Translations under genes and position numbers: made by a program
Assembly (NCBI RefSeq): GCF_900090285.1
Contig: NZ_LT607754.1
Location: 5,234,001-5,298,000 of the forward strand
Source: Micromonospora inositola
GTDB lineage: Bacteria > Actinomycetota > Actinomycetes > Mycobacteriales > Micromonosporaceae
Direction: 5' to 3'
Length of the DNA: 64,000 bases
Notes under the pieces: generated by a model
Told to the model about the DNA's origin: nothing
The model's database searches: none
What the model saw: the letters and a program-made list of their open reading frames with translations, nothing else
In this document: piece after piece, positions 1 to 64,000 of the stretch
How positions within the stretch are numbered: the first letter of the stretch is position 1
Layout: the number at the start of each line of letters is the position of its first letter

Positions 1-168
1 GCCGTCAAGGAAGGGCCGACGCACTTCGAACCGGTGGCCGACCTCTGCGCCACGGGCGACCTCGCCATCCACATCGACCGCACCTTCACGCTCGACGAGG
101 TGCCCGAGGCGTTGGCCCACGTGGGTAACGGACGCGCCCTCGGCAAGGTCGTCGTGACCGTCAACTGA
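1..168 (+). CDS. C-terminal end of an MDR-family (zinc/quinone-type) oxidoreductase, cut by the window edge
   Basis: The frame is open from base 1 and ends at a TGA at 166-168, giving the last 55 residues. The tail contains DEVPEALAHVGNGRALGKVVV, the usual C-terminal helix and strand of NADPH-dependent medium-chain dehydrogenases, in which the GK-VV segment closes the catalytic domain. Substrate and cofactor class cannot be read from this part. A full-length relative lies at 57092-58042 on the other strand and ends with a similar GKRRGKIVIHV tail. Confidence 0.8.
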   Translation, partial: AVKEGPTHFEPVADLCATGDLAIHIDRTFTLDEVPEALAHVGNGRALGKVVVTVN

Positions 169-361
169 CCAGCGACTGCGCACATCTGCCGCCGACCGGG
201 TTGTCACGGTACGTGAGGGAACGTGCGGTGGCACTTGATGCGCAAGCCTGCCGAGAAGAGCGCGATCGCCGGGGCTTTGCGTATCGTCCTCGCGTGGCCG
301 ACTGTGGGATCCCTCTGCGCTGGGCACGGTTCTGGCCACCGCGGACGAAAGGCGAGCTGAC

Positions 362-955
362 GTGGGTACCGATATCGCTGGCGGGGTGGAGATCCGGCCG
401 CACGGTCCGGGTTCACCCTGGATGCTGGCCGACGTCAGTTTGGATGCCCTACCTCGCCACTACGACGCCCTCGGGCTGCTGTTCGGCGTACGGAACTACG
501 CCGGGTTCGAACCCGTCGCGCCCGGCCGTGGCCTGCCGGAAAACGCCAGTGCCGACCTGCTTGGTCTCCAGCTTGCAGACAGCGAACACGGTCACACCTG
601 GGTGGCATGGACGCAGCTGGCCTGCATCGATTGGAGGGCGCGAGCGCCCCGCGTGGACGACCGGATCCATGAGTACAAGCTGACAAGCGAAGGGCCGCTC
701 TTCAACGGCAAGGCCGGCCACCACGGGCGAGCCTGGCGCGCGGTGGCCGGCGAGCACGCCGATCCCCGGGGCAGCAGCTACCCGGAGGGAACCGAATGGC
801 GTGCCGCCGACCGAATGTGGCGGGTGGAGCGCCTTTCCCACGGCGACGTGCTGCGTACCGACCCGCAGCTGCGCGCGCTGTTGGACACCATGCGCGATCT
901 TGCCGAGCAGAATGGCGACGACAACGTACGGCTGGTTGTTTGGTTCGACAGCTAA
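362..955 (+). CDS. conserved hypothetical protein, 197 aa
   Basis: A GTG start at 362 follows the purine-rich stretch AAAGGCGAG, and codon use is typical of the genome. The product is soluble, without signal peptide or membrane segment. Charged and aromatic residues are evenly spread (LLFGVRNYAGFEP near residue 40, HTWVAWTQLACIDW near 80), and the end is strand-rich (VRLVVWFDS). No catalytic motif or named family was recognised. An overlapping frame from 201 has arginine/proline-rich composition and is a shadow. Function is unknown. Confidence 0.6.
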   Translation: MGTDIAGGVEIRPHGPGSPWMLADVSLDALPRHYDALGLLFGVRNYAGFEPVAPGRGLPENASADLLGLQLADSEHGHTWVAWTQLACIDWRARAPRVDDRIHEYKLTSEGPLFNGKAGHHGRAWRAVAGEHADPRGSSYPEGTEWRAADRMWRVERLSHGDVLRTDPQLRALLDTMRDLAEQNGDDNVRLVVWFDS

Positions 956-1049
956 GCAACTGGGGCCGGGACCCCCGTCACGACGAGCATCCTCAACTGC
1001 CGCGCAGAGGGCGTTGACACTGACTGCGAGCGGTAACGCACCGTGATGT

Positions 1050-1963
1050 ATGACTACCTCTCCCGCTTCCGGTCCCGGTGTCGTCTCTCCTGATGGTGTT
1101 GTTCTCCGTGCGGCGGTTTCTGCCTACCTCGGTCGGTACCGGGGTGACTCGCGGCTGCACACCGAGTCCGACCTGCGCGTCTTCCTGGCCTGGTGCGCCA
1201 ACCAGGACCTGGACCCGCTGCCGGTTGCTCGCGTGGAGATCGAGCGGTACGTGCGCTGGCTGCAGGACGCACGCCGCTTCCAGCCCTCGACCGTTTCCCG
1301 CCGGCTGTCGGTGGTGGTCGGTTTCTACCGCGTCTGCGTCATCGACGGCATCCTGCCGCACTCACCAGCCGACGTCCGCCGACCGGTCGTGCCACCCGAA
1401 TCACCCACTCTCGGGGTGGGCCACCTACAGTTCGAAGCCCTGATCACCACCGCACGGCAGTCAGCCAACCCGAACGACTTCGCGCTGATCGCCATGCTCG
1501 GCCTGCTCGGGCTGCGCATATTCGAAGCCTGCGCCGCCAACATAGGCGACATCGGCGAGGAACACGGCCACCGCGTCCTGCGGGTGCACGGCAAGGGCGG
1601 CAAAATCGTCCTCATCCCGCTTCCGCCCGCCGTGGCCAGGGCCGTCGACCGGGCGGTCGACGGCCGCCTCGATGGCCCGATCCTGCGCAACACCCTCGGG
1701 GCGCGGATGACCGGCACGCGGCAACCCGCCGGCTCAAGCACCTCTCGGCCAGCGCCGGGATCCGGATGCCGAGGATGCACCCGCACATGCTGCGCCACAC
1801 CTTCGTCACCACCATGCTCGACGCCGGCGTGAGCCTGCGCGACGTACAGATCGCCGCCCGTCATGCCGACCCTCGCACCACTATGCGCTACGACCGCGCC
1901 CGCAAGAACCTCGACCGGCACCCCAACTACATCCTCGCCGCCTACATGGCCTCCGGAACCTAG
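1050..1963 (+). pseudogene. tyrosine recombinase (phage-type integrase) with a frameshift
   Basis: The first frame (1050 to about 1717) encodes a SAM-like N-terminal core-binding domain (TESDLRVFLAWC, QPSTVSRRLSVVVGFYR) and the start of the catalytic domain with GLLGLRIFEACA and HGKGGKIVLIPLP. The catalytic C-terminus, with HMLRHTFVTTML and then ADPRTTMRYDRARKNL, continues in another frame and ends at 1963. The switch lies at about 1715-1720, where one missing base in GGCACGCGG would restore the frame. The joined protein would be about 300 aa with the full R-H-R-H/Y set. Whether this is a true pseudogene or a sequencing error cannot be told. A related intact enzyme is at 47537-48559. Confidence 0.8.
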
Positions 1964-2117
1964 CGACTACGACAAGCGGATCTGCCGAATACTGGATGTC
2001 TCTCACTTCGACTTTGAGTGATCACGGGCACCACTACGGCAGCACGAATTCGGAACGGGACAGCTGACGCCTGCCGTCGCTGGTCGGAGCCGTCCTCAAG
2101 GCCAAACATCGGGTGTG

Positions 2118-2654
2118 TCAGAGCCGTCTCGTGGCGAACAGGGTGGTCCCGTAGACCGCGTCGACTTCCTTCCGCTCGGTCTCGGTGAACCCGACCTTGG
2201 CCAGCACACGGCGAGAAGCGGTGTTCCAGTCCCAGACCGTGGCCCACAGACGTTCGTAGCCGGATGATCTCGCCCAGTCCAGAACCGCCAACGAGGCCTC
2301 GGTCGCGTATCCCTGACCCCAGACTCGGCGTAGCAGCTCGAACGCCAGTTCCGGTTCCCCTTCCGATCCTCGTCCGCCGTCGATCAGCCCGCAGTAGCCG
2401 ATGACGTCACGAGCGGCCTTCCGCTCGACCGCCAGCAACCCGATCGACGATGGCTGGTTGGTGCGGATCCAATCCTCGAGCTCCGCGACCGTGGGGTGTC
2501 CATCCGCGTCGATTCGGCGGTGCGGCGGCACTCGTGGATCACGTTCGGACCACAGCTCACGCTGGACGACAGCCTCGGCTACCCGCCAAGGTCTGAGCAA
2601 CAGGCGACCCGTCTCGAGTACCACCTCGCGGCCCGGAGTCGCTGCAGCTGCCAT
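2118..2654 (-). CDS. GNAT N-acetyltransferase, RimJ/RimL type
   Basis: The 178-aa protein begins with TGRLLLRPWR, the N-terminal strand of RimJ/RimL-like GNAT enzymes. It carries IGYCGLIDG and the acetyl-CoA loop RRVWGQGYATEA at residues about 119-130, then NTASRRVLAKVGF in the last third. Such enzymes move acetyl from acetyl-CoA to an amino group; the substrate cannot be predicted. It is transcribed in the same direction as the MFS gene upstream, but a strong hairpin at 2791-2829 lies between them, so it probably has its own promoter. Confidence 0.85.
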   Translation of the reverse strand: MAAAATPGREVVLETGRLLLRPWRVAEAVVQRELWSERDPRVPPHRRIDADGHPTVAELEDWIRTNQPSSIGLLAVERKAARDVIGYCGLIDGGRGSEGEPELAFELLRRVWGQGYATEASLAVLDWARSSGYERLWATVWDWNTASRRVLAKVGFTETERKEVDAVYGTTLFATRRL

Positions 2655-2790
2655 GACAGCAACTCTTTCACGGGCGAACGCACTGTCATGCCGCGATCCG
2701 CGCGCTACGCGGCGTCACGAAGTGCCGACTCGGCCGGCATACGCACATGCCGAGTTGAGTGCGTCGAGTGGCATGCGTTGCGGTCATCGG

Positions 2791-2829
2791 GCGCTCGTCT
2801 CGGGATCCTGTGCATCCCGAGACGAGCGC
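2791..2829. terminator. hairpin terminator, 16-bp perfect stem
   Basis: GCGCTCGTCTCGGGAT (2791-2806) and its exact complement (2814-2829) flank the 7-nt loop CCTGTGC. It sits just beyond the stop codon of the minus-strand MFS gene that ends at 2845. There is no U-tract, as is common in actinobacteria. Confidence 0.75.
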
Positions 2830-2844
2830 ATTGACCGCGACGGT

Positions 2845-4047
2845 TTATCTGAGCGGTACTGTCCGGACATCGGGCGTTGCGGCCAGCAGGAGCGCCGACA
2901 CGGCCGCGAAAGCGGCCGCTCCGACGTAGACCAAACCCGGTGAGGCGTACGCGAGCGACCACCCGAACGCCGCGCCGGCCGCAAGCGGCACCACGGTCTC
3001 CGCAACGGCACCGATTCCGGTCAGCGCGCCCTGCACGGTTCCCTGCTCGTCGGCCCGGACGCTGCGAGAGATCCACGACTGCGCGGCCGCACCGCCGACC
3101 GAGCCGAGCACGCCGACCGCCTGCAGGAGGTAGAGCATCCACGGCACGGACACGGACGCCGTACCTACCAGCGACGCGACGCCGAGCAGGCTGCCGGCCA
3201 CCGCGGCACGCTTGTCGCCGAGCAGGCGGACGACCGGGCCGACGGCCCAGGCCTGAAAGACCGCGCCGGCGAGCGCGCCCGCCGCCATCACGACGCCGAT
3301 GTGCGCGGTGTTCCAGGCGAACTGGTACGTGAGGAAGAACGTCCAGATCGACTGGTGGGTCATGCGGGCGACGTCGGCGCAGAAGCGGGCGTACGCGAGC
3401 CGCCCCAGCACCGGTCGGCGCAGGACGACGGCGAGGGAGCCGACCGGGTTCGCCATCCGCAGGGTCAGCGGGGTCGTCCGCTCTCCGGGCCGCGACTCGG
3501 GCAGGACGAACCAGCCGTAGGCGACGTTGGCGAAGGACAGCGCGGCCGCGGCGAAGAATGGCAGGCGTACGTCGACGGCGCCGAGCAGGCCGCCGATGGT
3601 CGGGCCGGCGACGAAGCCGAGCCCGAACGCTGCGCCGATCAGCCCGTACGCGCGGGCCCGCGACTCGGGTTCCGTGACGTCCGCGATGTACGCGTTAACC
3701 ACGGTGTTCGTACCCGCGCACGCACCGGCGAGGGCGTGGAACAGCAAGAGTGTCCAAGGGCTGGGTGAGATCGCGTGGGCCAGCCAGTCGACGCCGAGGC
3801 AGGTCAGCGACGCGAGCAGGACGGGACGCCGGCCGTACCGGTCGGAGAGCCGTCCGAGCAGCGGCGAGACGACGAACTGCAGCAGCCCGTAGATCGAGCC
3901 GAGCAGGCCGGACCAGCGGACAGCGGCGGTGGCGTCCTCGGTGACGGCCGTCATCAGGGCCGGCACGATCGGCACGATCAGGCCGAGCCCGAGCATGTCG
4001 AGGAAGACGGTGACGAGGAGAAAGGAGAGGGCGGGCGCCCGGCGCAT
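2845..4047 (-). CDS. MFS drug efflux transporter, TetA-like (DHA1 family)
   Basis: The 400-aa protein has 12 predicted membrane spans. The conserved loop motif A is present (GRLSDRYGRRPVLL, about residue 64), and the first helix reads DMLGLGLIVPIVPAL, close to the class A/B TetA proteins. It is expected to export a drug or metabolite by proton antiport at the cytoplasmic membrane. ATG at 4047 is chosen because it opens directly on the first helix; an upstream frame-mate at 4092 adds 15 unremarkable residues. No TetR-type regulator sits next to it. Confidence 0.85.
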   Translation of the reverse strand: MRRAPALSFLLVTVFLDMLGLGLIVPIVPALMTAVTEDATAAVRWSGLLGSIYGLLQFVVSPLLGRLSDRYGRRPVLLASLTCLGVDWLAHAISPSPWTLLLFHALAGACAGTNTVVNAYIADVTEPESRARAYGLIGAAFGLGFVAGPTIGGLLGAVDVRLPFFAAAALSFANVAYGWFVLPESRPGERTTPLTLRMANPVGSLAVVLRRPVLGRLAYARFCADVARMTHQSIWTFFLTYQFAWNTAHIGVVMAAGALAGAVFQAWAVGPVVRLLGDKRAAVAGSLLGVASLVGTASVSVPWMLYLLQAVGVLGSVGGAAAQSWISRSVRADEQGTVQGALTGIGAVAETVVPLAAGAAFGWSLAYASPGLVYVGAAAFAAVSALLLAATPDVRTVPLR

Positions 4048-4497
4048 TGCGGCTCCTGAGTGTCGAGAGGGCAGGGCCCCCTCGCGACTCACGGTCCGCC
4101 GAAAGTACGGAGGATCAGAATATCTCCGCTGTCAAGTCGTTTTTCACCATCGCGCTGCGGGCATGTCCGCTGACAACGAATCGATCATTATCATGCTGCG
4201 GTGATTCGATGGTGCTGCGGTGAACGACCTCCGGTTCGAGCCGCCCAGCCGATGACCGGCATCCGGATCTGCCGCGAAGCGCTCGTCACGCAAGGTAACC
4301 AGCTCACGGGTGCACGCATCCGGACGTAGCCAAGAAGCGGATGGGTCGTGAGGGCAGTCAAGAACCTTGCCCAGGCCGTGGCCGCGGCCCGCCGGAGCAG
4401 CGGACCACCATCCTGGAGTCTTCGAGCAGACACCGTTCTCTGGAGCCCTGCCCCCGAGAGCCCCTGGCCGGCCCGTCCAGAAGACTGGTGAGGCGGC
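4048..4497. other. 450-bp intergenic region without a supported gene
   Basis: It separates the start of the MFS gene from the end of the next minus-strand gene. Base composition is lower in GC around 4110-4200, with AT-rich runs such as GATCATTATCATG that could hold the MFS promoter. Open frames here have arginine/serine-rich shadow composition and no ribosome binding site. I see no RNA gene or insertion sequence. Confidence 0.5.
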
Positions 4498-5016
4498 TCA
4501 GCGGCGACTTCCCCATGTCTGATGCCAGTAGCCGGCGTCGTCGCTGCCCACGCGAAGTACAGCATCTGGCGTCGCCGGCGCAGGCCAGACTTCGATGAGA
4601 TACCTATCGACCACTTCATCGGCAAACTCGCCCTGCGCGCCGGCGTCCCGACCCGTGGCCGACACTCTCAGACGGTATTGCCCTGGCGGCACGGCAAGCG
4701 GCCCGCCGGACTCGCCCGCCCAGGTCGACCATCGCATCACGCGACCTGGGGGCAAGTCGAACGATGCCTCGACGACGTCTTCCCAGTCGGCACTTACTCT
4801 TGGCTCGGTGGCCTCCAGCACGATGCGTACGACGGAACCGCCTGACCGACGGGCAAGCATGATCACGACGTTGTCGGGGACCGCCGCGCCGACGAGCCCG
4901 TTCTGTTGGTCCTTGAAGAATCGGTCAGCGTCGCCGTCCCAGATCTCTTCGCCCCACTCCAACGTCAGCCGGCCGTAGTCGGTGTACACGACTTGGTTGA
5001 GCAGTCCTTCACTCAT
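4498..5016 (-). CDS. conserved hypothetical protein, 172 aa
   Basis: ATG at 5016 opens on MSEGLLNQVVYTDYGRLTLEW. The protein is acidic and predicted to be strand-rich (DNVVIMLARRSGGSVVRIVLE, PGQYRLRVSATGRDAGAQGE), with no membrane span or signal. The composition is like small cytosolic beta-sandwich proteins and some toxin-immunity proteins, but no named family was recognised. The gene stands alone between two empty regions, next to the accessory island that starts near 5.4 kb. Confidence 0.65.
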   Translation of the reverse strand: MSEGLLNQVVYTDYGRLTLEWGEEIWDGDADRFFKDQQNGLVGAAVPDNVVIMLARRSGGSVVRIVLEATEPRVSADWEDVVEASFDLPPGRVMRWSTWAGESGGPLAVPPGQYRLRVSATGRDAGAQGEFADEVVDRYLIEVWPAPATPDAVLRVGSDDAGYWHQTWGSRR

Positions 5017-5198
5017 GGCGGCCCAGCCTAGGCCCGGGGCCTACGAACTCAGGTCTGGACATCCGCATCTGCCGCCGGCCGGGCGGGGCTCTCAGTGGTT
5101 CGTCGCTGCGGCAGGGCGTCCGGGCGCTCCCGATGAGTGTCAATCGTTGCTGAGAGTGCATTGTTGGGATCAAGCTGTGGGTGCTGACGCTGGCCGCG

Positions 5199-5369
5199 TC
5201 ACACGACCGGGATGTGCATCGCCGTGGTGTCCGGTTCCGCGGCGAGCCGGGCAGTGAACTCGTCCTGCAACGAGAACAGCTCGGCTAGGGCGTCGGCCGC
5301 CGGCTGGTGCCAGCGAGGTCCTGGTGCGCTTCGCGCGACCACAGAAACGGGCCCCACCTGCTCTGTCAC
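5199..5369 (-). CDS. possible small protein, 56 aa
   Basis: A short frame opens with GTG at 5369 (VTEQVGPVSVVARS) and ends with TGA at 5199-5201. Its second half, HQPAADALAELFSLQDEFTARLAAE, has good codon use and amphipathic helical character. No clear Shine-Dalgarno sequence is visible. It may be a real small regulator-like protein or the surviving C-terminus of a longer gene. Function is unknown. Confidence 0.35.
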   Translation of the reverse strand: MTEQVGPVSVVARSAPGPRWHQPAADALAELFSLQDEFTARLAAEPDTTAMHIPVV

Positions 5370-6037
5370 GGAACGTGGGCTGCAGGCTTCAGGCCCTGAT
5401 CCGGTACATAGGGACGGGCTCGGCCCGAACTTGATCAGTTAGTCGGGAAGCGACGCTCCAGCGCAGGCGTTTGGCGGGCGGCGGCCCCAGGCATGACGCC
5501 GGGTGTCGCACCCAAATGATACCCCTACCAATTGATACCATTCATATGCTCGACTTGGAAAGGTGCGGCGAGTTCCGTCGCTGGCGTTGCTCTCAACGAG
5601 GGGAGCAGCAATAATCGCGTCATGGCCTTCAATCGGCCGACGTTACCTGGATCTAGGCAGGGCGCTGAGCGAATCTATCGCGTTCTAGCTCGCATCACCT
5701 GGGCGCCAGGAGCGTTGCGCTTGCACCCCAGAGACCTTGTCGGGGCATCGCACTGCCGGTGTCGCAATGCCTTCAACGTGGCCGTTGAGTTGGACAACGC
5801 AGGGCGTCATCGTCCCGTACGGTGGCTTGGCGGCGGAGGGTTCGACTTTGGACTTGGGCCAACGTGCAGCCCATGCGTCCGCAACCCTGAGACCCACCCC
5901 TCAAAGCGCAGGTTTGTTGCGGGGCTCCTGATTACCCAACCATCTGACCAGGAAGATTTCGACTTGAGGCGGCAGGCCGAGCATTACAGAGCTCGGTTGC
6001 AGCGAGCCCGTCATCGTCTGCGGCCGGTCTCACGAGG
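5370..6037. other. 668-bp region upstream of the Tn7-like operon; probable location of one transposon end
   Basis: The stretch is more AT-rich than its surroundings. Around 5516-5540 the heptamer TGATACC occurs twice (AAATGATACC and AATTGATACC), and short CAACG motifs recur at 5594, 5773, 5795 and 5860. In Tn7 the element end next to tnsA lies within about 200 bp and carries several TnsB sites, so this is where an end is expected. I could not find a matching terminal inverted repeat by eye. A frame from 5532 to 6041 has poor codon character and is not called. Confidence 0.35.
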
Positions 6038-6874
6038 ATGAGCACCGACCGAGGGTCCACGAAGTCTGGCATTGCCGGTCCGCCGAGGCGCTTGAGAGGA
6101 AGGAGGTCGGGGCATGGGCCAGCGACTGCCGCCACCTCTGACAAGCGCCTTTACGGGCCCGAACGTTTCGACGTCAATTTCATCGACTCTGAAGGCCGAG
6201 AATTCCAGGAGCCATTAATCCAGTGCTGGAATCAGCCCTTTGAGGCTGCCCTTCCGATCCGCAGTTTGGCTTCCTATCGCGGGAAGAAGAGCTTCTCTGG
6301 GTTGTGGTGGTTGGCGACCACATCTGATCACGTCAGCTACGAGTCGTGGCTGGAGCGGGATCACGTCATGGCGTTGGACTTTGACCCGGCTGTGATAGGG
6401 CTGGCCTCGCGACCGTTTCGGCTTGCATGGCGGCACGATGGCAAGACCCGTACCCATACGCCGGACCTTTTCGCACGGCTGGATGACGGGACGGCAGTGC
6501 TGATCGACGTGCTGCCGGGCGATCAGGTCGAGTTGGACGATCTGACGGCCTGGGATGCGATCACACAGGCATGCGACGCCGTCGGCTGGGAATTCCGGCG
6601 GGTCGGCGAGATGGATGGCGTGCTGACGGCGAACCTACGATGGCTGTCTGGGTACCGGCATCCTCGCTGCCTAGACCCGGGCCGGGCGGCCGACCTGAGG
6701 CGGGTGTTTGCTGACGGCGCGGCGCTGATGGAAGGCGCCCGTCACGTCGGGGATCCGATTGCCGTGCTTCCCACGCTGTTTCATCTGCTCTGGCGGCAGG
6801 TGCTTCGGACCGACCTGGCCACTACGCCCTTGTGGGAAGGATCGCTGGTCCGCGGTGGCGGTGAGCAGCCATGA
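6038..6874 (+). CDS. tnsA: TnsA-like heteromeric transposase endonuclease subunit
   Basis: This 278-aa protein is the first gene of a four-gene Tn7-like operon. TnsA cuts the 5' strands at transposon ends, so that with TnsB the element leaves cleanly. The endonuclease core spans about residues 85-165: SYESWLERDHV with E102/E106, THTPDLFARL with D143, and AVLIDVLPGDQ. In Tn7 TnsA the last position of the triad is Q-x-K; here no lysine is seen and D157 occupies that strand. About 35 poorly conserved residues precede the core, so the true start may be later. It overlaps tnsB by 4 bases (ATGA). Confidence 0.85.
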   Translation: MSTDRGSTKSGIAGPPRRLRGRRSGHGPATAATSDKRLYGPERFDVNFIDSEGREFQEPLIQCWNQPFEAALPIRSLASYRGKKSFSGLWWLATTSDHVSYESWLERDHVMALDFDPAVIGLASRPFRLAWRHDGKTRTHTPDLFARLDDGTAVLIDVLPGDQVELDDLTAWDAITQACDAVGWEFRRVGEMDGVLTANLRWLSGYRHPRCLDPGRAADLRRVFADGAALMEGARHVGDPIAVLPTLFHLLWRQVLRTDLATTPLWEGSLVRGGGEQP

Positions 6875-8973
6875 CCGTGTCTCGACCCCGAATGCTGCGC
6901 ACCGGGGACGAGATTCGGTTGAGGGGCTCCCTGTACACGGTGACGTCCGTAACCGGTACCGGAGTACGGCTGGCGGACATCGTCGGTATGGAAACCACCA
7001 TGCCGCTCACCGAGGTGCTTACCGGCCGCGACCTGGAGTGGGTGTCCTCGCCACGCGGTCCCGCTCCGCTACCACCCGCGGGTCTTCTGGACGGGCTGCC
7101 CGAGTCCGCGGTGAAGCAAGCACTGTGGTGGGAGCAGCACCTCATAGAACTACTGACCGGCGTTGCGCCGGATACGCCGCCTGAATCGGCGCCCAAGCCC
7201 GAGTACGATCCGCGCCGGCACTCGCTGCGTCAGCGTGAGCTAGCCAAGCTGACCGAGTTGCAGGCAGCGGGGCACAGCGTCAGCTTCCCTACGATCAAAC
7301 GGCTGCGATCGGCCTACGAAAAGCAGGGGCTGTGGGGGCTGGTCGACCGGCGCCTGGCTCGACCAGCCGGCCCCACCGGTAGGGTCGACGAACGGATTGT
7401 CGCCGCGACCGTGCAGGCGATCGCCGAGGAAACCAACCGCTCGACAGGAACGGTGACCAGGCTGCGCCGCCGGGTGACACAGATCCTCGCCGCCCAGCAC
7501 GGTACGTCCGCCCCCGATCTGCCATCGCCTGCGACCTTCTACCGCCTGGTCACCCGGCTCTCGCGGGGTAAGCACACGTTCGGCTCGGCGAAGACCCGCC
7601 GATCGCAGGCAAAGGCCCCGCAGGGCCCGTTTGGCTCGGTGTCGGCCGTCAGACCCGGCGAGTGGGTGCAGATCGACTCCACTCCGATCGATGTCCGGGT
7701 GGTCCTGGACAACGGTATGGTCGACCGTGCGGAGCTGACGTGGATGGCGGACCTTGGCACCCGAGGCATTCCGGCGGCGGTGCTGCGACCCACGACCAAA
7801 GCCGCCGACGCGGCGGTCCTGCTGGCTCGAGCACTGACTCCGGAGCCCATGCGGCCGGGCTGGGCCGACGCGGTGCGGCTGTCACGCTCGGTGCTGCCGC
7901 ATCGCCGCCTTACCGCGCTCGACGAGCGGCTGGAGCATGCGGCCTGCCGGCCGGTGATCGTTCCTGAGAACATCGTCTGCGATAACGGAAAGGCGTACAT
8001 TTCGCAGACGTTCCGAACTGCCTGCAGGGCGATGGGGATCAACTTCCAGCCCACCCATGAGGGCTCGCCGTGGGAGAAGGGTGTCGTCGAACGCAGCTTC
8101 GATTCACTGGGCACCCTGTTCGCTCAGTACGTCGCCGGCTACGTCGGGCGCAGCGTCGAGCATCGCGGTGAGAATGCCGACCAGGACGCGGTGTGGTCGA
8201 TCGTTGAGCTGCAGGCGCTGCTGGACGAGTGGATCGTGACGGTCTGGCACAACAGGCCACATGACGGGCTCCGGCATCCACTTACCCCGGACAAGGCCCT
8301 GACGCCGAACGAGCAGTATGCCGCGCTCGTCGAGGTCGCCGGGTATGTACCTGTTCCCTTGAGCGCAGATGACTACGTGGAGCTACTTCCCGTCGCCTGG
8401 CGCGCCATCACCCCCTCCGGAATCAAACTCAACCGGCGCACCTACGACGACAAGAAAGGTGCGCTCAACGACTACCGCCGCGCGCACTCCGGCGTCACGG
8501 CGAAGAAGGGGCTGTGGGAGGTCCACTACGATCCCTACGACGTCACCCGCATCTGGGTCCGGAACCACCATCACGGTGGCTGGATCACCGTTCCCTGGAA
8601 ACATCTACGGAGTTCTCCCGCGCCGTTTGGGGAGTTGGCCTGGCAGCACGCCCGCAGCATCCTGCGACAACGAGGCCAGGACAAGGCGACAGAGGCGGAG
8701 ATCGCTCAGGCCGCGGCACAGTTGCTGGACCGGGCGGAGCAAGGTCCTGAGCAGCCGCCCAGGACCGCCAAGAGGGATCGGCGAGTCGCCGGAAGAACTC
8801 GCGCAACCAACTCGCCCTCAGGTCCACGACCGGAACCAGCGCCGAAGGACGAGGACGTCGGTGAGGCGCCGGATGTAGCTGCGGCCGGAAACAGCCCCGA
8901 CGAACCGCTGGCAAAGGTCATCCCGCTGCCCGTGTTCGACGCACGCAAGGAGGCCCGAAAGTGGCGGTTCTGA
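6871..8973 (+). CDS. tnsB: TnsB-like DDE transposase (Mu/Tn7 type)
   Basis: The 700-aa protein has N-terminal helix-turn-helix-like DNA-binding segments (about residues 115-165, including VSFPTIKRLRSAYEKQG). An RNase H-fold integrase core follows. The catalytic triad is D269 (GEWVQIDSTPID), D371 (NIVCDNGKAYIS) and E407 (KGVVERSFDS), which gives the classical D-D-35-E spacing. A Mu-type C-terminal beta-barrel region lies at about 500-600, and the basic tail ends ARKEARKWRF, likely the TnsC-contact tail. It binds the transposon ends and joins 3' ends to target DNA. It overlaps tnsC by 13 bases. Confidence 0.95.
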   Translation: MTVSRPRMLRTGDEIRLRGSLYTVTSVTGTGVRLADIVGMETTMPLTEVLTGRDLEWVSSPRGPAPLPPAGLLDGLPESAVKQALWWEQHLIELLTGVAPDTPPESAPKPEYDPRRHSLRQRELAKLTELQAAGHSVSFPTIKRLRSAYEKQGLWGLVDRRLARPAGPTGRVDERIVAATVQAIAEETNRSTGTVTRLRRRVTQILAAQHGTSAPDLPSPATFYRLVTRLSRGKHTFGSAKTRRSQAKAPQGPFGSVSAVRPGEWVQIDSTPIDVRVVLDNGMVDRAELTWMADLGTRGIPAAVLRPTTKAADAAVLLARALTPEPMRPGWADAVRLSRSVLPHRRLTALDERLEHAACRPVIVPENIVCDNGKAYISQTFRTACRAMGINFQPTHEGSPWEKGVVERSFDSLGTLFAQYVAGYVGRSVEHRGENADQDAVWSIVELQALLDEWIVTVWHNRPHDGLRHPLTPDKALTPNEQYAALVEVAGYVPVPLSADDYVELLPVAWRAITPSGIKLNRRTYDDKKGALNDYRRAHSGVTAKKGLWEVHYDPYDVTRIWVRNHHHGGWITVPWKHLRSSPAPFGELAWQHARSILRQRGQDKATEAEIAQAAAQLLDRAEQGPEQPPRTAKRDRRVAGRTRATNSPSGPRPEPAPKDEDVGEAPDVAAAGNSPDEPLAKVIPLPVFDARKEARKWRF

Positions 8974-9983
8974 CCGCGGTCAACCAACTAGAGGATCGCC
9001 GGCAACCCACCACCACTGTGGAAGGCTGGCGGCGTTTCGTGGAGGTCGATTCGACCGACTTCGAACTGCTGCCGGACAGCGACTGGTCAGCGCTGACCGA
9101 GCATGAGCGCACCGTATATGACGAGGCGAGGATCGCGCACCACGCTGAACTCGTCGTGGTCACGACGTCCGCGATTCAGGAGATCACCAACGAGGGCCGG
9201 TTACTGACGCTGCTGAACCAGAGAGAAAACGGCGCTCGCCGCGGGCTGATCGTTTCCGGTGCGGCCGCCACCGGCAAGACAACAGCGATCAAACAGCTGG
9301 GCCGGCTCCACGAGCTGCGCGTCCGAGCCCGGTTCCCCGGCTCTGAGCGGATTCCGGTGGTCTACGTGACCGCTCCACCGAAAGGCTCACCACGCAAACT
9401 GGCAATGGAGTTTGCGCGGTTCCTCGGCCTGCCCGCGATTACCTCCCGCGCCAACGCGACTGACATCGCTGATGCCGTCTGTCAAATCCTGATCGACGTC
9501 CACTGCGACATCGTCATTGTTGATGAGCTGCACAACATCAACATGGCGACCACGGTTGGCGAGGACTACTCGGACCACATGAAGTACTTCACCGAGCATT
9601 TGCCCGCCACATTCATCTATGCCGGCATCGATATCGAACGGTCCGGCATGTTCACCGGGGTTCGCGGCAAACAGCTCGCCGGACGCTGCGTCCTTGTCAA
9701 CACTGGGCCATTCCCCTACCACGACGAGTGGAAGCAGTTGGTTGCCGGCATGGAGAGCGCCCTGCGGTTGCACCACCACGAGCCCGGCTCGCTGACCATG
9801 CTGGCCAAATACCTCCACCACCGCACCGGCGGCATGATCGGCAGCCTGTCCCACCTCATCCGCGCCGCAGCGATCCGCGCCATCCTCAGCGGAACCGAAG
9901 CCATCACCGAGGCTGCGATGGACAAGGTTCGGATCGATCACGCCGCCGACTCGTCAGCCCGCCGCACGAGTTCACGTCGATGA
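8961..9983 (+). CDS. tnsC: TnsC-like AAA+ ATPase, transposition regulator
   Basis: The 340-aa protein starts at GTG 8961. Walker A is at residues 100-107 (GAAATGKT) and Walker B at 183-189 (DIVIVDE), followed by LHNIN as in TnsC/TniB proteins. It is expected to assemble on target DNA in an ATP-dependent way and recruit the TnsAB transposase to the site chosen by TniQ. The start lies inside the tnsB coding end and the stop overlaps the tniQ start (ATGA at 9980-9983), so the four genes are translationally coupled. Confidence 0.93.
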   Translation: MAVLTAVNQLEDRRQPTTTVEGWRRFVEVDSTDFELLPDSDWSALTEHERTVYDEARIAHHAELVVVTTSAIQEITNEGRLLTLLNQRENGARRGLIVSGAAATGKTTAIKQLGRLHELRVRARFPGSERIPVVYVTAPPKGSPRKLAMEFARFLGLPAITSRANATDIADAVCQILIDVHCDIVIVDELHNINMATTVGEDYSDHMKYFTEHLPATFIYAGIDIERSGMFTGVRGKQLAGRCVLVNTGPFPYHDEWKQLVAGMESALRLHHHEPGSLTMLAKYLHHRTGGMIGSLSHLIRAAAIRAILSGTEAITEAAMDKVRIDHAADSSARRTSSRR

Positions 9984-10984
9984 CTCAGGCTACCGACAGC
10001 TGGCTTAGGGGAAGACTTCGACGACTGCCGCGCCGCGTCCCTCCCGTGCACGACGAGACGCTCGAGTCGTACATCGGCCGGCTCGCAGCCAACAACCACC
10101 TGTCCCGGGATCACCTCGTCGACTACCTGACCACGACCAAGCGCCACGACAGGCGGCGTAATCAGCTCGTCTCACTTGACTCCCAGGCGTCAGTGAGCGG
10201 GTTCGCCGCGGCGAGCTTAGCCCATGCGCTGCCGGAGATGAGGCTGCGGCTCCCGGAGCGAGAAGCGCGGCCATTCATCGGACAGACCGTAGCCGGCCAA
10301 CCCAACCGACAACGCCCATGGTGCCGACTCTGCGCGGCCGCCAAGGGCATCATCGGCCAGGTCACTATCTGGGCCAGGTGCGATTACAGCGTCTGCATCC
10401 GCCATCAGCTATGGGTCGGGCGGGGCGTTTGGCATCCCCACGACCAGCTCGACGTCTCCGACTTTCCCGAGATCACCCGGGCGCAGGTCCGGCTCCGGCG
10501 GCGCATCCGCCGGCTCGGTCATGCACGAGTCAGCTTCTACTACTTGGACGCCTGCGAGGTCGAACATTGGGTTTCTCGGGACCCATTGGCGCTGTCACCT
10601 CACAACGATCGCATGAAGCGCCTGTTCGCACGGGAGCAAGCAGAGTCCTTACCGTTGTCCTACGTATACGCTGCCCAGTACCCCGAGGTAGTCAACATCC
10701 TCACCGTAATCTCCTCACCGTTCTGGCGCCGGATGGCGTTGTCCAGACAGATCGAAGACCGCGAGCGCTTCCACGACGAAATCGACCGGAAGACAAAACC
10801 CAGCGGAATAGCGCGAGGTAACCGACGGCTGCGAACGTGGATCGACGACCAACGCCACCCTCCGTTACCTGACGATCCATACAGCGAGAAGTTCCTCCGC
10901 CGCCTCTACCTGAGCCGACCAGGCGTGCTCCAAGCTCACGATCCCGCAGACGATCAACCTCGCTCCTCGCCTAGCCCATGGTGA
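9980..10984 (+). CDS. tniQ: TniQ/TnsD-family target-selection protein
   Basis: ATG at 9980 overlaps the tnsC stop. The 334-aa product has the N-terminal TniQ pattern, in which DETLESYIGRLAANNHLS opens the first domain. A zinc-finger-like set follows: C115 and C118 (WCRLC), C134, then C139 and H142 (CIRH). The rest is basic and helical. In Tn7-like elements this subunit recognises the attachment site or an adaptor complex and links it to TnsC. No Cascade or Cas12k genes are nearby, so targeting is probably by sequence-specific DNA binding. The last gene of the operon, it converges on the gene at 11087. Confidence 0.88.
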   Translation: MTQATDSWLRGRLRRLPRRVPPVHDETLESYIGRLAANNHLSRDHLVDYLTTTKRHDRRRNQLVSLDSQASVSGFAAASLAHALPEMRLRLPEREARPFIGQTVAGQPNRQRPWCRLCAAAKGIIGQVTIWARCDYSVCIRHQLWVGRGVWHPHDQLDVSDFPEITRAQVRLRRRIRRLGHARVSFYYLDACEVEHWVSRDPLALSPHNDRMKRLFAREQAESLPLSYVYAAQYPEVVNILTVISSPFWRRMALSRQIEDRERFHDEIDRKTKPSGIARGNRRLRTWIDDQRHPPLPDDPYSEKFLRRLYLSRPGVLQAHDPADDQPRSSPSPW

Positions 10985-11086
10985 CCCGACGCCCGTTGTT
11001 ACCGATACCCCTGGCCGCAGATGTCCAGGCGTCCGCGGCCTCGCCCTTGCGGCGCGCCGATGTGGCGCGTGCCATCGTTGGTCGTG

Positions 11087-11623
11087 TTAGCTGAGCATGC
11101 CGGCGCCGACAAGCGCCGTGTTGCAGAGGTCCCGCAACGCGCGGATCTCTTCCACCATCGCGTCTGACAGGATGAGGCGCATCTCGTCATCCGTCGAAGT
11201 GAGTCGCTGGGCGAGGATCGTTCCGAGATCCTGGCGCATCATGGCGACGCGCTCGACATCTTTGCGCTTCTGACGCGCACCGCCGTGGCTGGCTCCCTCG
11301 ATGCGCCGGCGGTCGAACGCATTCCGGCCCTCGCTGTCCGGGATGAGGTCCCGGATGTCGCGCGAAATCTGTGACTTGTGCACGTTGAGCATCCGCGCGA
11401 CATGGACCTGCGTGATCGGGTTGCCGGCATCCTCCGCGGCTTTCATGATCGCAACGGCGAGACGGGCCCGGTCCTCACGTGAGAGGGTCCAGGTCCTGCC
11501 GCCTTCGGCACGCTGCCACTCCTTAACGGTCTTGCAAACCAGGCAGATTCCGGCGCCGATGCACCGGTGATCGGGAAGCGCAATACGGACATCAGGATGG
11601 ACAGCAGAGTCATGTCCGTACAT
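11087..11623 (-). CDS. Cys-cluster and helix-turn-helix protein, 178 aa, probable cargo gene
   Basis: ATG at 11623 is preferred because GCGGAGGGG lies about 8 bases upstream; the frame itself stays open to 11773. The N-terminus carries a cysteine group (HRCIGAGICLVCKT, residues about 19-32) that could bind zinc. A helix-turn-helix-like segment follows, VHVARMLNVHKSQISRDIRD at about 74-93, then a charged helical C-terminus. The likely role is DNA binding or regulation, not a known family. It faces the Tn7-like operon convergently, only 102 bases from the tniQ stop, and lies downstream of the helicase/CBS pair on the same strand. Confidence 0.6.
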   Translation of the reverse strand: MYGHDSAVHPDVRIALPDHRCIGAGICLVCKTVKEWQRAEGGRTWTLSREDRARLAVAIMKAAEDAGNPITQVHVARMLNVHKSQISRDIRDLIPDSEGRNAFDRRRIEGASHGGARQKRKDVERVAMMRQDLGTILAQRLTSTDDEMRLILSDAMVEEIRALRDLCNTALVGAGMLS

Positions 11624-11977
11624 GGGTGCCCCTCCGCAGGCAGGGTGTAGCGCGCGACAGGATGGGTGGTACGCAGACATGGTCTCGTTGAGATCCCGGA
11701 ACCTGTCAAGTCCAGTGGGCGCTTTCCGGAGCGGGAGCCTGGTCCGGGCCGGTCGACGCGCAGCTTCGTCCACGACAGCTTGCGGTCGACCTGGGACGTC
11801 GCCTCAGCCAGATCTGCTCGCCCGCGGCGGTCGGTCCAGCCGGGAAGGCTTACTCAGTGGCGGCCACTGTGGAGGATGCGGCCCGTTGATCCGCGTCAGC
11901 ATCGAACGAGACCCGCACTTCGCGGACGTGTCCGTCGTCGCCGACCGGACCGGATCGGGTCCTCGCCCACACGGCGT
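11624..11977. other. 354-bp gap between the Cys/HTH gene and the helicase-like gene
   Basis: It holds the ribosome binding site of the 11087-11623 gene and probably its promoter. The upstream continuation of that frame (11624-11773) includes YHPSCRALHPACGG, so a longer protein with two more cysteines is possible. Other frames here look like shadows. No hairpin or repeat stands out. Confidence 0.4.
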
Positions 11978-13201
11978 TCACCCCGAAGACCGACCGGGAG
12001 GGCGAGGGGTGTCAGCCGACGGGTTCTGCGCCGTGAGCCGGAAGACCGCGACTCCGGACGCCTCGTCCAAGGTGGTCAGCACGTCGCGGAGTTCCCGGTG
12101 GTTCCTGGAGGACCACGAGATCACGATGGAGCCGGTTGGCCATCCTTCGAAGAACGCGCAGGCCCCGTGGGTTGCCACGACGATGTCTCCCGGGCCGGTC
12201 GATTGGAGGCTGGACCGCCGCTCGGCCAGCGGATCCTCCGCGGTGAGCACGGCGCGCGGCTTGCGTCCCGCACCGGCGAGGTGGTCGGCGATGTACCTGG
12301 CGTCCATCGGAGTGGACGAGAGGATGAAGCAGGAGACGCCGACCCTAAGGTGTCGGTCGAGGATGGTGTCGAGCGCGTCCAGGCGGGGGTCCACGTCCTG
12401 CGAACCCTCGATCTGATCCAGGAGCCTCCACGCCCTGTCGGAGAGATCGTCATCCCGTGGTGAACGCTTGTCTCCAGCCGCGCCGACGTCGGGCGTCGCG
12501 CCGGAGGCAACGGTCAACAGTCGGGCGTGAAGCTCCGCCCGACTGTCGCTGGGCACCAAGGGCGGGGTCTTGCGGAGTGCGGCGTACTCCGACAACAAAC
12601 CGACTGCCTCACGGCGCAGTCGGCGCTCCTCGGTGCTCAGCTCGTACGGAACGTTCACGAAGAGCGGGTGGCCCACCTCACGGTTGGCGTCTTCGAACGT
12701 GATGTCGGCAAGCAATGGCCAACCCGACCAGAAGCCTGTGGACTGCGGATCGACGAGCGCGACGACATAGCGCGCGCGGGAATGCAGTCGATCGACCTGC
12801 TTTGTAACGCCCGGCATCGGCTGGTCGTGCACGATCAGCTCGAAGGTCACCTCCGACAGGACGAGGCTGGTGGGTCCGTGGGTGGCCCTCGCGTAGGTCG
12901 CCACCAGCACTCGGCCGCCGCGCTCGGGCTCTCCCTCGAGCAGCCGGAGCGCCACCGTCGCGGAATCCAGGACGGTGACGGCGATATCCTTCGCTCGCAA
13001 ACGATCGGCCCACTGCTCGACCGTGGCCGCGTAAGGGCACAGGACCAGGGCGACAGAGCCGGAGGGCAATTCGCCGAGGTACGCTTCGATGGCCTTGCGG
13101 ATTCCGGTTCCGGGGTGCGCGGTGACCACTGCATGTCGCGGCCGCAGGGGATTCTTGAGGCGGTCCAGCAGCTCCTGTTGATAGCCCCACAACGGCTTCA
13201 T
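11978..13201 (-). CDS. superfamily-2 helicase-like protein with degenerate NTPase motifs
   Basis: The 407-aa protein has SF2 layout. It opens with a Q-motif-like LWGYQQELLDRL, then VVTAHPGTGIRKA at residues 25-37 where Walker A (GxGKT) should be. After ALVLCPY and RVLVATY (motif Ia/Ib positions), FELIVHDQP at 120-128 replaces the DExx box. The second RecA-like lobe has DARYIADHL and GDIVVATHGACAFFEGWP (motif V position). The catalytic lysine and the DE pair are absent, so ATP hydrolysis is doubtful. The start overlaps the stop of the CBS/HEPN gene by 4 bases, which implies co-translation. A structural or nucleic-acid-sensing role is inferred. Confidence 0.7.
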   Translation of the reverse strand: MKPLWGYQQELLDRLKNPLRPRHAVVTAHPGTGIRKAIEAYLGELPSGSVALVLCPYAATVEQWADRLRAKDIAVTVLDSATVALRLLEGEPERGGRVLVATYARATHGPTSLVLSEVTFELIVHDQPMPGVTKQVDRLHSRARYVVALVDPQSTGFWSGWPLLADITFEDANREVGHPLFVNVPYELSTEERRLRREAVGLLSEYAALRKTPPLVPSDSRAELHARLLTVASGATPDVGAAGDKRSPRDDDLSDRAWRLLDQIEGSQDVDPRLDALDTILDRHLRVGVSCFILSSTPMDARYIADHLAGAGRKPRAVLTAEDPLAERRSSLQSTGPGDIVVATHGACAFFEGWPTGSIVISWSSRNHRELRDVLTTLDEASGVAVFRLTAQNPSADTPRPPGRSSG

Positions 13202-14022
13202 CGGGCACCGCCTCTGATCAGAATCTTGCGTCTGAGCCAGGACGCCACATCGAGGAGACGCTGGAGCTCCTCAGCCGACAGCTCGTCGCGAAAATGGAAC
13301 ACCTTGTTCCTGATCTCCCGAACCGGTTCGAGGGTAGCGCGGACCAGATGCCGGTTGTTGCCGAACCGGGTCCTGAAGAACCTGCCGAAGCTCGTGCCAT
13401 GCAGCAGCACCGTGAACAGCTCGCTCAGGGTCAAGTCCTCCAGCCGTGCGGCTCGCTCATCGTTCCCGCCGGGCAGTGCCGCCGAAACGACACTCGCCAG
13501 ATCCTCGTCGGTACAGGACGATCGCATCAGGTCTCGCACGGCCAGCTCGATGTCCTGCAGGAGCACGAACGGACGAGTCCTGCGCCACAGGAACGCGCTC
13601 ACGTCTGCGGCCGTCACTACCGCCAGGAGCCGGTCCTCGTCGCCGACCAGGACGGCCCGGTCGGTCTCGATGTATCCCAGGACGGCGCTCACCTCATCTG
13701 CCGCTCGTACGAATCTCAGATCCTCGACCAGGTCCTCGACCGGCATGCTCAGCGGATCGTCCTGCGCACGAAGATGCCGCAGGCCTTGACTGAACGACCG
13801 GTATGTGAAAGTGCCCACGACGTGGCTGTTCACTGTCATCACGGGCAGCTGGTCGAAATCGTGCCGGCGCATCAGGTCGATGGCCGAGCCGATGGGTGTG
13901 CCGGTCGGCACGGTCACGACGTCCTGATCGTCGGGAACGAGCAGGCTCACGCGAAGGAATTCGGGCGTCCGGCCCTCCCGCCGCACGTCCGCGGCGAGGC
14001 CGATGTCGACCGCACTAGCCAT
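13198..14022 (-). CDS. CBS-domain protein with C-terminal HEPN-like (Swt1-type) domain
   Basis: The 274-aa protein has two CBS repeats: about residues 30-90 (GTPIGSAIDLMRRHDFDQLP, VVGTFTYRSFS) and 95-150 (VEDLRFVRAADEVSAVLGYI, RLLAVVTAADVSAFL). CBS pairs bind adenine nucleotides or cyclic dinucleotides. The C-terminal helical domain (about 155-270) contains EPVREIRNKVFHFRDELS with R238-N239 and H243, an RX4H motif as in HEPN ribonucleases. A ligand-gated RNase coupled to the helicase-like partner is a reasonable inference, and such architecture is seen in anti-phage systems. The function is not proven from sequence. Confidence 0.75.
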   Translation of the reverse strand: MASAVDIGLAADVRREGRTPEFLRVSLLVPDDQDVVTVPTGTPIGSAIDLMRRHDFDQLPVMTVNSHVVGTFTYRSFSQGLRHLRAQDDPLSMPVEDLVEDLRFVRAADEVSAVLGYIETDRAVLVGDEDRLLAVVTAADVSAFLWRRTRPFVLLQDIELAVRDLMRSSCTDEDLASVVSAALPGGNDERAARLEDLTLSELFTVLLHGTSFGRFFRTRFGNNRHLVRATLEPVREIRNKVFHFRDELSAEELQRLLDVASWLRRKILIRGGAR

Positions 14023-14243
14023 GTGCGGCGCCAGTCAGTGCGGTGACAGCCTGATTCGGATCACGAACCACGTCGCAGTCTCCTCACATCCCTGCGGTCA
14101 GCCTCGCTTCATGCCTACGGGCCGGAGGCCCGCGCACTACTGTGCGGCTCCATCGTGCATCGCGAGGCCAGCGTCGATGAAGGGCTTCCTCGGGGTCGGC
14201 TCATCCGCCGCACCCAACTGTCGGTGTATGTGCGTATTTGGTT

Positions 14244-14810
14244 GTTCGTGCACGATCACAGGCCGACGCGGTGGACGCGGTGGTCGACTACGAGCGCGCC
14301 GCCGAGGCCTCGCGCCGTGAGCTTCCGGCCGACGACCGTGGCTGGCGTCGTCGCCGGGCCGGGCACTGCGGCGGCGGGCGTACTTCCTGACCGGACAGGC
14401 CGGCTCCGGCAAGACGCACCTGCTGCTCGACGCCACCGGCCGCGCGCTCGACAGTGGTCGGCCCGCGGTGTTCCTTGCCGGTGCGCAGCTCGGGCAGGGC
14501 AACCTGTGGGCGAGTATCGCCGACCAGCTGGGGCTGCCGGCCGTCGGTGCCGACGTTCTGCTGCTAGCGATGGACGCCGCCGGTGAGGCCGCAACGACCG
14601 CCGGCAGCCGATTTCTGATCGTCCTCGACGCGCTGAACGAGACCGTGCCGGCCGACTTCTGGCGCGTTCACCTGCCCGCCCTGCGGTCGGCGGTCGCCCA
14701 GTATCCGCACGTCGCGCTCGTGGTGTCCTGCCGCGACACCTACCGGGACCTGGTTCTGGACGGGGCCGAGAGCAGCCACTTCCTGCAGCGCACCCATCCC
14801 GGCTTCGCCG
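14244..14810 (+). pseudogene. fragment of a NACHT/STAND-type ATPase, frameshifted and truncated
   Basis: The first part (about 14244-14370) reads AVDAVVDYERAAEASRRELP in one frame. The Walker A region (YFLTGQAGSGKTHLLLDA, from about 14381) lies in the next frame and continues through PAVFLAGAQLGQGNLWASI and a Walker B strand RFLIVLDALNET to ALVVSCRDTYRDLVL. This is the P-loop part of defence-type NACHT ATPases. The reading then runs without a stop into an unrelated MFS segment at about 14810. Effector and sensor domains are missing. Confidence 0.65.
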
Positions 14811-14960
14811 ACCGCCGCCTGGACGTCCCCGGCATCTTCGCGCTGATCTACGGCGTGATCGAGGGCGGCCAGCAGGGCTGGACCAGCCCGCAGGCCCTCG
14901 TTGCACTTCCACTCGCCGCCCTGGTGCTGACCGGATTCGTACTCGTCGAACGGCGCAGCC
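14811..14960 (+). pseudogene. fragment of a DHA2-type MFS transporter
   Basis: In frame with the preceding ATPase fragment, the sequence changes to RRLDVPGIFALIYGVIEGGQ and then a hydrophobic span with LPLAALVLTGFVLVERRS. This matches the TM5-TM6 region of 14-span DHA2 exporters (LDWPG, LVYGVIEG, FVxxERR). Only about 48 residues remain; the frame then enters the TraR/DksA gene region in the wrong phase and stops at 15022. Confidence 0.6.
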
Positions 14961-14976
14961 CCTCGCTCGGGAGGCG

Positions 14977-15291
14977 TTGCAACGCGCACGGCACGAGACC
15001 GAGCTGCAGATTGCGGCACTGACCCGCGACCTGACCGGGGTCATCGACGCCTCCCGCTCCTCCAACGCCGACGACGAACACGATCCTGAAGGCGCGACCA
15101 TCGCGTTCGAGCGGGCGCAGGTGGCCGCGCTGCTGTCCGCCGCGCGTCGACGCCTCGCCGAGTTGGATGCCGCCGAGGAACGACTGGACGGGGGCACGTA
15201 CGGCAGGTGTGAGCGATGCGGCTCACCGATCCCGACGGAACGGCTTGCGGTACGCCCGTCCGCGCGTACCTGCGTCAGCTGCGCCCGCTGA
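14977..15291 (+). CDS. TraR/DksA-family zinc-finger protein
   Basis: The 104-aa frame from TTG 14977 has a coiled-coil-like N-terminal helix (RHETELQIAALTRDLTGVID) and a second helix AALLSAARRRLAELDAAEER. It ends with the C4 zinc finger CERCGSPIPTERLAVRPSARTCVSC at residues about 79-102. Family members bind RNA polymerase or act as small regulators. Coding similarity continues upstream of the TTG (QPLAREALQ), and no ATG/GTG or ribosome site is seen. The native 5' end was probably lost when the MFS fragment was joined, so expression is uncertain. Confidence 0.7.
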   Translation: MQRARHETELQIAALTRDLTGVIDASRSSNADDEHDPEGATIAFERAQVAALLSAARRRLAELDAAEERLDGGTYGRCERCGSPIPTERLAVRPSARTCVSCAR

Positions 15292-15324
15292 GGCGGCCCG
15301 CCGCCAACATGACGCTGACGGACC

Positions 15325-15372
15325 GCGGTGATGTCCAGGCCGGCCCACGTGGGCCGGCCTGGACATCACCGC
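15325..15372. repeat. 48-bp perfect palindrome
   Basis: Two 24-base arms meet without a loop between 15348 and 15349 (CCGGCCCAC / GTGGGCCGG at the centre). The hairpin may serve as a bidirectional terminator for the DksA-like gene ending at 15291 and for the minus-strand recombinase fragment whose stop codon (15366-15368) lies within it. A perfect palindrome of this length is unusually long. Confidence 0.8.
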
Positions 15373-15542
15373 ACGGCCCGGGCCGCGTCGGTGGCAAGCC
15401 GTCCGGCGCCGGCGGAGCGATGGGCGACCGCGATGGCCGCCACCGCCCGGTCGATGGTGCTGGGGGCCTTGCCTTCCTCGGCGAGGTGGTTGACGTACTC
15501 GGCGGCCACCGTGTGCAGCTGGCCGTACGCCGCCAGCAGCAC
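15366..15542 (-). pseudogene. N-terminal fragment of a tyrosine recombinase
   Basis: From GTG 15542 the frame gives 58 residues with VAAEYVNHLAEEGKAPSTID and AAIAVAHRSAGAG. This is the SAM-like core-binding domain of actinobacterial phage/plasmid integrases, in which the APSTI-R--AI--AH-- pattern is typical. It stops inside the 48-bp palindrome, and the catalytic domain is absent. It is probably a relic of a mobile element whose boundary is the palindrome. Confidence 0.6.
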
Positions 15543-15646
15543 CCTTCCACCGCCTGGCGGAGGTGACGCATAGTAACTGCCACAGCGTGTCCCATTGCCG
15601 ATAGAGGCCAGCGTCTCGAGCTCGGACGGACGGCAAGACGTGGACT

Positions 15647-15701
15647 TGGCTCAAGATAATGAGAAGAGCTTCGGCTGGGCAGTTCTCACTATCTTGAGCC
15701 A
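15647..15701. repeat. inverted repeat, 19-bp arms with one mismatch
   Basis: TGGCTCAAGATAATGAGAA (15647-15665) and its near-complement (15683-15701) are separated by 17 bases. The arms differ at one position. The sequence is AT-rich compared with its surroundings. It resembles a recombination core or transposon-end element rather than a terminator, since no gene ends beside it. Confidence 0.6.
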
Positions 15702-15724
15702 CTGCAGGTCAGGGGCGGTTCAGG

Positions 15725-15744
15725 TGGCTCAGGATGAATGAGAA
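15725..15744 (+). repeat. third copy of the TGGCTCA...ATGAGAA element
   Basis: TGGCTCAGGATGAATGAGAA is in the same orientation as the left arm at 15647 and differs by one substitution and a short insertion. It lies 23 bases beyond the right arm of the inverted repeat, so the three copies form a +, -, + array. Confidence 0.5.
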
Positions 15745-15800
15745 GGGACATGATCGAACGCCTCGCCGCCCGTACACCACCCGGGTGACGCCCGGAGACC

Positions 15801-16244
15801 TCAGTTCCCGGTGGAACCGGCAGCCTCGACGATCGAGACGGGAGTGCCGAGTTCAACCGTACGGGAGACGGTGCAGAGCCGGTCGTGCGACTGCTGCAGC
15901 GACCGAGGCAGCGCCTCGCGCGCCTTGTCGCCGTCCGCGCCCACCGGGAACGTCACGGTGAACTCGACCATGAGGTTCTGCATCCGATTTCCTCCGGCCT
16001 CGTCCCGGATTTTTTCGCCAGTGACTTCGACGGAGAACTGAGTCGGCTCGGCGCGGCGGCTGGTGATGTGGTCCACGTCTATCGCGGTGCAGCCGCCGAT
16101 GGCCGCCAGAAGCAGTTCCACCGGCGTGAAGCTGGCATCCTGGCCCGTGCCCATCGACATCGATCCGCCGCGGACGTTCCGCACGACGTACTGCCCGACG
16201 CTGGTGCGCTCGATCTCCACCGAGCGGAAGGTGCTCTCACTCAT
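15801..16244 (-). CDS. OsmC/Ohr-family peroxiredoxin-like protein
   Basis: The 147-aa protein starts at ATG 16244 (MSESTFRSVEIER), after 13 unlikely upstream residues. It has the OsmC fold signature FTPVELLLAAIGGCTAIDVDHI at about residues 38-60, with the first catalytic cysteine in the GGC motif. The second conserved cysteine is near HDRLCTVSRTVE at about 125. Members reduce organic peroxides with two active-site cysteines. No OhrR/MarR regulator is adjacent. Confidence 0.9.
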   Translation of the reverse strand: MSESTFRSVEIERTSVGQYVVRNVRGGSMSMGTGQDASFTPVELLLAAIGGCTAIDVDHITSRRAEPTQFSVEVTGEKIRDEAGGNRMQNLMVEFTVTFPVGADGDKAREALPRSLQQSHDRLCTVSRTVELGTPVSIVEAAGSTGN

Positions 16245-16700
16245 GACAGGGAAGCTACCGAGGCCTTCTGGTCCCCGAGCCACCAGCCTGGCCGGCCGAT
16301 CGGCCCATGTTCATGGTCGAGTGACCGTCATGTCAGGACAGCGGTGACCAGAAGTGCCGCGCCGGCGAGCGCAAATCCCGCTCGTGCGCGTGCGGGCGTG
16401 CGGGGTTGCACGCCCCGGTACGCGGCGGTGGTCTGGTGACGCGGCCGGGTGGGTCAGCCGGGGGCTCTCCCCCACGGCCGACGAGGTGCGCGGGGCGCTG
16501 CTCACGGGACGCGGCGGGTCGGCGGCTACTCCCCTGCCGGCGCAGACGCGATCGTGGCCGGTTGGTGGCGGCTTCGGGCCTGGACCTGCCCGCTGCGCTG
16601 CCGCGTCGACGAGCTTGCACAGCTCGCCGGTCCTGTACTGCCGGCCGTGGTGCGGGCGCGTGGAACGCCGGTCCCACCCAGCTGGGGTGGTTGAGGGGGG
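16245..16700. other. 456-bp region with no confident gene
   Basis: Between the OsmC start and the end of the exported-protein gene. A forward stretch around 16560-16690 (GWWRLRAWTCPL, VDELAQLAGPVLPAVV) has protein-like composition but no start or full domain and ends at TGA 16692-16694. It may be a small relic. Confidence 0.35.
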
Positions 16701-17393
16701 TCAGTCGAGGGTGAGCTTCGGCCGGGCGGTCAGCACGTCGCTGGTGACGAAGGCCAGGTCGATGGCGGGGTCGGCGAAGGTGATCGAGCTGGACGACGTG
16801 ATCGGGATGGATTCGGGCAGCGGCAGGTTCGGCGCCAGCGTGATCTCGATACCGAGCAGCCGGCCGACGAAACGGGTGACGTAGAAGGCGACGTCGCCCT
16901 CCACGGTCAACCGGCGTGCCGCGTAGCGCAGCGTCCGGCCCGCCGGTCCGGGCGCGCGGAGCAGGAAGTCGTCCGTGACCGCCTGGTCCGTGCTGAACTT
17001 CAACACCTTCAGGGTGCCCTCGGCGGTGGGCAGGTCGACGATGCCCTCGAACCGCAGCCCCGTCATCGTCACCTTCGACCCGGTCAGCTTCGACGAGGTC
17101 GTCGCCACCATCGGCTGACCCGGTTCGGCGGCGATCAGCGGCAGCCATCTCCCCACCCCGACGCTGCGGGTGGGGCTCGGCGTAAGCCTCGGGGTGCCGC
17201 AGTCGGCAGCGGGAGCCGTCGGCGCGGGGGTGGCCGCCCCGACCAGCACCGCCTGAGACAGCGCCGCCCCGGCCAGCGGCGGGGCCGGGGCGCACGCCCG
17301 CGCCGAGTCGGGCGCGGCCAGCGCCGCGGCGGCAGAGAGGCCGAGCAGCCCGAGCAGCACCGCAAAGAACCGCGGATCGCGGTTCCCGGACAT
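16701..17393 (-). CDS. exported protein of a DUF6230/DUF6114 cluster, 230 aa
   Basis: ATG at 17393 is chosen because GGAGGAGG stands about 8 bases upstream. The product then begins with a signal peptide (RFFAVLLGLLGLSAAAALAAP, residues about 8-28). The mature part is strand-rich: PMVATTSSKLTGSKVTMTG, then FEGIVDLPTAEGTLKVLKF, and near the end SIPITSSSSITFADPAID. An earlier in-frame ATG at 17510 overlaps the upstream stop codon and would add 39 residues without a signal. The function is unknown; the genes always seem to travel as a small envelope cluster. Confidence 0.7.
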   Translation of the reverse strand: MSGNRDPRFFAVLLGLLGLSAAAALAAPDSARACAPAPPLAGAALSQAVLVGAATPAPTAPAADCGTPRLTPSPTRSVGVGRWLPLIAAEPGQPMVATTSSKLTGSKVTMTGLRFEGIVDLPTAEGTLKVLKFSTDQAVTDDFLLRAPGPAGRTLRYAARRLTVEGDVAFYVTRFVGRLLGIEITLAPNLPLPESIPITSSSSITFADPAIDLAFVTSDVLTARPKLTLD

Positions 17394-17509
17394 CGACGGC
17401 GCCTCCTCCGGCTCCGCGGCTCGCCGCAACCATCCGGGTTCATCGGTCTCCTCGCACGCGGCGAGCGGCGGTTGGGTCACCTGCGGCCCGATGCCGTTCC
17501 CGCCCGACA

Positions 17510-18103
17510 TCAGCTCGTCGACGAGGGCCGGCTGTTCGCGATCGGCCCCTTGGGAGCAGGGTCTTTGGCCGGCAGGTCACGGCTACCATCGGCCTTCTGC
17601 TCGCGACGCACCGTTTCATCATCGGCCGATCGGTCGTGCTCTGTCGCGTCGTCAGGCGATTCGTCGCGGATCGTCCCGTCGTCGGCCGGCCCGCCGTCGG
17701 GCCGTTCGGTCGGGGGGCCCGGCACCCAGGCGAAGCCGAGGGCGCTGCCCACTGTGCCGAGCAGCAGGCCGAGGAAGAAGCCGCCGAGGTTCACCCCGAT
17801 CAGGGAGAAGAGCACGGTCACCGCAGCGACCACGGCGTAGAAGATCCGCTGCTGCGGCCTGAGCCACATCAGCAGCGCGCAGGTCACCAGGATGGTGGGG
17901 ATCAGCCAGGAGAGGAAGCCGGTCGGTCCCATCTGGAAGGTGAGACCCCTGGCCGACTTCTGGGTGGTGCCGAATATCTCCAGACCGGCCAGTGCGGTGA
18001 GCAGGCCGCCCCAGAACGGCCGGGTCCGACGCCAGCGGCGAAAGCCGCGCCACGCGCCGCGGCCCAGGTTCGGCCGGGACTGTGGTGGTTCGGCCGTTGT
18101 CAT
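17510..18103 (-). CDS. DUF6114-family integral membrane protein
   Basis: The 197-aa protein has four hydrophobic spans between residues about 28 and 125 (FWGGLLTALAGLEI, GFLSWLIPTILVTCALLMW, IFYAVVAAVTVLFSLIGV, GGFFLGLLLGTVGSALGF). The signature RTRPFWGGLLTALAGLEI opens the family domain. A long acidic, disordered tail follows (about 130-197, rich in D, P and E). It lies between the DUF6230 gene and the exported-protein gene on the same strand, suggesting one operon. The role in the envelope is unknown. Confidence 0.8.
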   Translation of the reverse strand: MTTAEPPQSRPNLGRGAWRGFRRWRRTRPFWGGLLTALAGLEIFGTTQKSARGLTFQMGPTGFLSWLIPTILVTCALLMWLRPQQRIFYAVVAAVTVLFSLIGVNLGGFFLGLLLGTVGSALGFAWVPGPPTERPDGGPADDGTIRDESPDDATEHDRSADDETVRREQKADGSRDLPAKDPAPKGPIANSRPSSTS

Positions 18104-18181
18104 GTACGCCTCCTGCCGATGAGGGGTCGAGGGCAGGAAGGGCCCGTGGAGCGCGCCCTTCGCGAGGCCCCGGTGGTCAGC

Positions 18182-18793
18182 TCAGAAGCATTCCTTGGCG
18201 GCGGCGCCGACGTTTACCTTCAACTTCAGTCCGGTCAGGTTGAACGTCCCAGCATGGGTGGAGCGAGCCACCTGGCGGAGATTCTTGATGTTCACGCTGT
18301 CGGCCTGCTGGCCGAATTCCTTCCGGTCGCCCGTCGCGCCGGGGGGACCGCCCTTGAGGCTCGACGCGTCCTGTCCGATGTTGATGTTTTTGAACACCAC
18401 GTCACCCTCAAGCGACTCCACATCGATCAGCAGGTCGCTCGCGGTGGCGGGCCTGCCACCGCCGCCGGCAGTGGTGGTGATTACCACGGGTGCACCGGGC
18501 GTTTTCACCGACTGGCAGAGGTCGAAGAGCTCCGCCTTGCGGATGCCGGTTACGGCCACGGGGTGCTTCGTGCCGTCGATTTCTTCGGCGACTCCGCCAA
18601 ACTGGACATAGCCCTCGCCGCGTAATTCGGAGGCGGAGGTCTTGAATGTCTGGCCGGAGACCGCGAACGAGGCCGCGACCGCGCCATTGGCCATGCCGAA
18701 CACGATCGCGCTGGCGACGGCTGCGGCCGGGACCATCATCGCGGCGAACCGCCGCCACCGGGTACGACCCGGGTTGTCGAACCGATCCTGCAC
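18182..18793 (-). CDS. DUF6230-family exported protein
   Basis: The 203-aa protein starts at ATG 18793 and has a Tat/Sec-like N-terminus: TRWRRFAAMMVPAAAVASAI followed by FGMANGAVAASFAVSG. The mature domain is typical of DUF6230, with SFAVSGQTFKTSASELRGEG, HPVAVTGIRKAELFDLCQSV and a C-terminal NLTGLKLKVNVGAAAKECF ending in cysteine. It is the first gene of the three-gene minus-strand cluster. Homologues are abundant in Streptomyces and Micromonospora, but I know of no proven function. Confidence 0.8.
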   Translation of the reverse strand: MQDRFDNPGRTRWRRFAAMMVPAAAVASAIVFGMANGAVAASFAVSGQTFKTSASELRGEGYVQFGGVAEEIDGTKHPVAVTGIRKAELFDLCQSVKTPGAPVVITTTAGGGGRPATASDLLIDVESLEGDVVFKNINIGQDASSLKGGPPGATGDRKEFGQQADSVNIKNLRQVARSTHAGTFNLTGLKLKVNVGAAAKECF

Positions 18794-19481
18794 GATTCCT
18801 CCTCTGGGGTGGATGTCGCGCGAATTGGCCGGGCGGACGTGAGGCCCGCACCGGGCCTGGTCACCTGGTACCGGCGGGCACCGAACGAGCGATGATGGTT
18901 ATCCCTCGTGAGCCGCGCATTACACGACCCCGCCTTATCCGACGCTAACACGAGCCGGACTCAACGTGCGGGGCACATCACTGATTGTGGAGCCGAATAA
19001 TGCACGACCATCCCCCGAAGCCGCCGCCCGTGCGGGCGATCGGTGCGGCGACCAATAACGCGTCAGCAATAGCGCAATTCGTGCCGGACGGGTCGGAACG
19101 GGCTGCGAGGGAAGTTATTCCTGTCGCGGCGGAATTCGTCCCGGCTGAGGCTAATTCGTCCTCCGTACGCCCTAGGCGCCTGTCGGGCCGACGGGCCGCG
19201 GCCGGCGAATTGCGGCGTTGCGCCTGGCATGCTAGACGCACAGCGATCCAAGGTGCGTGGCTACGTGAATCTGGCACCTGTTCCGCCGCTTCTCGGCTAT
19301 GCTCCTGCGCGTTTTCGCGCACGTGGGCGGGGTAACCGTCGGTCGAGAGCCCGGGAAGCCGATCGAGCCCGGGAAGCCCGGAGGCGTACGGGGGCATCGA
19401 CGCTCCGACGCACCGGGGGTGTTCCCCGCCGTGTTTGCGCCTCCGGTTCCCATGCAGGCATCAACCGATGGGAGCTTCACC
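18794..19481. other. 688-bp intergenic region with leader repeats before the C39-like peptidase gene
   Basis: The DUF6230 operon and the peptidase gene diverge from here, so both promoters should lie in it. The right part (19306-19480) is likely the peptidase 5' leader. It has a 6-bp stem with a TTTT loop (TGCGCG/CGCGCA, 19306-19321) and a 14-base direct repeat GAGCCCGGGAAGCC at 19347-19360 and 19365-19378. An AT-richer zone at 18900-19160 has repeated GGAATTCGT/GCGCAATTCGT-like motifs. A 116-codon frame from 18985 is not convincing. Confidence 0.45.
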
Positions 19482-20129
19482 ATGAACTCGATCTTCCGCA
19501 GGAGCGCACTGTCCGTCGCTGGTCTGATGGTCACCGGTGGCGCCATCGCTGGTCCGGCGATCGCCGCCCCGGCCGCCTCGGCCGCGAGCGAGCCGGCGGC
19601 CGTGCTGCCGGGCGCGCCACCGGCCCAGGGCAAGCGGGTGCTGGAGTACGACTACCAGCGGCAACCGAACAGCTACTACTGCGCTCCGGCCGCCACCCGG
19701 ATTGCCCTGTCCACTCAGGGCAAGGTTCTGAGCCAGAGCGAGGTTGCCAAGAAGCTGGGCACCACCAAGGCCGGCACCAACTCGGCCGACGACACCACCC
19801 GAGTGCTCAACGAGGTGACCGGCGGTGGCTACCAGACCACCGACATCGGCGGGCCCAAGGCGACACCTGAGCAGGTCGACAAGTTGCGCGTCGACGTGGT
19901 TCAGGCGGTCGACGCCAAGAGAGGAGTGGTAGCTAACATCACGGGTATCGCGGTCGACACCGACGGTAACGCGCACTCGTATCCGACCGGGCACTACCTG
20001 AGCATCGTCGGCTATCGCGACGGTGGTGACACGGTGAAGATCGCCGACCCGTACGACTCCGACTCGCGCTACTGGATGAATGACGAGAAGGTCGCCGACT
20101 GGGTCGCCGAGCGCGGCTACTCCAGCTGA
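19482..20129 (+). CDS. secreted C39-like (papain-fold) peptidase
   Basis: The 215-aa protein from ATG 19482 has a signal peptide (SALSVAGLMVTGGAIAGPAI then AAPAASAAS, cleavage near 36). The mature domain carries the C39-like triad: C67 in QPNSYYCAPAATRIAL, H171 in PTGHYLSIVGY and D189 in KIADPYDSDSRYW. It would cleave peptides outside the cell, or act as a non-proteolytic transglutaminase-like hydrolase. It is the first gene of the run leading into the poly-gamma-glutamate locus, but a strong terminator at 20142-20181 separates them. Its link to the polymer is therefore only positional. Confidence 0.85.
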   Translation: MNSIFRRSALSVAGLMVTGGAIAGPAIAAPAASAASEPAAVLPGAPPAQGKRVLEYDYQRQPNSYYCAPAATRIALSTQGKVLSQSEVAKKLGTTKAGTNSADDTTRVLNEVTGGGYQTTDIGGPKATPEQVDKLRVDVVQAVDAKRGVVANITGIAVDTDGNAHSYPTGHYLSIVGYRDGGDTVKIADPYDSDSRYWMNDEKVADWVAERGYSS

Positions 20130-20141
20130 CGCGCGACCCGA

Positions 20142-20181
20142 CCGCTGGCCGGGCCTCCTGACGACGGGGCCCGGCCAGCGG
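20142..20181 (+). terminator. rho-independent-type hairpin after the peptidase gene
   Basis: CCGCTGGCCGGGCC (20142-20155) pairs perfectly with 20168-20181 around a 12-base loop, 12 bases after the stop codon. It has a GC-rich 14-bp stem and no U-tract. Confidence 0.8.
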
Positions 20182-20640
20182 CCTCCTGTTTGGAGCCGGC
20201 CAGCTGTCGCCCTTTCCGGCCGAACATCGGGGTGTCAAAGCCGGCGAAGTGCCGGGCCGTCGCACTCCACGGCGTGGTGCCGCTTGTAGACCTCGGAGTC
20301 GAAAGCTGGTGTGGCATGGTCCTGGTCCGGCGTCCGGGCGCTGCCGTGCCAATACCTCGTCCTTGAACATTGGTCGGATAATCGGTCGAATTCGAGGACG
20401 TGTCGGGCTGGGCTCCCGCGTTTCCACCTGCGGCACTCTCACCCCTGAGGCCCCAACTTCTCGCGATGCCCTGCGCCGTCGCCCAACCGCCGACGATGAT
20501 GCCTGTGTTGCCTCCTGCTTGCCGTCTGTAGCCCACGATTTGGACAAATCGCCGAACAGGTGGACACATTATTGCCGCAGGGCTTCTGGCGTTCGGCGTG
20601 ACGCATTCGTTCCTGCGGAAATCTTGAAAGGTTTCTATAT
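20182..20640. other. 459-bp upstream region of the gamma-glutamyltranspeptidase gene
   Basis: Apart from the transposase relic, no gene is supported. The last 60 bases are AT-rich (GAAAGGTTTCTATATATG), giving a GAAAGG ribosome binding site before the ATG at 20641 and probably the promoter of the polymer genes just upstream. Confidence 0.4.
20235..20318 (-). pseudogene. relic of an IS5-type transposase C-terminus
   Basis: The minus-strand frame reads PAFDSEVYKRHHAVEC and stops at 20235-20237. The pattern P-FD---YK-R--VE- is the catalytic glutamate region of IS5-family DDE transposases. Only about 25 residues survive. It is too short to prove, but the motif is specific. Confidence 0.4.
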
Positions 20641-22518
20641 ATGTCGGCGCGCAAGCTGTATGTCACTGCCACGTTGGCGCTGGTGCTCGGTCTGACATCC
20701 GTGACAGGACTCCACGACGCCAATACGGTTGCCGCGCCTTCCGATACCTGCGCGAATCCTACGAGTGGTCGACAGGCAGATGCGGTCGGTACGAAGTTCA
20801 TGGTGGCGGCCGCCAATCCCCTCGCCGTCGAGGCAGGTTGCAGGATCCTCGACAAGGGCGGCACGGCTGCGGACGCGGCTGTAGCCGTTCAGGCCGTTCT
20901 CGCTGTTGTGGAGCCACACGCCTCCGGGCTGGCTGGCGGCACACTCATCAACTACTGGGATCCCGACAAGAACAAGGTCCGGTTCTTCGACGGCCTGGCC
21001 AGAGCCCCGCAGAACGTGACCGAGAATGTCAGGACGCCCACCGAGCAGGAGCGCAAGGCACTCGGGACCGACCAATTCCCGAACGCGGCCTCGGCAACCG
21101 GACGGGCGTTCGGTGTTCCGGGCACCCTGCGAGTGCTCTCGACAGTGCACAGCCAGTACGGTGCCCTCCCGTGGGATCAACTCTTCGACGACGCCATCCG
21201 GCTGGCCACGCGCGGTTTCCCCATGTCCGCCAGTCTGCATGGCGGTTTCAAGCAGCGCTTCAACGGGCGGAAGCGCTGCAACTATCCTGACCTGCGCCCT
21301 CGGTACTGCAATGGCGACGAACCGAAGCCGGTGGGGGCGACGCTCTACAACCCTGAGATCGCGGAGGTGCTGCGGGAGGTTCGGGACGGCGGCGCAGATG
21401 CGTTCTACGATCCGAACGGCAAGATCGCCCCGGCAATTGCGCAACATGCGGCCAAGGGCCCGATCAAGCTCAAAGGGGACACAGCGAGCCCCGTAGTCAT
21501 CCCCAGTCTCATGACGGCGCAGGATTTCGCAGACTACACAATGGTGGAGCGGCCCGAGGTGTGCAGGAAGGCGTTCGGCTTGTCGGTGTGCACCTCGGCG
21601 CCGCCGGCGTTCGGCGGGGTGGCGACCCTGCAGATGCTTGGCTTGCTCGAACGCGGCCAGGTGGGCAAGACCAAGCCCGGCTCGGCGGACCGCATCCACC
21701 TCTCGATCGAGGCTAGTCGGCTGGCAAACTTCGACCGCCGCGCGTACGTGGGGGACCCGGATTTCCAGGCCGTGCCCGTTGGTGGGCTACTCGACGGCAA
21801 GTATCTCGACAATCGCTTCGCCCTCTACTCCCCGGACAAGGCAATCCACCCGGTTGAACCAGGCAGCCCCCCGGGAGTGGCTCCACCCGGACCGTCCATC
21901 AGCGATCAGCCCGCCACGACGGATGTCGGTGATCCGACGAGCAACGCAAGCATCATCGACGCCGACGGCAACGCCGTGTCCATGACCACGACCAACAACA
22001 CCCACTTCGGGTCGCACCTGGAGGCACGGGGGATGATGCTCAACAATGCGTTGAACAACTTCACGGACACGTCGTCGGTCTCACCGGGCAAGCCCGTGAA
22101 CGTCCAGGAACCGAAGAAGCGACCCACTGCCTCGCAGGCACCGACGATCGTGCTTGACGGCGAGGGAAAGAAGTTGAGGCTTGTTGTCGGCGCTGCCGGC
22201 GGCTCACACATTCCCGACTACGTCACCCAGGCGCTGGTGGGAGTGATCGTCGACGGTATGAGCCCGTCGGAGGCGCTCAATCAGGGTCATTACAGCGGGC
22301 AGGACATCACGCGCAAGTGCGGGGGGGCGAGGGATGCGCCCTCCGAGCTTGAATCAGGCAGGCGGATCGCAGTGAACCTGCCCGACCTGGTGGTGCGCAA
22401 GCACCCCTGCCCCAGAGTCATGCCATTGGACAGTGGCCTCACCGCCATCGAGGTCCGAGGGAAGCAGCTTCTCGGCGCGGCCGACCAGCGCAGGGATGGC
22501 GCCGCGGCCGGGCGTTAG
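20641..22518 (+). CDS. ggt: secreted gamma-glutamyltranspeptidase, CapD-like
   Basis: The 625-aa protein has an N-terminal signal (LYVTATLALVLGLTSVTG) and the full N-terminal-nucleophile GGT fold. GGTAADAAVAVQAVLAVVEP is at about residues 73-92 and ASGLAGGTLINYW at 94-106. The autoprocessing nucleophile T433 lies in DPTSNASIIDADGNAVS, and GAAGGSHIPDYV is the oxyanion/gating loop. The family cleaves itself before that Thr and transfers gamma-glutamyl groups. In B. anthracis CapD, a relative, uses this chemistry to cut and anchor the poly-gamma-glutamate capsule. Position next to CapA, PgsB and PgsC genes supports a capsule-linked role. The TTH motif of classical GGT is TSN here. Confidence 0.88.
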   Translation: MSARKLYVTATLALVLGLTSVTGLHDANTVAAPSDTCANPTSGRQADAVGTKFMVAAANPLAVEAGCRILDKGGTAADAAVAVQAVLAVVEPHASGLAGGTLINYWDPDKNKVRFFDGLARAPQNVTENVRTPTEQERKALGTDQFPNAASATGRAFGVPGTLRVLSTVHSQYGALPWDQLFDDAIRLATRGFPMSASLHGGFKQRFNGRKRCNYPDLRPRYCNGDEPKPVGATLYNPEIAEVLREVRDGGADAFYDPNGKIAPAIAQHAAKGPIKLKGDTASPVVIPSLMTAQDFADYTMVERPEVCRKAFGLSVCTSAPPAFGGVATLQMLGLLERGQVGKTKPGSADRIHLSIEASRLANFDRRAYVGDPDFQAVPVGGLLDGKYLDNRFALYSPDKAIHPVEPGSPPGVAPPGPSISDQPATTDVGDPTSNASIIDADGNAVSMTTTNNTHFGSHLEARGMMLNNALNNFTDTSSVSPGKPVNVQEPKKRPTASQAPTIVLDGEGKKLRLVVGAAGGSHIPDYVTQALVGVIVDGMSPSEALNQGHYSGQDITRKCGGARDAPSELESGRRIAVNLPDLVVRKHPCPRVMPLDSGLTAIEVRGKQLLGAADQRRDGAAAGR

Positions 22519-22609
22519 CGCCGTCCGATATAGACATCGGGTTTCGATTCCGGTCAGTGCGGTGAGCGGCTGCGCCGCGTCATCCGCCGCCAGGAAGGGG
22601 CCACCTCCG

Positions 22610-23782
22610 ATGAATGCATTCGTCGTCCGCGTCGTGCTCGTCACCGCGCTGGTCATGACTCCGGCCGGCGTACGGGCGCAGGGCGGCGACGTCGTTCGCG
22701 AGCGCTTGTCTCCGCAGCCCACCGCGGCTGGCGCGCAACGGGCGGCGGGCACGCCACGCCAGGTCAGCATCCTGGGCTCCGGGGACATCCTGGTGCATCC
22801 GCCGACCTGGCAGCAGGCGCGGGCCGACGCCAAGGCGGCCGGCCACGCCGGCTACGACTTCGACCCGATCTTCGCCTCGATCCGTCCCGGCGTCGAATCG
22901 GCGGACCTGGCCATCTGCCACCTGGAGGCCCCGATGGGGCCCGGCGAGCCCAAGGACTTTCCACGCTTCAAGGCCCCCACCGACCTGGCCGCCGCGGTCA
23001 AGACTGCCGGCTATGACACCTGCTCCACCGCCAGCAACCACTCGCTGGATCAGGGCGAGCAAGGCGTGTACGACAACCTCGACGCCCTCGACAAGGCCGG
23101 TCTGCGCCACACCGGCACCTTCCGCAGCGCTGCCGAGCAGGCCACGCCAACGATATACGAGGTCAACGGCGTCAAGATCGGTCATCTGTCCTGGGCGATG
23201 CACTTCAACGACGGCCTAGCACCGCCAGCCGGGAAGGCGTGGCTGGCCAATCGCATCGACGTCGCCGCGATCCGCACCGCCGCCGCCGCTACCCGCAAGG
23301 CGGGCGCGCAGATCGTCGTGCTCTCCGCCCACTGGGGCACAGAAATGAGTCACACACCGGACGCCCAGCAACTGTCCTGGGCCAGACAGCTCATCGCTGA
23401 CCCGAACATCGACCTGATCATCGGCCACCATGCCCACGTCGTGCAGCCCTTCGAGCGGGTCGGCGACAAATGGATCGCCTACGGCGTCGGAAACACCCTC
23501 GCCCGCCACGATTTCCCCAAGGACGCCAACCGGGAGGGGGTCCTGGCCAAGTTCACGTTCACGGAGCAGCCCAACCAGCGGTGGGTCGTCACGCACGCCG
23601 AGGCCATCCCCATCTGGCTCTCCCTCAAACCGACCATCCGCGTCCTCGACCTGGCCCGCACCCTCCAGCACATGCCCGCCGGCGACCGCCGCCGCGGCCC
23701 CTACACCGCCGCTGAGGATCAGATCACGGGCTACCTCGACAGCCGTGGCGCGATCGCCGCCGGGCTGCATGTGACCCGGTGA
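22610..23782 (+). CDS. capA: CapA-family poly-gamma-glutamate biosynthesis protein (metallophosphatase fold)
   Basis: ATG 22610 follows AGGAAGGGG. The 390-aa product has a signal peptide (residues about 1-23) and the CapA/PgsA calcineurin-like domain: GSGDILVHPP (D59), CHLEAPMG, TASNHSLDQGEQG (N143, H144), VVLSAHWGTEM and IIGHHAHVVQP. In Bacillus, CapA/PgsA is the membrane-associated subunit needed for polymer export or elongation. Here it lacks the usual N-terminal transmembrane anchor and looks secreted. It sits 91 bases downstream of ggt and before the sensor-ligase block. Confidence 0.9.
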   Translation: MNAFVVRVVLVTALVMTPAGVRAQGGDVVRERLSPQPTAAGAQRAAGTPRQVSILGSGDILVHPPTWQQARADAKAAGHAGYDFDPIFASIRPGVESADLAICHLEAPMGPGEPKDFPRFKAPTDLAAAVKTAGYDTCSTASNHSLDQGEQGVYDNLDALDKAGLRHTGTFRSAAEQATPTIYEVNGVKIGHLSWAMHFNDGLAPPAGKAWLANRIDVAAIRTAAAATRKAGAQIVVLSAHWGTEMSHTPDAQQLSWARQLIADPNIDLIIGHHAHVVQPFERVGDKWIAYGVGNTLARHDFPKDANREGVLAKFTFTEQPNQRWVVTHAEAIPIWLSLKPTIRVLDLARTLQHMPAGDRRRGPYTAAEDQITGYLDSRGAIAAGLHVTR

Positions 23783-23852
23783 ACTGCCGCCTGCCTGACC
23801 CAGTCGCCGACCTGGCCCGGCAGAGACAGCGGCAGGCGCTTCCGTTCATCTC

Positions 23853-23896
23853 GGCAGGGTGAAGTCAACTCACCCCGCCACGTTCGATGCTCGAGT
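23853..23896 (+). promoter_or_regulatory. hairpin plus TTCGATGCTCGAGT element, copy 1
   Basis: An imperfect 10-bp stem (GGCAGGGTGA, 23853-23862; TCACCCCGCC, 23870-23879) with a 7-base loop is followed after 3 bases by TTCGATGCTCGAGT (23883-23896). It lies 70 bases after the capA stop. It may be a terminator or an operator; the second copy at 23963 shares the same layout. Confidence 0.55.
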
Positions 23897-23962
23897 CATT
23901 CCGCGCCCCCTGCACTCGACGCGGCTCTGGCGGGAGGGCCGCCGCACGCTGCGGGTTCATAC

Positions 23963-24007
23963 CGCCAGGGTGAGGCAGCGTCACCCTGGCGAGTTCGATG
24001 ATCGAGT
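23963..24007 (+). promoter_or_regulatory. hairpin plus TTCGATGATCGAGT element, copy 2
   Basis: A perfect 11-bp stem (CGCCAGGGTGA, 23963-23973; TCACCCTGGCG, 23981-23991) with a 7-base loop is followed by TTCGATGATCGAGT (23994-24007). The end is 42 bases before the start codon of the sensor gene. The repeat of stem and downstream 14-mer 111 bases apart suggests a regulatory duplication. Confidence 0.6.
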
Positions 24008-24049
24008 TTGACCGTGCAACTTCCGAGTTCACGGAAGGAAGGGGTCGCC

Positions 24050-26356
24050 ATGAGGGGAAAAGGCAGCGGGGACCAGCCTGCGCCCGACCGGCGGACTGAT
24101 CAGCAGCGGTTTCGTGGCCGCGCTCCGGTTGCCGCGGCGCCGACCGACCCGCCGCCGCCGGAGCAGGCGGCGACCTGGCGGCGACGGGCGCTTGACCAGC
24201 AGCTACCTGCCGCCCGGTTTCCCGCGGGCTCCGGCAGGCCGTCGCTGGTCTACCTCTGGGCGACGATGGTCCTGGCGGCGGCAATCGTGCTGGGGTTCGC
24301 GGTCAACAGCCAACGGGGCGTGCCCCCGGCCGTGGTCGACTCGCAGCGGGACAACGTGTTGAAGGTCGCGACCAGCACGAGCCTGACGATTCAGCACTCC
24401 ATCGAGGACCTCGACCAGCGGATTGCGGCCCGGTCCCCGACGACGCCCGATGCGGAGCTGCTCAAACAGGTCGTCGGGGACGGCGCGACCTGGAACGGAG
24501 CCGCGATCGTCGAGACGGCCTCCCGGCGCCCGCTGGCGACCCTCGGCCCCGGGTTGCCCGTCGACCTCCTGCCGCCAACGCTGACTGCCAACACCACGTA
24601 CCCGGTCACCACCGCGGATGGCCCGGCGCTGATCCGCAGCGTCGCGCTGGACCCGGTGCGGACCCTGCTGGCGGCCCAACCGCTCGACGTGGACGAGCTG
24701 CGGCTCAGCCCGACTGCCCGACAGGGCGTCTTCGTGATCACCCCGGATGGCAAGAGCACCCTGATGCAGGGGGTCAGCGCCGTCGACAAAGTGCACCTGC
24801 CGGTGGTCTTCCGCGGGCTGGCACAGTCCAAGTCCAGCGAAGGCCTCCCGATCAGGGTGACCGAGTGGCCGGACAAGCAGCTGGTCCTCGCCTCCGCTCC
24901 GGTGGGAGAGACCGGAGTGACACTGGCCACCTTGATTGTCGCGGACGAGGCGGGTGGCACCTCTACCATTCAGGGCGTTCTGACCGGCCTGACCCTGCTG
25001 GCCATGGCGGTGCCGAGCTTTCTGCTGATGCGGCTGGCGCTGGTCGGCCCCGTACGGTCGCTGCTCAAGCAGGCCAAGGCTCACGCCTGCGGCGACGTAC
25101 CCCCCAAGCGACGCCTGCTGCTGGTCGCCGAGGGGCACCGCATCGCCCGGGCGCTGGCACTGACGTCCGGCGACCCCTCGCCTTCCACGGCGCCGCGCAA
25201 CCGGTGGCGGTGGCGGCCGACCGCCAACCAGGCTCTGGCCTTGGCCACCGTGGTCGCTCTGCTCTGGCCGATGGCGGCCATGGCCGCCACGCTCCGCGCA
25301 CCTGAGCCGTCGATACCCGACCAGCTTGTCAGGGACGAGGAGACCCGGGCCGAGGCGGCGAGCACGCTCATGGGTAAGGCGCTGAACAATGGTCTGCAGA
25401 GCGTTATCCGCATCTCCCAGGCGGCTGAAGCCGGGGACCCGACCCAGATGACCCCGTTGCTGAAGCAGGAGTTGGACAACCACCAGCGCTTCCGCAGCCT
25501 CTACCTGATCGACCCGAACGGGTCGACGGTGAGCTCCGCCGGACGCGAGCCGCTCCGGAAGGAGCCGCTGCGCGGCGAGGCCGGTATCGATCTGGACGGC
25601 AGGACCGCCCGCGTCCCGGTGGTTTATGCCTTCCGGGTCGGCGCCAACGGCGTCGGGGTCGTCGGCGAGTTCAACATCGACTACCTGCTGGACATGCTGC
25701 GCGCGGTGGACGGACAGGCCCGGATCGTCGACCAGGATCTGCGAACGATCTTCGATTCAAAGGGCTTCCGCGCCTTCCAGGCGTTGGAGGGTAGCGCACG
25801 TGGCGCCGCGGCGGAGGCGCTGAAGGGCGGCACCGTCGGGCAGGCGGAGACGCCCGACGGGAAGCCAACTCTGATCGCTGCCGCCGGTCTGACCAAGCCC
25901 AATACGGTTACTCCGTTGAAGTGGTCGCTGGTGGTGGAGCAGGACCTGGCCGGTCTGCGGTTGCCGGCAAGCGACGGGCGGCGTTGGACGCTACTGGTCG
26001 CCGGCGCTGCGACAGGCGTCGTGGTGCTCGCCCAGGTGTGGCAGTACTACGTATTCGCGCGGCCGCTGCGGCGGCTCGCCGCTGAGGCCGACAGGATCAG
26101 CGACGGGTCCGTCGAGGCCCCCATCCCGCCGCAACGGCACGACGATATCGGCGCGTTGGCCATCTGCCTGGAGATCTGTCGTCAGGTCCGGCACACCGGC
26201 TCCAGCCGACTGGGCGGTGCGACCCGGTTGCGCGGCACGGAGAACGACCCCACCGCCGTGCTCCCCGAGGTTCCGCCGCGGCCTGAGGCTGATCCGGCCG
26301 CGCCGTCACCTGGCGATCCAGCGGATCACCCCGACGATCGAGACGACAGGGGTTGA
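24050..26356 (+). CDS. double-sensor membrane protein of the poly-gamma-glutamate operon, no output domain
   Basis: ATG 24050 follows GGAAGGAAGGGG and gives 768 aa. The proline-rich N-terminus is cytoplasmic. The order is then TM1 (LVYLWATMVLAAAIVLGF, about 62-80), a first extracytoplasmic module, TM2 (LTGLTLLAMAVPSFLLMRL) with a short HAMP-like GPVRSLLKQAKAHACGD. This is followed by TM3 (ALALATVVALLWPMAAMAA), a second extracytoplasmic module (LIDPNGSTVSSAGREP, RIVDQDLRTIFDSKG), TM4 (WTLLVAGAATGVVVLAQVWQ) and a HAMP stub (RPLRRLAAEADRISDGS). No kinase, cyclase or chemotaxis domain follows. Its stop is one base before the pgsB start, so it is likely to control or assist the synthase. Confidence 0.75.
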   Translation: MRGKGSGDQPAPDRRTDQQRFRGRAPVAAAPTDPPPPEQAATWRRRALDQQLPAARFPAGSGRPSLVYLWATMVLAAAIVLGFAVNSQRGVPPAVVDSQRDNVLKVATSTSLTIQHSIEDLDQRIAARSPTTPDAELLKQVVGDGATWNGAAIVETASRRPLATLGPGLPVDLLPPTLTANTTYPVTTADGPALIRSVALDPVRTLLAAQPLDVDELRLSPTARQGVFVITPDGKSTLMQGVSAVDKVHLPVVFRGLAQSKSSEGLPIRVTEWPDKQLVLASAPVGETGVTLATLIVADEAGGTSTIQGVLTGLTLLAMAVPSFLLMRLALVGPVRSLLKQAKAHACGDVPPKRRLLLVAEGHRIARALALTSGDPSPSTAPRNRWRWRPTANQALALATVVALLWPMAAMAATLRAPEPSIPDQLVRDEETRAEAASTLMGKALNNGLQSVIRISQAAEAGDPTQMTPLLKQELDNHQRFRSLYLIDPNGSTVSSAGREPLRKEPLRGEAGIDLDGRTARVPVVYAFRVGANGVGVVGEFNIDYLLDMLRAVDGQARIVDQDLRTIFDSKGFRAFQALEGSARGAAAEALKGGTVGQAETPDGKPTLIAAAGLTKPNTVTPLKWSLVVEQDLAGLRLPASDGRRWTLLVAGAATGVVVLAQVWQYYVFARPLRRLAAEADRISDGSVEAPIPPQRHDDIGALAICLEICRQVRHTGSSRLGGATRLRGTENDPTAVLPEVPPRPEADPAAPSPGDPADHPDDRDDRG

Positions 26357-26357
26357 G

Positions 26358-27599
26358 ATGGCATACCTCTACATCCTTTTCGTCCTCTGCTGCCTGGCCC
26401 TGCTCGTCGCCGGGGTCATCGAGCAGCGCAATCACTACCGCAATCTGGAGAAGATCTCGAACCGTGTGTTGGTCAACGGCATCCGCGGCAAGAGTTCGAT
26501 CACCCGCCTCTGCGCAGGCGCCTTGCGCGGCGGCGGCCGAGTGGTGGTGGCCAAGACCACCGGCACCGCCGCCCGGTTCATCTTCCCGGACGCCAGTGAA
26601 GAGCCGGTGCACCGCAAGTTCGGCATCGCGAATGTGGTCGAGCAGATCGGCATTGTGCGACGGGCCGCCGTGTACCACCCGGACGTCCTGGTCATGGAGT
26701 GCATGGCGGTGATGCCGGCGCTGCAGGAGGTCAATCAGAGCAAGCTGATCCGGTCGAACATCGGGGTGCTGTGCAACGTACGCGAGGACCATCTCACCGA
26801 GATGGGCCCCACGTTGGACGACGTCGCCCGGTCCCTGAGCCGGTCGATGCCGCGGGGAGGTGTCTGCATCACCGCCGAGCGGGACCGGCTGGCGATCCTG
26901 CAGGAGGAAGCGGAACGGCGCGACTGCCGTCTCATCGCGGTCGATCCCGAGTCGGTGACGGACCGTGAGATGGACGGATTCGGCTGGATCACCTTCAAGG
27001 AGAACGTCGCCATCGCGCTGGCCGTCGCCGAGCAACTGGGTGTCGACCGGCACAGCGCGCTCAAGGGCATGTGGGAGGCGCCGTCCGATCCGGGTGTCCT
27101 TTCCGTGTCGCGCGTGCTGCACGGCGACAAGCGGATCCGGTTCGCCAACATCTTCGCCGCGAACGACCCCGAGTCCACCTACATGAATATCCAGCAGCTG
27201 GAGAACCAGCAGCTCATCACCCGACCGCTGACCATGGTGATCAATTGCCGGCCGGACCGGATCGAACGCAACGGTCAGATGGGAGAGCTGAGCGGCCGGG
27301 TGCGACCGGACAACATCGTCCTGATCGGTGAGGTGACCAAGAGCGCCCGGACGACCATTCCGCCGGACCTTCAGGATCGGATCGTCGATCTCGGTGGCAA
27401 GCTCGCTCCGGACCAACTGCTGAGAGACGTGGCGGCCGCAGCGCCGAACGACTCCTCGATCGTCGCGGTGGGGAACATCCACGGGCAGGGTGAGGTGTTG
27501 GTCCATCAGCTGGCGGAGCTGCCGGGCTGGACCTGCGAGGACGGTTCACCATCCGCCTCCACGCTTCGTACGCCAACTGGAGAAAGGATCCAACGATGA
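26358..27599 (+). CDS. pgsB: PgsB/CapB poly-gamma-glutamate synthase, ATP-dependent amide ligase
   Basis: The 413-aa protein starts at ATG 26358, one base after the preceding stop. It has a short N-terminal membrane span (LYILFVLCCLALLVAGVI), then the family P-loop NGIRGKSSITRL (residues 40-51) as in PgsB, and TTGTAARFIFPD. Further Mur-ligase-like segments are MECMAVMPALQEVNQSKLI, SNIGVLCNVREDHLTEMG and NCRPDRIERNGQMG. Bacillus PgsB is about 390 aa and joins glutamate units through gamma-amide bonds at the membrane, using ATP. It overlaps pgsC by 4 bases (ATGA). Confidence 0.95.
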   Translation: MAYLYILFVLCCLALLVAGVIEQRNHYRNLEKISNRVLVNGIRGKSSITRLCAGALRGGGRVVVAKTTGTAARFIFPDASEEPVHRKFGIANVVEQIGIVRRAAVYHPDVLVMECMAVMPALQEVNQSKLIRSNIGVLCNVREDHLTEMGPTLDDVARSLSRSMPRGGVCITAERDRLAILQEEAERRDCRLIAVDPESVTDREMDGFGWITFKENVAIALAVAEQLGVDRHSALKGMWEAPSDPGVLSVSRVLHGDKRIRFANIFAANDPESTYMNIQQLENQQLITRPLTMVINCRPDRIERNGQMGELSGRVRPDNIVLIGEVTKSARTTIPPDLQDRIVDLGGKLAPDQLLRDVAAAAPNDSSIVAVGNIHGQGEVLVHQLAELPGWTCEDGSPSASTLRTPTGERIQR

Positions 27600-28081
27600 C
27601 GTTCGGCGGAGAACTCAGTGCCCAGATGGCTACCGCGAGCCTCGGCATCGGACTGGTGTTCGCGCTCCTTTGCTACCTGACCACCAACCTCTCGCCGGGC
27701 GGCATGATCACCCCTGGCTGGATCGCGTTGACGCTCATCGAGGATAAGCTGCAGGCCCTGATCATCGTCGGGATGACCGTTCTCACCTATCTCCTCACCC
27801 TACTGCTGCAACGGGTCGTCATCCTCTACGGCAAGCGACTGTTCGCGGCGATCGTGCTGCTCAGCGTCCTCCTGCAGCTGACCCTGTTCGTCATCGTCCA
27901 GCAGGACCTGCCGCTACTGTTCGCCCACCAGACGCTCGGCTTCGTCATCCCCGGACTGATCGCGTACCAGCTCGTGCGTCAGCCGCCCAAGGCGACCATC
28001 CTGGCGACCATCATCGTGACCGGGATCACCTTCGGCCTGGCGTACAGCGGCATCGTCGCCGGCTTCGTTCCGGTGACGTGA
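27596..28081 (+). CDS. pgsC: PgsC/CapC poly-gamma-glutamate synthase membrane subunit
   Basis: The 161-aa protein is nearly all membrane, with about five spans (ATASLGIGLVFALLCYLTTN, ALIIVGMTVLTYLLTLLL, FAAIVLLSVLLQLTLFVIV, LGFVIPGLIAYQLV, ATIIVTGITFGLAYSGIV). It carries the conserved NLSPGGMITPGWIAL loop of PgsC/CapC at residues about 31-45. It forms the synthase core with PgsB. Start and stop overlap the neighbouring frames, so the block is translated as a unit. Confidence 0.95.
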   Translation: MTFGGELSAQMATASLGIGLVFALLCYLTTNLSPGGMITPGWIALTLIEDKLQALIIVGMTVLTYLLTLLLQRVVILYGKRLFAAIVLLSVLLQLTLFVIVQQDLPLLFAHQTLGFVIPGLIAYQLVRQPPKATILATIIVTGITFGLAYSGIVAGFVPVT

Positions 28082-28122
28082 CCGATCGCCCGAACGACGA
28101 CGTCGCGAAAGGAGAAGCGGGC

Positions 28123-29175
28123 ATGGACTACCGGACGTACCTCCGCAGGCCGACAGTCCTGCTGACCGTCGCCGGGTTTGCCCTGCTGATCGTCGCAAGC
28201 GCCATCATCTATGTCGTGGCACGACCGTCGCCCTCGGACCAACCGGTGCTGACTCTGGGCGGGGCGAAGGCGGCCGAAGGTTCGGCACTAGGTGCTTCGG
28301 GCTACACCTACCACCGGTCGACCGGACCGGACCGTACGGAGATCATCGACTCCTCCGGGCAACCCGTTGCGACCATGACCGACGGTGCGCGGACGGTGCA
28401 GCTGAACGGTCCGTCCCGGACGTTCGAGGAGCCGCGCTTCACCGATGCGAAAATCGACACGAACGTCTGGGTCCGGCTCGCGCCGCAGGCGTGGCATGCC
28501 GGCGCTGAACAGGAGAAATGGTTCACCGACTGGCTCGTCGCGGCCCGCCAGGACCGCTCGCCGGACGTGTTGGCGATCGCCTTTGAATACGTCGACGGAG
28601 CCCCCGTCAAGAAGGACAACCAGGGACAGCAGTATTCGGGTGACGCCTCGTTCGGGCCACCGGACCCCCTGGATCCCGACGGCCGCGCGGAGCGCTCCGA
28701 CTTCTACGACTACCTGGAGATGCCGTGGACGTTCCTGGACGGCAAGCTTGGCATGCCTGACCCGGAGCGCAAGCTGTCCCTGGACTGCTCCGGCTTCCTG
28801 CGGATGGTCTACGGTCACCGGCTCGGGTATCCGTTGCGCGGATCGAACACCCCGGGCGAGGGTCTTCCACGCCGTGCAACCGCGATGGCCGCAGTGGGCC
28901 CAGGCGTCCAGTTGATGCCCAACTCCGGCCAGCGGGCCCGGGGGATGGACCGCCTACTCCCCGGGGACCTGGTGTTCTTCAACGCCCAGCCGATCCCCAG
29001 CGGCCAAATCGATCACTCGGGCATTTACCTCGGCCTCGACGACGGCGGGCACCACCGGTTCATTTCCAGCCGGTCCCAGACGGACGGTCCCACCATGGGC
29101 GACCTCTCCGGCGTACCCATCCTGGACGGTACCGGCTACTGGCCGGATCGGTGGCGCACCGCTCGCCGACTCTGA
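28123..29175 (+). CDS. membrane-anchored NlpC/P60 hydrolase of the poly-gamma-glutamate locus
   Basis: ATG 28123 is preferred because AAAGGAG stands 8 bases upstream; a GTG at 28078 overlaps the pgsC stop and would add 15 residues. The 350-aa protein has one N-terminal span (VLLTVAGFALLIVASAIIYV), a region of about 180 unassigned residues, and then an NlpC/P60 domain with C222 (KLSLDCSGFLRMVYG) and H298 (QIDHSGIYLGLDDG). NlpC/P60 enzymes cut D-gamma-glutamyl bonds. Bacillus PgdS, which degrades poly-gamma-glutamate, uses this fold. Here it could trim or release the polymer, or remodel peptidoglycan during export. Confidence 0.85.
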   Translation: MDYRTYLRRPTVLLTVAGFALLIVASAIIYVVARPSPSDQPVLTLGGAKAAEGSALGASGYTYHRSTGPDRTEIIDSSGQPVATMTDGARTVQLNGPSRTFEEPRFTDAKIDTNVWVRLAPQAWHAGAEQEKWFTDWLVAARQDRSPDVLAIAFEYVDGAPVKKDNQGQQYSGDASFGPPDPLDPDGRAERSDFYDYLEMPWTFLDGKLGMPDPERKLSLDCSGFLRMVYGHRLGYPLRGSNTPGEGLPRRATAMAAVGPGVQLMPNSGQRARGMDRLLPGDLVFFNAQPIPSGQIDHSGIYLGLDDGGHHRFISSRSQTDGPTMGDLSGVPILDGTGYWPDRWRTARRL

Positions 29176-29266
29176 TCCCCACCGAGGTCAAGGGGTACCG
29201 GCAACTGACGTTCGGGCGTCGAGCCGGCATGCGAACCGCTTCAGAGTCACCCGCTACAGTGCGGTC

Positions 29267-29815
29267 GTGTGCGAGGGCGGGTCCGGCGACGAGGAGTTGC
29301 TCACCGTACGGCTGCGGTTGGTACGGCCGAGCGCGGCCGACGTCCCGACGATCCTCGCCCTGCATCGGGACCCCTTGGCCTGCGCACACAACCCGTCCGA
29401 CATGCTGGCCGACCCCGACGAGGCCGCCGAGCGTCAGCGCGGCTGGGACGGGCACTGGCGGCGACACGGATTCGGATACTGGTCGGTGCGGTGGGGCGAT
29501 GCCGATCCCGGCGATGCCCCGATCGGGTTCTGCGGGCTGAAGGTGATGCGGCTGCACGGTGGCGAGGTGCTGAACCTGTTCTACCGCCTCGACCCGGCGG
29601 TCTGGGGCGGCGGCGTCGCCTCGGAGGCCGCCGCCGCGGTGGTCGGCTGGGCGGCGGCGCGGGCGCCGGGCCGTCCGGTGGTGGCCCGGGTACGCGCGGC
29701 CAACGTCGCCTCGGCCCGGGTGGCGCGCCGGGTGGGTCTGCGCCGTGCCCCGCAGCTGGACGCAGAGGGTGAGGACGGGCTGGACGAGGTGTACTGCTCT
29801 CCCTGGCCGGCCTGA
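29267..29815 (+). CDS. GNAT N-acetyltransferase
   Basis: A GTG start at 29267 opens a 182-aa protein with LLTVRLRLVRPSAADVPTIL, DEAAERQRGWDGHWRRHGFG, IGFCGLKVM, and the acetyl-CoA loop DPAVWGGGVASEA. Close to the end are NVASARVARRVGL and DEVYCSPW. It belongs to the RimJ/RimL-like group. The substrate is unknown. The 91-base gap after the hydrolase gene suggests it is not part of the polymer operon. Confidence 0.85.
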   Translation: MCEGGSGDEELLTVRLRLVRPSAADVPTILALHRDPLACAHNPSDMLADPDEAAERQRGWDGHWRRHGFGYWSVRWGDADPGDAPIGFCGLKVMRLHGGEVLNLFYRLDPAVWGGGVASEAAAAVVGWAAARAPGRPVVARVRAANVASARVARRVGLRRAPQLDAEGEDGLDEVYCSPWPA

Positions 29816-30019
29816 CGCTCTCTCCCCCTTGCGCGCAGCCCGCCTGGGTACCCGTGTGGGAGTCGGCATTTGGCGGAGGACGAGCCACACCTTCCGTAGG
29901 ACCCGGTGGTGACCGTTCGGCTCACCGGAGCGACCGTCCGGCGCGCCGAGGGTTTCGCCGCGGTGGGCGTTGCGGGCATGAAAGCAGGCAAGGTTTCCCT
30001 TCGGAGAGGAAGCACAAGC

Positions 30020-31441
30020 ATGCTTTCCGCACTCGATCGTGGGCATACCGTCGCGCCGCCCGGGTACAGCCGCTGGCTGATTCCGCCGGCGGCGTTGGCG
30101 ATCCATCTCTGCATCGGGCAGGTCTACGCGACCAGCGTGTACAAGAACTCCTTGATCGCCCACTTCGACGCCAGCCAGACGGCGATCGGGATCATCTTCA
30201 GCATCGCGATCGTGATGCTGGGGTTGTCGGCGGCGGTGGCGGGCACGTGGGTGGAGGCGAACGGGCCGCGTAAGGCGATGTTCGTCTCGGCGTGCTTCTG
30301 GGCGGCCGGGTTCCTGGTGGGTGCGCTGGGCATCGCGACCCGGCAGTTGTGGCTGCTGTATCTCGGCTACGGGTTGCTGGGCGGGATCGGTCTGGGAATC
30401 GGCTACATCTCCCCCGTCTCCACGTTGATCAAGTGGTTCCCGGACCGGCCGGGTCTGGCGACCGGTCTGGCGATCATGGGGTTCGGGGGTGGGGCGATGG
30501 TGGCCTCTCCCCTGTCTCGGCAGTTGCTGTCGTTCTACGATCCGGGGTACGACCCGGCGAACGCGGGTTCGACGGCGTCGGGCGGTGCGTTGGTGTGGCT
30601 GTTCGTGACGTTGGGCGTCGGATACTTCCTGATCATGATGTTCGGGGTGTTCAACGTGCGGGTACCGGCGGCGGACTGGCGGCCGGCGGGCTTCGACCCG
30701 GCGCGGGTGGCGGCGAAGCCGATGGTGACCACGGCGAACGTGTCGGCGGCGAACGCGGTGAGGACGCGGTCGTTCTGGCTGCTGTGGGTGGTGCTGTTCT
30801 GCAACGTGACCGCGGGTATCGGGATCCTGGAGCAGGCCAGCCCGATGATCCAGGACTTCTTCCGGGACAACGGGACGTCAGCGGTGTCGGTGGCGGCGGC
30901 GGGTGGCTTCGTGGGGTTGCTGTCGCTGTTCAACATGGCGGGCCGGTTCGCGTGGTCGTCGACGTCGGACCTGATCGGCCGCAAGCCGATCTACCTGATG
31001 TACCTCGGCGTCGGCATGGTGCTGTACGCGCTGCTGGCGTTGGTCGGGCAGACGGCCACGGCGTTGTTCGTGCTGCTGGCGTGCGTGATCCTGTCGTTCT
31101 ACGGCGGCGGGTTCGCCACGGTGCCGGCGTACCTGCGGGACCTGTTCGGCACGTTCCAGGTGGGGGCGATCCACGGGCGGCTGTTGACGGCGTGGTCGGC
31201 GGCGGGGATCGCCGGTCCGCTGATCGTCAACGGGTTCCTGGACGCCCAGGGCAAGCCGGGGACGTTGACGGCGGCGGCGTACCGGCCGGCGTTGTTCACG
31301 ATGGTCGGGGTGCTGGCGGTGGGGTTCATCGCCAACCTGTTGATCCGGCCGGTGCCGGAGCGGTTCCACGAGCCGTCGGCGGGCGGTGGCGTCGATGAGG
31401 GTACGGAGCCGGTGACGGCGGAGAGGAGCGGCACGCGATGA
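30020..31441 (+). CDS. OFA-family MFS transporter (oxalate/formate antiporter type)
   Basis: ATG 30020 lies downstream of CGGAGAGGA. The 473-aa protein has 12 spans and OFA features: HLCIGQVYATSVY in helix 1, GLLGGIGLGIGYISPVSTLI in helix 4, KWFPDRPGLATGLAIMGFGG and GRFAWSSTSDLIGRKPIYL. It would exchange small organic acids at the membrane; the actual substrate is open. The stop overlaps the start of a 41-aa partner gene. Confidence 0.9.
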   Translation: MLSALDRGHTVAPPGYSRWLIPPAALAIHLCIGQVYATSVYKNSLIAHFDASQTAIGIIFSIAIVMLGLSAAVAGTWVEANGPRKAMFVSACFWAAGFLVGALGIATRQLWLLYLGYGLLGGIGLGIGYISPVSTLIKWFPDRPGLATGLAIMGFGGGAMVASPLSRQLLSFYDPGYDPANAGSTASGGALVWLFVTLGVGYFLIMMFGVFNVRVPAADWRPAGFDPARVAAKPMVTTANVSAANAVRTRSFWLLWVVLFCNVTAGIGILEQASPMIQDFFRDNGTSAVSVAAAGGFVGLLSLFNMAGRFAWSSTSDLIGRKPIYLMYLGVGMVLYALLALVGQTATALFVLLACVILSFYGGGFATVPAYLRDLFGTFQVGAIHGRLLTAWSAAGIAGPLIVNGFLDAQGKPGTLTAAAYRPALFTMVGVLAVGFIANLLIRPVPERFHEPSAGGGVDEGTEPVTAERSGTR

Positions 31442-31563
31442 ACGAGGCAGGCCCGCGCGGGCAGCAGGCCCGGTTGTGGATCTCGTGGCTGGTGGTGTCG
31501 GTGCTGCTGGGTTACGGGGTGGTGCAGACGCTGATCACGGCCGCGAAGTTGTTCACCCATTAG
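31438..31563 (+). CDS. MFS transporter small subunit, 41 aa
   Basis: ATG 31438 overlaps the transporter stop (ATGA). The product, MNEAGPRGQQARLWISWLVV followed by a hydrophobic span (VSVLLGYGVVQTLITAAKLF) and FTH, is a single-span protein. Such mini-proteins are known directly downstream of OFA-family transporters in actinobacteria and are called small subunits. Translational coupling supports a joint complex. Confidence 0.8.
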   Translation: MNEAGPRGQQARLWISWLVVSVLLGYGVVQTLITAAKLFTH

Positions 31564-31611
31564 GGGTGGGTGGGAACGGCCCGGGGCGGGTATCGCCCCG
31601 GGCCGTCGTCG

Positions 31612-32340
31612 TCACAGGCCGCCGGCGACGCGGAGCACGGCGCCGGTGGTGTAGGAGGCATCGGGGCCGAGGAGCCAGGCGATGGCGGCGGCGACCTCGT
31701 CGGGTTCGCCGGCGCGGCCCAGCGGGATGCGTCCGGCCGCGCTGTCCGCCCGGTCGGGTACGCCGGACAGCGCATGGATGTCGGTGCGGATGATGCCGGG
31801 GGCGACGGCGTTGACGCGGATGCCGTGCGGGGCGAGTTCCTTGGCCAGGCCGAGGGTGAGGGTGTCGGTGGCGGCCTTGACGGCGGCGTAGTGGACGTAT
31901 TCGCCGGGGCTGCCGAGGGTGGCGGCGGCGGAGGAGACGTTGACGATGGCGCCGCCGTGGGTCATCCGGCGGGCGGCCTGTTGGGCGCAGAGGACGTACC
32001 CGATGAGGTTGACGTCGACGACCTGGCGCAGGTCGTCGGGGCGCAGCTCGGTGAACGGGCCGATCGGGCTGGTGATGCCGGCGTTGTTGACCATGCCGGT
32101 GACGGGTCCGAGGTCGGCGGCGGTGTCGAAGAGGCGCTGCACCTGGTCGGGGTCGGTCGTGTCGGCGGGGACGGCGAGGCCGCGGCGGCCGGTGGCGTGG
32201 ATGTCGTCGAGGACTGCCTTCGCGGCGGTGTGGTCGCGGCGGTAGCCGATGGCGATGTGGTGGCCGGCCGCGGCGAGGCGGCGCGCGGTGGCGGCGCCGA
32301 TGCCGCGGCTACCGCCGGTGACGATGGTGACGGAGGTCAA
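31612..32340 (-). CDS. short-chain dehydrogenase/reductase (FabG-like)
   Basis: The 242-aa enzyme has the classical SDR set: TGGSRGIGAATARRL (cofactor loop, residues 8-22), NNAG (about 86-89), the catalytic S of IVNVSSAAATLG, and Y-x-x-x-K in YVHYAAVKAATDTL. The C-terminus ends TGAVLRVAGGL. The arginine after the second glycine strand (GYRRDH) favours NADP(H). It converges with the transporter operon and is divergent from the patatin gene 78 bases away. Confidence 0.9.
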   Translation of the reverse strand: MTSVTIVTGGSRGIGAATARRLAAAGHHIAIGYRRDHTAAKAVLDDIHATGRRGLAVPADTTDPDQVQRLFDTAADLGPVTGMVNNAGITSPIGPFTELRPDDLRQVVDVNLIGYVLCAQQAARRMTHGGAIVNVSSAAATLGSPGEYVHYAAVKAATDTLTLGLAKELAPHGIRVNAVAPGIIRTDIHALSGVPDRADSAAGRIPLGRAGEPDEVAAAIAWLLGPDASYTTGAVLRVAGGL

Positions 32341-32418
32341 TGCCCGCTCCCCTGCCCTGGTGGTGCGGGTGACGTTACCGTGACCGGCACGGTCCGGTGG
32401 TGGAGAGGACGATCACAC

Positions 32419-33249
32419 ATGACGCGGGCGTTGGTGCTGGGTGGTGGCGGGGTGACCGGGGTGGCCTGGGAGCTGGGGCTGCTGGCCGGGTTGGCGGAGC
32501 GGGGCGTGGAGCTGGCCGGGGCGGACCTGGTGGTGGGCACGTCCGCAGGGTCGGTGGTGGGGGCGCAGGTGTGTTCCGGGGTGCCGGTGGAGCAGTTGTA
32601 CGCGGCGCAGTTGCGCCCGGCCACCGGCGAGCTGGCCGCTCGGTTCGGGGTGGGTGCGGTGGCCCGGCTGCTGTGGGCGGGTGGGCGTACCCGGGACGAG
32701 GTGCGGTCGCGGGCCCGGATCGGGGCGATGGCCCTCGCCGCACGGACGGCGTCGGAGGCGTCGCGGCGGGCGGTGATCGAGGGGCGCCTGCCGTCGCGGG
32801 AGTGGCCGGCGCGGCGGCTGCTGGTGACGGCGGTGGACGCGGGCTCGGGTGAGTTCGTGGTGTTCGACGCGGCCAGCGGGGTGTCGCTGGTGGACGCGGT
32901 GGGGGCCAGCTGCGCGGTGCCGGGGGTGTGGCCGCCGGTGACGATCGGCGATCGCCGGTACGTCGACGGTGGGATGCGCTCGGCGGTGAACGCGGACCTG
33001 GCCGAGGGTGCGGAGGCGGTGGTGGTGGTGGCGCCGGTGTCGTCGGCGTTCGGGCCGATGCCACGGCTGTCGGCGCAGGTGGCGGCGCTGCGGCGCTCGG
33101 CGCGGGTGACGGTGGTGGCGCCGGACGCGGCGGCCCGGCGGGCGATCGGGCGCAACGTGCTGGATCCGGCGCGGCGGGCGGGTGCGGCGCGGGCGGGCCG
33201 GGCGCAGGCGGCGGCGGTGTCCGACGAGGTGGCCCGGGTCTGGGGCTGA
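32419..33249 (+). CDS. patatin-like phospholipase
   Basis: ATG 32419 follows GGAGAGGA. The 276-aa protein contains the oxyanion loop LGGGGVTGVAWELGLL (residues about 7-22), the nucleophile elbow GTSAG (about 41-45) and the catalytic Asp in YVDGGM (about 185). The dyad is complete, so a lipid acyl hydrolase activity is expected, probably cytoplasmic. It is followed 45 bases later by the peroxiredoxin gene in the same direction. Confidence 0.9.
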   Translation: MTRALVLGGGGVTGVAWELGLLAGLAERGVELAGADLVVGTSAGSVVGAQVCSGVPVEQLYAAQLRPATGELAARFGVGAVARLLWAGGRTRDEVRSRARIGAMALAARTASEASRRAVIEGRLPSREWPARRLLVTAVDAGSGEFVVFDAASGVSLVDAVGASCAVPGVWPPVTIGDRRYVDGGMRSAVNADLAEGAEAVVVVAPVSSAFGPMPRLSAQVAALRRSARVTVVAPDAAARRAIGRNVLDPARRAGAARAGRAQAAAVSDEVARVWG

Positions 33250-33294
33250 TCGCTTACGCTCAGCGCGCTCGGGGTCGATCAGCGGAGGTGCGCG

Positions 33295-33753
33295 GTGGGT
33301 GTGGGTGTCGGTGACCTGGTGGCGGATTTCGCGCTGCCGGACGAGACGGGGACAGTTCGGCGGCTGTCGGAGTTCCTGACGGCGGGGCCGGTGGTGTTGT
33401 TCTTCTACCCGGCGGCGATGACGCGCGGGTGCACCGCGGAAAGCTGCCATTTCCGGGACCTGGCGGCGGAGTTCGCGGCGGTGGGCGCCCAGCGGGTGGG
33501 GATCAGCCGGGATGCGGTCGAGAAGCAGGCGGAGTTCTCCCGGCGGCACGGGTTCGACTATCCGCTGCTGTCGGATGTCGACGGCGCGGTGGCGGACGCC
33601 TTCGGGGTGCGGCGGCGGCTGCCGCTGGGGGCGTTGAGCACGCGGCGGATGACGTTCGTGATCGGTCAGGACCGCCGGGTGCTGGCGGTGGTGCACAGCG
33701 AGTTGAGCATGAACGAGCACGCCGACGCGGCGCTGCGCGCGCTGGGGGCCTGA
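33295..33753 (+). CDS. peroxiredoxin, Bcp/AhpE type
   Basis: GTG 33295 follows GCGGAGG. The 152-aa protein has VADFALPDETG, then VLFFYPAAMTRGCTAESCHF with the peroxidatic cysteine at about residue 46 and a second cysteine five residues later, the Bcp-type arrangement. FDYPLLSDVDGAVADAFGV and RMTFVIGQDRRVL complete the thioredoxin fold. It reduces hydroperoxides using a thiol partner. Confidence 0.92.
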   Translation: MGVGVGDLVADFALPDETGTVRRLSEFLTAGPVVLFFYPAAMTRGCTAESCHFRDLAAEFAAVGAQRVGISRDAVEKQAEFSRRHGFDYPLLSDVDGAVADAFGVRRRLPLGALSTRRMTFVIGQDRRVLAVVHSELSMNEHADAALRALGA

Positions 33754-33820
33754 TCTTCGCCGTGTCGCAGCCGGCTGGTATCAAGGCTGCAATCAAACAT
33801 GTGTACGGAAGAGGGCTGTG

Positions 33821-34507
33821 ATGGCGGGCCAGGGTTTGTCCACTGATGAGGTGCAAGGCATCCGGGAGGCGTTGGCCGCGGGCCGGAAGCCGAAGGTGGT
33901 GTTCACGACGGCGGCGGGTCAGGTGGCGGGTCAGCTCGGCCAGGTGGTGGAGCTGACTGATCCGGCGGCGTCGGACGAGTTCGTGGTGGTGCGGTTCGGC
34001 CGGGACGAGTTGCCCTTCTCCCCCGCCGACGTGGCGGTCGCGCCGCGGGGAGCGGGGCGCAAGGCGCCGGCGGAGCCGAAGCCGGAGGTCGAGGAGCCGG
34101 CCACGCCGGCGGAGCCGGAGTTCGTGTTGGACACGCCGCGGGTGCCGGCGCCGCGTCGGGAGGAGCCGAAGGTGGAGCAGCAGGTGGAGGCGAAGGCGCC
34201 GGCGCGTCGGCCGGTGAAGGCGGCGAAGCCGAAGGGCCCGGCGGGGCTGACGGTGACGTTGGCGTACGCCGAGGGTGAGTGGACGGTGGCGGCGCAGCAG
34301 GGCGCGAAGGCCCTCGCGAAGCCGTACGTGGTGAAGCCGGCGGAGGCGCTGCGGATGGTGGCGCTGGTGGACGTGCCGGGGGTGCAGGAGGCGGTGGAGC
34401 AGATCCTCGCCGCGGAGCGGGCGGAGGCGGAGCAGCAGGCGGAGAAGCTGCGCGCCGAGCTGGCGGAGATCGAGGCGCGGCTGGCGGAGCTGCGCGACGC
34501 CCGCTGA
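33821..34507 (+). CDS. conserved hypothetical protein with long charged linker, 228 aa
   Basis: ATG 33821 comes after a short AT-rich stretch; a GTG directly before it is also possible. An N-terminal globular part (VVFTTAAGQVAGQLGQVVEL, then VVVRFGRDELPFSPADVAV) is followed by a Pro/Glu/Lys-rich linker (about 75-140), a second small domain (GLTVTLAYAEGEWTVAAQQG) and a C-terminal coiled coil (AEAEQQAEKLRAELAEIEAR). Similar actinobacterial proteins are sometimes labelled translation initiation factor-like because of composition. I see no evidence for that role. A terminator follows. Confidence 0.75.
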   Translation: MAGQGLSTDEVQGIREALAAGRKPKVVFTTAAGQVAGQLGQVVELTDPAASDEFVVVRFGRDELPFSPADVAVAPRGAGRKAPAEPKPEVEEPATPAEPEFVLDTPRVPAPRREEPKVEQQVEAKAPARRPVKAAKPKGPAGLTVTLAYAEGEWTVAAQQGAKALAKPYVVKPAEALRMVALVDVPGVQEAVEQILAAERAEAEQQAEKLRAELAEIEARLAELRDAR

Positions 34508-34517
34508 CGGAGGCCCG

Positions 34518-34545
34518 GTGCGGCGGCCCGTCGGGGCCGCCGCAC
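34518..34545 (+). terminator. hairpin terminator, 11-bp perfect stem
   Basis: GTGCGGCGGCC (34518-34528) pairs with 34535-34545 around a 6-base loop, 11 bases after the 33821-34507 stop codon. Confidence 0.75.
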
Positions 34546-34643
34546 GGGCCGCCGGTGGGGTCAGCCGTCGGTCTGTCGCGGCTGTCGGTGGCCGAGCACG
34601 CGGGCTGGCCGAGGATCCGCTCTTCCACCGGGCCCGCTGCGGC

Positions 34644-35763
34644 TCAGAAGTAGTCGTGCAGGTGGGCTGCTCCCCGGCGGCGAGCAGGTTCAGCGGGCGG
34701 GGGTCCGCGCCGACGGCGAGGTGGAGCAGGCCTGCCTCGGCGACGGCCGGCGCGTCGGTGGCGCCGCAGTAGAGCAGGGCGAAGCCGCGGACGGTCAGCC
34801 GCAGGTCGGCGTCGGTGGCGACCCGGGTGAGCCGGGCATCCCCGTCGGCGACCTCGAGGCGCCAGGTGCCGGTGTTCCAGTCGGCGAGGTCGTCGTCGAC
34901 GCTGCCGCGCAGGTGCGCGGGCCAGCCGCGGTCGGCGACGGCGCGGGCCACGTCGACGGGCCGGTGCATCCACAGGTCCCGTTCGTGTTCCCGGGCGGCC
35001 TCCAGCGGCAGGTGGGCGCCGACGGCGTCGCCGGGCAGCGGGCAGATCCGCAGGGTGGGGGTGACGCTCTGCCAGCTGGCGAGCGTGCCGATGAGCGCGC
35101 GGGCGGCGTCGCCGGTGCTGGCGGCGATGTCTTCGACGGTGAGGACGGCGTCGTGGCGGTAGCCGCGGCCGCGGTTCCAGCCGGCGTAGCCGACCAGGTC
35201 GCCGTCGTGTTCGACGAGGGTGAGGCCGTCGTACGGCAGGTTGCCGGCGGGTGGGGTGAACAGCTCGCCCCGGCGGGTGAGCAGGCCGCGGCGGTGGCGG
35301 GCCACCCGCTCGTAGAGGGCGGTCACGGCGGGCAGGTCGGCGGCCTGGCCGGCGCGCAGCGTCAGGTGTGGTGCGGGCCGGTGCCGGGGCAGCCGCAGGC
35401 CCGGTAGGGGGCGGTGACCGTGGGGAACAGGGCGCTTACCGCAGCGCCGCGCTCGTGGGCGCCCCGGAGCAGCCCGCCGAGCAGGGCTCGGGCGACGCCC
35501 CGGCCGCGCGCCTCGGGAGCGACGGCGACCCCGCCGACGCCGGCGGCGCGCACCGTACGGTCGTCCCACCACTGGTCGTGGTGCAGGTCCGCGGCCTTGC
35601 CGACGAGCAGGCCGCGCTCGTCGAAGGCGCCGTAGCGGGTCAGGCCGGGCACGGGTGCGGTGGCGTGCGGCGCCGGCTGCGGTTCGGAGCCGAAGGCGAG
35701 CCGGCCGAGCTGCCAGGCGTCGGCCAGTTCGTCGGGGGTGAGTTCGCGGACGGTGACGGTCAC
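34644..35763 (-). pseudogene. Eis-like GNAT N-acetyltransferase, frameshifted
   Basis: From GTG 35763 the frame gives VTVTVRELTPDELADAWQLG, VGGVAVAPEARGRGVARALL (acetyl-CoA loop) and ALFPTVTAPYRACG. It then meets a stop near 35360. The continuation lies in another frame (LTLRAGQAADLPAVTALYER, then RRGLLTRRGELFTP, GTWRLEVADGDARLT, RGFALLYCGA), and the terminal HLHDYF is in a third frame ending at 34644. The joined product resembles Eis-type double-GNAT plus sterol-carrier-like proteins of about 400 aa, with around ten residues missing after RACG. Decay or sequence error are both possible. Confidence 0.7.
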
Positions 35764-35859
35764 CGGCCCACCGTAGCGGCGGAGATCTTGGCGGTGCACG
35801 GGGTTTCCGCGGTGGTCGAGCGGCGGGCGGGAGCCGGGCCGGTGGTGGCCGGGACGCGC

Positions 35860-35896
35860 CGCGGGGCCGGTGCGACCCCCTCGCACCGGCCCCGCG
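35860..35896 (-). terminator. hairpin terminator of cydAB, 16-bp perfect stem
   Basis: CGCGGGGCCGGTGCGA (35860-35875) and its exact complement (35881-35896) surround a CCCCC loop, 20 bases beyond the cydB stop. Confidence 0.85.
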
Positions 35897-35915
35897 TCCC
35901 GCGTCCGCAGCCTCG

Positions 35916-36914
35916 TCAGTGTTGCGGAATGTGCACTACCCCGATCCGCTTGCGGAACACCCAGTACGTCCACCCCTGGTAGGCCAGCACGATCGGGGTG
36001 AACACCACCGCCACCCAGGTCATGACCTTCAGGGTGTAGGGGGTGGAGGAGGCGTTCGTCGCGGTGAGCGTCCCGGCGGCGTCCAGGGTCGACGGCATGA
36101 CGTTCGGGAACAGCGCCGCGAACAGGGTCGCCACCGCCAGGGCGATCGCCACCGCGGTGCCGGTGAACGCCCAGCCCTCCCGGCGTACCCTCGCTGCGGC
36201 GAGACCACCGACCAGGGCGAGGGCGGCGCCGACGGCGAGCACGACGGCGGCCGTGCTGGAGCGGATGGTCAGCGTCCAGGCCAGGAACGCCACCGCGACC
36301 ACGGCGGCGCCGACGCCGAGCTTCACGGCCAGGGCGCCGGCCCGCTCGCGGATCTCGCCGGTGGTCTTCAGGGCGATGAACACCGCGCCGTGAGTGAGGA
36401 ACAGGGCCAGGGTGGTCAGGCCGCCGAGCAGGGCGTACGGGTTGAGCAGGTCGAGCAGGCCGCCGACGTACTCGTGGTCGGCGTCCAGCGGCACCCCGCG
36501 CAGGATGTTGGCGAAGGCGACGCCCCACAGGACCGCCGGCAGCAGCGAGCCGAAGAAGATCGCCCGATCCCAGCGGCGCTTCCAGGAGGCCTCGGGACGC
36601 TTGTGCCGGTACTCGAAGGCGACGCCGCGGGCGATCAGTGCCAGCAGGATCAGCAGCAGCGGCAGGTAGAAGCCGGAGAAGAGGGTGGCGTACCACTCGG
36701 GGAAGGCGGCGAACATTGCCCCGCCGGCGGTGATCAGCCAGACCTCGTTGCCGTCCCAGACCGGGCCGATGGTGTTGATCAGGACGCGGCGTTCCCGGTC
36801 GTCGCGGCCCAGCACCGGCAGCAGCATGCCGACGCCGAAGTCGAAGCCTTCGAGGATGAAGTAGCCGGTGAACAGCACGGCGACGAGGAGAAACCAGACG
36901 GTCGTCAGTTCCAC
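35916..36914 (-). CDS. cydB: cytochrome bd ubiquinol oxidase subunit II
   Basis: The 332-aa membrane protein begins MELTTVWFLLVAVLFTGYFI and has the CydB signature ILEGFDFGVGMLLP. It also has NTIGPVWDGNEVWLITAGGA (residues about 48-67), FPEWYATLFSGFYLPLL and YQGWTYWVFRKRI near the end. With CydA it reduces oxygen to water using quinol, giving respiration at low oxygen or under stress. It lies 15 bases downstream of cydA. The cydDC transporter genes are not in the window. Confidence 0.96.
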   Translation of the reverse strand: MELTTVWFLLVAVLFTGYFILEGFDFGVGMLLPVLGRDDRERRVLINTIGPVWDGNEVWLITAGGAMFAAFPEWYATLFSGFYLPLLLILLALIARGVAFEYRHKRPEASWKRRWDRAIFFGSLLPAVLWGVAFANILRGVPLDADHEYVGGLLDLLNPYALLGGLTTLALFLTHGAVFIALKTTGEIRERAGALAVKLGVGAAVVAVAFLAWTLTIRSSTAAVVLAVGAALALVGGLAAARVRREGWAFTGTAVAIALAVATLFAALFPNVMPSTLDAAGTLTATNASSTPYTLKVMTWVAVVFTPIVLAYQGWTYWVFRKRIGVVHIPQH

Positions 36915-36929
36915 GATGGGCTCCGGGGA

Positions 36930-38363
36930 TCAGTAGGCGAAGGCGAGCGGGCGCTCGGCGTCGTCGGTGTCGTCGGGCTCGGGGGCCGGGGTGAGATCGG
37001 GGACGCCGGCCTTTGCGTAGCGGACCAGCAGCTTGAACTCGATGACGGCGAGGGTGGCGTAGATCAGGGTGAAGGCGGTGAACGAGGTGAGCACCTCGGT
37101 CAGCGAGACGCTGCGGGACACGCCGTTGCGGGTGAGCATCTCGCCGAAGACGATCCACGGTTGGCGGCCCATCTCGGTGAAGATCCAGCCGAAGGAGTTG
37201 GCCAGCAGCGGCAGCACGGGCATCACCAGGCCGGCGCGCAGCAGCCACTTGCTGGTGGGGGTGCGGCCCTTGCGCTGGCTCCAGAGCACCAGCAGGGCGA
37301 TCGTGGCGGCGGCCATCCCGAAGGCGATCATGAAGCGGAAGCTCCAGTAGGTGACCGGGATGATCGGGGTGTAGCTGCCGGCGCCGTACTGGCTGGCGTA
37401 CTGGGCCTGCAGGTCGTTGATGCCCTGCACGGTGCCGTGCGGGTCGCCGGTGCCCAGGAACGACAGCAGGTACGGGATCTTGAGGGCGAAGACCTCGCGG
37501 CTGCCGTCGAGGCTGCCGACGGTGAGCACGGAGAACGAGGCGGGGCTCTCGGTGGTGTAGAGGCCCTCGGCGGCGGCCATCTTCATCGGCTGCACGTCGG
37601 TCATGACCTTGCCCTGGAGGTCGCCGGTGAACAGCACCAGCGCCGAGGCGACCAGCACCACCCAGGAGCCGAACTTGGTGGCGAAGCGGTAGGCGGCGGT
37701 GTCGGCGCTGTCGCGGTTGCGGATGACGTGGAACAGGCCGACGGCGACGATCAGCGACCCGGCGACCAGGAACGACCCGGACAGGGTGTGCGGGAAGGTG
37801 ATCAGGGCGACCTTGTTGGTGAGCACGGCGACGAAGTCGGTCAGCTCGGCCCGACCGGTGGTCGGGTTGACCCGGTAGCCGACCGGGTTCTGCATGAACG
37901 AGTTCGCGGCGAGGATGAAGTACGCGCTGAGGTTGGTGCCGATCGCGGCGGCCCAGATGGTGGCCAGGTGCGCCCGCTTGGGCAGCCGGTCCCAGCCGAA
38001 GATCCACAGGCCGATGAAGGTGGATTCGAGGAAGAACGCGACCAGGGCCTCGATCGCGAGGGGGGCGCCGAAGATGTCGCCGACGAAGCGGGAGTAGTCG
38101 CTCCAGTTCATGCCGAACTGGAACTCCTGCACGATGCCGGTGACCACGCCCATCGCGAAGTTGATCAGGAAGAGCTTGCCGTAGAACTTGGTGAGCTTGA
38201 GGTACCGCTCGTTGCCGGTGCGGTGCCACATGGTCTGCAGGATGGCCACCAGGACCGACAGCCCGATGGTCAACGGCACGAAGAGAAAGTGGTAGACGGT
38301 GGTGACACCGAACTGCCAGCGGGCGACGTCCAACGCGTCCACCTGAAACCCCCAGCTGTGCAT
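36930..38363 (-). CDS. cydA: cytochrome bd ubiquinol oxidase subunit I
   Basis: The 477-aa subunit starts at ATG 38363 (MHSWGFQVDALDVARWQFG). It contains VTTVYHFLFVPLTIGLSVLV with the conserved heme-ligand histidine, VQEFQFGMNWSDYSRFVGDI and ESTFIGLWIFGWDRLP. Further along are the haem b558 methionine region GKVMTDVQPMKMAAAEGLY and GRQPWIVFGEMLTRNGVS. The quinol loop is of the short type found in most bacteria. The start codon lies inside a palindromic operator. Confidence 0.96.
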   Translation of the reverse strand: MHSWGFQVDALDVARWQFGVTTVYHFLFVPLTIGLSVLVAILQTMWHRTGNERYLKLTKFYGKLFLINFAMGVVTGIVQEFQFGMNWSDYSRFVGDIFGAPLAIEALVAFFLESTFIGLWIFGWDRLPKRAHLATIWAAAIGTNLSAYFILAANSFMQNPVGYRVNPTTGRAELTDFVAVLTNKVALITFPHTLSGSFLVAGSLIVAVGLFHVIRNRDSADTAAYRFATKFGSWVVLVASALVLFTGDLQGKVMTDVQPMKMAAAEGLYTTESPASFSVLTVGSLDGSREVFALKIPYLLSFLGTGDPHGTVQGINDLQAQYASQYGAGSYTPIIPVTYWSFRFMIAFGMAAATIALLVLWSQRKGRTPTSKWLLRAGLVMPVLPLLANSFGWIFTEMGRQPWIVFGEMLTRNGVSRSVSLTEVLTSFTAFTLIYATLAVIEFKLLVRYAKAGVPDLTPAPEPDDTDDAERPLAFAY

Positions 38364-38398
38364 ACTACGAGACGTAGTAAATACTACCGGGCGTCGTA
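38363..38398 (-). promoter_or_regulatory. tandem palindromic operator over the cydA start
   Basis: TACTACGAGACGTAGTA (38363-38379) is a perfect 7-bp inverted repeat with a 3-base spacer. A degenerate second copy (TACTACCGGGCGTCGTA, 38382-38398) has the same geometry, with centres 19 bases apart. The TACTAC/GTAGTA half-sites resemble BlaI/CopY-type repressor sites. The first copy shares its last base with the cydA start codon, so a bound protein would block initiation. Confidence 0.65.
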
Positions 38399-38519
38399 GA
38401 GAAATCGGCAGGGGCGGTGGTCCCGACCCCATCCGGGACCAATGACCCTGATCACCTCTGCCACCCGGCCCGGGACCGGGTCCCCCGCTCACCCCGGCGC
38501 GTGCGACCATCCAGCACTG

Positions 38520-39296
38520 ATGAACAGCACCCCGACCGGGTGGCGACCGCCGCTGCTCTGGCGCGCCGCCCAACTGCTCGCCCGCGCCGTCGTCGGCGCG
38601 CTCGGCCACCTCGAGGTCACCGGCGACGTGCCGGCCGAGCTGCGCCGAGGGCCGCTGATCCTGGCCGCCAACCACATCAGCCCGTTCGACCCGGTGGTCC
38701 TCGCCGCCGCCTGCCGCGCCCGGGGCGTCGCTCCGCGGATCATGGCCACCGCGGGGTTGTTCCGCACCCCCGTCATCGGGTCGCTGATGCGCCGGGCCGG
38801 ACACATCCGCGTCGACCGCGGCACCACCTCGGTCCACCAGGCCCTGGACACCGCCGCGTCGGCCGTCGCCGGCGGCTCGGTGATCCTGCTCTACCCCGAG
38901 GGACGGATCGGGCTGGACCCCGGCATGTGGCCCGAGCGCGGCAAGACCGGCGCCGCCCGGCTCGCCCTCGCCAGCCGCGCCCCCGTCATCCCGGTCGCCC
39001 AGTGGGGCTCCCACGAGGTGCTGCCGTACCGCGCGCCCAAGGGGATGCTGCGCGGCCTGGCCCGGGCGCTGGTACGCCGGCCGACGATCCGGGTGCACTT
39101 CGGCGCCCCGGTGGCGCTGCGCGACCTGGACCCCGGCGCCCCCGGGGCGGCCCGGCGGGCCACCGACCGGATCATCGACGCGATCACCCACGACCTGGCG
39201 CCGCTGCGCCCCGACGAGCCGGACCGCCCCCGGCACGTCGACCCCGGCCGCCCCAGCGAGACCACGCGGTCATACCGGCGGCGCCCGTCGGGCTGA
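38520..39296 (+). CDS. PlsC-family 1-acylglycerol-3-phosphate acyltransferase
   Basis: The 258-aa protein from ATG 38520 has the acyltransferase motifs in order: NHISPFDPVVLAAA (block I, NHx4D) at about residues 58-63, GHIRVDRGT (block II), VILLYPEGRI (block III) and VPVIPVAQWG-like block IV (APVIPVAQWGSHEVLP). It should transfer acyl chains to lysophosphatidate or a related lipid at the membrane. It is divergent from cydA, and the shared intergenic region holds the palindromic operator. Confidence 0.9.
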   Translation: MNSTPTGWRPPLLWRAAQLLARAVVGALGHLEVTGDVPAELRRGPLILAANHISPFDPVVLAAACRARGVAPRIMATAGLFRTPVIGSLMRRAGHIRVDRGTTSVHQALDTAASAVAGGSVILLYPEGRIGLDPGMWPERGKTGAARLALASRAPVIPVAQWGSHEVLPYRAPKGMLRGLARALVRRPTIRVHFGAPVALRDLDPGAPGAARRATDRIIDAITHDLAPLRPDEPDRPRHVDPGRPSETTRSYRRRPSG

Positions 39297-39368
39297 TTTG
39301 CCTTCGAGCGCACCCGAACGGTGAGACTCTTCGGGCCGGGGCACCGCGTCCCGCGGAGGAGGGCGGCC

Positions 39369-40211
39369 ATGGGCGGACCGACTGTGCTGGTCACCGGCAC
39401 GTCCACCGGCATCGGCCTGGAGATCGCCGTCGGAGCGGCCCGCGCCGGCTGGCGGGCCGTGGCCACCATGCGCGACGTGTCGCGCGCCGACGCGCTGCGC
39501 CGCGCCGCCGCTGCCGCCGGGGTCGCCGACCTGGTCGAGGTACGCCGGCTCGACGTGGTCGACGAGGCCTCGGTGGGCGCCTGCGTGGCCGACGTGATCG
39601 CCGACCACGGGCGCCTCGACGCGGTGGTCAACAACGCCGGGGCCGGGCACGTGGGCACCCTGGAGCAGGAGACCGTCGACGACGTACGGGCCGTCATGGA
39701 GGTCAACTTCTTCGGCGTCCTGCACGTCAGCCGGGCCGCGCTGCCGCATCTGCGCGCCAGCCTGGGGCGGCTGGTCACGGTCACCAGCGTCGGCGGGGTG
39801 GTCGGGCAGCCGTTCAACGAGGCGTACTGCGCGGCGAAGTTCGCGGTCGAGGGCTTCATGGAGTCCCTCGCCCCGGTCGCCGCGACCGTCGGGGTCACCG
39901 TCACCGTGGTCGAGCCCGGCGCGGTGGCCAGCGAGTTCGTCGCCAACGCCGGCGTCGACCGGGACGCCGCCGTCGCGCAGGCCGGGGTGTACGCGCCGGC
40001 GCTGCGGGCGTACCTGGACCGCACCGCCGGCGCGTTCGCGGCCGCGCAGTCCCCGGCGGACGCCGCCGCGGCGGTGGTCGCGACCCTGACCGACCCGGAG
40101 CCGGCGCCGCGCGTGCAGACCTCGACCACCGCCCGCCAGTTCGTCGGGGCGAAACTCGCCGACCTCGACGGCCTCGCGGTCGCCACGATCACCGCCGGCT
40201 GGCTGGCCTGA
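39369..40211 (+). CDS. short-chain dehydrogenase/reductase
   Basis: ATG 39369 follows GGAGG. The 280-aa enzyme has TGTSTGIGLEIAVGA (cofactor loop), NNAGAGHVGTLEQ, VTVTSVGGVVGQP with the catalytic Ser, and YCAAKFAVEGFMESL (Y-x-x-x-K). The length and C-terminal extension fit classical SDRs acting on retinoid-, steroid- or lipid-like substrates. Its stop codon is directly adjacent to that of the convergent DUF4180 gene. Confidence 0.88.
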   Translation: MGGPTVLVTGTSTGIGLEIAVGAARAGWRAVATMRDVSRADALRRAAAAAGVADLVEVRRLDVVDEASVGACVADVIADHGRLDAVVNNAGAGHVGTLEQETVDDVRAVMEVNFFGVLHVSRAALPHLRASLGRLVTVTSVGGVVGQPFNEAYCAAKFAVEGFMESLAPVAATVGVTVTVVEPGAVASEFVANAGVDRDAAVAQAGVYAPALRAYLDRTAGAFAAAQSPADAAAAVVATLTDPEPAPRVQTSTTARQFVGAKLADLDGLAVATITAGWLA

Positions 40212-40589
40212 TCAACGGTGTGGCTGCGCTCCGGCCAGCCGGGCGTCGAGCGCGTCGAGGTCGGGGACGAACCACACGTGCTCGGCCCGGTTCGACTCGT
40301 GGACCAGGGCGCGCAGGGCCGCGCTGGCGGCGAGGTGCCGGGAGATGTCACCCACCACGGCCAGGCGCAGCCGGTAGTTGACGAACTTCTGCATGATCTC
40401 GCCGGCGAAGCGGGTGCCCAGGGAGAAGAAGTCGTCGCCGAGCCGGCTCGCGGGCACGGCCACCACCTCGGCGCCGAGGAACGCCGCGCTGATCAGGTCC
40501 AGCGCGTCGCGCTCGGTGGCCACCGGCGGGCCGGCCGGGTCGCACACCAGCACCGGCACGCCCATCCGCTGCTGCACCACGTCAGGCAT
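40212..40589 (-). CDS. DUF4180-family protein
   Basis: The 125-aa protein from ATG 40589 reads DALDLISAAFLGAEVVAVPA, then LGDDFFSLGTRFAGEIMQKF and VNYRLRLAVVGDISRHLAAS. The SLGTRFAGEIMQKFVNYR stretch is the DUF4180 hallmark. Its start overlaps the end of the HTH gene by 8 bases, so the pair is probably co-expressed. Function is unknown. Confidence 0.85.
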   Translation of the reverse strand: MPDVVQQRMGVPVLVCDPAGPPVATERDALDLISAAFLGAEVVAVPASRLGDDFFSLGTRFAGEIMQKFVNYRLRLAVVGDISRHLAASAALRALVHESNRAEHVWFVPDLDALDARLAGAQPHR

Positions 40590-41037
40590 CGTCGGCCTCC
40601 CCGGCGAGCAGGCCGTTGCCGCCGTCGAGGACGGCGTCGAGCAGGTGCAGCACGTCGGCGGTGGCCGCGGCGCCACCCAGGATGACGATCTTCATGCGCT
40701 GGCGCTCCTCGTCGTGGACGGTCTGGACGCGCAGCGGTTGCGCGGGATCGTGGACGGTGTTCGCCCCGGCCAGGACGAGGGTGCCCAGCCGGTCGGCCGC
40801 GGCCCGGTCGACGCCGTCGACCTGCACGATGCTCGACACCTCCACCGCGGGGGCCGCGGCCGGCCGGGCCGACGCCGCCCGGCCGGTCAGCGCGTCGAGG
40901 TCGGCGCGGGCGATCCGGTACTGCTTGCCGATCCGCACCGCCTTCAGGCGGCCGGCGCGGATGTAGCCGCGCACGGTGCGCGGGTGCAGGCCGAGCCGGC
41001 CGGCGACCTGCTCGACCGAATACATATCTTCACTCAT
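40582..41037 (-). CDS. MerR/excisionase-type HTH DNA-binding protein
   Basis: The 151-aa protein from ATG 41037 begins MSEDMYSVEQVAGRLGLHPR and then TVRGYIRAGRLKAVRIGKQY, a winged HTH of the excisionase (HTH_17) family. The C-terminal half (SSIVQVDGVDRAAADRLGTL, VLAGANTVHDPAQPLRVQTV) forms a small alpha/beta domain of unknown ligand. It probably regulates its own operon with the DUF4180 partner and may also act on the divergent GDPD gene 126 bases away. Confidence 0.85.
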   Translation of the reverse strand: MSEDMYSVEQVAGRLGLHPRTVRGYIRAGRLKAVRIGKQYRIARADLDALTGRAASARPAAAPAVEVSSIVQVDGVDRAAADRLGTLVLAGANTVHDPAQPLRVQTVHDEERQRMKIVILGGAAATADVLHLLDAVLDGGNGLLAGEADDA

Positions 41038-41163
41038 CGGGGCCCATGCTAGGCGGGATAGGTAACGATAGGGAAGCACGCCATCCAGAACGTGGCGGAT
41101 CCGGCGTCTGGTGATCGCCGGCCGGTCACCCGTAGGCCACGGGGCGCGGGCATACTGCCGGGC

Positions 41164-41931
41164 GTGCAGCCCCGCTCCGGCTACCTCGACGCCCCCGCGC
41201 CGATCGCCTTCGCCCACCGTGGCGGCGCGGCCGACGGCGACGAGAACACCGCCGCCGCGTTCGCCCGCGCCATCGCCCTGGGCTACCGGTATGTCGAGAC
41301 CGATGTGCACGCCACCGCCGACGGGGTGGCGGTGGTCTTCCACGACGCCACCCTGCGCCGGGTGACCGGCGAGCCGGGGCGCATCGCCGACCTGCGCTGG
41401 GCCGACCTGGCCTCGGTACGCGTCGGCGGCGCCGCCGTGGTGCCCCGCCTCGACGAGGTCCTCGCCGCCTGGCCGGAGGTCCGCTTCAACATTGACGTCA
41501 AGGCCGACGGCGGCGTCGAACCCACCGTCGCCACCGTCACCCGGACCGGCGCCGGCGAGCGGGTGCTGCTCGCCTCCTTCAGCGACGCCCGGCTGACCCG
41601 GCTGCGCGCCCTGGCCGGGCCGAAGGTCGCCACCAGCCTCGGCATGCGCGGGGTGGCCCGACTGCGGATGGCCTCCCTGCACGGGCGGTCGCTGCGGCTG
41701 CCGCCGTCCGTGGTCGCCGCCCAGGTCCCGGTCCGCTACGGACGCATCCCCGTGGTCGACCGACGGTTCCTGGCGTACTGCCACCGGATCGGGTTGCAGG
41801 TGCACGTCTGGACGATCGACGAACCTGCCGAGATGCACGACTTACTTGATCTCGGCGTGGATGGCATCATGACCGATCACGTCGGCGTGCTGCGCGACGT
41901 CTACCGCAGCCGCGGCCACTGGGCCGCCTGA
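41164..41931 (+). CDS. glycerophosphodiester phosphodiesterase
   Basis: GTG 41164 starts a 255-aa protein with the GDPD catalytic set: AFAHRGGAADGDENT (H17, R18, E near 26), YVETDVHATADGVAVVFHD (E, D and H of the metal/catalytic site), and FNIDVKADG. The C-terminus has VHVWTIDEPAEMHDLLDLGV and DGIMTDHV, as usual. It hydrolyses glycerophosphodiesters to glycerol-3-phosphate and an alcohol. No signal peptide, so cytoplasmic. Confidence 0.93.
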   Translation: MQPRSGYLDAPAPIAFAHRGGAADGDENTAAAFARAIALGYRYVETDVHATADGVAVVFHDATLRRVTGEPGRIADLRWADLASVRVGGAAVVPRLDEVLAAWPEVRFNIDVKADGGVEPTVATVTRTGAGERVLLASFSDARLTRLRALAGPKVATSLGMRGVARLRMASLHGRSLRLPPSVVAAQVPVRYGRIPVVDRRFLAYCHRIGLQVHVWTIDEPAEMHDLLDLGVDGIMTDHVGVLRDVYRSRGHWAA

Positions 41932-41950
41932 ACTCCTGGCGGAGGAACCG

Positions 41951-43342
41951 ATGGCCGAGACGGTCAGTCCGATCCTGCACGAGCCACCGTCGAGCACCCG
42001 CCGCGAGCGGCGCGGCTGGTACCTCTACGACTGGGCCAACTCGGCCTTCCAGACGACCGTCATCACGGTCTTCCTCGGCCCGTTCCTGACCACGGTCACC
42101 GAACTGGCGGCCGGCTGCGAACTGGGCGCGGACAGCTGCGAGGGGTACGTGCACCCGCTCGGCATCCGGGTCGCCGCCGGCTCCTACTACCCGTACCTGA
42201 TCTCGCTGTCGGTCTTCCTCACCGTCTTCGTGCTGCCGGTGATGGGCGCGATCGCCGACCGGTCGATGCACAAGAAGCGGCTGCTGGCCGCCGCCGCGTT
42301 CACCGGCGCCGGCGCCACCATCGCCTTCGCCTTCGTCACCGGCGAGCGCTACCTGCTCGGCGGGGCGCTGTTCCTGATCGCGAACATCTCCTTCGGCGCG
42401 GCCGTGGTGGTCTACAACTCGTTCCTGCCGCAGCTCGGCGGCCCCGACGAGCGTGACGGCATCTCCAGCCGCGGCTGGGCCATCGGCTACCTCGGCGGCG
42501 GTCTGCTGCTCGCGCTGAATCTGGTCGCGGTCACCGTGCTCAGCGAGGATGGCAACCCGCAGCGCACGCTCGACCTGGCCCGCTGGTCGATCGTGTCCGC
42601 GGGCGTGTGGTGGGCGGCGTTCACCCTGCTGCCGCTGCGTTGGCTGCGCGAACACCCCGCCGCCGCCGCGGCAGCCCGGGTCGGCGGCGGCAACGTGCTC
42701 ACCGACGGGTTCCGGCAGCTCGGCCACACCCTGCGGAATATCAAGGCGTACCCGCTGACGCTGTTCTTCCTGCTCGCCTTCCTGGTCTACAACGACGGCA
42801 TCCAGACCGTCATCACCCTGGCCAGCCAGTACGGCACCAAGGAGCTGCGGCTGGAGCAGAGCACCCTGATCGTGACGATCCTGCTGGTGCAGTTCCTCGC
42901 CTTCGGCGGTGCGCTGGCGCTCGGCGCGCTCGCCGGGCGCATCGGCGCGTGGAAGACCGTGCTGATCAGCCTGGTGCTCTGGACCGGTGTGATCATCGCC
43001 GCGTTCCGGCTGCCCGCCGAGGCGCCACTGCCGTTCATGGTCCTCGGCGGGGCGATCGGCCTGGTCCTCGGCGGCAGCCAGGCACTGAGCCGGTCGCTGT
43101 TCAGCCAGCTCATCCCCGCCGGCAAGGAGGGCGAGTACTACGGCTTCTACGAGATCAGCGACAAGGGCACCAGCTGGCTCGGGCCGCTCGCCTTCGGCCT
43201 GGTGTTCCAGCTCACCGCCTCCTACCGGGTGGGCCTGGTCTCACTGCTGATCTTCTTCGTGGTCGGGTTCGCGCTGCTGGCCGCCGTGCCGATCCGGCGG
43301 GCCATCGTCGCCGCGGGCAACACCCCGCCCCGGGTGCTGTAG
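41951..43342 (+). CDS. UMF1-family MFS transporter (Atg22-like)
   Basis: The 463-aa protein follows GGCGGAGGAACCG and the GDPD stop by 19 bases. RRGWYLYDWANSAFQTTVIT (residues about 20-39) carries the UMF1 hallmark YDWANSAF. It has 11-12 spans, with GALALGALAGRIGAWKTVLI and YYGFYEISDKGTSWLGPLAF in the second half. The related Atg22 exports amino acids from yeast vacuoles; the bacterial substrate is unknown. Likely co-transcribed with the phosphodiesterase. Confidence 0.93.
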   Translation: MAETVSPILHEPPSSTRRERRGWYLYDWANSAFQTTVITVFLGPFLTTVTELAAGCELGADSCEGYVHPLGIRVAAGSYYPYLISLSVFLTVFVLPVMGAIADRSMHKKRLLAAAAFTGAGATIAFAFVTGERYLLGGALFLIANISFGAAVVVYNSFLPQLGGPDERDGISSRGWAIGYLGGGLLLALNLVAVTVLSEDGNPQRTLDLARWSIVSAGVWWAAFTLLPLRWLREHPAAAAAARVGGGNVLTDGFRQLGHTLRNIKAYPLTLFFLLAFLVYNDGIQTVITLASQYGTKELRLEQSTLIVTILLVQFLAFGGALALGALAGRIGAWKTVLISLVLWTGVIIAAFRLPAEAPLPFMVLGGAIGLVLGGSQALSRSLFSQLIPAGKEGEYYGFYEISDKGTSWLGPLAFGLVFQLTASYRVGLVSLLIFFVVGFALLAAVPIRRAIVAAGNTPPRVL

Positions 43343-43396
43343 CCCCGGACGCCACGGGCCGGATCCGGGCCGATCGATGGACTAGGCTGCCCCGAC

Positions 43397-44116
43397 GTGA
43401 CCGACGACGCCGCTGCCGCCCCGATCTGCCTGGCCCGGCCCCTCCCGGGACCGGATGACACCCGCGCCGGCGGCTGCGCCGCCGCCCGCGGCGTCAACGG
43501 GCGTCCACTGCACGCCGCCGCGCTGAAGTTCTTCTGGGGCCCGATGGACTGCGGCAAGTCCACCATGGCCCTGCAGATGAACTACAACCACGCCCGCCAG
43601 GGCCGCCGCGGCCTGGTCACCACCCGCATCGACCGCTCGCTCGGCCCGCAGGTCACCACCCGCATCGGCCTGGCCCACTCCGCCATCGAGGTCACCGACG
43701 CCCTCGACCTGCGCGACCTGGTCCGCGACGCCTGGGCCGAGGGGGTACGCGTGGACTACCTCATCTGCGACGAAGCCTCCTTCTACGACCTGGCGCACGT
43801 CGAGCAGATGGCCGACCTGGTCGACAACTTCGACGTCGACGTGTATGCCTTCGGCCTGGCCACCGACTTCCGCTCCTGCCTGTTCCCGGCCGCGCAGCGG
43901 CTGTTCGAGCTCGCCGACGAGGTGGCCCGCATCCAGGTCGAGGTGCTCTGCTGGTGCGGCCGGGAAGGGCTGCTCAACGCCCGGGTGGTCGACGGGCGGG
44001 TGGTCCGCGAAGGCGAGCAGGTCGTCATCGGCGACACCATGGACAGCGCCGACGTGCGCTACCAGGTGCTCTGCCGTCGCCACTACCGCTCCGGCGACCT
44101 CGGCCCGCGCGGCTGA
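43397..44116 (+). CDS. tdk: thymidine kinase, type II
   Basis: The 239-aa protein has the P-loop FFWGPMDCGKSTMALQMNYN (residues about 49-68), the Walker B/lasso region VDYLICDEASFYDLAHVEQM, and FGLATDFRSCLFPAAQRLFE typical of TK1-like enzymes. A zinc-binding pair CWCGREG and CRRHY lies near the end. It phosphorylates thymidine for salvage. The first 35 residues are low-complexity, so the true start could be the later GTC/GTG region; GTG 43397 is used. Confidence 0.92.
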   Translation: MTDDAAAAPICLARPLPGPDDTRAGGCAAARGVNGRPLHAAALKFFWGPMDCGKSTMALQMNYNHARQGRRGLVTTRIDRSLGPQVTTRIGLAHSAIEVTDALDLRDLVRDAWAEGVRVDYLICDEASFYDLAHVEQMADLVDNFDVDVYAFGLATDFRSCLFPAAQRLFELADEVARIQVEVLCWCGREGLLNARVVDGRVVREGEQVVIGDTMDSADVRYQVLCRRHYRSGDLGPRG

Positions 44117-44120
44117 GGCG

Positions 44121-44699
44121 TCAGAACGGGTCCCCGCAGACCCGCCACTTTCCGTTCTCCTGGATCACGGGGAGTTCGCGCTCCTCGCTGGCCCCGCCGT
44201 CGCGGGTCACCCGCACGGTCACCGTGGCGCGCGGCCGGCCGCGCAGGGTGGAGATCGACACGTCGGTGATCTCGTAGCCGGTGACCTGCGGCGGGGTCCG
44301 CAACCAGCTGCCGAAGCCGATCGCGCTCCACCTCTTGCGGGTGTCTGAGCACAACCACTCGTACGCCTGGTCGGTGTCCCCGGCGGACACGTCCCGGAAG
44401 AACCCGTCGGCGGTGTCCCGCACCGGCCCGTTGGCCTGCATCAACACCTGCACGTTCCAGACGGCGAGACCGGCCACCCCGATCAGGCACAGGCCCAACC
44501 CGAAGCCGCCCAGCAGCAGGCCGGTGCGCACCGGCCGGCGCCGCCGGGCCGGCCTGCTCCACGCCCGCTCACCGCCCATCAGCATCGACCGTAAGCGCCC
44601 GATACGTCCCCGCGCAGGCACATCGCCCCCTGCCGCGTTGGCGGCGGCATCGTCTGCAGCTCGAGGTGCTCCGCTGAAACCGCCTGCCGTACCTGCCAT
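44121..44699 (-). CDS. single-span membrane protein with NTF2-like (DUF4878-type) exterior domain
   Basis: The 192-aa protein has a basic N-terminus, one span (GLLLGGFGLGLCLIGVAGLA, about 60-80) and an exterior domain. That domain reads ANGPVRDTADGFFRDVSAGD, TDQAYEWLCSDTRKRW, VSISTLRGRPRATVTVRVTR and IQENGKWRVCGDPF. This is the layout of actinobacterial lumazine-binding or DUF4878-like proteins. Two cysteines in the exterior domain may form a disulfide. Convergent with tdk. Function unknown. Confidence 0.75.
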   Translation of the reverse strand: MAGTAGGFSGAPRAADDAAANAAGGDVPARGRIGRLRSMLMGGERAWSRPARRRRPVRTGLLLGGFGLGLCLIGVAGLAVWNVQVLMQANGPVRDTADGFFRDVSAGDTDQAYEWLCSDTRKRWSAIGFGSWLRTPPQVTGYEITDVSISTLRGRPRATVTVRVTRDGGASEERELPVIQENGKWRVCGDPF

Positions 44700-44732
44700 A
44701 AGGTGTCAGGTACGGCAGCGAGACTGGCCGGC

Positions 44733-45104
44733 ATGACAGTGACCGCCGACCTCGCCATGGTCAACCTCGACAGCTCCGACCCGGTCGCCCACGCCGGGTT
44801 CTACTCCCGCGTGCTGGGCTGGGAGATCACCCACAGCCAGGCCGAGTACGCCATGATCAGCAAAGAGGGGATCTCCGTCGGGTTCGGGCTGGTGCCCGGC
44901 TACACGCCGCCCGCCTGGCCCGACGAGACCGCCGGCAAGCGCTACCACCTCGACCTCTACGTCGACGACCTCACCGTCGCGGAGAAGGAGTTCGTGGCGG
45001 CCGGCGCGGCGAAGCCGGAGTTCCAGCCCGGCGGCGAGCGCTGGGTGGTGCTGATCGACCCGATCGGCCAGCCATTCTGCATCTGCCCCCGCCGGCAGGA
45101 CTGA
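44733..45104 (+). CDS. VOC-family (glyoxalase/bleomycin resistance fold) protein
   Basis: ATG 44733 gives 123 aa: ADLAMVNLDSSDPVAHAGFY, SRVLGWEITHSQAEYAMIS, RYHLDLYVDDLTVAEKEFVA and VLIDPIGQPFCICP. The two beta-alpha-beta-beta-beta units and the metal positions (H in YHLDL) fit VOC enzymes. The substrate is unknown. It is divergent from the membrane protein gene. Confidence 0.88.
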   Translation: MTVTADLAMVNLDSSDPVAHAGFYSRVLGWEITHSQAEYAMISKEGISVGFGLVPGYTPPAWPDETAGKRYHLDLYVDDLTVAEKEFVAAGAAKPEFQPGGERWVVLIDPIGQPFCICPRRQD

Positions 45105-45157
45105 GTCCCGCTCGCCGGGCGGTCGTGAGCCGCCCGGCGAGCCGGTGAGTCGGCCCG

Positions 45158-45985
45158 TCAGCGGAAGGCGTCGATGCTGCCCAGCGCCCACTCGGCGAAC
45201 GGGCGCGGCGGGCTGCCGAGGACCCGCTCGACGTCGGGGCGCACCCGCTGCTCGGCCGGCGAGGGTGTGCCCAGGATGCCGAGGGTGGCCGCCACGACGG
45301 GCTCGGGCATGAAGCGCAGCAGCTGCGCCCGGGCCTGGGCGGCGCTCTGCTCGACGAAGCGCACCGGCTCGCCCAGCGCCCGCCCGATCGCCGCCGCCTG
45401 CTGCCGCGGCGAGATCGGCTCCGGCCCGGTCAGCTCGTACGTCGCACCGGCATGGCCGGGCTCCCGCAGCGCGACGGCGGCGACCGCCGCGATGTCGGCC
45501 GGGTCGACGGTCGGCAACGCGACGTCGCCGAACGGCGCCGCGACCAGCCGATGCTCCCGTACCGTCCCGGCCCACTGCAAGGCGTTGGAGTGGAAGCCGC
45601 CGGGGCGCAGCACCGTCCAGTCCAGACCGGACCCCGTCACGGCCTCCTCCAGCTGTGCCGGATGCCGCCCGGTCGCGACGCCCTGCGAGGACAGGAAGAC
45701 CACCCGCCGTACGCCGGCGTCCCGCGCGGCGTCGAGGATGCCGCTCGGGTCGGCATCGCCGGCCAGCAGGTCACCGGTCAGCAGCAGGAACAGCGCCTCC
45801 GCGCCGTCGAGCGCCACCTTCAGGCCTGCCGGGTCGGACAGGTCGGCCACCACCGGACGCACCCGCGATGGTACGTCCGCCGCCGACACCTGCCGGGACA
45901 CGGCCGTCACCTGCTCGCCGGCCGCCGCCAGCGCCCGCACCAGCGGCCGCCCCACGTTCCCCGTCGCTCCCGTCACCACGATCAT
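45158..45985 (-). CDS. NmrA-like NAD(P)-binding protein (azoreductase/quinone reductase type)
   Basis: The 275-aa protein starts MIVVTGATGNVGRPLVRALA, with the GATGNVG dinucleotide loop. It continues with ALFLLLTGDLLAGD, VRRVVFLSSQGVATGRHPAQ, WTVLRPGGFHSNALQWAG and YELTGPEPISPRQQAAAIG. It belongs to the atypical SDRs. It is divergent from an HxlR regulator across 89 bases; such pairs usually respond to electrophiles or quinones, with the regulator repressing the reductase gene. Confidence 0.9.
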   Translation of the reverse strand: MIVVTGATGNVGRPLVRALAAAGEQVTAVSRQVSAADVPSRVRPVVADLSDPAGLKVALDGAEALFLLLTGDLLAGDADPSGILDAARDAGVRRVVFLSSQGVATGRHPAQLEEAVTGSGLDWTVLRPGGFHSNALQWAGTVREHRLVAAPFGDVALPTVDPADIAAVAAVALREPGHAGATYELTGPEPISPRQQAAAIGRALGEPVRFVEQSAAQARAQLLRFMPEPVVAATLGILGTPSPAEQRVRPDVERVLGSPPRPFAEWALGSIDAFR

Positions 45986-46041
45986 GGCAATTCCTCCCAG
46001 TTCGTTTGTGGACTGAGAGGACGCTACCTTCCTGTGTATAG

Positions 46042-46051
46042 TAGGTACCTA
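46042..46051. promoter_or_regulatory. palindrome TAGGTACCTA in the NmrA/HxlR divergent promoter region
   Basis: A perfect 10-bp palindrome lies in the AT-rich core of the 89-base divergent gap, flanked by TGTGTATAG on one side and AGAGGAAAG on the other. The position fits an HxlR operator controlling both genes, and TATAGT beside it could be a -10 element. Confidence 0.5.
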
Positions 46052-46074
46052 GAGGAAAGTAATGGCCCGAGGGA

Positions 46075-46488
46075 GTGATTGTGACCGACACCACCGCCCC
46101 GGCGTCCCGAGTGGACGTCGACCCGGAGCAGGCCTGCCCGATCGCCCCGGTGGTCGACATCGTGTTCAGCCGCTGGACCACGCCGATCCTCTGGGCGCTG
46201 CACGAGTACGGCCGGCAGCGGTTCGTCGAGCTGGAACGCCGCCTCGTCACCATCACCCCGAAGGTGCTCACCCAACGGCTGCGGCAACTGGAACGCGACG
46301 GCCTCGTCGTGCGCACCTACCACCCCGAGGTTCCGCCCCGGGTGGAATACGAGATCAGCGACCTGGGGCGCAGCCTCGCGCCGCTGTTCGCCACCCTCGC
46401 GGAGTGGTCCTCCGCCAACCTCGACAAGGTCGACCGGGCTCGGCTGGCCTACGACGCCCGGGAGCGGCCCGGCAGCCGGCGAGCCTGA
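46075..46488 (+). CDS. HxlR-family transcriptional regulator
   Basis: The 137-aa protein (GTG 46075, or GTG 46081 that has better spacing to GAGGGAG) has the winged-HTH family pattern. This runs CPIAPVVDIVFSRWTTPILW, FVELERRLVTITPKVLTQRL, RQLERDGLVVRTYHPEVPPR and VEYEISDLGRSL. The conserved N-terminal cysteine (EQACPI) is the redox sensor in several relatives. It likely represses the divergent NmrA-like gene. Its last 40 bases overlap the convergent LLM gene. Confidence 0.92.
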   Translation: MIVTDTTAPASRVDVDPEQACPIAPVVDIVFSRWTTPILWALHEYGRQRFVELERRLVTITPKVLTQRLRQLERDGLVVRTYHPEVPPRVEYEISDLGRSLAPLFATLAEWSSANLDKVDRARLAYDARERPGSRRA

Positions 46489-47030
46489 CCGGTCAGCGCA
46501 GCGGTCCGCGGGTCACCGGCCTTGATGAACTCCAGCCACCAGGTGGCGCCGGCCGCCGCCAACTCCGCCACGTACGCCCGCTCGGCGCGCTCGTCGGGGC
46601 GGCGCCGCCGGCCGCCGACGGCTACGTCGAACGGCTGACCGTCGGCGCGGGTCGCCGGCAGCGCGGCCACCAGGTCGTGCACCTCCTCGGGGGTGAAGTC
46701 GGACCAGCCGTCGGTATCGGTGAGTTTGTACGGCACGATGCCGTCGGCGCGGGCGGCGCGGCGCAGCACCGCCTCCGCCTGGGTGCTGCCGCCCACCCAC
46801 ACCGGCACCCGGGGCGTCTGCACCGGCGCCGGGCGAAGGGCCACTCCGTCGGCCCGGTAGTGGACGCCCCGATGCTGCACCCGGTCGCCGCCGAGCAGCC
46901 CGACCAGCACGTCAAGTCCCTCGAAGAACACCCCGTCCCAGCCGGCGCGCTCGGCCAGCTCCCCCAACTCGACCAGGAGGGACGCGGTCATGGACGGGCC
47001 ACCGCAGGAGATCTCCAGTCCGTGTCGCAT
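46449..47030 (-). pseudogene. F420-dependent LLM-class oxidoreductase with internal deletion
   Basis: The 193-aa frame begins like a luciferase-like monooxygenase (LVELGELAERAGWDGVFFE) and jumps directly to EGLDVLVGLLGGDRVQHRG. It ends with VPVWVGGSTQAEAVLRRAAR, ADGIVPYKL and TWWLEFIKAGD. Full-length relatives are about 290 aa; the central part of the barrel, roughly 90-100 residues, is missing in frame. The C-terminus also departs from the family and overlaps the HxlR gene. It is probably non-functional. Confidence 0.65.
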
Positions 47031-47155
47031 CGCCCGACCGTACGACCGCCGTACGACGCTTGAGCCGGAACATCACCTGACGTGACTGCTGTTCCTCGCC
47101 GACGGCTGACGACCAGCCCTTCGAGTCGAGGCCGGTCAGCTGACACCGATGCCGC

Positions 47156-47368
47156 TCACGTTTCCACCTCCTCTGCTTGCGGGGAGCCGGTCGTCGTCAC
47201 CCGGTAGGAGCGGATGTGACGGGCCGGCCAGCCGAGGAACCGGTCGAACATGTCGGCGGCGCTTCCCGTCATGCCGGGGTTGAGCCTGTGCAGCTCGCCG
47301 ATGGCGTCGTGCAGACACCCGGCCAGGTAGAGGAACAGGCTGACCGGGCTGCCTTCGTACTCGGCCAA
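47156..47368 (-). CDS. hypothetical protein, 70 aa or a longer truncated gene
   Basis: The TTG-started frame reads EYEGSPVSLFLYLAGCLHDA, then IGELHRLNPGMTGSAADMFD and FLGWPARHIRSYRVTT. It stays open upstream (SPCGRAKLALLAEYEG), so the start is uncertain and the coding region may extend to about 47430. Composition is protein-like, with aromatic residues well placed. No family was recognised. Confidence 0.4.
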   Translation of the reverse strand: MAEYEGSPVSLFLYLAGCLHDAIGELHRLNPGMTGSAADMFDRFLGWPARHIRSYRVTTTGSPQAEEVET

Positions 47369-47536
47369 GAGCGCCAGCTTCGCCCGTCCGCAGGGCGACG
47401 CTTTCCGCTCCCGCAGCGGGGACCTCCCGGACGGCCTCGATCGACGTCCCGGGCGCTGGCGCGGGCGGACGGCCGACTCTTACGAGCGGCCTACCGGCCG
47501 GCTCGCCTCACTCCGTCACCGGTGCGTGCCGGAGCC

Positions 47537-48559
47537 TCAACCTAGCCGGCGGGCCCGGGCCGCCCAGAGGACGTACGCCGGGTCGCGGTCGAGGTTGTGC
47601 CGGTCCCGGTCGTACCGGCGGGTGGTGCGGGGGTCGGCGTGACCCATGGCGTCCTGGACGTCCTCCAGCGGCACCCCCTCCGCGCGGGCAGTGGTGGCGA
47701 ACGCGTGCCGCAGCGAATGCGGCGACAGCTTCGCCCAGGCCGGTATCCCCGCCGTCTGGGCGAGCCGGCGCACCAGCCGGAACACCGAGTGCCGGTCGAG
47801 CCGGGCGCCGGTCGCGGTGACCAGCAGCGGACCGGTCAGCTCGGGCACCGTCACCCCCTGCGCGGTGGCCCGCGCGGCCAGGTAGGCGTCCACCGCGTAC
47901 GCGGTGCCGGGGGTCAGCGCGCGGCGGCGGACCTTGCCGCCCTTGCCCACGAAGCGCACGCTGCGGTGACCCCGCTCGGCGCCCAGGTCGGTCAGGTCGA
48001 GCGAGATCAGCTCGCCGACCCGCAGCCCCAGGTCGGCCAGGAGGGCGATGGTGGCGCGGTTGCGGGCGGCGGTCGGGCCGGTGTCCGTCTCGGCGGCCGC
48101 GAGCAGGGCGTCGACCTCCTCGGGCGTGAGGCCGACCGTGGCGGAGTGGTCCCGGTCGATCCGCGGACGGTCCGCCCCCGAGACCGGGTTGGCGTCCACG
48201 GCGCGCAGCTTGACCAGGAAGTCGTACCAGCTGGACAGGGCGGACAGCCGGCGCGCCACGGTGGCCGGGGTGAGCGGCTGGCCACTGCGGGCGCCGAGCG
48301 TCGACTCCAGCTCCCGGCCGTAGTCGTTGACGTCGAGGAAGCTCGCCCGCAGCGGGTCGAGACCCCGGCCGGCGCACCAGACCAGCCAGCCGGCGATGTC
48401 CCGCCGGTACGCGTCCCGGGTGTGCTCCGACAACCGACGGTTGCGCAGCCAGGCCTCGGTGAAGTCAGTCGGCCCGCCCGTCAGGGCGGGCCGGGCCGAC
48501 GGGCGGGGCAGCACCGGGACGTCGGGACGCAGCATGTGAGAAAGGCTCTCAGCCTTCAC
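47537..48559 (-). CDS. tyrosine recombinase (integrase family)
   Basis: The 340-aa enzyme has a SAM-like core-binding domain (DFTEAWLRNRRLSEHTRDAY, then ATVARRLSALSSWYDFLVK) and a catalytic domain with LGLRVGELISLDL (Arg I), KGGKVRRRAL, LSPHSLRHAFATTAR (HxxR) and GHADPRTTRRYDRDR with the nucleophile Tyr. All catalytic residues are seen. The first codon is GTG 48559; ATG 48535 is also possible. No tRNA or attachment site is visible beside it. The C-terminus is close to that of the broken recombinase at 1050-1963. Confidence 0.9.
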   Translation of the reverse strand: MKAESLSHMLRPDVPVLPRPSARPALTGGPTDFTEAWLRNRRLSEHTRDAYRRDIAGWLVWCAGRGLDPLRASFLDVNDYGRELESTLGARSGQPLTPATVARRLSALSSWYDFLVKLRAVDANPVSGADRPRIDRDHSATVGLTPEEVDALLAAAETDTGPTAARNRATIALLADLGLRVGELISLDLTDLGAERGHRSVRFVGKGGKVRRRALTPGTAYAVDAYLAARATAQGVTVPELTGPLLVTATGARLDRHSVFRLVRRLAQTAGIPAWAKLSPHSLRHAFATTARAEGVPLEDVQDAMGHADPRTTRRYDRDRHNLDRDPAYVLWAARARRLG

Positions 48560-48641
48560 GGCGAATGGCGACGAGGCGCGCCCGACGGGAACCCGACATA
48601 CGTCACACCGCCTTCTCCGTCAGCCGACCGTCGGCGACCCG

Positions 48642-48746
48642 TCACCGCCGGTCAAAGCCCACCGCCCCGGCGAGATACGCGTCATGGCGGACCATGATCA
48701 CCGTGCCCCGGAACTCGCGCAACGCCGCCTCCACCACCTCCAGGGT
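48642..48746 (-). pseudogene. C-terminal fragment of an ABC-F type ATPase
   Basis: The frame VTLEVVEAALREFRGTVIMV-RHDAYLAGAVGF ends at a stop at 48642-48644. It matches the region after Walker B in ABC-F proteins (LDLxVVExLExALxxYxGTVLxVSHDRxFL), with the H-loop histidine kept. No ABC signature remains upstream. Confidence 0.6.
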
Positions 48747-48817
48747 GACCCGGTGACCCGGCGAACGATGTCCCTCCCGGCGACGGCGCCGCTCGGGGCC
48801 GGCGTTACGGTCGCCCG

Positions 48818-49816
48818 GTGCGTGCCAGCCGGCTGGTCTCCCTGCTGCTGCTCCTGCAGACCCGGGGGCGGATGACCGCCCAGGAGCTCGCCGACGCCCT
48901 GGAGGTGTCGGTGCGGACCGTCTACCGCGACGTCGAGTCGCTCGGCGCCGCCGGGGTGCCGGTGTACGCCGACCGTGGTCCGGCCGGCGGGTACCGGCTG
49001 CTGGACGGGTACCGCACCCGGTTGACCGGGTTGACCGCGCCGGAAGCCGAGGCGCTCTTCCTGGCCGGCATGCCCGGCCCGGCGGCCGACCTCGGCCTCG
49101 GCCCGGTGCTCGCGGCGGCGGAGCTGAAGCTGCTCGCCGCGCTCCCCGACGAACTGGCCGACCGGGGCGGCCGGGCCCGGCAGCGGTTCCACCTGGACGC
49201 GCCCGGTTGGTTCCGGGACCCGGAGCCCACCCCGCACCTGACCGCGCTGGCCCGCGCGGTGTGGGAGGACCGGCTGGTCGAGGTCCGCTATCGCCGGTGG
49301 AAGACACCGCGGGAGGTGACCCGGCTGCTCGCCCCGCTGGGCGTGGTGCTCAAGGCCGGCCGCTGGTATCTGGTGGCCCGTTCCGGCGAGCAGGTGCGCA
49401 CCTACCGGGTCGGCGCGATCCTCGACCTGGTGGTGCTGGACGAGCGGTTCGACCGGCCGGCCGACTTCGACCTGGCCGGCTTCTGGCAGGAGTGGACCGA
49501 CCGGTACGAGCGCGGCGTCTACCGCGACGAGGCCCGGGTGCGGGTGACGGTGGCCGCGCTGGAGTTCATGGCGTACGTCTTCCCGCCGGCGATGAGCCGG
49601 GCGGCCCGGGCCGCGGCCGGTGAGCCCGACGGGTCCGGCTGGTTGGAGACGACCGTGCCGATCGAGTCGGTCAAGCACGGGCACGTGGAGCTGCTCAAGC
49701 TGGGCGCCGAGGTGGAGGTGCTCGCCCCGGCGGAGCTGCGGGAGCGGTTCACCGCCACCGCGCACGCGCTCGCCGGGCTGTATCCGCGGCCCGCCGACCC
49801 GGTGTTCAGGCGTTGA
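48818..49816 (+). CDS. WYL-domain transcriptional regulator (YafY/DeoR-like HTH)
   Basis: The 332-aa protein starts at GTG 48818 with RLVSLLLLLQTRGRMTAQEL, ADALEVSVRTVYRDVESLGA and AGVPVYADRGPAGGYRLLDG, a DeoR-type winged HTH. The central WYL domain has VWEDRLVEVRYRRWKTPREV, LAPLGVVLKAGRWYLVARS and GEQVRTYRVGAILDLVVLDE. A C-terminal extension (WCX-like) follows. Such regulators sense ligands or nucleic acid ends. Its stop overlaps the end of a convergent degraded gene by 11 bases. Confidence 0.92.
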   Translation: MRASRLVSLLLLLQTRGRMTAQELADALEVSVRTVYRDVESLGAAGVPVYADRGPAGGYRLLDGYRTRLTGLTAPEAEALFLAGMPGPAADLGLGPVLAAAELKLLAALPDELADRGGRARQRFHLDAPGWFRDPEPTPHLTALARAVWEDRLVEVRYRRWKTPREVTRLLAPLGVVLKAGRWYLVARSGEQVRTYRVGAILDLVVLDERFDRPADFDLAGFWQEWTDRYERGVYRDEARVRVTVAALEFMAYVFPPAMSRAARAAAGEPDGSGWLETTVPIESVKHGHVELLKLGAEVEVLAPAELRERFTATAHALAGLYPRPADPVFRR

Positions 49817-50137
49817 TCTGCCTGCGGTCGTTGCCGTTCGCCGGCGCGGTGATGCTGATCCGTCGCGGCTGGTCCGGGTCCACGCCGGGCAGGTCGAAGG
49901 CGGCGTAGGACCAGTCGCCGTCGCGGTAGGCGTCGAGGTGCCTGACCGCCGGCCGGGCGGTGCTGCCGAAGAACCGCTCGGCGAGCCGCGCCGGCGTACG
50001 GCGGTGGCGACGTCCCGGGCGGACAGCCCGGTGCGAGCGGCGACGCCGGGGACGTCACCGTCGCCGAGGGTGATCGCGGCGAACACCAGTCGGCGTCGGT
50101 CGTCGGCGAGTGCTCCTGCCAGGGCGTGTGTGCTCAT
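49806..50137 (-). pseudogene. small HTH-like gene with a frameshift
   Basis: ATG 50137 opens MSTHALAGALADDRRRLVFA, AITLGDGDVPGVAARTGLSA and RDVATAVRR, an ArsR/HTH-like N-terminus. The end of the protein is in another frame: RLAERFFGSTARPAVRHLDA, YRDGDWSYAAFDLPGVDPDQ and ITAPANGNDRRQINA, stopping at 49806. The frame change lies near 49990-50010, and some residues appear to be missing there. Family not recognised. Confidence 0.5.
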
Positions 50138-50195
50138 GCCGGCCAGCCTGGCAGCGGGACCGCCGTCGCGGCGAGGCGTTTTCCCGGGCCGCCGC

Positions 50196-50687
50196 TCAGC
50201 CGGCGGGTCCCTCGGCGACCAGGACGACGCGGCGCAGCAGGTCCGACAGCAGGCGGCGCTCGTCCGGCGCCAGGGCGCCCAGCAGGCGGTGCTCCTCGCC
50301 GCCCACCACGTCCATCGCGCGCAGCCAGGCGGCCCGGCCGGCGTCGGTCAGCTCCACGTCGACCCGGCGCCGGTCGACGGTGGAGGGGATCCGGCGGACG
50401 AAGTCCCGCCGCAGCAGCCCGTCCACCCGGGCGGTGATCGAGGCCGGGGCCATGCCGAGGTCGCCGGCGATCTCCGACGGCGCGCCCCGACCGCCTCGCC
50501 CGGCCAGGGCGTGCAGGGTGTCGAACTCGTGCGTCTGCAGGTCCAGGTCCGCCATCGCCTGTTCCTTGACCGCGCGCAGGTGCCGGGTGAGGAACTGCAT
50601 CCGGGTGACCGCGCCCTCGACGTCCGGGTCCAGGTCGGGCAGCACGGGCAGCCAGCGCTGCACGTGCAGATCTACGCGGTCGGTCAC
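50196..50687 (-). CDS. MarR-family transcriptional regulator
   Basis: The 163-aa protein from GTG 50687 has the MarR fold: MQFLTRHLRAVKEQAMADLD, LQTHEFDTLHALAGRGGRGA, PSEIAGDLGMAPASITARVD, GLLRRDFVRRIPSTVDRRRV and DVELTDAGRAAWLRAMDVVG. The recognition helix and the wing (STVDRRRVDVELT) are intact. It is divergent from an MFS exporter gene; an AT-rich operator lies between, so it likely represses the exporter until a ligand binds. Confidence 0.92.
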   Translation of the reverse strand: MTDRVDLHVQRWLPVLPDLDPDVEGAVTRMQFLTRHLRAVKEQAMADLDLQTHEFDTLHALAGRGGRGAPSEIAGDLGMAPASITARVDGLLRRDFVRRIPSTVDRRRVDVELTDAGRAAWLRAMDVVGGEEHRLLGALAPDERRLLSDLLRRVVLVAEGPAG

Positions 50688-50710
50688 GGGTACCAGCCTA
50701 CGTCGGCGCC

Positions 50711-50735
50711 GAAATATTCGTTGACGAAATATTCG
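50711..50735. promoter_or_regulatory. duplicated GAAATATTCG operator between marR and MFS genes
   Basis: GAAATATTCG occurs at 50711-50720 and again at 50726-50735. Read together, the inner halves form a near-palindrome (AATATTCGTTGACGAAATATT). It is the only AT-rich stretch in the 69-base divergent gap, which fits a MarR dimer site overlapping both promoters. Confidence 0.65.
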
Positions 50736-50756
50736 ACGCCGAACTACCTTGTCGTG

Positions 50757-51992
50757 GTGACCCATCCGCTCCGGCTCCGCTCCTTCCGGCTGCTCTTCCT
50801 CGGCCGCACCGTCTCCGCCGTCGGCGACGCCGTGGTGCCCACCGCGCTGGCCCTCGCCGTGCTCCGCGCCACCGGCTCCACCGCCGCGCTGGCCCTCGTC
50901 CTCGGCTGCGCGATGCTCCCCCGGCTGCTCCTGCTGCCCCTCGGCGGCGTGGTGGCCGACCGGTTCGACGCCCGCCGCGTCGCAATCGGCACCGACCTGG
51001 CGCGCTGCGTCGCCCAACTGGTCGTCGGCGCCGAACTGCTCGGCGGCACCCCGTCGCTCACCCACATCGCGGTGGCCGCCGCGCTCGGCGGCGTGGCCTC
51101 CGCGTTCGCCATGCCCACCGCCTCACCGCTGGTCGCCGGCACCGTCGAGCCCGCCGCCCGGCAGCGCGCCAACGCGCTGATGGGCGTCACCGCCAACGCC
51201 AGCCGGCTGCTCGGCCCCGCCCTGGCCGGGCTGCTGATCTGGACCGCCGGCCCCGGCTGGGCGTTCGTCCTCGACGCGCTGTCGTTCGCCCTCAGCGCGC
51301 TGCTGCTGTCGGTCATCCGGGTCCGCCACGTCCCCGTGCCCCGCCGGTCCATCCGGACCGACCTGGCGCTCGGCTGGCGGGAGGTCCGCTCCCGCGACTG
51401 GTTCTGGAGCAGCCTGCTCGCCCACGGCGTCTGGAACGGCGCCGCCGCGGTGCTGCTCACCCTCGGGCCGCTGGTCGCAGTGGACCGCCTGGGCGGGGAG
51501 GGCGTCTGGGTGCTGTTGCAGCAGGGCGGCGCCGTCGGCATGCTCGCCGGGTCGCTGCTGGCCGCCCGGGCCCGACCCCGCCGGCCGGTGCTGGTGGCCA
51601 ACCTCGGCCTCGCCACGTACGCGGCGCCGCTGCTCCTGCTCGCCGTCGCCGCGCCCGCCGGCGCGGTCATCGCCGCCTACTGCCTCGCGCTGACCGCGCT
51701 GGGCTTCCTCAACCCGGTCTGGGAGACCGTGGTGCAGGGCCAGTTCCCGCCGCAGGTGCTCGCCCGGGTCACCTCGTACGACTGGCTGGTGTCGCTGGGC
51801 GCCATGCCGCTCGGCTACGCCCTCGCCCCGCTGGCGTCCCGGGCCTGGGGCCCGCCGGTGCCCCTCGCCGTCGCCGGGGCGCTGGTCGCCCTCGCCTGCG
51901 CCGGCACCGCCGCCGTCCCCGCGGTACGCCGGCTGGGCTGGCCGGTCAGCGCCCCGCCGGCTCCCGCCGAGCAGGTCCCGGCGGGGCGCTGA
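50757..51992 (+). CDS. MFS exporter (DHA3-like), MarR-linked
   Basis: The 411-aa protein starts at GTG 50757 (or 50754). It has 12 spans with LRSFRLLFLGRTVSAVGDAV at the start, GGVVADRFDARRVAIGTDLA (motif A-like), ANASRLLGPALAGLLIWTAG and WETVVQGQFPPQVLARVTSY. These are traits of macrolide-efflux-like DHA3 exporters. The natural substrate is unknown. Its regulation by the divergent MarR gene is inferred from layout. Confidence 0.9.
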   Translation: MTHPLRLRSFRLLFLGRTVSAVGDAVVPTALALAVLRATGSTAALALVLGCAMLPRLLLLPLGGVVADRFDARRVAIGTDLARCVAQLVVGAELLGGTPSLTHIAVAAALGGVASAFAMPTASPLVAGTVEPAARQRANALMGVTANASRLLGPALAGLLIWTAGPGWAFVLDALSFALSALLLSVIRVRHVPVPRRSIRTDLALGWREVRSRDWFWSSLLAHGVWNGAAAVLLTLGPLVAVDRLGGEGVWVLLQQGGAVGMLAGSLLAARARPRRPVLVANLGLATYAAPLLLLAVAAPAGAVIAAYCLALTALGFLNPVWETVVQGQFPPQVLARVTSYDWLVSLGAMPLGYALAPLASRAWGPPVPLAVAGALVALACAGTAAVPAVRRLGWPVSAPPAPAEQVPAGR

Positions 51993-51996
51993 GAAG

Positions 51997-52386
51997 TCAG
52001 AGGGCGTGCCCGGTGGTGGCGTCCACGTGGTCGGGGACGGTCTCGTGCCGGTCCCCGACACTGGACGTGCCGGACGGCTCGAACATCAGGATCGACGCGC
52101 CCTCGGCGCTGGACGGCCGGTGCTCGACCCCGCGCGGCACCACGAACACCGCGCCGCGCGGCAGCACCACCTCCCGCTCGTCCGCTCCGTCGCGCAGCGC
52201 GATGCGCAGCTCCCCGTCGAGCACCAGGAAGAACTCGTCGGTGTGGTCGTGGGTGTGCCAGACGTGGTCACCGGCCACCTTGACGAGCCGGACGTCGTAG
52301 TCGTTGACCCTCGTGACGATGCGTGGGCTCCACAGCTGGTCGAAGCCCGCGAGGGCGGCGGTCAGCTCGATCGGCTCATCTCTCAT
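51997..52386 (-). CDS. cupin-domain protein
   Basis: The 129-aa protein from ATG 52386 contains WHTHDHTDEFFLVLDGELRI (metal-binding cupin motif 1 with H-H-E) and GAVFVVPRGVEHRPSSAEGA (motif 2). This is a single small beta barrel. It could bind a metal and a small substrate; the reaction cannot be named. Convergent with the MFS gene, ending 4 bases away. Confidence 0.9.
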   Translation of the reverse strand: MRDEPIELTAALAGFDQLWSPRIVTRVNDYDVRLVKVAGDHVWHTHDHTDEFFLVLDGELRIALRDGADEREVVLPRGAVFVVPRGVEHRPSSAEGASILMFEPSGTSSVGDRHETVPDHVDATTGHAL

Positions 52387-52413
52387 GCCGTCATCGTCGC
52401 CCACCGGCGCCGT

Positions 52414-52908
52414 TCACAGGGGACGGTGCATCACGTGCAGGCCCACCCGCCCCAGGGTGGGATGCGCGAAGGCCTCGGGCACCGTGCCGATCACCGTGAA
52501 CCCGAGCTGCCGATACAGCCGCACCGCCGCCTCGTTGACCTCCACCACCGCGTTGAACTGCATCGCCGCGTACCCCTGCCGGCGGGCCCAGTCCAGCGCG
52601 TACTCGCACAGGGCCCGGCCGACGCCGCGGCCGCGGGCGGCGGCGGGCACCATGAAACTGGCGGTGGCGACGTGCGAACCGGGGCCGGGCTTGTTCGGCC
52701 CCATCTTGGCGGTGCCGAGGATCTTCCCGTCCTGCTCCGCCACCACCGTGTGGCCGGGCGTCCGCTCCACCCACACGTCGTGGCATATCTCGGCGGTCCA
52801 GCCTGGGTCGTACGGGAAGGTCTCCTGGGCGGTGATGACGTCCTGGACGATCGGCCAGACCTGCTCCCAGTCGGCCTCGATGAACTCTCGGATCCGCATC
52901 CGCGGCAC
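52414..52908 (-). CDS. GNAT N-acetyltransferase
   Basis: The 164-aa protein starts MPRMRIREFIEADWEQVWPI and has HTVVAEQDGKILGTAKMGPN, ASFMVPAAARGRGVGRALCE (acetyl-CoA loop), YAAMQFNAVVEVNEAAVRLY and RQLGFTVIGTVPEAFAHP. It is close to the L-amino-acid acyltransferase (MnaT/phosphinothricin) type in pattern. The substrate is unknown. Confidence 0.9.
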   Translation of the reverse strand: MPRMRIREFIEADWEQVWPIVQDVITAQETFPYDPGWTAEICHDVWVERTPGHTVVAEQDGKILGTAKMGPNKPGPGSHVATASFMVPAAARGRGVGRALCEYALDWARRQGYAAMQFNAVVEVNEAAVRLYRQLGFTVIGTVPEAFAHPTLGRVGLHVMHRPL

Positions 52909-52980
52909 GCTAGTCGGACGCCTGATCGCCGGCGATCCGGTTTCCGGTCGCGTGCCCGAACCGTGACCCCCGCCCGGGAG

Positions 52981-55230
52981 TCACGGGCGCTGCGCCCGAT
53001 CTGCTCGCAGCCGGTCTGCCAGCTCGCGGACTGCCGCGGCGTAGCGATCGTCCGATTCATATGGTGTGTGCCCCCATATCGGCGGCGGGGTGCTGTCCCC
53101 AGGTGGTGCCAGCACGTCTTCGGGGTCGCGTAGGCGGCGGTCCACCAACACAGCGGGCGGAGGGCACGCGCGCGGGTCCCCGGGCCGCTGTGTGGAGAAG
53201 ATCCAGCCGCCGATGGGGTCGGTGTTGCTCCACAGGTTCAGCCAGCGCCACCCGATCTGGTCGCCGATTTCGTGCAGCACCGGCCCGCCGAGGTACGCCG
53301 GGTAGAGCTGGGCGCAGAGTCGCTTGAGGGGGGAGGCATAGGTGAGCAGCGCGACTCGTCGCCGCACCTCTGGCGGCAGTCGCAGCACGGTTGCGGCCAA
53401 AATGACCGACCCCTGGCTGTGTCCGCTGAGCACCACCCCGTCGTAGCGTCGCGCCAGCTGGCAGATCCGATCCGTCAGCTCGGGCACCGCCCGCTCGGTA
53501 TAGCAGGGCGGCGCGAACGGGTGGGCCGCGCGGGGCCAGAAGGTGCCGAGGTCCCACAGCACTCCGACGTAGCGGCGAAATCCTGCCGTCCGTGAGGCGA
53601 ACAGCCCGCCCACCAGGAGCCCGACGACGACTGCGAGGATCAGATAGTTGCCGATGGCCATCACTACGCTCAGCACATTGCTGGGCACGCCGAGGAGGCT
53701 CCGCGCCAGCGGGTTGGGCTCCAAGCCCACAAGAGCCAGCACGCTGGCCGCGAGCCCGATCACGGTCAGGCACGCGTAGGTTATGGCCAGTGAGCCCAGC
53801 TGCTCGGTGAAGGATGCCCGGATGACCGCTCTCTCCACTCGCCGGACCTGGGCGTTCGCCTCCGGCGGGGGAGCCGGGTAATCCCGGGCCGCGATGGCTG
53901 CTGCGGTTCGCCGACGGTCCGTGCGGGTCGACAGGATGATGATGGCGCACGCCGTCACGGCGGCGATCGTGGTCAGGAAGAAGGCCAGGATCGCCCACCG
54001 GTATGCCGGCACCGGCACCGCCAGGTCCCTCGGCCGCAGCATGAGCGGCTGCCTGCTGAGCAGAGACGCCGCACGGTAGACCAGCTCGCCCGAAAGGGCC
54101 CCCGCCAGGCCCGTCGCGACTGCGGCGACGACGGCGGCGCCCAACCCGCGCAGAAGCGCCGGCCGGCGGTCCCGGCCGCCAGGACGCCACAGCACCAGTA
54201 CGGCGAGCGCGACGAGCAGCGCCGTTTGGGTGACGAACACAATGGCGACGATGTCGTCGTACCCGGGCAGTCCGTTCGACCGCGGCCAGCGGACCGGTTC
54301 CACGGCGACGGACCCGAGCGTCGCGACCGTCAGGCCGCCGGCTACGGCGCGCAGCACCAGAGGCATCCGATCCGTGGTGCTGGCGATCGGAGCCGAGTCC
54401 AGTAGGCCCGGGACGCAGAGCAGCACCACACACGTGGCCAGCAGCGCTCCAGCGAGCGCGGACAGCACGACCACCGTCACGGAAGCCCCGGCGGCGGCGC
54501 GTGCGGCGAGCAGCACGACGTCCAGCGTGACGAAAGCAGCGGCGACGTGGATCGCGTGAAGACGTTTCGCCCTCGGCGAGACGTCCCACCGGTCCAGCGC
54601 CGTGAGGTGTTCACCCTGCGGCTTTGCGGTCGGCAGCCGGAAGGCTCCGTACGAGCGAGTCTGTCGTGCGTTGAGAAACCACACCAGTGCCACCGCGGCG
54701 AACGGCACCAGGGCCAGCAGCGCCAGGCGCAGACCGACCGGTCGGGCGCCCAGCCAGGACAGCCAGCCACGGCCGGCGAGACAGCGGGACGAGCCCATGC
54801 ACTTCCATGCCAGGAGGTCGAGGGCGACCCCAGCCGCCGTCAGCGCGTAGACCAGTGTCAGCGTGAGCGCGACGAGCCGGCACAGCACCGTGACGCCGGA
54901 CTGCAAGCCCCCTCCCGCCGGGCGCATCCAGAACGTCACGTTGCTCAGCATGAACGGCAGCAGAAACACCAGGGACAGCGTCCGCGCCGCGGTGCCCGAG
55001 GCCAGGTCGCTCCACTGGTACGCCTCCAGCACCGTCCCACCTGCACCCCTGGTGTGCCGGGATTGCGTTCGGGGGCGGTAGAAGCCGGCCCGGCGGTCAC
55101 CGGCCACCTGGCGAACGTCCCGGCAGCCGAGCACCTGACCGGCCCCGGCGCCCGCCACCCCATGGACCCTCAGCTCCACGATTTCCCCTGACAACCGCCC
55201 TTGCCCGGATGACGGTGACTCTTCGCGCAT
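52981..55230 (-). CDS. large multipass membrane protein with lipase-like GHSQGS motif
   Basis: ATG 55230 follows GGAGGG; a TTG at 55248 is possible. The 749-aa protein begins with VELRVHGVAGAGAGQVLG, an oxyanion-like HG segment. At least eight membrane spans follow between about residues 80 and 540 (LSLVFLLPFMLSNVTFWM, LALLALVPFAAVALVWFL, AILAFFLTTIAAVTACAII). The C-terminal cytosolic part has YDGVVLSGHSQGSVILAATV, a serine-hydrolase nucleophile elbow, and ALLTYASPLKRLCAQLYPAY. This split alpha/beta-hydrolase around a membrane core is known in actinobacterial hypothetical proteins. The function is unknown. Confidence 0.8.
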   Translation of the reverse strand: MREESPSSGQGRLSGEIVELRVHGVAGAGAGQVLGCRDVRQVAGDRRAGFYRPRTQSRHTRGAGGTVLEAYQWSDLASGTAARTLSLVFLLPFMLSNVTFWMRPAGGGLQSGVTVLCRLVALTLTLVYALTAAGVALDLLAWKCMGSSRCLAGRGWLSWLGARPVGLRLALLALVPFAAVALVWFLNARQTRSYGAFRLPTAKPQGEHLTALDRWDVSPRAKRLHAIHVAAAFVTLDVVLLAARAAAGASVTVVVLSALAGALLATCVVLLCVPGLLDSAPIASTTDRMPLVLRAVAGGLTVATLGSVAVEPVRWPRSNGLPGYDDIVAIVFVTQTALLVALAVLVLWRPGGRDRRPALLRGLGAAVVAAVATGLAGALSGELVYRAASLLSRQPLMLRPRDLAVPVPAYRWAILAFFLTTIAAVTACAIIILSTRTDRRRTAAAIAARDYPAPPPEANAQVRRVERAVIRASFTEQLGSLAITYACLTVIGLAASVLALVGLEPNPLARSLLGVPSNVLSVVMAIGNYLILAVVVGLLVGGLFASRTAGFRRYVGVLWDLGTFWPRAAHPFAPPCYTERAVPELTDRICQLARRYDGVVLSGHSQGSVILAATVLRLPPEVRRRVALLTYASPLKRLCAQLYPAYLGGPVLHEIGDQIGWRWLNLWSNTDPIGGWIFSTQRPGDPRACPPPAVLVDRRLRDPEDVLAPPGDSTPPPIWGHTPYESDDRYAAAVRELADRLRADRAQRP

Positions 55231-55459
55231 CAGCCAGCGACCCTCCAACCGCGGCCAGCAGCCTGTGGTGAGCCGCGACCATGATCGCAGTGGTCGCTAC
55301 CCGGCTGGCGCCGATGTCTACCCGCGCCGACGCCCAACAACCACCCGGGCCTGAGCCTGAACGTCGCCACCATGGCGGCCACCCACCCGCCAGAGTCGAC
55401 CCTCCGAGAGCAGCCAGATGTCCCGCCGGGCCATGCTGCCCCAGCTCCCGTTCCACCAG

Positions 55460-55701
55460 CGACCACGTACCGCCACCAGACCGACCGGCTCGACGGCCAG
55501 CCGCCGGGCCGCGGCCTCCAGCGCCTGCGCCGACGCCCGATCGAGCCACTGCGCGTCGTCGACCACGCAGACCAGCGGGCGTTCCTCGGCCACCTCCGAC
55601 AGCAGGCCGAGCACGGCCAGACCCACCAGGAACCGGTCGGGCGGCGGGCCGCCGGCGAGGCCGAACGCCGTCCGCAGGGCATCGTGCTGCGGCGCCGGCA
55701 T
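55460..55701 (-). pseudogene. fragment of a LuxR-type AAA ATPase regulator
   Basis: From ATG 55701 the frame reads [40 protein letters not shown] and [20 protein letters not shown], then [19 protein letters not shown]. This is the Walker B/sensor region of large LuxR-family (LAL) regulators, which carry VDDAQWLD. Walker A and the HTH are absent, and the frame degenerates after 55460. Confidence 0.7.
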
Positions 55702-55726
55702 GGTGTCACCGCGAACCGGAGGGGGC

Positions 55727-56923
55727 TCAGGATTTCTGCAGCGGCCGGAACGCGGCCCGCACCTCGGTCGCGAAGAGGTCGGGCTCCTCCCACGCGGCGA
55801 AGTGGCCACCGCTGTCGACCTCGTTGAAGTACGCGAGGTCGGGGTAGACCGTCTCGACCCAGCTACGCGGGGCAGCCCAGATCTCGCCGGGGAACGTCGT
55901 GAAGCCGACCGGGACCGAGACCGCCGGAGGAGCCTGGCCGGCCGCACTGGCCGCGGCCAGGAACCGTCCGAATTCCCAGTACCACCGGGCGGCCGAGGCG
56001 CCGGTGCCCGTCAGCCAGTACAGCGTGACGTTGTCGACGATGCTGTCCCGGGTAAGGCCGCCCACGGGCTCGCCGTCAACGAACGCGCGGGAGATCTTGT
56101 AGTAGCTGTCCGTGTCGTGGTCGAGCATCCAGGCCGCCAGCCCGACCGGCGAATCCAGCAGGGAGTAGCCGATCGTCTGCGGCCGGGTGGTCTGCTCCAG
56201 GAAGTAGCCGAAGCCGTCCGTCGTGAACGTGTTGAGCGCGTCGTGCGCCGCGCGTTCCTGCTCGGACTCGGCCGGCAGTTGGTCCTTGATACCGATCGCC
56301 CCGGCGAGCAAGTTGACGTGGATGCCGAGCAACCCTTCGGGTCCTTGGCGGCCCATCGCGTCCGTGACGGCGGCGCCCACGTCGCCGCCCTGGGCGACGT
56401 AGCGCGGGTAGCCGAGGCGGTTCATCAGCTCCGCCCACGCGCGTGCGATGCGGCCGTTCTCCCAGCCGAGTTCGGTCGGCTCGCCCGAGAAGCCGTAGCC
56501 AGGCAAGGACGGCAGCACCAGGTGGAAGGCGTCCTCGGCCCGTCCGCCGTGCGCGGTCGGGTCGGTGAGCGGGCCAATGACCCCGAGCAGCTCGGCGACC
56601 GAGCCCGGCCAGCCGTGCGTCATGATCAGCGGCAGGGCCTTCTCGTGCTGCGACCGCACGTGGATGAAGTGGATCTCGACGCCGTCGATGTCCGTCGTGT
56701 ACTGCGGCAGGGCGTTCAGCTTCGCCTCGAACGCGCGCCAGTCGTGATCGGTCGTCCAGTAGCGGGCCAGCTCCTGGACCGTCGCCAGCTGCACGCCCTG
56801 GGAGCGATCGGTGACCAGCTCTCGGGTGGGCCAGCGCGTGGCCGCGATCCGGCGACGCATGTCGGCGATCGCTTCTTCCGGCGTGTCGAGCCGGAAGGGA
56901 CGGATTTCGTCGTCGTTGGACAT
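55727..56923 (-). CDS. epoxide hydrolase family protein
   Basis: ATG 56923 ([20 protein letters not shown]) gives 398 aa, starting with the epoxide-hydrolase N-terminal cap domain ([20 protein letters not shown]). The alpha/beta-hydrolase core has [28 protein letters not shown], and the nucleophile region [16 protein letters not shown] with Asp. A late [20 protein letters not shown] supplies the catalytic His. It opens epoxides to diols. In-frame sequence upstream to 56995 lacks a better start. Confidence 0.93.
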
Positions 56924-57091
56924 GTTCTCCACCTGCCAGGTCGGGTCGACCGGTGCCGGGGCGCCGGCGGGGCTGGCACGCGCCCAGTCTCGCACCGGCC
57001 CGGCGACCGGCGGACCGGAACGTGATTTCGCCCTTGGGTCCGGCCCCGCACTGCGACGTGGAGACCCGGCCGAACAGGGTGATGAACCGCG

Positions 57092-58042
57092 CTAGTCGGC
57101 GACGTGGATGACGATCTTCCCGCGGCGTTTGCCAGTCTCGAGCGCCTCGTAACCTGAGCGTGTCTCAGTGAGGGGCAGCACGCGGTCCAGCACCGGCCTC
57201 AACCGGCCGTTGTCGACGAGTTCGGCGATGGAACGCAACGCGTTCTGGTCGGGCTCGACGATGAAGTACACCCCGCGGGCGTCGTGCCGGGCTGCCTCCT
57301 GCTGGTCGGGAGGCGCGGAGAGGGTGACCAGAATGCCGCCCGGCTTCAGAACCGACCAGGACCGCGACTGCGTCGCTCCCCCGACAAGATCAACGACGAC
57401 ATCCACGTCGCTGACGTGATCCTCGAAGCGGTCGTGCGCATAGTCGATGGCCTGCTCGGCACCCAGACCCTTGACGAATTCCAGGTCGGCCGCCGCCGCC
57501 GTGGCGCTCACGCGAGCACCGAGACCGGCCGCGAGCTGCACCACGTAGCTCCCCACGCCGCCGGCGCCGCCCTGCACCAACACGTGCTGGCCGGCCTGCA
57601 GGTCGGCGTGGTCCACCAGTGCCTGCCAGGCGCTCAGCGCAGCCAGTGGGAGCGCTGCGGCGTGGTCATGGTCAACGGTGGCGGGTTTGCCCGCCACGAC
57701 GGCCGCGGGCAGGGCGACGTACTCGGCGGCCGCGCCATCGCGGGTGAAGGGGATCAACCCGTAGACGGCCTCCCCTTCGGTGGGGCTCTCCACCCCCGCC
57801 CCGGACGCCGCGACGACTCCGGAGAACTCGTGCGACGGGATGATCGGGGTGCGGTCGGGTCCTGTCCCGTCCGAGCTGTGCGTCCAGGTTGCCGGCCAGG
57901 TGAGCTCGTGGGGGGTCATGGAAGCAGCCTTCACGGCCACCAACACGTCACCAGGCCCCGGCTCGGGCCGCGGCGCCTGCTCGTACACGAGCTGTTCCGG
58001 GCCGCCCCTGGTGTGCGCTCTCACGGCGTACATCGTGCTCAT
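57092..58042 (-). CDS. NADP-dependent MDR oxidoreductase (quinone oxidoreductase-like)
   Basis: ATG 58042 gives 316 aa (MYAVRAHTRGGPEQLVYEQA two codons in). The family pattern is PGDVLVAVKAASMTPHELTW, IIPSHEFSGVVAASGAGVES, HVLVQGGAGGVGSYVVQLAA (the GGAGGVG NADP loop) and LVGGATQSRSWSVLKPGGIL. The catalytic zinc ligands of alcohol dehydrogenases are absent, as in QOR-type enzymes. It follows the epoxide hydrolase gene on the same strand with about 170 bases between. Confidence 0.92.
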   Translation of the reverse strand: MSTMYAVRAHTRGGPEQLVYEQAPRPEPGPGDVLVAVKAASMTPHELTWPATWTHSSDGTGPDRTPIIPSHEFSGVVAASGAGVESPTEGEAVYGLIPFTRDGAAAEYVALPAAVVAGKPATVDHDHAAALPLAALSAWQALVDHADLQAGQHVLVQGGAGGVGSYVVQLAAGLGARVSATAAAADLEFVKGLGAEQAIDYAHDRFEDHVSDVDVVVDLVGGATQSRSWSVLKPGGILVTLSAPPDQQEAARHDARGVYFIVEPDQNALRSIAELVDNGRLRPVLDRVLPLTETRSGYEALETGKRRGKIVIHVAD

Positions 58043-58247
58043 CCGACGACGTCTCCTTCCCGACCGCATCCAGGTCAGCCCCGCGCGGCGCCCCAGGCAG
58101 AGCTGGATCCCAGGTTGACTCCCGCATTATCTGGGCGTTGAGCAGCCGTCTGCCGGACTTCCGCAATCCCCTGCCCGTCGGGCGCAGAAGGCGCGATGGA
58201 TCAAGGCCCTCCGCATGAACAAACAGTCTCAAGGGTGACACTTCCGG

Positions 58248-59426
58248 CTAGCGGGGTGGTGACGGCATCTCGGGTGGGCGCCCGCGGGCGCGGGTCGTGT
58301 CGGCGACCGCGATTGCGGTGAGGACTGCGGTTGTGGCGAGGGCGGCCATCAGCGGCGGTACGAGGAGCATCACCGGGGCTATGGCGGCCAGCACGAGCAG
58401 TCCGATCGGCCGATCCCGGGACACCCGGCCGAACACGGCGTACTCGAAGTGGGCACGTCCGGCCAGGAACAGCGCGGGTCCACCGAGGATGACGGCGATC
58501 CAGCCCGGTGGGGTGTGTCCGAGTGGATGGGTGATGACGAGTTCGTCGCCGACGGCGGTGACGACGACGCCGGCCACCATGACTATGTGAGAGTACTTCG
58601 CCAAGAGGGTAGGGCGGAACGGCTCGGGGGATGCTTCGATGGCCGCGGCCAGTAGCTCGCCGGCCCGGTAGATGTAGATCCGCCAGATCAGCACGGTGGT
58701 GGCGACCGACACCAGGAACGCCGCGGTCCGGTCAGCCGCGAAGCCGCTGCGGTTGATGGTCAAGGTAGTGACCAGGATCAACTCGCCGAGCGCGATGATG
58801 AAGAACTGGCGGTAGCGCTCGGCCAGGTGCTCGGCCACGACAGACCACTCCGACCTGGGCGGGCGGCCCAGCCCCGGCGTGGGCCAGCCGAGCGCGAATC
58901 CCGCGTAGTCCACGGCCACCGCCAGCGCCCACAGCACCCCGCGCGCCGTGCCGTGCACCATGGCCCCCGCGATCCATGGCACCGCGGACACACCGAACCA
59001 GAACAGCGACCGTACGATTCTGCGCTTCAGTTCGCGGCCCTGCAGGGCGAGCACGAGGAAGAGGCCGCGGCCGAGCTGGATGGCGACGTAAACGCCTGCG
59101 AAGATCAGGCCTCCCTCGGCAAACGCCTCGGGCGCCGCGACAGCCAGCACCAGAGTGCCGACCAAGGTCGCGATGACCACCAGCTGTATCGCTGGCCGCT
59201 GCGGGTCGTACCGGTCGGTTACCGCCGCCGTGATGAACCAGACCCACCACATGGCCAGCAGCAGCACCAGCGTCTGGAAGGCGCCGCGCCAGCTGAGATC
59301 ATCGACCAGCCCCTGCGAGAGCTGGGCGAACACGACGACGAACGCCAGGTCGAAGAACAGTTCCAGGAACGTCGCCCGCTGTGGCTCCTCCGGTCTCCGC
59401 AGGAGCTCGCCCGCCTCACTCGCCAT
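58248..59426 (-). CDS. LtrA-family (low temperature requirement protein A) membrane protein
   Basis: The 392-aa protein has the LtrA signature ATFLELFFDLAFVVVFAQLS at residues about 18-37. It also has LLLAMWWVWFITAAVTDRYD, AERYRQFFIIALGELILVTT and YSHIVMVAGVVVTAVGDELV, with about 11 spans in all. Its biochemical role is unsettled; in Listeria the namesake affects growth in the cold. It stands alone. Confidence 0.92.
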   Translation of the reverse strand: MASEAGELLRRPEEPQRATFLELFFDLAFVVVFAQLSQGLVDDLSWRGAFQTLVLLLAMWWVWFITAAVTDRYDPQRPAIQLVVIATLVGTLVLAVAAPEAFAEGGLIFAGVYVAIQLGRGLFLVLALQGRELKRRIVRSLFWFGVSAVPWIAGAMVHGTARGVLWALAVAVDYAGFALGWPTPGLGRPPRSEWSVVAEHLAERYRQFFIIALGELILVTTLTINRSGFAADRTAAFLVSVATTVLIWRIYIYRAGELLAAAIEASPEPFRPTLLAKYSHIVMVAGVVVTAVGDELVITHPLGHTPPGWIAVILGGPALFLAGRAHFEYAVFGRVSRDRPIGLLVLAAIAPVMLLVPPLMAALATTAVLTAIAVADTTRARGRPPEMPSPPR

Positions 59427-59529
59427 CCGCTCGCCCGTTCTGTCGGCTCTGCGCCAGCATTAAGGAAGTCGTACCACGCCCTTGCGCCCACGGATGGCGA
59501 CAAGAGCGAGGCGCCAAGTGACGACCGCC

Positions 59530-60215
59530 AGCCAGGCAGGTGCTGGTCCATGCTGCCCGCGTCGCCGGCCTCGGGGACACGGGCGACACCTGGGACGCCC
59601 CGTCCGGGGGCGGGTGTCGCCGTGGGCGTCGACCCTGTCGTACGACCGGGCGGGAGTCGGCCGGAGCCCGGCCATGACCGGCGTGCGGACCTGCGCGGAC
59701 CGGGCCGACGAGCTGGCCGGGCTGCTCGCGGAACTGGCCCCTGGCTGCTGGTCAGGCACTCCTTCGGCGGCCTGATCGCGCGGCTGCTCACCTGCCGGCA
59801 CCCGCACGACATCGCCGGGCTGGTGCTGGTGGACGCCGTGGTCGAGCACCGGGAGACGGCGTACGAGGCGGTGCTCCCCGCCCACCTGCACGCCGCCAAC
59901 CGCGCCTACCTGACCGACCCGGCGCGCAACGCCGAACGGATCGACAAGCCCACCAGCTACCGGCAGGTCGCCGCGCGTCCGCTCCCCGACGGGGTGCTGC
60001 TCAGCGTCATCACCCGGGGCAGGCCGGACGCGGCCGGGCCGGACTGGCCGACGCCGGACATCCTGCGGGTGGGTCAGCGGATGCAACACGACCTCGCCCG
60101 CCGCCACGGTGCCCGGCACCGGATCGCCGCCCGCAGCCGCCACGGCGTCCACCACGAGGAGCCTGAGATCGTGGTGGCGGAGATCATGACGATGTTGAAG
60201 GGGACCCGGGGCTGA
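59530..60215 (+). pseudogene. alpha/beta-hydrolase, broken by frameshifts
   Basis: The N-terminal part VLVHAARVAGLGDTGDTWDA, the middle part STLSYDRAGVGRSPAMTGVR-ELAGLLAELAP and the C-terminal part (PWLLVRHSFGGLIARLLTCR, GLVLVDAVVEHRE and so on to 60215) lie in three different frames. The nucleophile elbow reads HSFGG, but the residue before is R instead of the usual G. Joined, it would be about 225 aa. It is likely a decayed gene. Confidence 0.6.
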
Positions 60216-60435
60216 GCGACACGAGGACCAGGCCACTGTCGTGGACGCGCTGATCGAGGACGGGCTGCTGCCGAACCTTGAGATCGCCAACACCAAGAAC
60301 TTCCTGCGCAGCCTGCACTTCCGACGCTCCCGCACCGGGCCGCTCGGCAGGCGATCGGCGCAGCCAAGGCCAGGGTGAACAGGTTCAGGTCACACTGACG
60401 TGGTCTCGGGCCGGCGGCGACCCATACTTGTCGCC

Positions 60436-61254
60436 ATGCTCTGGGGCGTCAGCGGTCCACTCTTCCTCCTCGACTACCTGGCGGCGGTCGCCGGTGCGCT
60501 GGTCGTCGCGCTGGCGATCAGGTCGCTGACCGGCTGGCGTACCCGGGGTGAACCGCCGAGCACCGTTGAGCTGGCGTACCTCAACGACCGGGCCGGCCTG
60601 GCCTGCCAGGTCGGCCTGGCGGCGCTGCACCGGGTCGGCGCGGTACGCCGCGGTGAGCTGTCGACCCTGTCGGTCGACGGGCCGCCGCCGCCCGGCTCGG
60701 CCCCGCTGGTCCGGGCCCTGCACGCCGCGCTGCGCCGGCCGCAGACCTGGGCGGCCGCGCTCGCCGACCCCGCGGTGGCCCGGGCCCTGCGGCGGATGGT
60801 CGGCCGGCTGGTCCGCGACGGCTGGCTGCTCACCCCGGCGCAGCGCCGCCGGATGGCCGTCGGCACGCTGCCGCTGTTCGGCGTGGCCGCCGTCGGGGTG
60901 ACCCGGCTGGTCGACAGCGCGGTCGAGGGGCGTACCGCCGGCGGGCCCGCGTCCGTTGCCGGCCTCCTGCTGTGCTGCCTGGCCACCGCACTGGCCGGCT
61001 GGTGGCTGTGCGAGGTGCCGGAGATCGGGGTGGTCGCCCGCCGGCTGCTGCGCCGGCAGCGCCGCGCGCACGCCGAGCTGGCGCCGGAGCGCCGGCCGGC
61101 GTGGAGCGAGCGCGGCACGGACGAGCTGCTGACGGCGATGGCGCTGTTCGGACCGCGCCCGCTGCTGGCGGTCGACCCCCGGCTCGCCGAGCTGGTCGGC
61201 GTCGACGCCGACCGCACCCGTCCGGCCGCCCAGGCCCCAGCCGGGCGCCGCTGA
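60436..61254 (+). CDS. TIGR04222-type membrane protein
   Basis: The 272-aa protein from ATG 60436 has an N-terminal span (LFLLDYLAAVAGALVVALAI). TVELAYLNDRAGLACQVGLA and ALHRVGAVRRGELSTLSVDG follow, a winged-helix-like part typical of TIGR04222 proteins. Two more spans come near residues 140-200 (AVGTLPLFGVAAVGVTRLVD, VAGLLLCCLATALAGWWL). The hypothetical family usually has a Gly/Cys-rich tail; here the tail is short. The function is unknown. Confidence 0.8.
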   Translation: MLWGVSGPLFLLDYLAAVAGALVVALAIRSLTGWRTRGEPPSTVELAYLNDRAGLACQVGLAALHRVGAVRRGELSTLSVDGPPPPGSAPLVRALHAALRRPQTWAAALADPAVARALRRMVGRLVRDGWLLTPAQRRRMAVGTLPLFGVAAVGVTRLVDSAVEGRTAGGPASVAGLLLCCLATALAGWWLCEVPEIGVVARRLLRRQRRAHAELAPERRPAWSERGTDELLTAMALFGPRPLLAVDPRLAELVGVDADRTRPAAQAPAGRR

Positions 61255-61338
61255 TCGAGGGCCGACCGCCCGCGGTTCGGGCAGCGGGCGGTCGTGTCGG
61301 CGTAGGTTGAGGCGCGCGCCGGGCAGTATGATCCGAGT

Positions 61339-61629
61339 ATGACGAAGCGTGTGACCGTGAGCCTGCCCGATGACGTGGCGGCGTACCTCGACGGTGAGGA
61401 GAACGCTTCGGCGGCCGTCACCGACGCGCTGCGTGCCCGCATGGACCGCGCCGCCGCCACCGCCGCCATGCTGCGGGCGGTCGGCATCGACGTGACCGAG
61501 GTCGGCCGCGAACGGGTGCGTGGCACGCTGCCCCGCCCGACCGCCGAGCAGCGGGCGGAGAACGCCCGGCGCCGGGACATGCTCCGGGCCGGGACCTGGC
61601 CCGCTGACGGCTCCGTCACCGCCGCCTGA
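61339..61629 (+). CDS. antitoxin-like ribbon-helix-helix protein
   Basis: The 96-aa protein starts MTKRVTVSLPDDVAAYLDGE and ASAAVTDALRARMDRA, a MetJ/Arc-type beta strand plus two helices. The charged C-terminal half (LPRPTAEQRAENARRRDMLR) would wrap the toxin. The last base is shared with the first base of the PIN gene, the usual coupling of a VapBC-like module. Confidence 0.85.
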   Translation: MTKRVTVSLPDDVAAYLDGEENASAAVTDALRARMDRAAATAAMLRAVGIDVTEVGRERVRGTLPRPTAEQRAENARRRDMLRAGTWPADGSVTAA

Positions 61630-62048
61630 TGCGCGACGACGACATCGAGATCCGGGCCGTCCTGGACAGCTCCGCGATACTGTCCTACTCCCGGGCGCAC
61701 GTCCACGTCGGTGAGCTGCTGGTCGACATCGCCGACGAGGGCGCATACGTGGGGCTGCCGACGGTGGCGCTGCTGGACGCGTACGCGCAGATTAGGACCG
61801 ACCAGCCGGCCAGTGCCCGGCTGGGAGTGCTGGCCACCCTGCCCGGCGTCGCGGTGCTCCCCCTGACGGCCGCCGACGCCGCGGCGGTCGCCGCCACGGT
61901 CCGCCTGGTCAAGGGTGACCTCGCCCGCGCGCACTGCGTCTGGGCCGCGCTCGCGCACGACGCCTACTATTTGACCAGTGAGCCGCACCTGGTCCCGGCG
62001 GTCATCGCCCCCGAGTTGGTGCACTACATCCCGCTTGACGACGCGTGA
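61629..62048 (+). CDS. PIN-domain toxin, VapC-like
   Basis: The 139-aa protein has the PIN acidic set: AVLDSSAILSYSR (first Asp, residue about 12), VGLPTVALLDAYAQIR in place of the usual E-containing helix, and KGDLARAHCVWAALAHDAYY with the third Asp. The last motif ends LTSEPHLVPAV where T-x-D is normal. PIN RNases cut tRNA or rRNA. The missing second and fourth acids make full activity uncertain. Confidence 0.8.
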   Translation: MRDDDIEIRAVLDSSAILSYSRAHVHVGELLVDIADEGAYVGLPTVALLDAYAQIRTDQPASARLGVLATLPGVAVLPLTAADAAAVAATVRLVKGDLARAHCVWAALAHDAYYLTSEPHLVPAVIAPELVHYIPLDDA

Positions 62049-62128
62049 CCAGAGGCTGATCACGTGGTCGGGTGGCGGGTGGTGACGGCACCCGGGAGCC
62101 GGTGACTGCCGCGGCCTGAAGTCGGCCC

Positions 62129-62317
62129 GTGCCCCTGCTCGCCGAACCCGCCTCGTACCGGGTAGCGCAGCGCGCCGGCTTCGCCGCGGAAGGCACGAAG
62201 GGCGGCGAGGGCCACCACGCGGACGGTTGGCACGACATGCACCTGCATGCCCACCTCGACAGCGACGCCGCGACTGAGGCGATCAAGGCGGTCGACGTGA
62301 CCGCGCCCGCCGGGTGA
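62129..62317 (+). pseudogene. C-terminal fragment of a GNAT acetyltransferase
   Basis: The 62-codon frame reads EPASYRVAQRAGFAAEGTKG followed by GEGHHADGWHDMHLHAHLDS. The motif N/P-x-S-x-RVAxRAGF and the end WHDMxLHA are typical of GNAT C-termini. The acetyl-CoA loop is missing, so it is not functional. Confidence 0.6.
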
Positions 62318-62397
62318 CCGGTCAACCGGCGGGCGGCTCCCGGCCGCGCTGCCGCACTCCGCGCCGAAGGTCATCGCGAAGCGAGCAGGCCGGGGAA

Positions 62398-63882
62398 TCA
62401 GCGGAGTTGGCCGGCCGCGTGGATCACGCTCGCGAGGTCCTGCACCTCCGCGTCGTCGGTGGCGGCGGCCGCCCGCTCCGCGATCGCCGCCAGATCGTCC
62501 AGGCGCACCTCCCGGCCGTCCGGGCCACCCTGCAGCGCCTGGGCAAAGTAGCCAGCCGCGTAGCAGGTCCGCAACCGCGGGGACGCCTCCCCGAACTTCC
62601 GGTTCACGCCGGCGACCGTCACCGACTCGTACGTCTCGGCGGCCTCACGCTTCGTCGGATCGGTCCAGTGCACCTGCACGCGGGCGATCCGGGCCGACGG
62701 GGGCGCCCCGTCGGCGAGTCGGACGGCATAGAGCGCCGTGACGCTGTGCCCCGGTCCGACCTCGCCGCCGTCGACGCGGTCGTCGCGGAAGTCCTCATCG
62801 TTGAGTGCCCGGTTGTCGTACCCGATCAGGCGGTAGGACCGCACGGATGTCGGTTCGAAGCTCACCTGCACCTTGGCGTCGAGCGCCCGGACACTCAGCG
62901 TCGCGGGCAACTGTCGTACGAACACCTTCCGGGCCTGGGCACGCTCGCCGACGTACACCACGAAGCCGTCGCCCCGATCGGCCAGTTGCTCCATCAACTC
63001 GTCGCCGTACTCGCTGCCGACCCCCACGCCGAGCAGGGCGATCTCCTTCTCCGCCTCGTCGCGCACCCGGCGCAGGATCGGCTCCGCGTCGGTCCTGCCG
63101 GCGTTGGCGAGCCCGTCGGAGAGCACGATCACGCGGTTCGTCCGGCCGGGGCGGAACCCCTCGCGGGCCACCCGGTAGCCGAGCACCAGGCCGGCTTCGA
63201 GGTTCGTGCTGTCCCGCGTACGAAGGGAATCGATGGCGTCGTGCAGCTGGTCGGCGTCGGAGATGCGGGTCATCTCCCGAACCACCCGGGCCTCGCCGCT
63301 GAACTCGACGACGGCGATGGAGTCGGTCGGGCGCAACTGGTCCACGAGCGTGTGCAGCGCGTCCTGCACGAGGTCGAGCCGTCCGGGCTCGCCCATCGAT
63401 CCGGAGACATCGACGACGAAGGTGAGGGCTGCGTCCGGACGGCTCTCCTCGTCCTCCGACCGGGTCTGCAATCCGACCCGCATCAACCGGACCTCCCCGG
63501 ACACCTCGTGGGTGTCGGGAAGGCGGGCGCCGTCAACGTGTACGGCGAACCCGTCGCCGGCCGGCTCGGCGTAGTCCTGCCGGAAGGAGTTCACGAACTC
63601 CTCGGGCCGCACCGCGGTCCGCTCGGGCAACCGTCCGTCCATGATGAGCCGGCGGGCGTAGCCGTACGACGCCGTGTCGACGTCGACGCCGAAGGTGGAG
63701 CGCGGGTCGTCCTCCGTTGCGGTCTCGTCACCACCGGACCACGGCGTGCCGTCGTGGTGCCGGACGGATCCCGGGGCCGCGCCGCTCTGCCGTGCGTCCT
63801 GCCCTCCGGCAGTGCAAGCCGTGATCGTCATCGTGATCGCCAGCACTGCGAGCAGCAGCGGCGACCGTCGCATGTGGGCCAT
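62398..63882 (-). CDS. von Willebrand factor type A lipoprotein (YfbK-like)
   Basis: ATG 63882 follows GGGAGGATCCG. The 494-aa product has a lipoprotein signal (RRSPLLLAVLAITMTITACT, lipobox ITAC with Cys near residue 23). A YfbK-type N-terminal domain follows (STFGVDVDTASYGYARRLIM, EFVNSFRQDYAEPAGDGFAV), then a VWA domain with MIDAS DVSGSMGEPGRLDLVQDALH and FSGEARVV. The C-terminal DUF3520-like region is LVQ-rich (SVTALYAVRLADGAPPSARI, DLASVIHAAGQL). It is likely an envelope adhesion or scaffold protein. Confidence 0.92.
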   Translation of the reverse strand: MAHMRRSPLLLAVLAITMTITACTAGGQDARQSGAAPGSVRHHDGTPWSGGDETATEDDPRSTFGVDVDTASYGYARRLIMDGRLPERTAVRPEEFVNSFRQDYAEPAGDGFAVHVDGARLPDTHEVSGEVRLMRVGLQTRSEDEESRPDAALTFVVDVSGSMGEPGRLDLVQDALHTLVDQLRPTDSIAVVEFSGEARVVREMTRISDADQLHDAIDSLRTRDSTNLEAGLVLGYRVAREGFRPGRTNRVIVLSDGLANAGRTDAEPILRRVRDEAEKEIALLGVGVGSEYGDELMEQLADRGDGFVVYVGERAQARKVFVRQLPATLSVRALDAKVQVSFEPTSVRSYRLIGYDNRALNDEDFRDDRVDGGEVGPGHSVTALYAVRLADGAPPSARIARVQVHWTDPTKREAAETYESVTVAGVNRKFGEASPRLRTCYAAGYFAQALQGGPDGREVRLDDLAAIAERAAAATDDAEVQDLASVIHAAGQLR

Positions 63883-64000
63883 CGGATCCTCCCGGGCGGG
63901 CTGGGGGCAGGCGACCCGGCCACAGCGTGCCGGATCTGTTCCGGTCATTGACGCAGACCAGCAGCGAGGCGGATCCCGTCGTGGCCGAGCCGATACGCAA
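63883..64000. other. upstream region of the VWA lipoprotein gene
   Basis: Holds the ribosome binding site and probably the promoter. No further gene can be supported before the window edge. Confidence 0.4.

Follow-up and report, generated by a model that had tools for sequence, protein, structure and literature searches.

A stretch of 64,000 nucleotides of Micromonospora inositola DNA (the window) carries a gene for a protein with CBS repeats and a C-terminal helical domain, which overlaps a degenerate helicase gene and lies beside a Tn7-like gene set. This raises the question whether the two genes form one functional unit, what such a unit would do, and whether it has been described before. 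The pair has the following features in the window:

11978..13201, minus strand: degenerate SF2-helicase-fold protein of 407 aa (the partner), intact open reading frame (ORF), directly downstream of the effector
13097..13117, minus strand: degenerate motif I (Walker A) of the partner, HPGTGIR, with Lys and Thr/Ser lost (motif table)
13198..13201, no strand: ATGA, the 4-base overlap of the effector and partner genes, read from the sequence
13198..14022, minus strand: CBS-HEPN protein of 274 aa (the effector), intact ORF
13201..13575, minus strand: predicted HEPN-type helical domain, about residues 150-274 of the effector (Pfam and model)
13294..13311, minus strand: Rx4H motif R238-N239-K-V-F-H243 (homologue alignment)
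13573..13959, minus strand: CBS pair, about residues 22-150 of the effector (fold match and conservation)

The 4-base overlap with a degenerate helicase gene, pointed out in a preliminary description of the window, was reproduced: both genes are intact, and the downstream product is modeled with an SF2-type fold and has mostly lost its helicase motifs. In all 21 related loci examined a partner-position ORF of more than 300 aa begins at the end of the effector gene, and in 19 of them a start codon is available at the same 4-base-overlap offset; this set includes L028 and three loci with effectors identical to that of another locus, and leaves out L008, L012, L015, L017, L021, and L051. The source genome (one contig, 6.7 Mb) contains a single CBS-HEPN gene of this kind, the other match being weak and CBS-only (E 5e-4). 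No sigma-70-type promoter was found in 11700-14400 of the window.

Proteins of the HEPN superfamily are typically metal-independent RNases with a dimeric active site. In Pfam the effector matched CBS at 1.3e-10 and HEPN_Swt1 at 2.8e-5 (24.8 bits, under the gathering cut-off of 27.5), and its C-terminal domain alone matched HEPN_Swt1 at 5.1e-6 (27.2 bits, cut-off 27.5). The homologue search listed 120 of 122 matches, all 120 of which were used to assess conservation and 62 to build alignment A1; the closest homologue among the matches listed was the Micromonospora protein P0002 (85% identity). HEPN_Swt1 was matched at E 0.01 by 20 of the 62 members of A1, and the HEPN profile reached solved HEPN proteins at the weak E-values of 0.022 and 0.31. 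The AF2 model of the effector (pLDDT 90.9, pTM 0.81) has helices at residues 138-169, 172-182, 199-206, 209-220, 224-242, and 250-273. The helical domain of this confident model lies where a HEPN domain is expected, and the structure matches listed for the whole protein are CBS proteins; structure prediction bears out the placement of the helical domain, with a putative HEPN fold.

Sequence and fold agree in assigning the CBS pair, the fold of which matches CBS pairs solved with AMP, ADP, ATP, Ap4A or SAM. In the second repeat T137 is conserved in 120/120 homologues and D140 in 119/120, and F56, at the position of Y157 in the anti-phage protein DS-11 (see below), is aromatic in 111 of 115. R238, N239, and H243 are kept in all 116 homologues that reach that far (120 aligned), the stretch RNKVFH fits the Rx4-6H motif of the HEPN superfamily, and the Rx4H motif is kept in the 29/29 rows that span two-gene and DS-11-like proteins. 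The architecture of CBS repeats plus helical domain, and the motif proposed at R238-N239 and H243, are thereby confirmed, and the effector is predicted from sequence and model to consist of a CBS pair and a HEPN-type helical domain with a conserved Rx4H motif.

The effector is, by its sequence, a homologue of DS-11. It matched the NCBIfam model NF053863 (DS11_antiphage) at E 2.5e-34 (118.8 bits, below the equivalog cut-off of 260) in an alignment that spans model positions 71-305, i.e., to the end of the model, and all 62 rows of A1 match NF053863 at 1e-10 or better. An Escherichia coli relative detected by tblastn (L048:7638-8735, 365 aa) scored 404.9 bits (cut-off 260), and its residue 157 is Tyr; on the basis of this score, this residue, and the reported features of DS-11 it is very probably DS-11 or an allele, and its DNA was matched at 99% or more in 127 of 5426 E. 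coli genomes. DS-11 is reported in the DefensePredictor paper of 2026 as a one-protein CBS-HEPN anti-phage system, in which defence is lost on Y157A mutation in the CBS domain or on mutation of the HEPN catalytic residues, and for which the adenine derivative bound by the CBS domain is described as yet to be discovered (PMC13092281). CBS-HEPN and CBS-HEPN-HD proteins had already been noted in 2013 by Anantharaman et al., with the proposal that CBS-HEPN fusions regulate RNA stability upon ligand response (PMC3710099). The claim that no described system has this make-up therefore stands for the two-gene form, since a literature search of titles and abstract starts, with preprints and most subscription papers outside it, returned no CBS-HEPN/helicase system of two genes, and falls for the effector. 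What is new is the degenerate helicase as a dedicated partner; the effector belongs beside an already published defence protein.

The association of the two genes was assessed in 354 genomes of the family. The effector (best E 1.9e-51 or better) occurred in 11 genomes, the full-length partner (E 7.2e-98 or better) in the same 11, as foreseen if the two co-occur, and they were adjacent in 11/11; neither gene was found alone, an absence that is not absolute because only 5-7 first-look candidates were scored per genome. With that number of candidates per genome, the comparison rules out chance co-location. One of the 11 genomes (G030, locus L028) has an effector whose coding sequence is divided over two frames. 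Weaker effector matches in 38 further family genomes were accompanied by no full-length partner; 19 of these genomes were placed in the tree, and the remaining 19 are assigned to the DS-11-like group from their scores alone. The partner profile also had matches in 44 other genomes (E 1.8e-12 or weaker), which were left uncounted as partial, below 50 bits, and in ORFs of at least 520 aa. At E 1e-35, and with the window's own genome included, the pair was present in 4/397 genomes of the order sample and in 1/394 of the class sample; its distribution is patchy. A decayed copy, with the frames of both genes broken, is found in Nocardioides sp. B-3 (L012:10001-11922).

In the effector tree, 21 DS-11-like rows fall on one side (support 100/99), and the window belongs to an actinobacterial clade of 20 rows (97/93), to which L013-L016 attach at lower support (83/93). 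The partner lies directly downstream in 20/20 rows of the actinobacterial clade (16 distinct effector proteins), in three of the four non-actinobacterial relatives (L013, L014, and L016), and in 0/21 DS-11-like rows, where the partner profile gave one weak match, an unrelated ORF; the weak match in L033 (7e-4) was rejected as a different ATPase. Left out of the tree were L012 (broken frame), L017 (contig end), L028 (effector in two frames), L002 (weak CBS-only match), and L051, L018, L053, and L001, whose loci duplicate that of another row or of the window. Over the part used for the tree the effectors of L024, L020, and L021 are identical to those of the Micromonospora contigs L010, L007, and L008, respectively.

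Both genes are under purifying selection, and the partner evolves faster: across the four pairs whose dS is under 1, dN/dS ranged from 0.07 to 0.17 in the effector and from 0.24 to 0.38 in the partner; in four pairs with higher dS the partner values were 0.41-0.54 in three and not computable in one. The partner values of the four low-dS pairs rule out a decaying pseudogene. The protein distances of effector and partner are correlated (Mantel r 0.934, p 1e-4, n=19; three identical copies dropped, L028 included with part of its effector), as expected from co-inheritance. L007 and L010 share a block of 86.6% identical DNA that runs from about 60 bases 5' of the effector start to 16 bases past the partner stop, and nothing else was shared in the 10-kb flanks on both strands at E 1e-5; this block reaches little beyond the pair, and no shared unit smaller than the two genes was observed. 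Larger units are shared as well, L007 and L008 having about 5.3 kb of flank in common, L019 and L022 being alike over the whole stretch compared, and L019 and L025 sharing a further upstream block.

The window partner matched no PADLOC or NCBIfam family at the limits used, and Pfam returned only DUF6197 at E 0.9, under the cut-off. Two relatives were detected among 5.8 billion proteins and one more by profile search, both of which reach only proteins that share exact words. The model (pLDDT 83, pTM 0.56) matched XPB, SNF2-type, Hef, LGP2, and Dicer helicases in a Foldseek search of the PDB at E 1.3e-10 and weaker, the XPB match covering 416 columns at E 1.3e-10. TM-scores of these matches were low (0.29-0.36) and rmsd exceeded 10 A, as when the two lobes sit differently in the model. 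With a profile of 18 actinobacterial-type partners, L014 was reached at 5.9e-21 and L013, an intact SF2 helicase, at 2.3e-10, and BLASTP of the window partner against L013 gave E 0.002; L013 is a plain SF2 helicase by its Helicase_C (1.6e-12) and DEAD (2e-7) matches. The same profile gave no match to L016 in the six-frame set, and 9.7 bits with filters off. The reverse profile, made from non-actinobacterial partners, matched the window partner weakly at 16.5 bits, and this direction proves nothing because an unrelated ORF of L005 scored 22.3 bits, as much as the best actinobacterial partner. Taken together, fold and descent identify the window partner as a predicted SF2-type protein with two RecA-like lobes.

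Motifs I, II, and VI of active SF2 helicases are lost in the window partner, which reads GTGIR and HDQP at the first two and has no motif VI. Among the 22 rows of alignment A3, L013, L007, and L010 alone have an intact motif I (GxGKT); DExH (motif II) is confined to L013 and L014, and a motif VI-like QxxGRFxRI to L013, L016, and P0124. The Dehalococcoidia copy keeps motifs I, II, and VI. We read the partner family, from these sequences, as a probable gradient from helicase to pseudo-helicase. At L052:408-2327 a partner of the two-gene type is fused to TPR repeats in a protein of 639 aa (NF040586, 2.4e-48).

RAMA is a domain named for its association with modified DNA, and it was detected in 17/20 DS-11-like proteins. 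Moreover, a single protein of 899 aa that combines an SF2 helicase, a RAMA-like part, a CBS pair, and a HEPN domain is encoded in two genomes of the same family (L063:1390-4089 and L064:2298-4991; 81% identical). The fused helicases have the motifs VGFGKT and QMLGRGTR, and that of L063 matched RadD (2.9e-8) and a type I restriction subunit. Between the RAMA parts and that of L041 the identity is 38-39% (E 3e-14 and 1e-8); the CBS-HEPN parts align to the window effector at E 1e-13 and 6e-12. With the non-actinobacterial partner profile the fused helicases of L063 and L064 scored 21.4 and 18.4 bits (the unrelated L005 ORF: 22.3), and the other two partner profiles gave no match. Judged from these sequences, RAMA often precedes the CBS pair in single-protein forms, a place taken in the two-gene form by the separate protein, and RAMA, or RAMA plus a fused helicase, would be the equivalent sensor of the single-protein relatives.

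The surroundings of the pair in the window include two further features:

6038..10984, plus strand: Tn7-like gene set, TnsA-like, TnsB-like, TnsC/TniB, and TniQ, neighbor of the pair
14375..15022, plus strand: remnant of about 150 aa of an Avs2-type STAND ATPase (PADLOC Avs2 1.4e-44, profile positions 346-492 of 1504)

The adjacency of a Tn7-like element suggested at the outset is borne out by this gene set, for which neither clear ends nor end repeats were identified. The flank search, which covered 20 relatives, leaves the pair a candidate cargo of the element. Of the Avs2-type gene a part of the NTPase region is all that remains. The scan of 12 loci took in 95 of the 110 flanking ORFs selected from the calls of a simple GC-frame script, and the neighbor proteins scanned singly were hand-picked. 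Clear defence genes were present in the flanks of four of these loci, a raw count with no matched control set: SspC and SspD of Ssp (L007), PglZ of BREX (L016), SIR2 (L006, 2e-9), and PbeA, PbeC, and DndD of Dnd/Pbe (L015, a locus without a partner gene). In the remaining eight no defence neighbor was identified among the matches listed, which cover 25 of 305 PADLOC families. With these four loci and the Avs2 remnant in the window, the defence context that had been suggested finds support. A gene for a second-messenger synthase was not noticed next to the pair. At L015:9944-13451, in an Anaerolineae bin, a CBS-HEPN protein with a C-terminal extension lies 53 bases 5' of the PbeA-PbeC set, so that PbeA, a helicase-containing defence protein, is found downstream in place of the partner. 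Viral origin or phage carriage of the pair was rejected, as no match was found in the phage collection and none was confirmed in viral contigs. Elsewhere in the window, an MFS-transporter segment (2748-4343) has a 94% duplicate in the same genome (G000:C1 near 4764541), and the end of this similarity at about 4343 is a possible left border of the island. A perfect 24-base palindrome (15325-15372) and a 19-base inverted pair (95%, 17-base gap; 15647-15701) are possibly a terminator and an insertion-element remnant.

On balance, the pair is probably a two-component, DS-11-like anti-phage module, composed of an effector RNase and a former helicase that serves as its sensor and lock. The CBS-HEPN protein would be the RNase, probably a dimer, and inactive in the healthy cell. 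The partner would descend from an SF2 helicase, with ATP hydrolysis mostly lost and the two-lobed nucleic-acid-binding fold kept; bound to the effector, it may sense nucleic acid or protein of phage origin and act as the lock, and, as the faster-evolving component, may be the part that meets the phage. Once the partner is engaged and an adenine-nucleotide state is registered by the CBS pair, the HEPN dimer would cut RNA and infection would be stopped at the cell's expense (abortive infection). For the pair we infer RNase activity, nucleotide gating, complex formation, the direction of control, and the defence role. That the two genes work together is supported by the L063/L064 fusions, the defence genes near some loci, and the two-gene exchange unit. 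A more specific version, offered tentatively, is that the dead helicase recognizes phage nucleic acid and the CBS pair is a second, metabolic key, i.e., a pseudo-enzyme sensor with two-key activation; it is suggested by a partner that runs from intact SF2 helicase through eroded to motif-less forms beside the same type of HEPN RNase. The observation of the preliminary description is thus confirmed, and its interpretation as a whole is partly supported.

A toxin-antitoxin pair, in which the HEPN RNase is constitutively toxic, the partner a mere antitoxin, and defence secondary or absent, would share the overlapping genes, the co-occurrence, the patchy distribution, and an effector from a superfamily of RNase toxins, and agrees with the loss of catalytic motifs in most partners. 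The split effector beside an open partner in L028 looks as if the toxic half were lost first, in a single case; however, both genes are broken in L012. DS-11 relatives, moreover, persist as single genes without this partner (0/21 rows), and an antitoxin would need neither the size and SF2 descent of the partner nor the motifs I, II, and VI of the Dehalococcoidia copy, and we consider such a pair unlikely. It is more doubtful still that the CBS-HEPN protein defends alone, with the partner as an optional modulator or a separate activity. DS-11 is indeed reported as a one-protein system (PMC13092281), and its catalytic and ligand residues are common to the window effector, but neither gene was found without the other in the 354 genomes (few first-look candidates scored in each). 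The clade also lacks the N-terminal region of DS-11, its alignment starting at model position 71, and because this region is missing and 17/20 DS-11-like proteins carry RAMA, the second gene may have taken over the sensor part.

Least probable, and held to be very improbable, is a nucleotide-regulated RNA-processing pair with a housekeeping function and no role in defence. Such a function would accord with the part in ligand-responsive RNA stability proposed for CBS-HEPN fusions (PMC3710099) and with the eight of 12 loci in which no defence neighbor was identified; it is at odds with the rarity of the pair (11/354, 4/397, and 1/394 genomes of family, order, and class, the window's own counted), with a two-gene block common to the otherwise unrelated stretches of L007 and L010, with known defence genes near some loci, and with the homology of the effector to an anti-phage protein. 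If the pair is the two-component module proposed here, its functions are divided in this clade between an effector and a partner that is separable and evolves faster, which opens trigger recognition to separate study, and the clade offers an evolutionary series from intact to motif-less helicase inside one apparent defence module.

Compared with known systems, the effector is closest to DS-11, with which it shares the alignable order of CBS pair and HEPN-type domain, RN-x3-HF, and the aromatic residue at the Y157 position. Unlike DS-11, which is a single gene, it has a dedicated downstream partner gene and no N-terminal region ahead of the CBS pair; moreover, it scores below the NF053863 equivalog cut-off and stands apart from the 21 DS-11-like rows (100/99). 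The combination of HEPN with CBS and a proposed response to a nucleotide ligand is also that of the CBS-HEPN proteins of PMC3710099, for which, in the parts of that source available here, no helicase partner is given. The better-preserved partners L013 and L016 match the models of RapA and of the SF2/SNF2-type defence helicases DrmD (DISARM) and DpdE, all below cut-offs, whereas the window partner has neither a significant family match nor motifs I, II, and VI. As in HEPN-MNT and similar toxin-antitoxin pairs, a HEPN RNase (here a predicted one) adjoins a dedicated partner gene, but the partner in the window has a helicase fold and is no nucleotidyltransferase, and the effector has a putative CBS sensor. 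Finally, Hachiman likewise pairs a small nuclease gene with an SF2-type helicase; its helicase is active and its nuclease cuts DNA, whereas the pair in the window combines a HEPN protein that carries a CBS pair with a mostly motif-less helicase.
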